Positions 1 to 34,959 are shown, numbered from the stretch's first letter. The stretch: 34,959 bases of DNA from a virus (IMGVR_UViG_3300020160_001427:1-34959), one strand, 5' to 3'. Made by a program: numbers and translations. Notes: a model not told the origin generated them from the letters alone.

Positions 1-152
1 ATATCTAGGTTGGCTCGGCGAAACCAACAGTTTGTATACGAACGGGTGTTCCAAGTATACGCCGCATCTGGCTCAGTTAAAAAAGCACGCTGCGCTAATA
101 TTGTGTTTAATTCTTCAGCGTGGGATTTTAATTTATTGAATATTGTACTCAT
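1..152 (-). CDS. Probable ferredoxin-dependent bilin reductase, N-terminal fragment (cut by window edge)
   Basis: The reading frame starts at the ATG at 152-150, overlaps the 3' end of the heme oxygenase gene by 20 bases, and stays open for 50 codons to the window edge. Residues 34-50 read WNTRSYTNCWFRRANLD. I match this by eye to the first conserved block of ferredoxin-dependent bilin reductases (PcyA/PebA/PebS/PcyX), whose pattern is roughly NRxY, four residues, FR, two residues, HLE. Known family members reduce biliverdin with electrons from ferredoxin, and in phages they usually sit beside a heme oxygenase, as here. The catalytic Asp/His residues lie beyond the edge, so which bilin would be made cannot be told. 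The ribosome-binding site is weak, so translation is probably coupled to the upstream gene. An unrelated small protein is the alternative, because only 50 residues are visible. Confidence 0.6.
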   Translation of the reverse strand, partial: MSTIFNKLKSHAEELNTILAQRAFLTEPDAAYTWNTRSYTNCWFRRANLD

Positions 153-666
153 TGGCTAATTCTGAAAATAGTTCTATAGCATAATCAAAACAATGATTAG
201 CTTCTGTGGCCATTGAATCGTCCAGCTTACTACGAAGTGCATCAATCAGTTCTTTACGATTTTCAAATTCGTACATTGTAGAAGTACCAGGAACCACACG
301 TTTTATCATTTGACCGCCATATAGGTCGCCCATATGTCTAACATAAAAGTGAGCTAAAATTTGATGGTCAGTTAAATTTCTTGTGGTGATATACTGAATA
401 TATTTTTGGGTACTAGGATACAATGTATTTTTGTGATTTCCTAAATTTTCAAAATCATACTGAATTTTCTTGTTACGCTCGATACCAGACAAGCCGTTTA
501 AAAGGCCTTTGCTTTCTGCCACTGCTTCAAGTGTTTTATAAACTGCGTGTTGATTATACAAAAAGTCACTGTAAATATTTTCAGGCATTTTGCCAGATAA
601 TAGTAATACAACAAAGCGGTGTTTTTCCGCTTTGTCGTGATTTTCTTTAATAAGGTCTCTTAGCAT
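133..666 (-). CDS. Compact biliverdin-producing heme oxygenase
   Basis: The 177-residue product looks like an all-helical heme oxygenase, which opens heme with O2 and reducing equivalents to give biliverdin, CO and Fe2+. The N-terminal motif HDKAEKH places the likely proximal heme ligand at His10. The distal glycine-rich helix carries GDLYGGQ at residues 113-119, the family signature. It is shorter than typical cyanobacterial or mammalian enzymes (over 200 residues), as expected for a compact phage form. Its ATG shares one base with the stop of the upstream oxygenase (TAATG), with an AAAGG ribosome-binding site 7 bases upstream, so it belongs to the cassette operon. The next gene is a probable bilin reductase, which points to bilin synthesis. 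Release of iron for neighbouring iron enzymes is a second possible role (inference). Confidence 0.9.
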   Translation of the reverse strand: MLRDLIKENHDKAEKHRFVVLLLSGKMPENIYSDFLYNQHAVYKTLEAVAESKGLLNGLSGIERNKKIQYDFENLGNHKNTLYPSTQKYIQYITTRNLTDHQILAHFYVRHMGDLYGGQMIKRVVPGTSTMYEFENRKELIDALRSKLDDSMATEANHCFDYAIELFSELANEYNIQ

Positions 667-1160
667 TACTTAACCTTTGCCATTTTGAAGGCCACAGATA
701 CCCGAAGTTCATTTTTTACGTTTGGAGCTTCTGCACTGTGAAGAATGTTTGCGTCAATCAACACACCAGAGTTGGGAATTGGAGCTACAGACCACTCGTT
801 GACACGATCTTCTCCGCACAAAATTAATCGACCGCCCCAGTTATGTTGCCAGTCTGGATTTGCAAACCAGATAAACGAGTGGGTTACGTTATCGTATGCG
901 TCTGTATGGAAATCTGCGTGCTGCATTATTGTTTGGCCGTTCGCTGCAGACCAAACCAACGAATACTCACCACCAAGAGTCTTTTCAAGTGAAGACCACA
1001 TTTCCTTTAAGATTGGTGTACCCATCATTTGAGCACACCACATGGTTGCACCATGTCGTGCAGATATAGATCCGTATCGCCAATGCGCTTCATATCTGGT
1101 ATATTCCCATGCGCGTCTAGCTAAATCTGCATCGAAAACATCCAAGTATCGGTTAATCAT
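666..1160 (-). CDS. 2OG-Fe(II) dioxygenase (second of the cassette)
   Basis: This 164-residue protein resembles the double-stranded beta-helix 2-oxoglutarate/Fe(II) oxygenases. The candidate metal triad is His85-x-Asp87 (in FHTD) with His141 (in ILHSA), and Arg153 is the probable 2-oxoglutarate anchor. A typical GGRL turn follows at 109-112. His81-x-Asp83 is an alternative first pair. The family hydroxylates or otherwise oxidises proteins, nucleic acids or small molecules; the substrate cannot be read from the sequence. Its start overlaps the radical SAM stop by four bases (ATGA) with an AAAGG site just upstream, and its stop overlaps the heme oxygenase start, so expression is coupled on both sides. 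Confidence 0.8.
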   Translation of the reverse strand: MINRYLDVFDADLARRAWEYTRYEAHWRYGSISARHGATMWCAQMMGTPILKEMWSSLEKTLGGEYSLVWSAANGQTIMQHADFHTDAYDNVTHSFIWFANPDWQHNWGGRLILCGEDRVNEWSVAPIPNSGVLIDANILHSAEAPNVKNELRVSVAFKMAKVK

Positions 1161-2518
1161 GCAGCTACCTTTAACTGTATAACTTTGCGACGTTGCTCAT
1201 CTCGGGCTTCCCAGATATATTTTCTGTCTTTGCGCTGAGGACCTTCGATATGTACAGGCTTAAATCCTGTAATACTCTTAATGGTAGCAGCAAAGAATAC
1301 AACATTATCAGAAAATGCATTATTGCACGAAGCGTTCCATAGTTCACCACTAAGGAACATACACGAACCTTGGCATAATTGAAGCACTGGGCAGTTAGAG
1401 CATTCATCACGATCTGACCAGTGAGTAATAGTATCCAACTTAACGCTTTCAATCTGGTCAACGTGACCAATCTTGTGAGAAACACCGGCAGGATTTGTTC
1501 CAGCAGTAGATACGTTCTGGCAAGTAATAACGTTTCCGTTTAGGTCAACAGCAATATTATTTACCTTGTCCATACCGCATTTTTGTCCAAGCATAGAGTT
1601 AGGAGCACGATCAGCAATCAATTGGCCGAAATTTTGTATTTTTTGATTAATAACCTGAAACTTGTTAGCTTTGCCAGACTCAATATCAGCATAGGCAAGC
1701 TCGCGATATTCAACTTCTTCATTAAGGTTTCCAAGAGAATTTGTTAATCCACCCTCATCATAAGCATCAACAAAGCCACCTTCGCCAATAATCAAGTACT
1801 GTGCATCTTCGCCAAGAATATCTTCAAAATATTTTTGAGCTGCTGCGCGAGAATTATTTGTGCGGTTCATCATGATACTAACGCTAATTCTATGCTCTGG
1901 ACCAAAACGTTTTATAGCTTTTTTGAATATAGCTAATCCTTCTGGTGTTTCAAAAGGATCTGGTCCGCGAACGTGCTGTCCAGGGCCGTCATGGGAAATA
2001 GCAAAACTAAAGCCCATTTCATCCATCCAGTCTAACTTCTCGTCATCTAATAGGCTGCCGTTTGTAATAAGTGAAAAATCAGCATGAGGGTACAGTATAC
2101 GAATACGCTCAGCCAGCGGTTTCATTGTTTTCCAGTAAACAAAGGGTTCGCCACCCCAAAATTCAAAAGTAGTACCATTTCCTTTACCATCGATGCCGCC
2201 ACGATACCATTTAGGCAACTTGGAAACAAACTCTTCAACATTACCTGAATTTGTTTCTTCTGCATGTGGTACAAATCGTTGACTGCAATACTCACACGAG
2301 TAGTTGCAGGATAAGCCCATAGAAATTTTGATATTTGTAAAGTTATATTTAAAACCCTTGCCTACAGGGTATTTTTCGTGGGCATAGTGCATCTTCTGGG
2401 CAGGGGACATAAACAAGTCCTGGCCATTTTCATCAGTAAGAGCAGAGTTACTATTGTCATAGTAGAAGGTCTTAGTGTGACCTTCATCGTTATTTGCCGT
2501 AATTGTAAACTTAGCCAT
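1157..2518 (-). CDS. Radical SAM protein with C-terminal SPASM domain
   Basis: The 453-residue protein carries the radical SAM cluster motif as C71-x3-C75-x2-C78 and the SAM-binding GGEP at 122-125. The C-terminal region holds a SPASM arrangement: a Cys in QKCGMD, a Cys in ITCQN, then C373-x2-C376-x5-C382-x3-C386 and a last Cys at 398. In known enzymes such as anaerobic sulfatase-maturating enzymes and RiPP maturases, this domain binds auxiliary iron-sulfur clusters, and the substrate is usually a peptide or protein. No short precursor peptide is evident next to it. It starts on the stop of the upstream oxygenase (TAATG) and overlaps the next oxygenase by ATGA, so the three enzymes are translationally linked. 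Function as a protein modifier is inference from the SPASM family. Confidence 0.9.
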   Translation of the reverse strand: MAKFTITANNDEGHTKTFYYDNSNSALTDENGQDLFMSPAQKMHYAHEKYPVGKGFKYNFTNIKISMGLSCNYSCEYCSQRFVPHAEETNSGNVEEFVSKLPKWYRGGIDGKGNGTTFEFWGGEPFVYWKTMKPLAERIRILYPHADFSLITNGSLLDDEKLDWMDEMGFSFAISHDGPGQHVRGPDPFETPEGLAIFKKAIKRFGPEHRISVSIMMNRTNNSRAAAQKYFEDILGEDAQYLIIGEGGFVDAYDEGGLTNSLGNLNEEVEYRELAYADIESGKANKFQVINQKIQNFGQLIADRAPNSMLGQKCGMDKVNNIAVDLNGNVITCQNVSTAGTNPAGVSHKIGHVDQIESVKLDTITHWSDRDECSNCPVLQLCQGSCMFLSGELWNASCNNAFSDNVVFFAATIKSITGFKPVHIEGPQRKDRKYIWEARDEQRRKVIQLKVAA

Positions 2519-3204
2519 TAAAATCTCATTTCTGACTGAAGTTCAACATAGCAGTGGCTAGCTACTTGAAAATTTACAACAACAGCAACACGCGTTGTTG
2601 CGCCTCGGTATACATTTGTTTCGTGCCACACGTAAGCAGGATGAACAACAGTCATACCTTGAAAAGGTTCGATAGGGTCAACCTTTTCCCAGTAAGGGTA
2701 GTTAGGGGTGCCTCGTGGATCAAGTAGCAGTAGAGCGTGCGATCCATGTCGATCAGATGCTCCAAGCTCAGGATCACTATCGTCTAGTGCTAAGTAGTGA
2801 ACTAGTACACCATCCATTGCTTGATGATAGTGTGGGTAAGTTCGAGCACCTGGTTCTTGGACGTTACCAAAGCAACGTCCAACAAGTTTTACTTCGTCTG
2901 CTTGCTCAACGTCGAGCGCTTCGCGTAAATACTTGCGGTACATCTGACAAGAAAAACGTTCAAATTCTAGAATGGATTCACGCTCTTCGGGGAACATATC
3001 TAGATCGTTAAACAGGTTGTACGGTGTAACTGCATAAGCCTGTTTTGACTTCATAAACGTATGAAATCCAGGGGAGGTCTCTGCAACTCGTGATCTAGCA
3101 TCTTCACGCTTTATGATGGCGTTGATGAGATCGACACGAACTTTTTCAGGGAGCGGCGTATAGCCTTCCATGATTGGCGTCGACCATAACTTTCTGATTT
3201 GCAT
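2518..3204 (-). CDS. 2OG-Fe(II) oxygenase-like protein (first of the cassette)
   Basis: The 228-residue protein resembles phage 2OG-Fe(II) oxygenases of the TIGR02466 type. A jelly-roll-like region runs from about residue 110 to 212: a His-rich strand HYH at 125-127, DPR at 162-164, a P-x5-H turn with His194 (VWHET), and Arg205 followed by VVVNF. His194 and Arg205 fit the distal metal ligand and the 2-oxoglutarate anchor. The expected HxD pair is replaced by HYH, with Asp131 nearby as a possible carboxylate, so the metal site may be atypical. An AAAAGGA ribosome-binding site lies 5 bases before the ATG. The gene follows the fibre-associated genes after a 21-base gap and leads the enzyme cassette. 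Confidence 0.75.
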   Translation of the reverse strand: MQIRKLWSTPIMEGYTPLPEKVRVDLINAIIKREDARSRVAETSPGFHTFMKSKQAYAVTPYNLFNDLDMFPEERESILEFERFSCQMYRKYLREALDVEQADEVKLVGRCFGNVQEPGARTYPHYHQAMDGVLVHYLALDDSDPELGASDRHGSHALLLLDPRGTPNYPYWEKVDPIEPFQGMTVVHPAYVWHETNVYRGATTRVAVVVNFQVASHCYVELQSEMRF

Positions 3205-3225
3205 GCGTTTCCTTTTAATTTATTA

Positions 3226-3702
3226 TTATTGTGGGTTGTTGAATGAAGAATTTGAAGCCTTGAGAAGTCTAGCAGACTCAAGAGGCCCTGAAACTGCGAT
3301 TGCTTTCTGCTCTGATAATAGAACCGATTGTGGTCGCATATAGAAAAGAATATCACAGTTACGAAGAGAAGAAATATTTTTACTCGGAACAAGTAGTCGT
3401 ATAGAGTAGTTATCTTGAAGACTATGTTTAATTAAGTTGGGTATTGTTGTCCCAGCTTCGTGCGCTTTGGCGGTTAAATCCAGCCAGTTAGCTGTTCCTG
3501 TATCGTAAAGATTTTGTTCACCAAAAGAAAGCATACCGCCATATTTATTTAAAACAGTAGAGTTAACTTGCTCAAGTGAAATTGAAGACTGTAGAACCCC
3601 GTCGCAACTAGACCGAAATATCACAGACAGGCGGCTGTCCTCTAGGAGTACTGCCGCCCATTCTAAGCCTGTGTCTATCTCATAACGATAGATTAGGTTC
3701 AT
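3226..3702 (-). CDS. Hypothetical protein downstream of the fibre genes
   Basis: I do not recognise this 158-residue protein. It has no signal peptide or membrane segment and looks like a soluble mixed alpha/beta protein with a strand-rich N-terminus. Its ATG overlaps the preceding gene's stop by four bases (ATGA), so the two are probably co-translated. Position between the long fibre and the enzyme cassette makes a fibre-associated protein, fibre chaperone or small tail protein plausible, but that is context only. Confidence 0.75.
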   Translation of the reverse strand: MNLIYRYEIDTGLEWAAVLLEDSRLSVIFRSSCDGVLQSSISLEQVNSTVLNKYGGMLSFGEQNLYDTGTANWLDLTAKAHEAGTTIPNLIKHSLQDNYSIRLLVPSKNISSLRNCDILFYMRPQSVLLSEQKAIAVSGPLESARLLKASNSSFNNPQ

Positions 3703-4418
3703 TGCACTGTAATTGCGTAGTCTGTTTTACCAGGCCAAAATTTATATCCAGCTTTAATCCTTGCTACAGTACCTGCAGATAACTCTGACAAGTCAAGATG
3801 CACAGCATCTCCGTTTTTAGCACGGGAACGGTTCAAAATGCCTGCAGTAGCCTCAAGATAGACTTCAACATTATCTGGGCAAGACACTGTTAGCTCGGCA
3901 TGTTGACCAACAGAAACCGTAGTTGGACCTGTAAAAGAGATTGGTAGCCAAGTAGCTAAATAATCTGCAAGACGTTCAATTTCTTGGCCCGCAAGCGGCT
4001 GACCATTAACTGTGACTTCAAAATCTGCAGAATCAAAAAAGTACAAAGTACATTCTTCTAGTGAACAGCCGCGATAAGGTGTTAAAATGAAGATTGCTGG
4101 ATATCCAGCAACACCCAAAGAACGATAGACAGCTAGTGCTGAGTCACGTCTTGCAGTATTGTATTCACCAACAAAAGGTGATCCGCGATATCCAACAGAA
4201 ATTGCTGTGGTTTCAGCTACCAGCAGATTGCCGTCTTTTTGACCGACGGCAATCACTCCATGATCTTGCGAATACTTTGAAATGATCTCTGATAGATTTG
4301 CTACTAGTACTGGGGCCTCTTCATCCCCTATAGGCATAGAGAATGTAAGAGTTGACCCAGCTAGGCTAATTGTAGCGCTGCCAGTATAAGAAGCAAGCGT
4401 AGTTTTGATTATATTCAT
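3699..4418 (-). CDS. Hypothetical protein with a C-terminal beta-sandwich-like region
   Basis: The start at 4418 is chosen over an upstream TTG at 4439 because an AAGGA ribosome-binding site lies 7 bases before this ATG, giving 239 residues. The N-terminal 150 residues are unrecognised. The last 80 or so residues alternate short polar and hydrophobic strands around VSVGQHAELTV and look like an Ig-like or related beta-sandwich, common in phage surface proteins. It follows the Cys-tipped fibre gene closely (14-base gap) and overlaps the next gene by four bases. It may attach to or assist that fibre; no direct evidence. Confidence 0.75.
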   Translation of the reverse strand: MNIIKTTLASYTGSATISLAGSTLTFSMPIGDEEAPVLVANLSEIISKYSQDHGVIAVGQKDGNLLVAETTAISVGYRGSPFVGEYNTARRDSALAVYRSLGVAGYPAIFILTPYRGCSLEECTLYFFDSADFEVTVNGQPLAGQEIERLADYLATWLPISFTGPTTVSVGQHAELTVSCPDNVEVYLEATAGILNRSRAKNGDAVHLDLSELSAGTVARIKAGYKFWPGKTDYAITVQ

Positions 4419-4432
4419 GTTTGCTTCCTTTA

Positions 4433-7400
4433 TTAGCAATTACAGTTGCAGTTATAGCGACGTTGACGTACACCTAGTCTAACTGTGCTACCGCTGGAAC
4501 CAATGTAAGGACTTTGGTTTTGACATTGAAATTCACCGCAATTTGTAACTGTACCATCAACTACTAGGCTGTTGTCCACGCAGTTTGCGGTGGCGTTAAA
4601 AAATCCGCTGATACTTGCGCTGCTTACAGCGGTAACGCGACCACGTGCATCAAGAGTCAGCACTGGAACAGCACTGGAACTTCCAATGGTTTGAGCCGAG
4701 ATAATATCGTTAGTTCTGCCGTCAACGTAAGACTTGTTTGCTGCATCACCGTTGTTGACTGGAGTAGGTACATTGGTAACTGCCTGGCTGTTTATGTTCA
4801 GCGTACCAGTCATTGTTCCACCAGCTTTTGGAAGCATGGTATCAGCATATTGCTTTGTTGCCGCATGCAAAGCGTTAACAGGATCAGCATCTAATGTGAT
4901 CTTACCAGTCATAGTACCACCGGTCCGTGCCAGCTTTGTGTCTGCGTATGTCTTAACAGCAAATTCCGTAGGTACCGCCATATTAGAGTTACCACTCATA
5001 GTACCGTCTGATGAGAACTCATTAATTGTCTCACCAAGTTGAGCACCAATAGAACCCAGCTTTAAGCTAGTAAGACCTGCAAGATCAAAAGCGCTAGCAT
5101 TTAGCGTAGCACGTCCAGTAGCTTGATCGATACGGAAGTATTCGCCTACTCGGAAATTACCGTCTTGATCAGTACTTACATAGAATACACGTCCTGGAAA
5201 TACTTCGTCTGTTTCATTACCTTGTGCTGGAGTCTGAGTTGGCTCGCCTGGATAGTTAGTAGTAGTTACACCACCTGTACCAATTGCCAAAAAGTCGTGT
5301 CCAGTCAATCGAATTTGTGAATACTTATAACGTATTGTAACACCAGTACCACCCGCACTTCCAGTGGGTTTTTCTTGTGCTAAAACTACCACGATCCGGC
5401 TACTAGAGTTTACATATGTGCCAGTAACACTTTGAATTACATAACTATATGTATCGCCTGCTATGCTGATTGAAGCACCTGGTTTAGGTATCGAATTTAG
5501 TCCGGTTAGTACAAGCACAAAACCTTTTTGGTTTTCTAGTGCGCCTGATTTTACAGTACCAGTTCCACCACTAGTAAAAGTTAGTGTATTTCCTGAAGTA
5601 AATGTTCCTGTAGGATTTACTACATATACCTTGTCTGAAGAAGTTTGCACGTTGGTAACAATCGCGGTAGCTCCTGAGCTACTTGTAATTGTATCGCCTA
5701 CATTTATAGTACCGCCCTGGTATATAAAGTTTAATTGCTGTCCTACAAGTGTACCAGTAACGGCAGTTTCGTTTGTATCAAATCCGCGAGAAGTAGCTCC
5801 CCAAGTACCGTAACTATTATTACCGTTTAGTGCACGAATAAATCCGCCACCACTTGCAGTATATCCAAAATAGCAATAGTAAGTAAAGCAGCTTACAATC
5901 TCAGACTTACCGCCATCTTTTACCCAGTAACCAATACCATTATCGCTAATAATTGTATAACCATGGAAAATCATGGTTTTAGCACCAGTAGCGTGAACTG
6001 AACCGTCAATTAAGGCACCAATTAATCCTGAGCCAATAGCCGAACATTCTAGAACGTAAGGAGACTTGTGAGTTATGGGACTTGCTGGATTTAGTCGTGC
6101 TACAACGCCTTTGATTGTACTAGTAGTTACATCAGCTGCTGTACTGCCAGGAACCCATCCTGTCATGTCTCTAAAAGTCATCTTGTTCAAGATCGAGCCA
6201 TCGCTCATCAAGAACATCGTAGATTGTGCATTTGGTGTTACACCGTCATCGCATAATCCAGCTGCAGGTTTAACAACAACAGTACGCTGATTATCTCCAA
6301 CAATTGCAGTATTACTAGGAATTGTAATAGGTAGTTGCTCTAAGTATTCACCTGTTTTAACCAAAATAGTGGCTCCTGGGCCACACTGCTGAGTTGCGTA
6401 TTTAATACTTGCAAAAGGAGTACTTAAGTTTTTGCCTCTGCTTGGAGAATTAACACCGTGTGGAGCAACATAAAATACTTTGTCAGATTCAGTAGCTCCA
6501 ATCCAATCAAGGCCGCTACCATTACCTAAAACAGTAAGTGATTGTCCACCATCTCCTGGCTGAATAGCAGGCAGTACGTCGCCAGCACCACTAACAAACA
6601 GGGTCCATTGTCCAGCTGTTTCATCTGTACCAAAGTCACTACTGGAAGTATGTGAGTTAACAGCAATTTTTGCATTACCAGTACTATCTTTTACAATGTC
6701 ATCTTTTAAGTACAGAGTACTTGCTGCCCAGGCACCTCTCCAACGAATACCTGAACCAAGTTTTTGCCAATTACCAGCAGTTTCGTCAGCAGCAAATCCC
6801 GAAGATGTATGTGGCAATAATGCAACATAAGTATTACCACCAACAGAAACTACGTCATCAGTAACATAGTTTGTACTTGTAGACCAATTTCCACGGCTAC
6901 GTAAACCATGTGTAATCTTTACCCAAGTAGCAGGAGTTAGTGCGGGGTTTGTGTTTGAATTGTCAGCTTCAGCTCTATAAGACGAACCACCATAAGTTAC
7001 TGTTTCGCCAATTTTATATGCTGTTGCACTTGACCATGAGCCTATAAATGAGTAACCAGAAATAAACTTATTCCAATAACCTGTATTGGTCGGAAGGTTT
7101 CCAGTAGAATTTACAGTACATTTGTAAATGTTAGCGCCATAAGCAACAAGATCTCCAACAACATAGGCAGTTCCTGAGTTATAAACATCTCGTGCAGAAA
7201 TACCGTCAACTAAGCGGTCCCAAAATGTTGGGTTAGTTGGATTATTGCCAGTAGTGTCTGACTTTGCAATATAAGCAATACCACCAAGAGAAACTACGTC
7301 ATTCTTTTGATATGCAGTTGCGTTATTAAACGCTCCTTCATATTGAATACCGTCAGCAAACTGTGACCAGTAAGTGTTGTTTGGTGGAGTATTACCAGTT

Positions 7401-7681
7401 GTATCAAGTACTGCGATATATACTTTACCGCCGTGTGCTACACCGTCACCAACTTTGTATGCGGTAGCATTACTGAATACGCCTTTAAATTTAATGCCTT
7501 CTACCATCAGTGCCCAATAGGCGGTATTAGTAGGTAGATTGCCAGCCGCTTTAACTACATTTGTGTATACATACACATTGCCACCATATTTTACGATATC
7601 ATTAGATTCGTAAAGTGTTGAGTTAACCCAATCACCAGCAAAGTGGAAGCGTAATTTTCCTAGATCTATTAATTGACTCAT
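4433..7681 (-). CDS. Long tail fibre with seven carbohydrate-binding-like modules and Cys-rich tip
   Basis: The 1,082-residue protein begins with seven tandem modules of about 50 residues (11-369). They share the pattern W-x3-TAY-x3-D-x-V-x3-GG-x-x-Y, ending in YW or W, and resemble CBM5/12 chitin-binding-type modules. From FYVAP at 403 to about 640, a right-handed beta-helix of the pectate-lyase type is likely. The last third has phage fibre repeats (GGTMTG, ATKQYAD, NKSYVDG) typical of trimeric fibres. The C-terminus holds six cysteines in 49 residues (1034, 1048, 1053, 1078, 1080, 1082) and ends RRYNCNCNC. The likely role is trimeric receptor binding with glycan contact and perhaps glycan cleavage. 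It ends 14 bases before the next gene's start and begins one base after the previous gene. Confidence 0.88.
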   Translation of the reverse strand: MSQLIDLGKLRFHFAGDWVNSTLYESNDIVKYGGNVYVYTNVVKAAGNLPTNTAYWALMVEGIKFKGVFSNATAYKVGDGVAHGGKVYIAVLDTTGNTPPNNTYWSQFADGIQYEGAFNNATAYQKNDVVSLGGIAYIAKSDTTGNNPTNPTFWDRLVDGISARDVYNSGTAYVVGDLVAYGANIYKCTVNSTGNLPTNTGYWNKFISGYSFIGSWSSATAYKIGETVTYGGSSYRAEADNSNTNPALTPATWVKITHGLRSRGNWSTSTNYVTDDVVSVGGNTYVALLPHTSSGFAADETAGNWQKLGSGIRWRGAWAASTLYLKDDIVKDSTGNAKIAVNSHTSSSDFGTDETAGQWTLFVSGAGDVLPAIQPGDGGQSLTVLGNGSGLDWIGATESDKVFYVAPHGVNSPSRGKNLSTPFASIKYATQQCGPGATILVKTGEYLEQLPITIPSNTAIVGDNQRTVVVKPAAGLCDDGVTPNAQSTMFLMSDGSILNKMTFRDMTGWVPGSTAADVTTSTIKGVVARLNPASPITHKSPYVLECSAIGSGLIGALIDGSVHATGAKTMIFHGYTIISDNGIGYWVKDGGKSEIVSCFTYYCYFGYTASGGGFIRALNGNNSYGTWGATSRGFDTNETAVTGTLVGQQLNFIYQGGTINVGDTITSSSGATAIVTNVQTSSDKVYVVNPTGTFTSGNTLTFTSGGTGTVKSGALENQKGFVLVLTGLNSIPKPGASISIAGDTYSYVIQSVTGTYVNSSSRIVVVLAQEKPTGSAGGTGVTIRYKYSQIRLTGHDFLAIGTGGVTTTNYPGEPTQTPAQGNETDEVFPGRVFYVSTDQDGNFRVGEYFRIDQATGRATLNASAFDLAGLTSLKLGSIGAQLGETINEFSSDGTMSGNSNMAVPTEFAVKTYADTKLARTGGTMTGKITLDADPVNALHAATKQYADTMLPKAGGTMTGTLNINSQAVTNVPTPVNNGDAANKSYVDGRTNDIISAQTIGSSSAVPVLTLDARGRVTAVSSASISGFFNATANCVDNSLVVDGTVTNCGEFQCQNQSPYIGSSGSTVRLGVRQRRYNCNCNC
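6575..7651 (-). repeat. Seven tandem fibre modules (coding repeat)
   Basis: Seven diverged copies of a roughly 150-base coding unit encode residues 11-369 of the long fibre. Conserved positions are a Trp or aromatic near the start, TAY or TLY, Asp-x-Val, Gly-Gly and a Tyr, and a closing aromatic followed by Gly-Ile/Leu. Copies 6 and 7 share an extra TSS...DETAG insert, which suggests they arose from each other. Confidence 0.8.
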
Positions 7682-7682
7682 A

Positions 7683-7913
7683 TTATACTAGCCTCATAAG
7701 TAAGTGCCCGTTATTACCCCATGCGAAATGAACTGTATCTTTTGACCAAAACCACTGCTTATAGTCATACTTATCAATTATTTCTTCTTGAGGTAAAGAC
7801 ACAGGGGTGTCACCGTCTAATACCTCTACGTTTAAGCCGCCATCATCAGGATTCATACGGAATCCATAAAATACTTTGTCGACTAAGTCTGTTCCTGTAT
7901 AGAATCCAGCCAT
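7683..7913 (-). CDS. Small hypothetical fibre-cluster protein
   Basis: This 76-residue acidic protein has no recognisable domain or membrane segment. Its start shares one base with the stop of the preceding gene, and the long fibre starts one base after its own stop. That places it in the co-translated fibre block. A small fibre-associated or baseplate-associated protein is the natural guess; the function is unknown. Confidence 0.7.
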   Translation of the reverse strand: MAGFYTGTDLVDKVFYGFRMNPDDGGLNVEVLDGDTPVSLPQEEIIDKYDYKQWFWSKDTVHFAWGNNGHLLMRLV

Positions 7914-8236
7914 TATGAGACTCCTTCTAAAGTCGATATTGTTATATCAATTGAGGCTACCTCGCCTGCAAATGCTGTTAGTGTGTCGCCAACTTCAACG
8001 ACTAATTTATTTCCTGTCATTAAATCTAAATAAGTGCCTGATTCAACACGTCTAGCTTTTGCTATATGTGTTGATGTTCCGCCGGGTTTATTTAATTTAA
8101 TAGTAATAGGTACAACAGATGCGTGAATATTTGATACTGTTAAACCGATTATGATTGTTTTTTGTGTTGGTGTAAGCAAAGTAACTGGTGTAACACCAAT
8201 ACTTGCTACTGCATAACTTTTAAATGATGTTGCCAT
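7913..8236 (-). CDS. Small beta-rich hypothetical virion protein
   Basis: The 107-residue product is almost entirely beta-strand-like (alternating hydrophobic residues, many Thr, Val and Ile, no Cys), consistent with a single beta-sandwich. Phage fibre loci often carry such small structural proteins. It begins three bases after the preceding fibre gene and overlaps the next gene by one base. I do not recognise a specific family. Confidence 0.7.
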   Translation of the reverse strand: MATSFKSYAVASIGVTPVTLLTPTQKTIIIGLTVSNIHASVVPITIKLNKPGGTSTHIAKARRVESGTYLDLMTGNKLVVEVGDTLTAFAGEVASIDITISTLEGVS

Positions 8237-8239
8237 ATT

Positions 8240-8692
8240 TTACCCCAATGCAATTGCCATTACAATGGCGGTGTCATTAGCAACTTGATCTACTTCTGCT
8301 TTTCGATAAGTATCTGCTAAACTTACTGGGTTATAAGAGGTAATTCTAACACTATCTCCCACAACTGCTGCTTCTGTAAGAACTACTGTTGTGCCGTTTG
8401 TTGCCGTATAGTCCGCACTAGATAACTGACTACCGTTAATTGTAACATCTACAAACCCTACTGTATATCCGCCACTTATGGAAAATATAGTTTGATTATT
8501 TGCAGCTGTTGCTTCGGTAATTGTTCGAGTACCTAGTACTCCGCCACCGCCGATTGTGGCAACTGTATTATCTGATTTTTTATAATACAATTGCCCATCA
8601 GCATAATTAATGGCTAGTTCGCCATACTCTAAGTCCGCGGCCTGTGGCAGCCTACCCGGGACTGAACTCTTTTTGAGTTTAATAAATGCCAT
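8240..8692 (-). CDS. Short tail fibre protein with Mtd_N-like start
   Basis: The N-terminus (FIKLKKSSVPGRLP, then ADLEYGELAINYADGQLYYK) matches by eye the N-terminal attachment motif of major tropism determinant-like and other phage fibres: an IKLKRS-type strand followed by LGELALN and LY-x-K. At 150 residues it is short. The remainder is Thr/Val-rich beta structure, so it may be a fibre adaptor or a small fibre. The motif recurs in the next gene upstream, which suggests related attachment sites on the tail. Confidence 0.78.
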   Translation of the reverse strand: MAFIKLKKSSVPGRLPQAADLEYGELAINYADGQLYYKKSDNTVATIGGGGVLGTRTITEATAANNQTIFSISGGYTVGFVDVTINGSQLSSADYTATNGTTVVLTEAAVVGDSVRITSYNPVSLADTYRKAEVDQVANDTAIVMAIALG

Positions 8693-8742
8693 AGTAGTTC
8701 CTAAAAAGGTATTTTAGGCTTGCTTAAAAAAGCAGCCTTTAT

Positions 8743-10068
8743 TTAAAACGTTCCGCCGTCTACTTGTGAAATTGTAACTGCACCGCTAGTAACTGTAAAT
8801 TGTGTACTATCAAAACTAGACAAACCTTTTACAGTAGTAGAGCTAAATGGAATCGCTGTGCTACCTGCAGCAGTTACTAAACCTTTAGCATTAACTGTAA
8901 AGTTAGGAACTGTTACTGAATCACCGAAACTGCCAACGTTTGTGTTAACTGTTGCAAGTGTTAAAGCTGCTGAAACTGCTGCGGACCCATCAACACTAGT
9001 AAGTGTTGCTGTTGCGTCACCAGTTAAACTTAAGTTACGAGCAGTTTGCCATTTTGTAGCTGTGTCTGCATTGCCTTTTAAATCACCGTGGGTAAAGGCA
9101 ACTACTAAGTCTTTGTTTAAATTCCAACGATCATTGCCGCTTGAGTAGGTAAATGTAGCACCTGCGCCAGCAACAGTAATTCCAGCACCTTCAGCTTGTG
9201 CAGCTGTTGTAGCGTCTTTAGCTAGTGTAAGGTTAATATCACTAATTGATACTGCTGTAGAATTAACAGTAGTTGTTGTACCTAAGACTGTTAAGTTACC
9301 AGTAATAGAAGCATTGCCAGCAATCGAGATATTTGCAGCAGTAATATCATCGCTGCTCAAAGTTCCGCTAACTGTTACATTATTAAAAGTAACATCGCTG
9401 GTTGTATTGATCGCTTGTCCAACAGAGAAAGTAACTGTGTTGTTTGTAACAGCAGTTGTAACACCTGTTCCACCAGCAAAAGTAAGTGTGTCGCTTAATA
9501 AGCTAACAGCATCAGTACCTGTACCGCCAGCAATGTTTAAGTTAGTGGCAACTGAAATTGTTGAAGCAGCAGTTACCAAACCTTTTGCATTAACTGTTAA
9601 TACAGGAATTGCAGTAGCTGAACCAAAACTTCCAACATCTGCGTTAACTGTAGCTAAAGTAATTGCGGTACTAACGTTTGCTGAACCATCAACACTTGCT
9701 AAAGTTGCTGTTGCATCACCTGTTAGTGATAAACTGCGAGCATTTAACCACTTTGTGGTAGTTGCTGAATTACCAATTAAATCTGCGGTAATGTTTCTGG
9801 CTGTAAAATCACCATTTGAATCACGTTTTACTAATGTACCAACTGTGTTGATATTAGTAGCTGCATCAACCATATCGGTATAACGCTTACCACCAATGAT
9901 AACGTGATTAACTGCATTACCTGCAGTTTCTGTTCCCATGCCGATATATAATCGGTCACCGCCGTTTGAGCCATTATCGCCCAATGCTGAGTATGCTAGT
10001 TCGCCTGCACCTAATACCGCTGGGTTACCGCTTACTTCACTGCGTTTTATTCTTACAATAGAAGCCAT
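8743..10068 (-). CDS. Repeat-containing tail fibre protein
   Basis: The 441-residue, Cys-free protein is rich in Thr, Ala, Ser, Val and Gly, as trimeric phage fibres are. The first 45 residues ([11 protein letters not shown], then LGAGELAYS, then LYIGMG) are Mtd_N-like and probably dock to the tail. Two copies of a 70-residue unit containing [14 protein letters not shown] / [14 protein letters not shown] and NAKGLVTAA occur at about 99-170 and 332-406. Between them is a region with [13 protein letters not shown]-type repeats common in phage fibres. It lies 12 bases after the preceding small gene. A receptor-contact or shaft role is likely; the receptor cannot be predicted. Confidence 0.85.
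8851..9075 (-). repeat. Fibre internal repeat, copy 2
   Basis: This segment codes residues 332-406 of the fibre protein and repeats the unit found at 9562-9774. Both copies contain [10 protein letters not shown], a VDGSA turn, TLATVN, VGSFG and NAKGLVTAA. It looks like an internal duplication of a fibre-shaft module. Confidence 0.75.
9562..9774 (-). repeat. Fibre internal repeat, copy 1
   Basis: This segment codes residues 99-169 of the fibre protein and is paralogous to the copy at 8851-9075. A shorter relative (VPVLTLDARGRVTAVSS) occurs near the end of the long Cys-tipped fibre, so the module is shared between fibres. Confidence 0.75.
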
Positions 10069-10080
10069 ATATATGTTCCT

Positions 10081-10320
10081 TTAAAATTGCCCAGACTCAA
10101 CAATTTGCTGGTCTAGCAGCTTTGTTGCGGTCCATTTTTGAGTTCCAGCATTGTAAACTAGTACACTTCCTGCACTTAGCTGGTTTAGATCAATGTCTGT
10201 AAGACCACTAAAGCTTGTTACACCTGTGGGTCCTATCATACCGCTTACGATTACATTTGGTTGTTGGGTATTTATAACAACCGTATTATTGTTTTCGGTT
10301 ACAATTACTTCAGTTGTCAT
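10081..10320 (-). CDS. Small fibre-associated protein with GPTG segment
   Basis: The 79-residue protein has a polar beta-prone N-terminus, a short collagen-like GPTG at about 30-33 and a C-terminal SAGSVLVYNAGTQKWTATKL stretch, a strand pattern seen in the heads or collars of phage fibre proteins. It overlaps the preceding gene by four bases (ATGA) and sits 12 bases before the next fibre. It is probably a fibre adaptor or a detached fibre N-domain. Confidence 0.7.
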   Translation of the reverse strand: MTTEVIVTENNNTVVINTQQPNVIVSGMIGPTGVTSFSGLTDIDLNQLSAGSVLVYNAGTQKWTATKLLDQQIVESGQF

Positions 10321-10916
10321 CTTGTAACCTCTCTTACCAGAGTAAGGTTGCCAGCTAGAAAAGGGGTTACAACTCCTGAACTGTTTGTGAGTTCCAGCGA
10401 GTAAACCGCTGAGTCAAAAGTAAACGCTGTGGTAGTTGCCGCAGGTATAGTTAAAAATATTGTACTGTCTGAAGTATTAATTTGAATACCACCACCAGCT
10501 GCTGAAGTCATTTGGTGGATTACTGTTGTTGAATCTAGTGTTTCACGTATCTGCATCTGAGCGGTATAGCCTGTAAGCGGAACAGGTGTATTGTATTCGA
10601 CTACACCACCACTAGTATAAGTAGTATAACTTAAACTATTTACTTTGTTCAGACCTATTGTATTAGATGTTTTAGCAGTTACTAAATAATACGCATCGTC
10701 ACTTACAGTATTAATCTCCTTCATTCCAGCCACATTTGTAACTCGAATTCTCCAGCCAAGTGGAACAGTGTGTGCTGCTGTGGTAGTGATTACGCAAGGA
10801 GCATCTTTAGTTATTGCTGAAATAGGAACATATGTTTTTGTTTCTGATTCCCAACGCAGCGTCTCTTGAAACGTACTACCTTGATAAATTTTATAGTTAA
10901 TTTTAGCCGGTTGCAT
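10317..10916 (-). CDS. Baseplate/fibre adaptor-like protein with E1-FCCH-like insert
   Basis: The 199-residue protein starts with KINYKIYQGSTFQETLRW, a strand-turn-strand start common in phage fibre adaptors. Residues about 33-107 (ITKDAPCVITTTAAHT, then GMKEIN, then VNSLSYTTYTSGG) resemble the small beta-barrel described in many phage tail proteins and related to the E1 ubiquitin-activating enzyme FCCH fold. The C-terminal half (YTAQMQIRET onward) looks like a beta-sandwich. It overlaps both neighbours (1 and 4 bases). An adaptor linking fibres to the tail is the likely role. Confidence 0.7.
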   Translation of the reverse strand: MQPAKINYKIYQGSTFQETLRWESETKTYVPISAITKDAPCVITTTAAHTVPLGWRIRVTNVAGMKEINTVSDDAYYLVTAKTSNTIGLNKVNSLSYTTYTSGGVVEYNTPVPLTGYTAQMQIRETLDSTTVIHQMTSAAGGGIQINTSDSTIFLTIPAATTTAFTFDSAVYSLELTNSSGVVTPFLAGNLTLVREVTR

Positions 10917-11272
10917 TAGCGTACCTGAACTTTCTTAGCTGCAGCTATAGTAGCTGACACTCTAAACTTATTAACTTCTTCAGTTAGTGCAACAACTTCG
11001 GTTTGTAGTTGCTGATTTTCAACGCATAACTGTGCTAGTTGAGTGTTTAGCAGAATCATTTCTTGCTGTAAGCGATTTAACTCAGTGGCAAGTATACCAT
11101 TCTGTACACTCATACGCTCTAGTTCTGTGTGCATTAGAGTAATCACGCTAGTTTCCGCATGAGTACTTTTCCAGTCTTTTAGCAGTTTCTGTATTCCAAC
11201 TGAGAAAGCAACAACTGCTAACGCAACTAGTGAAACTGTCTGAATGAGGCTGTGGTCGTTAATCTCCACCAT
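10916..11272 (-). CDS. Membrane-anchored coiled-coil protein (candidate i-spanin or holin-like)
   Basis: The 118-residue product has one clear hydrophobic helix at about 9-28 (LIQTVSLVALAVVAFSVGIQ), then a basic KLLKDWK stop, then a long coiled coil from about 42 to 104 with regular Leu/Val/Ile heptads and many Gln and Glu. An N-terminal anchor with a long helix on the other side is the layout of inner-membrane spanins, but no overlapping lipoprotein partner and no endolysin are seen here. A small membrane or tail-associated protein is the alternative. A strong AAGGAG site lies 8 bases before the ATG. It is the first gene behind the consensus promoter at 11396-11424. Confidence 0.7.
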   Translation of the reverse strand: MVEINDHSLIQTVSLVALAVVAFSVGIQKLLKDWKSTHAETSVITLMHTELERMSVQNGILATELNRLQQEMILLNTQLAQLCVENQQLQTEVVALTEEVNKFRVSATIAAAKKVQVR

Positions 11273-11395
11273 AATCAGATCTCCTTATTAGCAGTGGTTG
11301 TATATTTAATTATAATCCAAACGGGAAGTCTGCCCTTTAGATTGGGGTAAAAGCTTGTCAAGAAAAAATATTGAAACGTTCTGACATTTTGGTAT

Positions 11396-11424
11396 ATTAT
11401 ACCACAAGGGCGCATAGTTGTCAA
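11396..11424 (-). promoter_or_regulatory. Perfect-consensus sigma70 promoter for the fibre/cassette unit
   Basis: On the minus strand, TTGACA (11424-11419) and TATAAT (11401-11396) are both perfect and separated by exactly 17 bases. The promoter lies just after a terminator and about 120 bases before the first gene of the fibre block (start 11272), so it should re-initiate transcription for that block. Confidence 0.92.
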
Positions 11425-11427
11425 TGC

Positions 11428-11463
11428 AAAAAAATACCCTGCCCATAAGTTGGACAGGGTATT
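11428..11463 (-). terminator. Rho-independent terminator after the repeat adhesin
   Basis: The minus strand reads a 12-pair stem (AATACCCTGUCC paired with GGGCAGGGTATT, one U-G pair) with a 7-base loop, followed by a run of seven T. It stands 22 bases beyond the end of the 1,286-residue gene and 4 bases before the -35 box of the next promoter. Confidence 0.93.
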
Positions 11464-11484
11464 CTGTGCTTGATAAAATCGGCT

Positions 11485-14400
11485 TTATGGTATTATACCA
11501 CCACCGCCGGCACTAGCATTTTGAACTGAGAAGGTAGCTACTAGCGTTCTGTACGAAGTTGAGTAGTAAGCATTATCTCCTGGAAACGTAAAGTTAATGG
11601 TATAGTTACCAACAACTAAAGCTCCGTAGTCACCGATTAATTGCCGATACTGACCTGAACCGTTAAAACTTCCGCTAAGTGCAAATCCAGCATAAGGTCC
11701 GTTAATAATAGTAGCCGTAACTGGGCCACCAGGTCTACCACCATTTATACCCCAAGTGTCGCCTTGAAGGTCATAGTTGTAGTAGGTGTATACACTTAGA
11801 GTTCTAGCAGGTGTATATTGTTGTACATATCCGCAAGCAGGACTATTATTAGCAACTACTTGTGCATATGTACCACCAGCCCCATCGTTGTAGTTTTGAT
11901 AGCGTGTAAAACCACTACAATATTCTCCACCACTAAGAGTGCCGGCATCGTAAACTATACGTACTCGAGCGCTACGAACATTGTTGTTATAGTTAAACTT
12001 AACCCACAGTCGCTTGTCTCCTACTGTTTGACTGCCTTGAAAAGTCGCACCAGTAATATAGTTGTAGAAATAACCACTGCCGTCTAGTGTGGCAACGCCT
12101 GGAAAACTTGTTGGTTGAGGGTCTGTATTATTAGTAATAGCATAAGTAAATCCAGTATTAGGAGCACCAGGCCCAACTGTAATAGTCATATAACCATTTA
12201 ACGGAACTATATAGTTACCATTAGCATCACTTTCAATAATTACTGACTCATTATACACAGGAGCTGTACTAGTATCATTTATAGTAAAACTAGTATTTGC
12301 TACAGAAGTTCCACCACTATAACCAGTACGTAAGTTAAACGTAGCTGTTTCGTTTCCTTCTGTTTGTAGATCATTTCTAAGATACAAAATAACTTGATAT
12401 ACAGTTTCGCCGTAAACAGTAAAACTATTGTTTAAAGGGCTGCCTCCGCTAGGAGTAAACCAACCGTTTCCATCTTGAGAATCATGATAAACGTATTGAA
12501 CATCGTTAGCTGTAATTCCAGTACCAGATATATCCCACCATAGTTGAGTTCCAGCAGGGACTGCTGTTAGGCCAATAGTAAATATAATATACGCACCTTC
12601 ATTTATACTAGCTGCACTTCTACTAACTGAGTAGCTTGCAGGCGGCACGTAGCCACAAATAGTGCTATTATACTCAATTACGCTACTATATTGCCCACCA
12701 CTGCCGTCATGATAATTTTGATATCGATTGACACCTATACAATAAGGATCGCCTGTAGGAGTTCCTGCTGCTGGGTATAAGCTTGTATCTCCAATAATTA
12801 CTGACGAGGAGGCTACTACTTGTCCAGTCGTTGAACCTGTTTTAATATTAACAATTAAGGTTTCATTTCCTTCTGTTCTGACGTCATTTTTAAATTGAAT
12901 AAACAACTGGTAATAAGTAGAATTTATAATTCCAGATCTATCAGCCCCGTAACTATAGTAGTTACCGTCTGCATCATATGCACCTGCTGCTTGAATATCA
13001 TCATTAGTAATGCCAGTACCTTCTAAAACCCAATATAAATTAGCACTTTGATTAGTTGTAAGATAGAAGTAAGCAGCAGTTCCTTCATTAGCAGTGCTAC
13101 CTGAGGGAACAGCTTTTGTTAAAGAATAGTTAGCAGGCGTTAACGAAGTATCACTAACTGTAATAACACCATAACTATCTTTGGCAGTACCGTTAGGATA
13201 TTGAACTACTAATTCACCACTCTGTGATCCTTCTGTAGTTGAATCTGCTGTAAACTGAATTGTAAAATTTGCAACACCGTTAGAACCAACAGCTACACCG
13301 CTGGCAGCACTGTTAGTATAATCATTTGCAGCTAAATCTGTATTTATAAATTTAGGGTATACTATTGTTCCAGTAGGCACATTTGTTGTAGTTACTTTGA
13401 AAAATCCAGTAGAACCTTCAGCTATAGTTAGCGGGCCTTTTGTACCATCACTACCAGTAATTGAAAAAGTTTGGGGTAAACTAACAGTTATATTAGCGCT
13501 GCGAAAATTTCTGGTATGCGTCATAAATGCCCAGAAAGTACGATTTCCAGTACCAAATCCGCTTCCTAATGGATTATTGTAATAGTCTCCGTTTTCGTCA
13601 AAATATAGTGTTGCTACTTGTGATGCATACTGTGGTAACCAACGATTATTCCAAGCATAAACAGGGTCTACACCTTGTGCTAGTGTAATATACTCAAAAC
13701 TAGTATATGGGGCTCCGCCAGTAATGCTTAAATTAGTTGTTTCTGTTGTAGTAATAGAGTTTGGACTAATTGTTAAGATTTCATTACCAGCAGGAACGTC
13801 AGTAATTGGAATATCTAAAAATGTTGCTCCCGAATTAACTGATATACGCATGGTTTCGTATTCAAATGGAGTATCTCTGGCAAATCTAAATTCTAATCCA
13901 CTGGTATTACTAGAAATAGTAAAGTTACCTGTTATTGTGCCAACGCTTAAATCTGCTTGAGTAATACCCGTTATTGTATACGGAACTGTAGAACCATTAG
14001 GAAGATTGGTAGTAGTCAATGTAACTGTAATAGACTGACCTTCTTCGGGGGTCATAAAACTTGATAGGGAGTAGCTTACAGAATCAGAAATGGTAAATGA
14101 AATCGAAGCTTTACCGTTATTAAGTGCTAGTGTTGCGGTTTCAGTACCTTCTGACTGACCGTCGTTTATTGCTGTTAAAAATGTGTTAGAAGTATTATTG
14201 CTAACTGTAAAATTTCCAGATAAAGTACCAGAACTTATATCGCTAGCACTAATTCCTGTAATTGTATAAGGTATTACAGTACCATTAGGTACTGCTGTAG
14301 TAGTTAGAGTTATTGTTATACCGCTTGGACTACCTTCAATAATATTTGAAACATTTCTAAATAACGAAAAAGACTGTGGAAATTCTGGCGCAGTATAGCC

Positions 14401-15345
14401 TTGGTCTAAAGGTGTTGCATCAGCTACGATTGCTAACATTATTCCGCTGCCATCCGTAAATCCCTGCGCTTGTCCTGCTGCAATAAGATATGCATTATTA
14501 AACAATCCAGTCGTGTTACTAAAAGTTGGTGAACTGCTAGTAAATGTTTTTGGCTGTGCAACATTTAATCCATTTATACCTCCTGCAGTGTATACTCTTT
14601 TGTGAACCGCTACATTATGAGTAGCTTTATAAGCTTGTTCGTCATTGCTCCATTTACCAAATATTATATCACTGGAAGGTAATAGCCAAGCAGCATTAGC
14701 AGGTATAATAGTGCCTCCAAGTGTAGCAAACCCTGTAGTACCAGTCTCTATAGTAGTATAACTTCCTGGATTAGTTATATACTGATTATAAAGTCCTTTT
14801 ATATATATTTGTGAAAATGCTTTAGGTTGAAAATGTCTTTTACCTGAATCAAACATATACTGAGCACTTGCATTACGTATGTGTATACCGTAACCAGTAC
14901 TTATAAGCGCATTAGGTATAGGATTTACCACAAATATATAGGCTTTTGGTATATCTGCTGTAGTAGCTATTGCAGTATTAGGAACATAAGCATATATTAT
15001 AATTCTATTATTTCCTATACGAGAAAGAGGTTTCTCACAAGAATAAAATATCTTGCTTGAAGTTATAGGTAAATTAAGTAATATAAAGCAATCGTAACTT
15101 ACAGGTACTTCATATCCTATTTCATATATTTTCCATGAAGTTATACCTGCCTCAGGCATCCAGTTAGTAACAGGATTTCCATTTGCATCTGTTTTATTTA
15201 ATTCATTAAACTGATAAAAACTGCTGTAATTAGTTATATCAGTAGTATACATTGGAGGAGCCTGATCATAAAACCAAGGTTTTACATTTGTGTCATCAAT
15301 AACAGTCTCGTTATTATCGTTTAAAAATTTAAATCCATATGTCAT
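11485..15345 (-). CDS. Giant tail adhesin with Calx-beta-like repeats
   Basis: The 1,286-residue protein starts with a domain (MTYGFKFLNDNNETVIDD) related to the neighbouring 106-residue protein and resembling the phage DUF6453 type. From about residue 333 to 1025 it carries about five Calx-beta-like modules, each with an EG turn near the start (IIEGS, TPEEGQ, IAEGS, ANEGT, INEGA) and an acidic EGTET/EGNET-type motif near the end. Two CxG-x-x-RYQ-x-Y...CGY motifs (about 865-905 and 1138-1177) are a two-Cys repeat seen in other phage fibre proteins. The C-terminus is glycine-rich (AGGGGIIP). A surface receptor-binding role is likely; Calx-beta modules often bind Ca2+. It is the last gene of its transcription unit and overlaps the preceding gene by four bases. 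Confidence 0.85.
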   Translation of the reverse strand: MTYGFKFLNDNNETVIDDTNVKPWFYDQAPPMYTTDITNYSSFYQFNELNKTDANGNPVTNWMPEAGITSWKIYEIGYEVPVSYDCFILLNLPITSSKIFYSCEKPLSRIGNNRIIIYAYVPNTAIATTADIPKAYIFVVNPIPNALISTGYGIHIRNASAQYMFDSGKRHFQPKAFSQIYIKGLYNQYITNPGSYTTIETGTTGFATLGGTIIPANAAWLLPSSDIIFGKWSNDEQAYKATHNVAVHKRVYTAGGINGLNVAQPKTFTSSSPTFSNTTGLFNNAYLIAAGQAQGFTDGSGIMLAIVADATPLDQGYTAPEFPQSFSLFRNVSNIIEGSPSGITITLTTTAVPNGTVIPYTITGISASDISSGTLSGNFTVSNNTSNTFLTAINDGQSEGTETATLALNNGKASISFTISDSVSYSLSSFMTPEEGQSITVTLTTTNLPNGSTVPYTITGITQADLSVGTITGNFTISSNTSGLEFRFARDTPFEYETMRISVNSGATFLDIPITDVPAGNEILTISPNSITTTETTNLSITGGAPYTSFEYITLAQGVDPVYAWNNRWLPQYASQVATLYFDENGDYYNNPLGSGFGTGNRTFWAFMTHTRNFRSANITVSLPQTFSITGSDGTKGPLTIAEGSTGFFKVTTTNVPTGTIVYPKFINTDLAANDYTNSAASGVAVGSNGVANFTIQFTADSTTEGSQSGELVVQYPNGTAKDSYGVITVSDTSLTPANYSLTKAVPSGSTANEGTAAYFYLTTNQSANLYWVLEGTGITNDDIQAAGAYDADGNYYSYGADRSGIINSTYYQLFIQFKNDVRTEGNETLIVNIKTGSTTGQVVASSSVIIGDTSLYPAAGTPTGDPYCIGVNRYQNYHDGSGGQYSSVIEYNSTICGYVPPASYSVSRSAASINEGAYIIFTIGLTAVPAGTQLWWDISGTGITANDVQYVYHDSQDGNGWFTPSGGSPLNNSFTVYGETVYQVILYLRNDLQTEGNETATFNLRTGYSGGTSVANTSFTINDTSTAPVYNESVIIESDANGNYIVPLNGYMTITVGPGAPNTGFTYAITNNTDPQPTSFPGVATLDGSGYFYNYITGATFQGSQTVGDKRLWVKFNYNNNVRSARVRIVYDAGTLSGGEYCSGFTRYQNYNDGAGGTYAQVVANNSPACGYVQQYTPARTLSVYTYYNYDLQGDTWGINGGRPGGPVTATIINGPYAGFALSGSFNGSGQYRQLIGDYGALVVGNYTINFTFPGDNAYYSTSYRTLVATFSVQNASAGGGGIIP

Positions 15346-15662
15346 TTAGCAAATACCATTATAATTGTGTTATTTCTTACAACTGCTGAGCCTGGTGTAG
15401 GGCTTACATTATACCAGGCTATACTAGCATTTTGATTGCTAGAAACATTTCCTTGAATAATAGAAAATCCATGATCTCCTAAAAATAAGGGGTATAGTAC
15501 TATGGTTTTATCAAGTGACTCAGTACCTAAATCAAAATAAAATACTGTTCCAGTATCTCCTCCTGCTGCTAATTCTGCGAAGCGCAAAAAGACTCCACCA
15601 GGACTGGTGGAGTCATATGCCAAACTATTATCTGAGTTATATATTTGCATTCCGTATGCCAT
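15342..15662 (-). CDS. Small DUF6453-like tail protein
   Basis: The 106-residue protein begins MAYGMQIYNSDNSLAYDS, which parallels the start of the giant adhesin that follows (MTYGFKFLNDNNETVIDD). By eye it is a short stand-alone version of that N-terminal domain, resembling phage DUF6453 proteins. It is beta-rich, without Cys or membrane segments. It overlaps the adhesin by four bases and follows the J-tail protein by nine. A tail-tip decoration or adaptor role is plausible. Confidence 0.75.
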   Translation of the reverse strand: MAYGMQIYNSDNSLAYDSTSPGGVFLRFAELAAGGDTGTVFYFDLGTESLDKTIVLYPLFLGDHGFSIIQGNVSSNQNASIAWYNVSPTPGSAVVRNNTIIMVFAK

Positions 15663-15671
15663 AATAGTCCT

Positions 15672-18629
15672 TTAACTTGTAGAAGTAAATGCACCTGGCC
15701 AGCCGCCTGCAGGTTCAGTTAAATTACCTATAATAACTCGTGGAGTAGTTCCACCACTGTATACTCTAATATTATTATTTACACCATCTATAACAATACG
15801 ATTACTATTAACATTAACATTAGTATTATAACCAATATTTAATCTATTAGCATTAATAGTACCAGTAGTAATTTTACCGCCATCAATAGTTGTAGTATTT
15901 GTTGTGTAAATATCAGTTTTAGCTACTTTGGCTGCAATAACACTTGAGCTACCAATAGCAGTATTAGCTAAACTAGTAGCCTCACTTCCAGTTACTTTTG
16001 TACCAATAGCAGTATTAAGGCTACTAACAGTTTGAGTACCTGCTACTTGCGTATCAATATTAGTAAAAGTTACTAAACCATTAAAATTTTGATGTGTAAA
16101 TGCTGCACTAATTTGCACAGTCTGTGCTCCGCCCGAAACAGTTTCTTGTACACTATAACGAACAGCCCACATTTTCCCAGTTGGGTTGTCTACAACCGTA
16201 AAAGTAGTAGACCAATTAGCCGTAACACTAGCAAATTGACCTGTAGCAAAGTCATAGCTTGTAGCTGATGGTGCGCTAGGCTGAGTAGCGGTAGATATGC
16301 TATAATACAAATAACCTGTAGCATTTTTTAGCGGAGGATTTACTACAGTTGTACCTTCAACACGTACTGGCGTTTGCCATGTATATATTGTAGCACCTAC
16401 CTCACGCTTACCAAAACTTGTCCATAGTGGATTACTACCTGTTGCTCCTGCAACAGTAGCTGACCAACCTGCAGGAACTCCTGCACTAGCTGCGGGGGTT
16501 GCGGGAGGATTATCCGTGCTACGAATGTAAATTTGTGTAATACCTTCGCCAATTTTACCGTCTTTGGATTTGTTTAGGGTTAGACTTTTTGTAAGTGTTT
16601 TTGCATTTGCAGTGCCTGCATAAATTGTAGCACTAAATACTGCTGTAGCTGAGTCCGTTGTAAGGGGTGACTGTATAGCAATATTACCACTTGAATCAAT
16701 ACTATAGTTGCCAGCGGCTCCACCATCATAGCTAACTTTGGCAAAGGTAACAGCTGGAGTAGTTGATCCAGTTAAAAAGTTAGTGCCTAAGACTGCGTAT
16801 AGTTTACTTGTAATCGGGAATTGTCCAGTATTAGCATCGCCAGCACTGTCATAGCTAATAGTTTGATTTTCATTTGACAAACCAACTATAAAAGCATCAT
16901 CACCTTCACGCAAACTGTATACTGAAAATATATCAAATACACTAAAAGTTTCAGCATCGATTGTTTCTGTAACAGTTACTTTAACGGCTTTTGAACCAAC
17001 TGGCGCAAAACTATTTAATGCAAAAGTATTACCAGTAATAGTGCCTTGTGTTCCTGGCGCTTCCCAAGCTTGGGTTGTTGGGTTTTGTATTTGCCAAAGA
17101 TACTGCGGAGTAATAAAATTACTTTGAATAGCAGTTAGTGTAATTGTGCTAGGTATAATAGTTGTAGTATTTTTAGCAGTTATAAATACTTGACTAGTAG
17201 CAGTAATGGCTACTGAACGCGCTGTTGCACCTTGTATGCCTTCTTTGGATTTTGCAAAGCTTTGACGTTTTACAATACTAAAAGCTACGCCGCTGCTAGT
17301 TTTGCCAGTAATAGTATAGTCAATATACGCAACATCAAGTGCATTGTCCATTGTGGAGTGTTCGTTAAACTCAACAAAATTTCCGCCTACTGCAGGAGTT
17401 GTATCACACACAATGCCTACAGCATTAATAGTACTTATCCGCCAAGTACCGTCGGCAAAAGGGCTACTATTATCTACTAGTAAATAAGTATTGCCTTGTT
17501 TAACTTGAATTAATGTTCCACTACCAACATAACTACTAGCAGTAGTTGTGCCGTCTGCATAAGCAGGTATTCCGTGCGACTCATTTGATAACTCAACGGT
17601 AATTTGTTCTGTACCGTCATTAATACGATAAAGTGTTAAAACGTCACTTATAGTTCCAACAGTAGCAGTAACTTTTGCTGTTCCAATAGTTACACCAAGA
17701 GCGTCAAACTGAGCTCTAGTAATTGTTATTGTATTACCACTTTGTGTAAATGCAATGCTGCCAATAGGTGTAGTTACATTATCTCGTGTATAGGCTTGAA
17801 CAGTAAATGTAGGGGTACCCGTTAAATTAACTAAACGAGCTGTTACTGTTGTTAATGGTGTTTGCGAAACTGTAGCAAATTGATCTTTGTATAGAAATTC
17901 TTTATTAGGTGTACTAAGTTGAATTAAGGGGGCAGTTTCGCCAGCTTTAGCTCGGAAAACGTTCCATACTTGCTCTACAGTAATACCGTTATAGGTAGCT
18001 GTAAAAGTAATATTACCGCCATCATCTGTTAAACCAGTACAACTATAAACACCAGTTGTAGCGTTAATAGTTGCACCAGTAATATTATCATTAGTAAAAG
18101 GCTTAATAGCATAAACCGGTCCTGCTCCAAAAGGAGGAAGGTTTATCCCACCAGTTACTTCAGTACTTAGGTTAAAAACCTTAAAAACGCCAGTAGCGTT
18201 AGTAAAGTCTCCTCCAGTACCATCAGTTGCTGTAACAATAGGCACAGGATCATTTGTTAAGTACCCGTAAACACTTATGTTTTCTTCAAGTACTACGGCT
18301 GTTAATTCTGTGGAAACAGTAAATGATCCAGGACCCAGAGGGCCGCTAGTGCCGTCTGGGTCTGCTTCATTTTCATCAATTGCACTAATAAAAGCATACT
18401 TTACATAGTATCTGGTATTAGGTGTTAAACCAGTAATAGTTACATTTAAACTGTTACCAGAAGGGACAAGTGTGCCTTGTCCTTGGTTTGGATTAAACCC
18501 GCTAGTAAGTGAGTACCAGACTTTTACAGCTACTAGATCATCTCTAACATCTGTAGTTCTAATGGTATCATATGGTCTATCTAATACTAACTGTAGTGAT
18601 TTTACACCTGGGTATAAATATGCCGCCAT
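15672..18629 (-). CDS. Tail tip/fibre protein, like the C-terminal part of a J host-specificity protein
   Basis: The 985-residue protein begins with a fibronectin type III-like domain (about 8-110, with LTPNTRYYVKYAF). It continues with Ig-like and beta repeats, then a region near 690-800 (IYIRSTDNPPATP, GWSATV, PLWTSFG) typical of the C-terminal parts of J-type host specificity proteins. A helical, trimer-type segment with Thr/Ala and Asp/Lys (about 880-930) precedes a short beta end. The ATG has an AAAGG site and lies nine bases after the K-I-J gene. It probably continues the tail tip outward as the central fibre. Splitting J into hub and fibre genes is common in related phages. Confidence 0.85.
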   Translation of the reverse strand: MAAYLYPGVKSLQLVLDRPYDTIRTTDVRDDLVAVKVWYSLTSGFNPNQGQGTLVPSGNSLNVTITGLTPNTRYYVKYAFISAIDENEADPDGTSGPLGPGSFTVSTELTAVVLEENISVYGYLTNDPVPIVTATDGTGGDFTNATGVFKVFNLSTEVTGGINLPPFGAGPVYAIKPFTNDNITGATINATTGVYSCTGLTDDGGNITFTATYNGITVEQVWNVFRAKAGETAPLIQLSTPNKEFLYKDQFATVSQTPLTTVTARLVNLTGTPTFTVQAYTRDNVTTPIGSIAFTQSGNTITITRAQFDALGVTIGTAKVTATVGTISDVLTLYRINDGTEQITVELSNESHGIPAYADGTTTASSYVGSGTLIQVKQGNTYLLVDNSSPFADGTWRISTINAVGIVCDTTPAVGGNFVEFNEHSTMDNALDVAYIDYTITGKTSSGVAFSIVKRQSFAKSKEGIQGATARSVAITATSQVFITAKNTTTIIPSTITLTAIQSNFITPQYLWQIQNPTTQAWEAPGTQGTITGNTFALNSFAPVGSKAVKVTVTETIDAETFSVFDIFSVYSLREGDDAFIVGLSNENQTISYDSAGDANTGQFPITSKLYAVLGTNFLTGSTTPAVTFAKVSYDGGAAGNYSIDSSGNIAIQSPLTTDSATAVFSATIYAGTANAKTLTKSLTLNKSKDGKIGEGITQIYIRSTDNPPATPAASAGVPAGWSATVAGATGSNPLWTSFGKREVGATIYTWQTPVRVEGTTVVNPPLKNATGYLYYSISTATQPSAPSATSYDFATGQFASVTANWSTTFTVVDNPTGKMWAVRYSVQETVSGGAQTVQISAAFTHQNFNGLVTFTNIDTQVAGTQTVSSLNTAIGTKVTGSEATSLANTAIGSSSVIAAKVAKTDIYTTNTTTIDGGKITTGTINANRLNIGYNTNVNVNSNRIVIDGVNNNIRVYSGGTTPRVIIGNLTEPAGGWPGAFTSTS

Positions 18630-18638
18630 GCTTATCCT

Positions 18639-21600
18639 TTAAGTAATAGTTTTAACAACTATTGTTCCTAGAGTACTTTCGGTACTATAATTACCTTGTT
18701 TATCTAATGCTCTACAAGCCACTCTATAAGTAACTCCAGCTGCTGAAAGTCTAGGTCTAGGTTGTTCACGAAGATCAAACCTAGCTTCACCTTTTTCTTT
18801 TTTAACTTTAATATTATTTGTAGTCAAATCTAATTCCCAGAAGTCTTCTACACCAGTGTCTTTAAACAATCTATATTCATATGTATCAAAATCAGAAGTT
18901 TGCAATGCAGCATCTGGTTTAACAACAATATCAGTTTTATCTAAATCTAAGGTTAATAGTGGGGCGATAGATCCACTAATAGTCTTACCGGCGTTTGTAA
19001 ACCAGAAAGTCTCAGACCAAGGGCCGACAATATTACCAACACTGTTAGTATATCTAGCTCTTGTTTTATAAATAATACCAGAAGTAAGTTGTTGTACACT
19101 AATACTTGAAGAATCTTTGCTACTATAATACGACGGAGAGGCTGTATCAAACATTACATCTCCAGGAATTACCTGTAATTGAACTCTTTCAGCACTTACA
19201 CTAAGATTATTAGAATTAGTATAGCTAATAATAGCAGTATTTGTGTATGTTCCGTTACTGATTTGTTCGCTAATAGCACTATCGCTATTTACGGAAACAA
19301 TAGTAGGCGCTTCATTAATAATTGAGTTAACTAAATAATTAGCAGTACTAGTAATATTTGAGTTATAAGACAAGTACCCTGATAGATCTGCTGTATAAAT
19401 CTGTGGTGAGTAATCCGCTAGTGTAAGTTTTGCACTAACATTACCAGAAGGCTCTATGCTTAGTACTACTAACTCTTGCGATTCTTTACTAACTTCGCCT
19501 AACATAAATAAATCGTCAGAGTTTATATTATCACCACTTACTAGTGCTGTAGTTAAAGTAATACTATTGTAGTAGTTAGTAGTAGTTATCGCCGTTAAAG
19601 CTTTTAATACACTAGCACCTGCATTAGTTCTAACTCTAATATTATAGGACTTTCCGCTCTCTAAATATATATCTTCGGTTAAAGTTATAACAGCACTACC
19701 TACCGCACAGTTTTTAATTCTTCCGCTACCGTTGCCCCATAGTGGAACATCGTGAGTAACACGAACTACGTCTCCGCGATTACAAACCAAATACTCAAAG
19801 TCTACGTTTAAACTATACATCTCTGGACGCAATTTTAGTTGTGCCATATGCCATTGAGCAATGTGCTTTGCTTGAGCAAAATTAGTTACACCAGGTAAAC
19901 TAATTTCTTCAAATAGTTCTGCATTGCTGTCGTTTTTACCAACATTATACACTCTATATTCGTTTGCTTGATAGCCTTTTTCTTCATCAGCAATAGTAAT
20001 ACGAAATGCATCAGGTATACGTGGAAGTATTTTTGTAGATTCAAAACCCCAGCTATTATGTGGAGTAAAGTGCTGAACTACTCCAGAGCGAGGCTTATCG
20101 ATAACTACTGTCCACTTACCATCAATATAGTTTGGACTAGCTTTACCAGCAGAACAAATATCTTTTAACACATCCATAACACTACTAACACTAGTTAATA
20201 CAGCATTATAACTTAGCCAAGGTTTAGTAGTGTCTTGTGTATAAGTACCGCCACTATATGTCATAGGGTGACAAAACTTAAACCAGTCGGCTAATGCATT
20301 TAAATCTACATAGTTAGCAGCATCTATAATATTATCTGCAACTCTATAGGCATTAGCAGGATGCATTAGTACATAAAGGAATAGTGCGGCAGGATTGTTA
20401 GTAACGTCTACCGTTTTCCAATCATTTGTCTGTCTATTTAAAACATTAGCTTTAGTTTGTACTAAAGCATTTACGCCCTCTAAGCTTCCATTTATTTTGT
20501 TTGTGCTTTGTAGTTTAATAAAAGTTCTTGCTAAGTAACAGTTTGGAGGATTTTTTACAACACGAATAGGTACTAGTTGATTACTAGCATTTAATGTTTG
20601 TTTGTTATATCCTGTTACTCCATAAACTATTGCTTTACTATAGTACCTATAATCTGGGTCTTCTTCTTTTTCAGTTACATCATCATTTGTTCTACGTATT
20701 TGAATCGAATACTTTGATCTAGGCAACCCGCGCATTTTATAAACATAATTAAACGCGTCTTTTCGTTGCGAAAAGAATCCGTCTTTACCGAATACTAATT
20801 CAGTACCCATAGACCCAGCAATATTTAATCCAGCATTTGGAGTATACCAAATACCTAAAGCTGCTGCCGCATTACCGCCCTGAGAGTTTATGGCTTTCAT
20901 TCTTACACTATGCACGCTACCTGCCTCAGCGTAGTACCACGTTTTTGCAAGAGATCCGTAGCCATTCTTAGGAACAGTAATTAGACGTGCATTATCAATT
21001 AATATTGATCCCTCGTCGTCAGCAACTGCCCAAATTTCATAGTACCCTGTATAAGGGAAAGTTACTGAAGCCGTCTTATCAAAGTTAACACTACTTGCTT
21101 CAGCACCGCTACCCCATACACCATAATCTTTCAAGAATTGAGTCCAGCCTCGCCATTTTGCAACACCACTAGGTGGAGTAATGCTTGGGAACTGAGTAGA
21201 ACTAAATACAAGTTGTGGAGTTCCTGCTGCAACGGAGTTGTTTACAATTCGGCCTGCAGCTATAGTAACTACGTAGTCATTAGTAACTAAAGCATTATTA
21301 TCGCTATCTAAAACTGGTTGACCGCCTGCGTCAAGTTGTGGTGCTCTAGTAACTGATGTAAGTGTTAATCCTTCTATAGTAGTTGTAGCAGTATTAGCTA
21401 AATGTGATACTGTGGATTCGGTTAAATAAGTGCTACCATAAAAACAAATAGTATGTAGTTTAACATAACCATTAGGGATAGTAGGTAATCTTAAAATTGT
21501 ATTATTGTCGGTGCCTACAAATGACGCGTAGGAGCTTTGTGTATATAAAGTCACTAACCATGGAGCAGGATTTGCATACTGATTATCAGTAGCAGCTCCG

Positions 21601-23207
21601 CTAAATATTTCTACTCCGCCTCCTGGTGCCATAGCAAGCACATACCATTTGTATAGTGGCTGTGATTCATCAGTATTTGTATTAGTGTAATAAGGCGCTG
21701 AACTTATAGTGGTTTTAAAACCTACGTCACTAGGTGTAGGAGCGGAATAGTTACCTAAGTGGTACGACGGTAAAGTTGACCAGGCTGTTTCACCTTCTTT
21801 GCGTAAACGAACTTGAATTCCACAAGTAGCGTCGCTAATTTTACCATCTTTTGTACTAATTCTTCGCATACCTTCTGGAAAGGTAAATGCCACATCAATG
21901 TCTTCAGCATATTCTGCTAATGTAATTATTGTATAGGGATTTCCGTCTGTGGAGTTATTAACTAACTCAATTTGCGGAAATTGTTGCTCTACGTCAGTTG
22001 GATACAGCTTATCAAAAGCGTCTATAGTACCGTTTAAACTTTCTTGTACTGTACCTAGTAATGTAACTGGTACAGGAGTATCTTGTCCCATAGCTGCTTG
22101 GCTAGTATAGTAGACTTCATTTAAAGTTTTTGCACCTACACGAATATCTTCAACTGCAAGCGGCCCAAATCCCCATACAAGCGATAAATGTAATAAACTA
22201 GTATCTGTTAATGTTTCTACATATGGCACTGCTCCAAGCATTGCATTTACACGCATTTTTCCAAGTACTACAGGAATTGCTCCATAGCGATTGCTTTGAT
22301 TAGCAGCACCACTAAAAGCATTAACAGGTGCGGCACTTCCTGGATCTTTGCCATTTAATGGGCGAATAGGAAAAGCGGCATTAATAAGTGCCATACCTGC
22401 CATATTAATAGCCATAGTACCAACAATTTTACCTGTTGTAGTTACAGTAGCTGCTTCTGTATACCCTGCTACAGTAGCACCACCTTCTGTAAGGCCCATC
22501 GCAGAGCCTAGTTCTGCGCCGTATACGTTTGCTACATATATTAGTGCAATCATAGCAATCATGCGGAAAGTATCTTTTCCTTCAGGTACTACTTTGTAAA
22601 CTATACTTTGACCTGCCTGAACTCGTATAGTATTCCAGTCCGACTGCGGAACTTTAATACCATCTAAAAATAACACTAATTTTTTAGCAAAATAATCACT
22701 GATTTTATAAGCATCAATTAAATTTTGTGATACATCAGATAGCGTAGATCCCGCAATAGCTAGATCTGTATAATTTGTTTGTTTAAAAGGGTGTGGTTTA
22801 CCCGCCAGCATTGTACTAGCTTGTGTAGAATACTTATAATAACCTTCAATACGTTTAGTCCACTTTGGGCTATTAACAGATTCTACAACACTATCCATAC
22901 CGTCGCGGGCATGAATAAACTTATCTTCACCAATATAGACGCCTACATGAAAAGGCTCACCTAATATATTGAATACTATAACCGAACCAACTTCAGGTTG
23001 TTGTACTTGTGACCAATTATTTTTATAAAGATCCATCATACCAAGAATACGGGAATCGTAAGCACCTGAATACTCTTCAGTATAGCTTGGTAATTCAATA
23101 CTATATTCTTGCTTATAAAATAAGCGCACTAATCCCCAGCAGTCAATTCCGCTTTCATCTCTGCCATTAGTGGCATAAGGTAATCCAATATATTTATTAT
23201 ACTTCAT
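18639..23207 (-). CDS. Fused tail tip protein: NlpC/P60 peptidase, gpI-like and gpJ-like hub
   Basis: The start at 23207 (MKYNKYIGLPY) is chosen because it shares a base with the preceding gene's stop (TAATG) and begins at the peptidase domain, giving 1,522 residues. Residues 1-140 are an NlpC/P60 cysteine peptidase with Cys23 (GIDCWG), His88 (PFHVG) and His100 (FIHA), as in lambda gpK. Residues about 140-300 resemble gpI, including hydrophobic glycine-rich segments at 230-300. From about 310 the J-type hub follows: PVVLGKMRVN, ALFLYVLMHP near 940, and AKHIAQWHMAQLKLRPEMYS near 1116 with GDVVRV. An inserted beta-sandwich (about 687-786, WRGW then ADDEGSILID) resembles a PA14-type module. In lambda these are three genes. 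The protein likely forms the tail hub and cuts peptidoglycan. Confidence 0.9.
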   Translation of the reverse strand: MKYNKYIGLPYATNGRDESGIDCWGLVRLFYKQEYSIELPSYTEEYSGAYDSRILGMMDLYKNNWSQVQQPEVGSVIVFNILGEPFHVGVYIGEDKFIHARDGMDSVVESVNSPKWTKRIEGYYKYSTQASTMLAGKPHPFKQTNYTDLAIAGSTLSDVSQNLIDAYKISDYFAKKLVLFLDGIKVPQSDWNTIRVQAGQSIVYKVVPEGKDTFRMIAMIALIYVANVYGAELGSAMGLTEGGATVAGYTEAATVTTTGKIVGTMAINMAGMALINAAFPIRPLNGKDPGSAAPVNAFSGAANQSNRYGAIPVVLGKMRVNAMLGAVPYVETLTDTSLLHLSLVWGFGPLAVEDIRVGAKTLNEVYYTSQAAMGQDTPVPVTLLGTVQESLNGTIDAFDKLYPTDVEQQFPQIELVNNSTDGNPYTIITLAEYAEDIDVAFTFPEGMRRISTKDGKISDATCGIQVRLRKEGETAWSTLPSYHLGNYSAPTPSDVGFKTTISSAPYYTNTNTDESQPLYKWYVLAMAPGGGVEIFSGAATDNQYANPAPWLVTLYTQSSYASFVGTDNNTILRLPTIPNGYVKLHTICFYGSTYLTESTVSHLANTATTTIEGLTLTSVTRAPQLDAGGQPVLDSDNNALVTNDYVVTIAAGRIVNNSVAAGTPQLVFSSTQFPSITPPSGVAKWRGWTQFLKDYGVWGSGAEASSVNFDKTASVTFPYTGYYEIWAVADDEGSILIDNARLITVPKNGYGSLAKTWYYAEAGSVHSVRMKAINSQGGNAAAALGIWYTPNAGLNIAGSMGTELVFGKDGFFSQRKDAFNYVYKMRGLPRSKYSIQIRRTNDDVTEKEEDPDYRYYSKAIVYGVTGYNKQTLNASNQLVPIRVVKNPPNCYLARTFIKLQSTNKINGSLEGVNALVQTKANVLNRQTNDWKTVDVTNNPAALFLYVLMHPANAYRVADNIIDAANYVDLNALADWFKFCHPMTYSGGTYTQDTTKPWLSYNAVLTSVSSVMDVLKDICSAGKASPNYIDGKWTVVIDKPRSGVVQHFTPHNSWGFESTKILPRIPDAFRITIADEEKGYQANEYRVYNVGKNDSNAELFEEISLPGVTNFAQAKHIAQWHMAQLKLRPEMYSLNVDFEYLVCNRGDVVRVTHDVPLWGNGSGRIKNCAVGSAVITLTEDIYLESGKSYNIRVRTNAGASVLKALTAITTTNYYNSITLTTALVSGDNINSDDLFMLGEVSKESQELVVLSIEPSGNVSAKLTLADYSPQIYTADLSGYLSYNSNITSTANYLVNSIINEAPTIVSVNSDSAISEQISNGTYTNTAIISYTNSNNLSVSAERVQLQVIPGDVMFDTASPSYYSSKDSSSISVQQLTSGIIYKTRARYTNSVGNIVGPWSETFWFTNAGKTISGSIAPLLTLDLDKTDIVVKPDAALQTSDFDTYEYRLFKDTGVEDFWELDLTTNNIKVKKEKGEARFDLREQPRPRLSAAGVTYRVACRALDKQGNYSTESTLGTIVVKTIT

Positions 23208-23734
23208 TAGAATAATCCTGGAAAATTGGCTGGAGTAAAAGTAAAGCACGGAAACGGTTCGCGGCTAAGGCTAACCATGTTTAAATCAAACGTAATTTGT
23301 TCCGCGTTATATGTAACATTGGTTATTTTAAAACCTGAAAAACTAGTTTCAATACGATCAGGACTACTTGCTAATACCAGATCAATTTGTACACTAACAG
23401 GGCTTGTTAGATGTGTACGAATAAGTTCTATAGCTTCACGAGTAACAAAGTTTAAAACTAAACTACACTGTGCGGCTCCTGCTTCTTGTTCACCTGGCAA
23501 TGATATTTGCATAGGTAAAAATAAATAGTCTTTTGAATTACTAGTAACTCCGTATGTAACGTCTGTGTCTGTTGTCAGCGAAGCAATACGATTTGTATAA
23601 CCATCTGCTAAACGAATAGGATTTGCAGCATCTGCCGGATTAGTAATAGTAATAAGCAAAATTAATGCCTCGGGAGTTTCCGAGGCAAACATTGCTCTAA
23701 CAGCTGATTGTGATAAACTATTTAGTCTGCTCAT
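23207..23734 (-). CDS. Minor tail protein, DUF1833/gpL-like
   Basis: The 175-residue protein matches by eye the DUF1833 group that takes the place of lambda gpL: an N-terminal helix (MSRLNSLSQSAVRAMFASET), then LADGYTNRI and YLFLPMQISLPG strands, and a C-terminal LSREPFPCFTFTP. In lambda, gpL joins the tail tube to the tip and binds an iron-sulfur cluster. Only one or two Cys are visible here (C90 region and C164), so a cluster is not supported. It overlaps gpM-like by four bases and the fused hub by one. Confidence 0.85.
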   Translation of the reverse strand: MSRLNSLSQSAVRAMFASETPEALILLITITNPADAANPIRLADGYTNRIASLTTDTDVTYGVTSNSKDYLFLPMQISLPGEQEAGAAQCSLVLNFVTREAIELIRTHLTSPVSVQIDLVLASSPDRIETSFSGFKITNVTYNAEQITFDLNMVSLSREPFPCFTFTPANFPGLF

Positions 23735-24120
23735 GGCATCACTTCAAATTTAAGACTAGTAGACCAGTATCCTGGTGCCATATACTGTAAACTAAAAAAT
23801 TCTCCACCGCTGCCTGGTATAATACGTACTTCTATAGTTGTACCAAGTATTCGTGGATGAGGAAAAGTAAAACGATTAGTACCTGCAATACCTGGAATAG
23901 GACTAGCTGTAGGTAGATTTTTTATAAAAGCTTCGAGCGTTTGTGTTTGTGCAGTGGTCATTAAAAAGTTTACATTTAACTCACTAGGACGACTAGCCCT
24001 GCGTCTTTGTTTCGCAGGGCCGGCATCTGTAGCTGAACGTATAACATTAACTCCAATTGATTCCGTAAAGCCTTTTTGAGGTACTTGCGGAAGTGTTGTA
24101 GGCCATGGTAATACTGCCAT
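23731..24120 (-). CDS. Minor tail protein, gpM-like
   Basis: The 129-residue protein has the small-tail-tip pattern of lambda gpM: a short N-terminal MAVLPWPTTLPQVP, a basic RRRASRPSELNVNFLM segment, and a C-terminal PGYWSTSLKFEVMP. Its position between tape measure and gpL-like genes is exactly the lambda order. It likely forms the tube-tip junction ring. The start follows the tape measure stop by three bases. Confidence 0.82.
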   Translation of the reverse strand: MAVLPWPTTLPQVPQKGFTESIGVNVIRSATDAGPAKQRRRASRPSELNVNFLMTTAQTQTLEAFIKNLPTASPIPGIAGTNRFTFPHPRILGTTIEVRIIPGSGGEFFSLQYMAPGYWSTSLKFEVMP

Positions 24121-24123
24121 TTA

Positions 24124-27100
24124 TTATCTCCTTGCCACTAATGGTGATGTGCCATAACTGGCTGTCATTGCTTGTTGAGTATTTGATCCTACGCGATTTA
24201 ACTCGCCTGCTACCATATCCCCAATTATTACTTCGATTCGACGATTTCCACGTGAGTCTGTGGTTTCTTTGGTAGTTGCTTTTTCGCTGCCATAGTTGTT
24301 AACAACTACATCAACGTTTGACCCACCACCACCTCCACGAACTCCCAGATTACCATTACTATCGCGCTTTAGGGGCATAATAGCTTCAGGACCTGCTTCA
24401 CCCATTAAACCAGTACCTTTAGCAAACTTAAAATAAGTTGGCTGATTAACAATGCCGTTAGTAAACATTCCGCCTTTAGCAAATGTTTTTAATCCAGCAT
24501 CGTATACTCCACCTTTAGCATTATTATAAAAATCTGGGTCGCCCATAGGGCCCATAGGAGATGGACTATTAAAGCCTATTGCTCCCATAAATAACTTAGC
24601 TAATCCACCTGCACCACCTAATCCTGAGAATAAGGCAATTTGTTGTTGTTGAATCTCATAACGCAACAAACCTTCAATAAAGCTATTAATCATGTCTTTG
24701 AAACTTAGTTTACCAGTTTTAGTAAAGTTAACAATAGCGTCTTCCATGCCCTTAAAACCTTGCTTAAACATTTCTGTGTATGCTAGCTGCCTATTTGTAG
24801 TGTCTGCCATTGTTTGTGCACTATCAATCTGTGCTTGTGTTACTAACAAGATTGCAGATCTTTGCGATTTGTAATTTTCTAATAGTCGTGCACGTGCTGT
24901 ATCATCTTCTGTCTTTTTAGATCCTACGTAGAAACCACCTGCTGCTTCCATATCACGATCTAATTTTTCAACTTCTTGATTATATGCACGTTGAGCTGCA
25001 GTTAATTGCTTGGTTTGCTCTAACTTTGTTTCCTCGACTTTTAATAGGTTTAATTTTGTTCTTAAGGACTCGTCATCGAGCATACCAAGTTGACCTTGCA
25101 AAGTTAGATTATCTTGAGTAATTTTATTAATAGAAATTTCTTTATCTAAAGCGGCAGAACTAACAATAAACGCTTGTTCAGCTGTTTTAGCATCGCGGTC
25201 TTTTATACTTAAAGCTGATGAAACAGATGTAAGTCTTCTTGCTGCAGCATCTGCCTGATCTCGTTCTTCTTTAGTTAGTGTTTTTGCTGTAGCAGCATTT
25301 TCTCTGGTATATTCTAGGTTCTTTAGGGATTCTTCTGATTTTAAAAAGCCTTGTACCGCCTGTGCTTTTAGTATTGCTAAGTTAGATTTTTCGCCATCTA
25401 CTAGGATATCGAGTCTTGATTTTTGTAATATAAAATCTTCATTCTTTTTGTTAAATTCAGCTTCAGTCATTGAATTTTTTTCAACTGCAAATGCTGCCTG
25501 AGCTTGATCATTTTTTCGTTGCTGATCTCCAAGCTCTTTTAACTTGTTGAAACTTTCACCGTCAAGTTTAGCAAGCTTAGTGTTTAGCTCAACCAGTTTT
25601 CCTTTTTTATCTAAATCTTGCAGTTGTTGTTGTACTGCTGCACGTGCTTGAGCTGAGCCAGTAACTTCGCCTAAGCCTCGCAAAGTGCTTGCTGGTGCAA
25701 TACCACCAAGTTGGCCTGTGTTGCTACCAACAGACGCGATTTCAGCGCTTAGTTGAGTAAGAGTTTTTCCCCTATTCTCTTTAATACTAGTAATCATTCT
25801 CCTGTCGTCTGCTAAATCCCTGTTAGCAGGATTGCGAAGTAGCGCGTTCTCAAGATCACCTCCATCCAATCCTGAGAGACCTCTGTCTCTTAATTTACCT
25901 TCAAAAGCAGATTCTAGCATAGCTAAGCGTAAGTTATCAGTAGATTCTATTAGGCTCATCTGCACTTTTAGTAAACTTCTATCTATCTTAAGTCCTTCAA
26001 GGTCAATTCTTTGCTGAATTTCTGCTTTTAGTACTGGATCTGCTACGCCGCCTAATGCTGCCTTCTGAAGTTCTAGTCCAGCTTTTGCAGCAGCAGCTAC
26101 TAAGTTTCTAGTAAAAGTGTCAATATTAGCTAATAAACCTTCTCTCATTGAGGTTGCGAACTTTGCTTGAGCACTCTGTAGAGAGCCACTAATTGCACCT
26201 CTTGTAGTGTCTAGCCCAGCATTTGCTTCTTTAAGGCGCTTTATTGCATCTGTAGCAGCTGCAAGTTCTTTGCTTTCACTCACAGTTGTTGGTCCAGTAG
26301 CCAGCCTAGCATATTTATCTACAATAGTCTGTTGCTCATTTAAAGCATTGTTGTATAGTGTCTGTTTACGCTCTACTTCTGCTAATTCTGTGCTAAGAGT
26401 TTTTAACTCATCTGAGGTTGATAATATATTCTTTGCAGCTTCTAAAGGGAATAATTGTAAAAAATTAATATCTGTGCTAAGTCTAGTTAGTTCTGTAAGC
26501 TTTTCTGGTAAATTTGCACCTTCTAATGCATTATTTAACTCTAAAATCTTTTTGGTGCTTTCTTCTGCAAACTTAGTTAGTGGAGTAGCGTTTTTAGTAG
26601 TATTTATAAGGTCTTGATAAATCTTACTACTCTCTGCTAAACCTTCTCTAAAGGTTTTAAGAGAGCCTGCAGAAGCTACTGCCTTTTTGCCCGAGTCTTC
26701 TATAACTTTAGCAACAGCACCTCTTATAACAGGACTAGAATTAGCTAAAGCTTTTTCAATTGCACTTATAGAAGATTCAGCAGGTAACTCTAGTAGTTTT
26801 GCAATTTCTTGTTGTATAGCGCGACCATTAGCAGATAATTTTATAGCACTTTCTAATGAATTGCCTATTTGTTTTGCTAATAACTGTTCTGAACTACGGC
26901 CTATAATGCTTGCTAAAAAGTTAATGGTACTGTCGGCCCAGTTACGATTCTTTATTTCTGTTTCAATATCCGTAAAAGCTTTAGACATACTTCCGCCTAA
27001 GCTTTCAAGAGCTGTTCCTTTGGCAAATATATTGTCTACAGAAATACGCTCTAATGGATCTAATTTACCTAAACGCTCTAAGACTCGAAAAGCATTTTCT

Positions 27101-28854
27101 GAATTTTCTTTTAATAAATCTAGTGAACCTGCAAATCTTGCGGCTGCTTCTTCGTTATTTCGGAATAGTGGAAGTGCAGCAGTTAGTACTGTTATACCTA
27201 TACCTACAGGTCCTAAAAATCGACTTAATCCTGATATAGCAGTACCAATAGTACCCGCTCCTGCAATAACAATTCCAGCAATACCTGTTCGTATTTTTTG
27301 GAATTTACCAGGTAACTTGTCGAGATCTTTCATCATCATACCAATAGCTGGGCCAAATCCCAGCTGTGTTTGATTTCGGCTTACATCGCTTAGTATGTCT
27401 AAGCGCGTAGCTCTATCTCGAGCACCTTTAGCTGCACTAGCGCGAAGAAAATCTCCGGTTCTTTCAAAAATACTGCCGCCGCTGGCTTTGCTTAGCGCAG
27501 CATCTTGTGCAGCATTTAAAGCCTTTATATCATTTCGTAAAGCAATAACTACTGCTCGCTCTTTTTGAAGTGCTAAAATTTGGGCATTGTTAATATCTAA
27601 GCCTTGACGTCTTAGTGCATTTATTTCTTTACTGTATCGGGTCTGCTCTGCTCTTAAAGATCTATCGTCTGTACCAGCACCACCTTTAAGAACGCGCTTA
27701 GAAAGGTCTGTATCCATCTGTGCCATTTTTACACGACTAGCACGATAAGCTTCTTCTGATTTCCTTAGATTAGCTTCTAGCTGAGGTACTTTAAAGGCTG
27801 CGTTTGTACGCTCAACAAAGCCTTCACCAAAACTTGCTGCAATATCCGAACTACTTTGTCTAGCAGCATCTGCTGCAGCTTTTAAGCCGGATCTCCACTG
27901 TCCAATAGCAGGCAGGGCGTCTTTTACAATCTTAGCACCAATTAAACCTATAACACCAACTAATAAACCTGTGTTATTAGACAGCAGTTTTGCAAAAGGT
28001 CCTAATACGTTATTTACAATCTCTAAACCTGCTTGTGCTACGTTCTTTAGTGTAGCTAATAACTTATCATAAGGGTTAGTAGGTATTTCGACTTGTCCAA
28101 ACTTGCGAGCACCTTCTTCAAGTACAGCATTAGCAAAAGCTTGGCGTTTTTCAAAGTCTGTTAGTGCTGAAACTGGTTTACCAATAGCGCGTGCATAATC
28201 TTCAGTAGCTTTACCAACTTTAGTAAATATACCCAATTCGTCCAGTAATTCAGGCTCAAGCTTTGTAATACCGCGAGTCAAACGACTAACAGCATCTGAC
28301 ATATTAACGCCTAGCGCTTGTGAAGCTTTCTTGGCAACGTCACCTAACTTCAAAAACTGTGTTTGTGACAAGCCACTAGAAACGGCTTTAGCAGTTGCCT
28401 CCATAGACTCGCGTAAGCTAATAGCTCCACCGCTGGCTTCTGAGAATCGCTTAGCTAAACCACCCATAGCTACACCGCTGGCAGCACCTAATTGGTTTAA
28501 GCCTTGAATCATGTTTGTTGTGTTCATAGCTTCGCTGAGTGCGCGAAATGCAGCACCTGCAGCAAAAATATTGGCAGCATATACAGCGTATAAACGAACT
28601 AAACCGTCTAGTTCGCGTGATTGCTTTGCAAAGTCACGACCACCCGCACCAGTGCCTACAGTTCCGCGAGCTGTATTATATTCGGTTTGACCAAACGCAG
28701 CTGCAGCTGCTCTTGAACCGCCACCGCCTTTTGTACCTTTCATTAACTCTTGAGTACGCTCAAGAGTTTTATTTAAACGTTTACCAGAGGCATCTACCCC
28801 GTCAACCGACTTTGTTGCGTCTTTTAGCTCAAAGCCTACAGTTATTTTTGACAT
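24124..28854 (-). CDS. Tape measure protein
   Basis: The start at 28854 (MSKITVGFEL) is chosen because an AAGGAGG site lies 7 bases upstream, giving 1,576 residues. An upstream in-frame ATG at 28929 would lie at the promoter itself. The protein is mostly helical and coiled coil, with hydrophobic segments near 293 (LLVGVIGLIGAKIV) and 521-560 (GIAGIVIAGAGTIGTAISGL). The C-terminus has the lambda-type ending: FTKTGKLSFKDMINSFIEGL, KGTGLMGEAGPEAIMPL and VDVVVNNYG. It sets the tail length and is packed inside the tube, and at about 1,576 residues predicts a long tail. It is the first gene behind the consensus promoter at 28918-28946. Confidence 0.95.
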   Translation of the reverse strand: MSKITVGFELKDATKSVDGVDASGKRLNKTLERTQELMKGTKGGGGSRAAAAAFGQTEYNTARGTVGTGAGGRDFAKQSRELDGLVRLYAVYAANIFAAGAAFRALSEAMNTTNMIQGLNQLGAASGVAMGGLAKRFSEASGGAISLRESMEATAKAVSSGLSQTQFLKLGDVAKKASQALGVNMSDAVSRLTRGITKLEPELLDELGIFTKVGKATEDYARAIGKPVSALTDFEKRQAFANAVLEEGARKFGQVEIPTNPYDKLLATLKNVAQAGLEIVNNVLGPFAKLLSNNTGLLVGVIGLIGAKIVKDALPAIGQWRSGLKAAADAARQSSSDIAASFGEGFVERTNAAFKVPQLEANLRKSEEAYRASRVKMAQMDTDLSKRVLKGGAGTDDRSLRAEQTRYSKEINALRRQGLDINNAQILALQKERAVVIALRNDIKALNAAQDAALSKASGGSIFERTGDFLRASAAKGARDRATRLDILSDVSRNQTQLGFGPAIGMMMKDLDKLPGKFQKIRTGIAGIVIAGAGTIGTAISGLSRFLGPVGIGITVLTAALPLFRNNEEAAARFAGSLDLLKENSENAFRVLERLGKLDPLERISVDNIFAKGTALESLGGSMSKAFTDIETEIKNRNWADSTINFLASIIGRSSEQLLAKQIGNSLESAIKLSANGRAIQQEIAKLLELPAESSISAIEKALANSSPVIRGAVAKVIEDSGKKAVASAGSLKTFREGLAESSKIYQDLINTTKNATPLTKFAEESTKKILELNNALEGANLPEKLTELTRLSTDINFLQLFPLEAAKNILSTSDELKTLSTELAEVERKQTLYNNALNEQQTIVDKYARLATGPTTVSESKELAAATDAIKRLKEANAGLDTTRGAISGSLQSAQAKFATSMREGLLANIDTFTRNLVAAAAKAGLELQKAALGGVADPVLKAEIQQRIDLEGLKIDRSLLKVQMSLIESTDNLRLAMLESAFEGKLRDRGLSGLDGGDLENALLRNPANRDLADDRRMITSIKENRGKTLTQLSAEIASVGSNTGQLGGIAPASTLRGLGEVTGSAQARAAVQQQLQDLDKKGKLVELNTKLAKLDGESFNKLKELGDQQRKNDQAQAAFAVEKNSMTEAEFNKKNEDFILQKSRLDILVDGEKSNLAILKAQAVQGFLKSEESLKNLEYTRENAATAKTLTKEERDQADAAARRLTSVSSALSIKDRDAKTAEQAFIVSSAALDKEISINKITQDNLTLQGQLGMLDDESLRTKLNLLKVEETKLEQTKQLTAAQRAYNQEVEKLDRDMEAAGGFYVGSKKTEDDTARARLLENYKSQRSAILLVTQAQIDSAQTMADTTNRQLAYTEMFKQGFKGMEDAIVNFTKTGKLSFKDMINSFIEGLLRYEIQQQQIALFSGLGGAGGLAKLFMGAIGFNSPSPMGPMGDPDFYNNAKGGVYDAGLKTFAKGGMFTNGIVNQPTYFKFAKGTGLMGEAGPEAIMPLKRDSNGNLGVRGGGGGSNVDVVVNNYGSEKATTKETTDSRGNRRIEVIIGDMVAGELNRVGSNTQQAMTASYGTSPLVARR

Positions 28855-28917
28855 TAAGCCCCCTCCTTGAATGGTTAAGTGGCATATTAAAAAAATTAGA
28901 TATTTTTCATTAGGACC

Positions 28918-28946
28918 ATTATAGCACATATGGTCAAACTTGTCAA
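28918..28946 (-). promoter_or_regulatory. Perfect-consensus sigma70 promoter for the tape measure unit
   Basis: On the minus strand, TTGACA (28946-28941) and TATAAT (28923-28918) are both perfect, 17 bases apart, with TGC just before the -10 (extended -10). It lies 20 bases after the gpT-like terminator and about 64 bases before the tape measure start at 28854. Confidence 0.93.
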
Positions 28947-28966
28947 TACATAAAATTTTAAAGCAT

Positions 28967-28999
28967 AAAAAAGCCCACTAAATTACTTAGCGGGCTTTT
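28967..28999 (-). terminator. Rho-independent terminator overlapping the gpT-like stop
   Basis: The minus strand forms a 13-pair stem (AAAAGCCCGCTAA with TTAGTGGGCTTTT, one G-U pair) around a 5-base loop, followed by T residues. The stop codon of the gpT-like frame overlaps the loop, so transcription of the capsid-to-chaperone unit ends exactly where its last gene ends. Confidence 0.9.
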
Positions 29000-29369
29000 C
29001 AAGTTTTTGTTTATTATTGATCTCTTGTATTCTTACACCATCTATGGTGCGTACAAGCATAGTTATAAACTTTCTATCTTCTTGATCAATTTCTGTAGCT
29101 TCTAAAACTTCTGAAATACCAATCAGTGATTTACCTAAGTAAATACCATTCATTGAATCCCACTCATCTCGAAGCATCCTATAGGCAATTAGTGCTTGCT
29201 GAACTTCCAGTGGAAAGTCTTCAAACTCAACTGGAATCTCATCTTCTGCAGGCTCATTGCCTAAAGCCGCACACATTTCAAAGTATGCTTCTTTGGTCAT
29301 TGCAACACTGCTATTTTGCATATAGTTTGTGAGCAACTTAGTAACGTGACTTAGTTGCTCTTCGAAAAG
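28983..29369 (-). CDS. gpT-like tail chaperone extension, made by -1 frameshift
   Basis: This frame has no ATG in the right place. It is open from the slippery site (first codon CTT at 29369) to the stop at 28983, 128 residues, and a TTG at 29336 is the nearest alternative start. Products read LFEEQLSHVTK then LLTNYMQNSSVAMTKEAYF. Its position after gpG-like and before the tape measure matches lambda T. In lambda the gpGT fusion binds the tape measure and recruits tail tube subunits. Fused to 131 residues of gpG, the total is 259 residues. The end is acidic and helical, as expected for chaperones. Confidence 0.85.
   Translation of the reverse strand, partial: LFEEQLSHVTKLLTNYMQNSSVAMTKEAYFEMCAALGNEPAEDEIPVEFEDFPLEVQQALIAYRMLRDEWDSMNGIYLGKSLIGISEVLEATEIDQEDRKFITMLVRTIDGVRIQEINNKQKLEKPAK
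29331..29360 (-). promoter_or_regulatory. Frameshift-stimulating hairpin
   Basis: On the minus strand GAGCAACT and AGTTGCTC form a perfect 8-pair stem (29360-29353 with 29338-29331) with a 14-base loop. The stem begins 8 bases after the slippery heptamer, the usual spacer for -1 frameshifting. The zero-frame stop (29353-29351) lies at the edge of the hairpin. Confidence 0.75.
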
Positions 29370-29761
29370 TTTCCCAAGTCTGAGACCTGTTCGCTAATGA
29401 AGCCATCAAAGTTACTTGAGTTTTTCATCAAGTACAGTGCATTTTCAGCTGTAAAGCCTAGTTCATCATCTGGTTTTTGTCCAGTTAAATCAACTGGGGC
29501 AAGTTGCTCAAGATAAGACATTTTAAGTCCTGTCCAGCCTTTAACGGCAGCTTCAACGTAGAGTTGCAAGAACAAGTCTTCGTTAAACTCTTCGGCCGCT
29601 TGACGATTTTTAAAACTAGTTTTTGTTGACTTCTTACGAATATTAAGCAGTGTTTCACGACTTAAAAAGGCAAGATTAACTTTGAAACCTGGCATGCCGG
29701 GGTATTCAACTTCAACAGATTTACTGGGAACTAAAAGGGATTTTAAAGAAATTTCAGACAT
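29351..29761 (-). CDS. gpG-like tail assembly chaperone
   Basis: The 136-residue protein (MSEISLKSLLVPSKSVEVEYPG start) lies directly after the tube protein and before the tape measure, as lambda gpG does. It has alternating strand and helical segments with an acidic, helical C-terminal half and no Cys. Its last codons carry the slippery sequence GGGAAAC, so a fraction of ribosomes should extend it into the gpT-like frame. The start at 29761 has no clear ribosome-binding site (the 20 upstream bases are AT-only plus CACAA), although a strong hairpin lies about 30 bases upstream. Confidence 0.85.
   Translation of the reverse strand: MSEISLKSLLVPSKSVEVEYPGMPGFKVNLAFLSRETLLNIRKKSTKTSFKNRQAAEEFNEDLFLQLYVEAAVKGWTGLKMSYLEQLAPVDLTGQKPDDELGFTAENALYLMKNSSNFDGFISEQVSDLGNFSKSN
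29369..29375 (-). promoter_or_regulatory. Slippery heptamer for programmed -1 frameshift
   Basis: On the minus strand the heptamer is G GGA AAC in the zero frame of the gpG-like gene, a canonical X-XXY-YYZ site closely matching the GGGAAAG of lambda. The downstream hairpin and the missing start codon of the gpT-like frame support it. Confidence 0.9.
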
Positions 29762-29785
29762 ATTTTTATTATTTGTGAATACAAC

Positions 29786-29808
29786 GGGCTAAGCACCATG
29801 CTTAGCCC
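29786..29808 (-). terminator. Strong hairpin between tube protein and chaperone genes
   Basis: A perfect 10-pair inverted repeat (GGGCTAAGCA / TGCTTAGCCC) with a 3-base loop stands 12 bases after the tube protein stop. No T run follows in either direction (GTTGTATTC on the minus strand), so it may be a weak or attenuating terminator, an RNA processing site or a 3' stabiliser of the tube mRNA, rather than a full terminator. Confidence 0.55.
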
Positions 29809-29820
29809 AGATTTAGTTTA

Positions 29821-30942
29821 TTAAACTTGTGGCGTTGTGTAGGTAACGGTCAGCTCATTGGCTGCCCCGATATCAAACGCAGTGCTTGCAAAACCTTGAG
29901 CAGTAAAGTTAATAGTTGTTGAAACAACTTGTTCCGCATTAACTGTCGGAATTGTTAACACAACTGCAGGCATTGTAAAGTCAACTTTAGTAGTACCAGT
30001 ACCACCAATTGAAATATTCATGTAGAAGGCTGGGTTAACAGCTGTTGCTGAATTAGTCAACATCGAACTCATTAACTCAGCGGTATTGCCACTACCAGTA
30101 CGCAAGTAAGCGTTTAAGCTACCAGAGATAGCACGTGTACTTGTAAAATAAGTAACAGGCTTATTAACAGTTGCTAAGTTAGCAGGTGTTAAATAAGTAA
30201 CGTTGTTTGAAATTGTCAAACTACCACCAGTTAAGGCAACGTTATAAGCAGTACCGCCAGATCCAATGCCTTCGTCTAGTGTAACAACACTTAGTTTGTT
30301 AGCAATATAAGGGCAAGTAGTTACTTTTTGCAAGAAGTTACCAGTTAATGTACCTGACAAGCTACCAGTACCAATAGTAGGTGAAACAATTTGACGCAAC
30401 ACACCGCCTTGACCAGCCCATTGCACTGAAGCAATAGCATCCAAACCAAAGTCGATTGTAGCTGTGTTTAACACGCAGTTATCTATAATAAAAGTTGTAT
30501 CGTCAACAATAATAACTAAACCAAAAGCTTGTAGTTGGTGCTTGTTGGAGTTTGTTAAAACTGCTACTGCAGAAGTAGCACCATCAGTCCAAGCTGCTGC
30601 TGCATCACCAATTGGCTTGTCCGAGAACATAGCGTTCCATAATACAGACTCTTCACAAGTAATTGTAGTGCCAGCATCTTGTGGACGCATGTAAGTTGTA
30701 AAGGTAAAATCAGCTGGATCAAGAGCAGTATTAAAACTACGCTGACCACGAACAGGTGTTGCACCCGCTTCGTTTAGTGTAACTGTTTCACTTGTAGTGT
30801 TTTGACTAAACGAAAATCCGTCTAGTACTTGAATTTCGCGAGTATTGCCAGAAGTAAATCCTGTACTGTTGACTGCACCAGTAGTTGTGTTAACATTACT
30901 TGTCCAGAATACTCGACTATTACGAATTAGATTAAATGCCAT
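29821..30942 (-). CDS. Major tail tube protein
   Basis: The 373-residue protein starts MAFNLIRNSRVFWTSNV and contains the tube-type blocks QVLDGFSFSQNTTSETVTL, GATPVRGQRSFNTALDPADF and YMRPQDAG, patterns I recognise from phage tail tube proteins. It is Thr/Val/Ala-rich and beta-structured, and longer than the 200-250 residues of many tube proteins. The C-terminal half may include an extra surface domain. Its place between tail terminator and gpG-like chaperone is the expected one. An AAGGAAA site lies 8 bases upstream of the ATG. Confidence 0.9.
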   Translation of the reverse strand: MAFNLIRNSRVFWTSNVNTTTGAVNSTGFTSGNTREIQVLDGFSFSQNTTSETVTLNEAGATPVRGQRSFNTALDPADFTFTTYMRPQDAGTTITCEESVLWNAMFSDKPIGDAAAAWTDGATSAVAVLTNSNKHQLQAFGLVIIVDDTTFIIDNCVLNTATIDFGLDAIASVQWAGQGGVLRQIVSPTIGTGSLSGTLTGNFLQKVTTCPYIANKLSVVTLDEGIGSGGTAYNVALTGGSLTISNNVTYLTPANLATVNKPVTYFTSTRAISGSLNAYLRTGSGNTAELMSSMLTNSATAVNPAFYMNISIGGTGTTKVDFTMPAVVLTIPTVNAEQVVSTTINFTAQGFASTAFDIGAANELTVTYTTPQV

Positions 30943-31013
30943 ATTTTATTTCCTTGTGGTTAAAAACGTAAAGCACACCCACTAGACATTTATCTGTTTT
31001 GGTGCTAGCAACG

Positions 31014-31454
31014 TTATTGTAGTGCGTATCGCACCTGTAGGTTTACTTCTCCGACACCATAAGGCACTAATAGCCCTTCGTCGGTCATAATAGACTGAAT
31101 CAAGATTTCAGTTGTTTCCAGATTATTAGCCTGGTCATATACTAATACACGATTATCATGAATACACTTTTCTAAGTCGTGTAGTAGGGTTTCTAGTTGA
31201 AGTTGTGGGTTTTCTTGGTCTCGAACATACACTTTTAGTGATAAGTTTAAGTAGCACCAAGCAAAGTCAGCTGGATGATATTCGCGAATTTCTGTGCCTG
31301 GAACTATGTATACAGCAGGGAAGTCTTGAATTTCATCCCAGAACTTTAGTTTGGCATAAGAGTTGTCGTATAAGTTTGATTGATAGGGCGCAGTACCATC
31401 AATTGTTTTTAGCTTTTCTGCTAGCGCTTTTGCAATACTATTTCGTTTACTCAT
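31014..31454 (-). CDS. Tail terminator / tail completion protein
   Basis: The 146-residue protein has an N-terminal helix (MSKRNSIAKALAEKLKTIDG), a core WDEIQDFPAVYIVPGTEIREY strand block and a C-terminal LETLLHDLEKCIHDN helix followed by YGVGEVNLQVRYAL. This is the mixed alpha/beta fold order of small tail terminator proteins (lambda gpU or related). It overlaps the neck gene by four bases (ATGA) and precedes the tube protein, the usual place. It likely caps the tail tube and joins it to the head. Confidence 0.75.
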   Translation of the reverse strand: MSKRNSIAKALAEKLKTIDGTAPYQSNLYDNSYAKLKFWDEIQDFPAVYIVPGTEIREYHPADFAWCYLNLSLKVYVRDQENPQLQLETLLHDLEKCIHDNRVLVYDQANNLETTEILIQSIMTDEGLLVPYGVGEVNLQVRYALQ

Positions 31455-32902
31455 ATAGATATAGCCCTTAATTTATTAGCAACTACTTGAGAAGCAATAT
31501 CTCTGATAGATTTACCTATAAGGAGTTTAGGGTCTCGGGTTTTTGGTGTTTGTTGTTTACCACCAGCACTAAAAGTTGCGTATGGATTTTTCATATAACT
31601 ATAAAATACGTTTATTAAACCGTCACGACTTTGGGTGAGGTGGTCTATGTTAATAGTACTAGCAAATCTACCTGTTCTATAATTAAGTATATCTTTTCGA
31701 GTTCCGTCGCCCATATTGGCACTTACTACATCTTGTATTTGAGAATTTAAAATAGCAAGTAAATTTACTAAGTTTACTGTTTCTGGCAGTGCTTGTTTCT
31801 TTACTTCGCTTTTTGCCTTAACAACTTTTTGCTTTAGGCTTTTTAATTCTGCTTTGGTTCTGCGAATGTCAGCTTTAGCTTTGGCAGCACCCTGAACATT
31901 TTTAACAATTAACTCAGGCAGTCCGCCTATTGTTCCTGTATACTCGCTTTTTAATTTTCTTTTCTTACCACTAATAGTGGCAACTAGTCTGTCTTCGATT
32001 AGTTTTACAATACTTGGAGAGGACTCTAGTTCTACTAGACTTTGTGAACCTTCGGATAGTAAGCCTTGTTTAACGAATCCGTTTACCATACTATCAAGAG
32101 CTTTTTCAACTAAGCTTTGATTACTATATCCTACTTCTTTTAAGAATCCACGAATACCTGTATTCTGTTTGCCAACAACTTGTGCAACCGCACTACCAGC
32201 TCGTTGTTGTTCGGCGCTACCTTGCCATTCCATAAGCCAACTAGAATCAGTTTTACGGTACTTAGCACCTAATTTAGTTTTTAAACCTTTAATATCGCTA
32301 GTAACTTCATCATATTCTTCTACAATATCTAGTAGCGTATCTATAAATTGATTTAAAGCCTTTAACTCTTTATCAAGCTGTGCTGCAGGTACTTGGCGTC
32401 TAGGGTCTTTTAATGCTTCGCCTATACTGCCTTTTGTTCTTTGTAGTAAAGTATTAGCCCATCCATAGACATGGCCTTTGTCGTACTTTCGGTTCTTTAT
32501 TTCGTTTAAAACTGTTTGAGATACATTACCAGCGTCTTGATCACCAGCATCTTTAGCTATTTGCTGTAAGTAGTCTGCTACTTTGGTATTTAAACTTCTG
32601 AAGTTTAAACCCTTGAAAATTACTGTTTCTTGGCCTGCGGTACTATGATAGACTACAGCTTCTGGTACTTGTAAGTATTTACCAGACTTTATTTCACTAA
32701 ATATAGCAGTAGCAGTGGTATCGCCTAGTATACTAGAAAGCTGCTCAAGTGGAATTATCAAATCTACACTTGAGTTTTCTATCTCTGCTCTACTAGATTG
32801 GCGAGTTTGCTGTAATATTGAAGTAGTGTCTCGTTGACCCGACGCCCACTCTTTAAGTTCAGGTACTTTATTTAAAACACGTCTGAACGCTTCTGCACTC
32901 AT
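31451..32902 (-). CDS. Large neck protein, possible gp10-like head closure protein with long coiled-coil part
   Basis: The 483-residue protein sits where HK97-like phages have a small (about 120-residue) gp10-like neck protein. The C-terminal 100 residues (ILNYRTGRFASTINIDHLTQ, then YMKNPYATFSAGGK, then RDPKLLIGKSIRDIA) carry a pattern I know from virion proteins annotated in this slot. The N-terminal 350 residues are mostly helical with Lys/Glu-rich stretches (KAKADIRRTKAELKSLKQKV near 345) and are unrecognised. It overlaps the connector gene by four bases and the tail terminator by four. A virion structural role is likely; the family is uncertain. Confidence 0.72.
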   Translation of the reverse strand: MSAEAFRRVLNKVPELKEWASGQRDTTSILQQTRQSSRAEIENSSVDLIIPLEQLSSILGDTTATAIFSEIKSGKYLQVPEAVVYHSTAGQETVIFKGLNFRSLNTKVADYLQQIAKDAGDQDAGNVSQTVLNEIKNRKYDKGHVYGWANTLLQRTKGSIGEALKDPRRQVPAAQLDKELKALNQFIDTLLDIVEEYDEVTSDIKGLKTKLGAKYRKTDSSWLMEWQGSAEQQRAGSAVAQVVGKQNTGIRGFLKEVGYSNQSLVEKALDSMVNGFVKQGLLSEGSQSLVELESSPSIVKLIEDRLVATISGKKRKLKSEYTGTIGGLPELIVKNVQGAAKAKADIRRTKAELKSLKQKVVKAKSEVKKQALPETVNLVNLLAILNSQIQDVVSANMGDGTRKDILNYRTGRFASTINIDHLTQSRDGLINVFYSYMKNPYATFSAGGKQQTPKTRDPKLLIGKSIRDIASQVVANKLRAISI

Positions 32903-33465
32903 GTAAAGTCCGCCATATACTGATCTAGCACACGCTTGATCGATGCAGGAAAATTGCTTGAAGCAACATAACTAATTTGTGTAGTATTAGGAGTGATATC
33001 GCGCGTACTATGTACAGCACCGTTATTCTTTGAGTAGTATTCTACTAAGTCAAGAACTGCTAATTTTAAGTCTGCAGGTATTACTTCGTAGCCTGCAAAA
33101 TAATTTACTCTATAGCCGCTAATCTGTTCTGGGAATCCAGTTGGATTTAAACTAAGTACATAGTCTTCTCGTACTACGTAGTCTGTAAACTTTACAAGAT
33201 TAGTATAAGTTTTACCGTAATCTGCGCTATAAGCTACTGAATTAACTGTTACTACTGGAGTTTCTTTTAATATAATTTGTTTAAAGCCACCGTCAAATAC
33301 TTCGATTTTGGCCTCGTCGTAGAAATCAATGAAAGTACGACGGCAATATGTTTTTACTAAGTCGCTGACTTTGGGTATTAAGAAGTCGAGTTCTGTGTCA
33401 GAGTTTACACTTGTAATTCCTAAGTAAGCTTTGTATTCTGCTTTTGTTACTAAATTTGTTGCCAT
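32899..33465 (-). CDS. Head-tail connector, gp6-like
   Basis: The start at 33465 (MATNLVTKAEYKAYLGI) is chosen because GAGG lies 5 bases upstream; a longer frame from 33537 would run through the terminator. The 188-residue protein shows the HK97 gp6/SPP1 gp15 pattern: N-terminal TKAEYKAYLG, DTELDFLIPKVSDLVKTYCRR helix, then strands and the C-terminal IPADLKLAVLDLVEYYSK helix. It would form the adaptor ring below the portal. The gene overlaps the neck gene by four bases. Confidence 0.85.
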   Translation of the reverse strand: MATNLVTKAEYKAYLGITSVNSDTELDFLIPKVSDLVKTYCRRTFIDFYDEAKIEVFDGGFKQIILKETPVVTVNSVAYSADYGKTYTNLVKFTDYVVREDYVLSLNPTGFPEQISGYRVNYFAGYEVIPADLKLAVLDLVEYYSKNNGAVHSTRDITPNTTQISYVASSNFPASIKRVLDQYMADFT

Positions 33466-33480
33466 AAATACCTCGCTTGT

Positions 33481-33509
33481 TTTATAAAGGCACATAATAC
33501 CTTTATAAA
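33481..33509. repeat. Perfect 10-base AT-rich inverted repeat in the capsid-connector gap
   Basis: TTTATAAAGG at 33481-33490 and CCTTTATAAA at 33500-33509 are perfect inverse complements around a 9-base centre. It abuts the terminator hairpin and could be an operator, a second hairpin in the RNA or a late control site. No promoter pattern was found in it. Confidence 0.6.
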
Positions 33510-33532
33510 ACAAGACCCCGAAGGGTCTTGTT
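33505..33532 (-). terminator. UUCG-loop terminator after the major capsid gene
   Basis: The minus strand reads AACAAGACCC, TTCG, GGGTCTTGTT, then TTAT. The 10-pair perfect stem closed by C(UUCG)G is an especially stable tetraloop and is followed by T residues. It lies 18 bases after the capsid stop, and no consensus promoter follows before the connector gene. Incomplete termination would lower expression of the downstream genes relative to capsid (inference). Confidence 0.88.
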
Positions 33533-33550
33533 AACATTTACACTATCTGA

Positions 33551-34903
33551 TTAAGATGCTGTGTACTTGTGTGCTGTAACAGCGTTACCTAAGTTAGTAG
33601 TAACACGTGTCATACCGGTACGGAGGCTAGCCACCATAACGCGACGCTGTGTTTCAACCAATTCTTGGGTATCAATGCGGAGACCGCGCTGGTTACCAAC
33701 AATAAAGTTGCCTGGGTTCACGCAGATAGCACCTGCAACGCCAGTACCTGGTGAAGCAAACTCTGCAGAGACCAACACTGGGCTTCCACCGATTTGACCG
33801 ATTTGACCAGTCAACAATGTAGCTTGTGAGCCAACTTGGTTCATTGTTTGGAAGGTTGTGTCTTCCAGCAATTGGTAATATGTATCAGTATTAATGATAT
33901 AAATTACTTCTGCAGGATCGAGACCCCAAGCACCCAAACCTTGACGCAATGTACGCAATTTAGCAACGTTCATGCCAGCAGCAACAGTGTTACCAGTAGC
34001 AGTAGTGTTAGCAGCCCAGATGCTCAATCCTTTAACGGGATCAGAACCAGAACCTGCACCTAACAAGAAAGCCTTGTCAACGGCGCGAGCAACACGACGA
34101 ACCATACCATCACGGATGATTGGCATCAAAGCCAACAAAGCATCTTCTTCTTCTTCATATGCTGTATACTCGTTTGTAGCGAGTTTATATGCATTCAAAG
34201 TGATTTCTTTGAGGGTGTGGGTAGCATTGCCACCAGCTGAAGGACCGGCTGCACCAAGGGTAGCAGGAACGGCACCAAACTCAGCGTTAGTAACCCAAGT
34301 AGCAGTTCCTGCTTCTGGATTCACTGGAATGGTCATAACGTTGGTTTGCATAGCAATGTTGCGGAAAATAGGAGCAACAACTAAGCGACGACGAACTTCA
34401 GATTCAAGGTTCAAAGAAACTTCTTGTTCCCATGTAGCTGAAGGCACGTGAGCACCGTATTTTTGCACTAAATCGCGGCCAAGACGTGTACCGTCGATTG
34501 ACTTGCCAGCCATTTTAGCTAAGAAAACTGCCTTTTCTTTGTCACCGTAAGACATACCGTCTTTGGCTTCTTGGAAAGACATTTTTGATTTTGTGATTGC
34601 TTCGATTTCTGAAGCTTTCTCTTTTAAAGAGGCTTCTAAACCAGCGATAACTGATTTGCTAGACTCTTCAGCAGATGCTAAACGCTTCTCAACTTCGGCC
34701 AAGAGCTTCTCAGCACCTGTGTCCACAGTAGAGATAGAAGCAACAGCGGCTTTAACGCGTGCATCTAATTCAACTTCAGCTTTTTCAGCAGCAGCTTTTT
34801 CAGCCAATGCTTTTGCTTGTGATTCGACAATGGCTTTTGCAGTTTGCTCAGCCGCTTTGTTAGCTGCATCAGCTAACATTTGTTCTAATTGTTTTGGATC
34901 CAT
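33551..34903 (-). CDS. Major capsid protein, HK97 fold, with N-terminal delta-like coiled coil
   Basis: The start at 34903 is preferred: AGGA lies 7 bases before this ATG, whereas the ATG at 34909 is only 1-2 bases behind it. It gives 450 residues. Residues about 1-120 are Ala/Glu/Lys-rich and helical, like the HK97 delta (scaffold) domain removed after assembly. The rest has HK97-type capsid blocks: ESEVRRRLVVAPIFRNIAM, then a P-domain with ATNEYTAYEEEEDALLALMP and RVARAVDKAFLLGAGSG, and the A-domain LDPAEVIYIINTDTYYQLLE with VGSQATLLTG. A maturation protease should exist just upstream, outside the window. The reading frame stays open upstream of the start to the window edge (34958). Confidence 0.93.
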   Translation of the reverse strand: MDPKQLEQMLADAANKAAEQTAKAIVESQAKALAEKAAAEKAEVELDARVKAAVASISTVDTGAEKLLAEVEKRLASAEESSKSVIAGLEASLKEKASEIEAITKSKMSFQEAKDGMSYGDKEKAVFLAKMAGKSIDGTRLGRDLVQKYGAHVPSATWEQEVSLNLESEVRRRLVVAPIFRNIAMQTNVMTIPVNPEAGTATWVTNAEFGAVPATLGAAGPSAGGNATHTLKEITLNAYKLATNEYTAYEEEEDALLALMPIIRDGMVRRVARAVDKAFLLGAGSGSDPVKGLSIWAANTTATGNTVAAGMNVAKLRTLRQGLGAWGLDPAEVIYIINTDTYYQLLEDTTFQTMNQVGSQATLLTGQIGQIGGSPVLVSAEFASPGTGVAGAICVNPGNFIVGNQRGLRIDTQELVETQRRVMVASLRTGMTRVTTNLGNAVTAHKYTAS

Positions 34904-34959
34904 TTCCATTTCCTTTTTGACTTCGCTGCTTGCTTCCGTTGAGGATTCTAGCCCTTTAG

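Follow-up and report, generated by a model that had tools for sequence, protein, structure and literature searches.

Among the described systems closest to the locus analysed here, the ranthipeptide maturases of the pairs PapB/freyrasin, NxxcB/NxxcA and CteB/SCIFF are radical SAM enzymes with a SPASM domain that act on small, Cys-rich peptides of leader-core type, and in NxxcA a C-beta thioether joins Asn20 and Cys23 (PMC8326336). QhpD is a radical SAM/SPASM enzyme whose substrate is a protein subunit and not a secreted peptide; it makes Cys-Asp/Glu thioethers in an intertwined gamma subunit. Anaerobic sulfatase-maturating enzymes (anSMEs) also have protein substrates, and in the YhhB/YhhC cyclophane cassettes and in FlmE/FlmC a radical SAM/SPASM enzyme is paired with a 2OG oxygenase. 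In the virus contig from IMG/VR studied here, hereafter the window (the whole stretch of 34,959 bases analysed, on which all coordinates are counted), a radical SAM/SPASM enzyme is encoded near a tail fibre that ends in an alternating Cys repeat, and the comparisons below suggest that the enzyme quite probably modifies this Cys tail at the fibre tip.

Gene organisation of the window

The tail genes of the window are of siphophage type, comprising a major tail protein, a tape measure and a J-like central fibre. The minus-strand order of the enzyme genes is first 2OG oxygenase (OXA), radical SAM/SPASM enzyme, second 2OG oxygenase (OXB) and heme oxygenase, and all four ORFs passed the curated cutoffs in Pfam/NCBIfam profile scans (Table 1). 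OXA and the radical SAM gene are joined by TAATG (TTTTAATGGC), the radical SAM gene and OXB by ATGA (GCATGATT), and OXB and the heme oxygenase again by TAATG (AGTAATGC); an ATGA overlap also joins U158 to U246. ORFs, junctions and profile scores confirmed what the sequence-only reading had described, namely three overlapping enzyme genes running into a heme oxygenase by TAATG. In the nearest relative of the locus, L003, the radical SAM enzyme is 83% identical, and its gene runs into the heme oxygenase gene by an overlap of stop and start codons. Between the window and L003 the dN/dS of OXA was 0.028, and the radical SAM gene showed a pN of 0.106 against a pS of 0.86, with synonymous sites saturated. 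Judged by this comparison, the enzyme genes of the window are under purifying selection.

Table 1. Features of the cassette and its surroundings in the window.
Feature	Coordinates	Strand	Basis
Tail fibre, 1082 aa, candidate substrate	4433..7681	-	ORF; phrog_9851 1.3e-223; CBM5/12 repeats
NCNCNC codons, fibre C-terminus	4436..4453	-	direct reading; kept in L003
U246, new N-terminal domain and C-terminal Ig/BIG domain	3699..4418	-	homologs, AF2 model
U158, orphan protein	3226..3702	-	no Pfam/PHROG match; window and L003 only
First 2OG-Fe(II) oxygenase (OXA), 228 aa	2518..3204	-	2OG-FeII_Oxy_5 29.3 bits, cutoff 27
Radical SAM/SPASM enzyme, 453 aa	1157..2518	-	Radical_SAM 36.2 bits (cutoff 29.5); TIGR04085 34.6 bits (cutoff 27)
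Second 2OG-Fe(II) oxygenase (OXB), 164 aa	666..1160	-	2OG-FeII_Oxy_3 31.2 bits, cutoff 27
Heme oxygenase, 177 aa	133..666	-	Pfam Heme_oxygenase 61.5 bits, cutoff 23

The alternating Cys tail

The key to the locus, overlooked in the sequence-only reading, is that the fibre ends in YNCNCNC (final residues RQRRYNCNCNC); as a whole it matches the tail fibre profile phrog_9851 (Table 1). In L003 the NCNCNC tail is retained, encoded with synonymous differences and ended by a stop codon of another type. The general form of the repeat is (Asn/Asp/Ala-Cys)n, and the candidate tip proteins elsewhere are 80-400 aa long and mostly fibre-related. The 1082-aa window fibre is not the small precursor with a leader that characterises RiPP systems. 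Other phages have one to three small tip proteins in place of the long fibre, and about 13 loci have exactly three small Cys-tail proteins in tandem, such as the paralogs upstream of the radical SAM gene in L006, L045, L060, L133, L140, L153, L158 and L167. Three tandem paralogs may form a heterotrimeric tip.

The NCNC spacing is that of Asn-x-x-Cys, as in the ranthipeptide NxxcA. Asn occupies the first two repeat positions in 85% and 78% of tails and the last position in only 49%, which fits an Asn-x-x-Cys scheme, where the last Asn cannot be an acceptor, without proving it. One tail group has Ala in place of Asn (CACACACA), and because some tails use Ala it is doubtful that Asn is a required acceptor.

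In some relatives a Hint domain, rather than a stop codon, comes immediately after the repeat. In Achromobacter phage JWF the fibre sequence RQNCNCDCNCNCS precedes the Hint Cys, the repeat being QNCNCDCNCNCS and the directly following CFPAGTMVLMADGT the start of the Hint domain. In phage 2-1 the Cys repeat likewise runs directly into Hint (Hom_end_hint 5.3e-12), and Burkholderia paludis MSh1 as well as several Rhodospirillaceae genomes share this layout. In Hint domains of this type the cut falls ahead of the first Cys. Here it would leave the Cys repeat as the C-terminus, an end that elsewhere is set by the stop codon.

The radical SAM/SPASM enzyme

The core of the cassette is the radical SAM/SPASM enzyme. 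Across 37 relatives there is no change in its CX3CX2C motif (C71, C75, C78), in GGEP or in any of the seven SPASM cysteines, and motif and Radical_SAM score together place it in the radical SAM superfamily. The SPASM cysteines follow the motif CX9-15GX4C - CX2CX5CX3C - C as C314-X13-G328-X4-C333, C373xxC376x5C382xxxC386 and C398. The nearest NCBIfam profiles include PapB, geopeptide, nif11, QhpD and anSME, all with scores far below cutoff: for PapB (NF047865) 53.6 bits in the window and 74.3 in the best relative against an equivalog cutoff of 340, and for QhpD 47 bits against 453. On these profiles and motifs the window enzyme is placed in a new subfamily near the thioether-forming enzymes. 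No RRE model matched the enzyme or its neighbours in the Pfam/NCBIfam scans, such an absence of match being weak evidence. A viperin/pVip antiviral enzyme was considered and rejected, NF038283 giving 44.6 against 180 bits and the PADLOC pVip match covering the shared radical SAM core only.

The closest full-length solved relatives are the anSMEs 4k36-4k39, and the JWF enzyme is annotated as an anaerobic sulfatase-maturating enzyme. Both would suit an oxidation of tail cysteines to formylglycine, giving a tip with reactive aldehydes. The residue after the second SPASM Cys, which we take to be the position of the anSME catalytic Asp, is however an invariant Gln334, and one Cys of what is presumably the AuxI ligand set is missing relative to anSMEs. 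Because the catalytic Asp is missing, anSME-type formylglycine formation is disfavoured; the tail also lacks the sulfatase CxPxR motif, and the anSME profile TIGR03942 scored 44.1 bits against a cutoff of 349, so that this chemistry is highly improbable.

Epimerisation, or carbon-carbon and other crosslinks in place of thioethers, would agree with the strict pattern at every second residue, which suits alternating D/L residues, and the YydG epimerase is a distant structural match. The residue that does not vary is nevertheless Cys, from which thioethers are usually made, and the enzyme's neighbours among the profiles form thioethers, which makes these products unlikely. That the product is a thioether, a proposal drawn from analogy with those neighbours, is nearly an even call.

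Linkage between tail and enzyme

About 260 related loci were collected from viral (IMG/VR) and genome scans, and the statistics were taken from 89 loci with a radical SAM score of at least 500 and enough flank. A Cys-repeat protein was found within 6.5 kb on the same strand in 84 of these 89 loci. Loci are non-independent samples and the counts are partly redundant; after collapsing at 85% identity the tail was present in 66 of 75 loci, spread over the whole radical SAM tree. Among the same-strand ORFs of at least 100 aa in the IMG/VR radical SAM loci, 66 of 1164 were tailed, and all but one of these (65/66) lay within 6.5 kb upstream of the radical SAM gene, against a background of 1/1074 ORFs in control loci. 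Several apparently tail-negative loci have a repeat that is farther off, internal or ahead of another domain, and near the radical SAM genes of L039 and L204 no tail was found. Distant relatives of the enzyme, from Ramlibacter and Bacteriovoracaceae, mostly lack the tail; those of L240, L241, L256, L258, L260, L265 and L266 stand in a setting without fibre genes, and L266 encodes a 62-aa peptide ending GACACACGGPCY.

Inversely, a DNA pattern for NCNCNC followed by a stop codon, blind to the radical SAM gene, returned 106 stretches. Of these, 41 held an in-frame ORF of at least 60 aa with at least 4.5 kb downstream, and a radical SAM gene followed on the same strand in 37. The four exceptions were proteins of other kinds, of 185 aa (L129), 193 aa (L123) and 203 aa (L134 and L160) on contigs without a radical SAM gene. 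Three other protein families thus carry the tail without the enzyme gene, so that NCNCNC can serve other purposes as well. Where fibre-type tails showed no radical SAM gene, they lay on short contigs or at contig ends, the longer contigs of the set containing the gene.

The fibre itself served as a control. Homologs of the window fibre occur in 57 loci, one of which shares the tip, and only that one has the tail, the radical SAM gene and U246; all three are absent from the remaining 56 homologous fibres, whose tips differ. Tip, tail, partner and enzyme therefore behave as an exchangeable cassette.

The association of tail and enzyme across these sequences is strong, and the chemistry would follow by inference. 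Very probably the Cys tail is the substrate of the enzyme. An unmodified tail might instead form a metal- or Fe-S-binding tip, a form of the iron-bearing fibre or 'Trojan horse' model, the enzyme acting on another protein or helping to load metal. Metal binding by CxCxC repeats is conceivable, and His runs such as FDPHHHHNNCTNCNCNC are present in several tips; T4 gp37 has known HxH iron sites, which have also been proposed for marine phages (PMC11705849), and the NCNCNC proteins without the enzyme also speak for such a function. Against it, the SPASM enzyme is tied to the tail nearly always and is absent from the tail-less homologous fibres, and peptides are the typical substrates of SPASM enzymes with these ligands; an unmodified metal tip is improbable. 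The least probable alternative is that the three enzymes form an operon for auxiliary metabolism or host takeover, with host proteins as targets, and stand beside the fibre genes by chance. 2OG and heme oxygenases are common auxiliary genes of phages, and phrog_81 is filed as auxiliary, but the enzyme is linked to its neighbour's tail in both search directions and is absent where the fibre homologs have no tail.

Partner and accessory genes

Among the 89 loci, U246 or an alternative partner family was present in 77, a 2OG oxygenase in 50, a PP-loop enzyme in 22 and a heme oxygenase in 1. Homologs of U246, for which the ATG at 4418 was taken as start and not the TTG at 4439, were found in 162 loci despite about 20% identity, its linkage to the radical SAM gene resting on one search direction and the fibre control. 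The AF2 model (pLDDT 87) has a C-terminal Ig/BIG domain matching intimin-type domains (Z 10.0) and the phage Chi neck protein (Z 9.1). For the N-terminal half Foldseek gave no match below E 0.001, and a second look gave SPP1 gp22 at Z 5.3, too weak to rely on. With an Ig/BIG domain in one half and no strong match in the other, U246 was rejected as an enzyme; the model suggests a virion or tip-assembly protein. U158 matched nothing in Pfam or PHROG, was seen among the related loci in the window and L003 only, and is probably lineage-specific.

OXA is a frequent accessory of the cassette. His125 and His194 are invariant among 27 relatives of its family, and these conserved metal histidines together with the profile scores of both proteins (Table 1) identify 2OG-Fe(II) oxygenases. 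OXB has HTD, a distal His and an Arg, and weakly matches the FlmC and YhhC profiles (24.9 against 240 and 17.1 against 150 bits). No OXB homolog is present in L003, and OXB is optional. The heme oxygenase, a cotranscribed neighbour, is linked to the radical SAM gene only in the window and L003, such linkage being seen almost never; it was rejected as a part of the cassette, to which it probably does not belong. The heme oxygenases of the window and L003 (there from about 11358) are 50% identical, far less than the radical SAM enzymes.

The PP-loop enzyme never occurred together with an oxygenase in the 89-locus set, and L090, which has less flank, has both. On T4-like contigs a solute-binding protein of DctP type, with no obvious signal peptide, and an ATPase of the PP-loop kind (SGGIDS) lie beside the radical SAM gene (L014, 11690-12634 and 12689-13741). 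An aspartyl/asparaginyl beta-hydroxylase domain protein (2.4e-9) lies near it in L082 (13285-14058), in a group whose Cys repeats are Asn-rich.

With no second oxygenase in the nearest relative, the enzyme trio was rejected as a functional unit. The sequence-only reading had stressed two oxygenases flanking one radical SAM enzyme, and this emphasis was misplaced: roughly half of the loci have a 2OG oxygenase, and few have one of the OXB family. It had also held that a block without conservation would speak against its proposal: the trio indeed is not conserved, but the underlying cassette is. The conserved parts are the radical SAM enzyme, the Cys-tailed fibre and the Ig-domain partner, and the trio of the window is a local variant of this fibre-tip maturation cassette. 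The general idea, that a virion protein is modified by this system, has good support, and no homolog with a known unrelated substrate emerged, the enzyme reaching no NCBIfam equivalog cutoff. A peptide encoded outside the window, which had been offered as a substrate, is not needed, the likely substrate being the fibre tail.

Proposed maturation of the fibre tip

In the proposed scheme the alternating repeat would be placed at the C-terminus of the tip by a stop codon or by predicted Hint cleavage. The radical SAM/SPASM enzyme would cleave SAM at its CX3CX2C cluster and modify the repeat, an auxiliary Fe-S cluster most likely taking up a tail thiol at its open site. The Cys sulfur would become attached to a carbon of the third residue before it (Asn-x-x-Cys), giving small thioether rings. 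Where present, a 2OG oxygenase would hydroxylate tail or tip, and the chances that it acts on this same region are even. The Ig-domain partner would present or cap the tip. The mature tip would serve host recognition or adsorption, and a role in adsorption is rather probable. The wider proposal, that widespread phages and prophages staple the receptor-contact tips of their fibres with enzyme-made thioether rings and exchange tip, partner and maturase as a cassette, is put forward tentatively.

If the scheme is true, phage adhesion tips could be chemically matured as well as folded, the sequence would not suffice to understand receptor binding, and tips produced in the absence of the maturase would be incorrect. 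It would be a virion maturation step for which no described precedent was found, in which many freshwater and marine phages modify the tip that touches the host, and radical SAM/SPASM chemistry would gain a new class of protein-scale substrate. In the open literature searched, no earlier description was found of NCNCNC tails, of phage radical SAM enzymes with tail fibres or of Hint domains in fibres. Close relatives of the enzyme occur in only JWF and 2-1 among 50,697 phage records, a rarity that may explain why the cassette was overlooked. The finding offers a specific candidate substrate, a searchable sequence tag and two cultured phages, the Achromobacter phages JWF and 2-1.

Comparison with known systems

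The ranthipeptide maturases resemble the window enzyme in combining radical SAM and SPASM domains and in their Cys-rich substrates, PapB being the best profile. They differ in that the window scores lie far below their cutoffs and that the window enzyme would act on the C-terminal end of a virion fibre. QhpD is alike in acting on protein scale, but is also distant by profile score, and its substrate is not a C-terminal repeat. The anSMEs share protein substrates and the closest full-length structures with the window enzyme, in which Gln stands in place of the catalytic Asp, the AuxI set is one Cys short and no sulfatase motif accompanies the substrate. The YhhB/YhhC cassettes and FlmE/FlmC offer the same pairing of enzyme and 2OG oxygenase, and OXB matches FlmC and YhhC at scores well under cutoff; their substrates are different. 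The Hint domains of JWF, 2-1 and the relatives in bacterial genomes share with bacterial intein-like domains a CFPAGT start, here directly after the Cys repeat. Their putative role in these fibres, unlike that of the intein-like domains, would be to expose the Cys repeat, which the window fibre carries without Hint.
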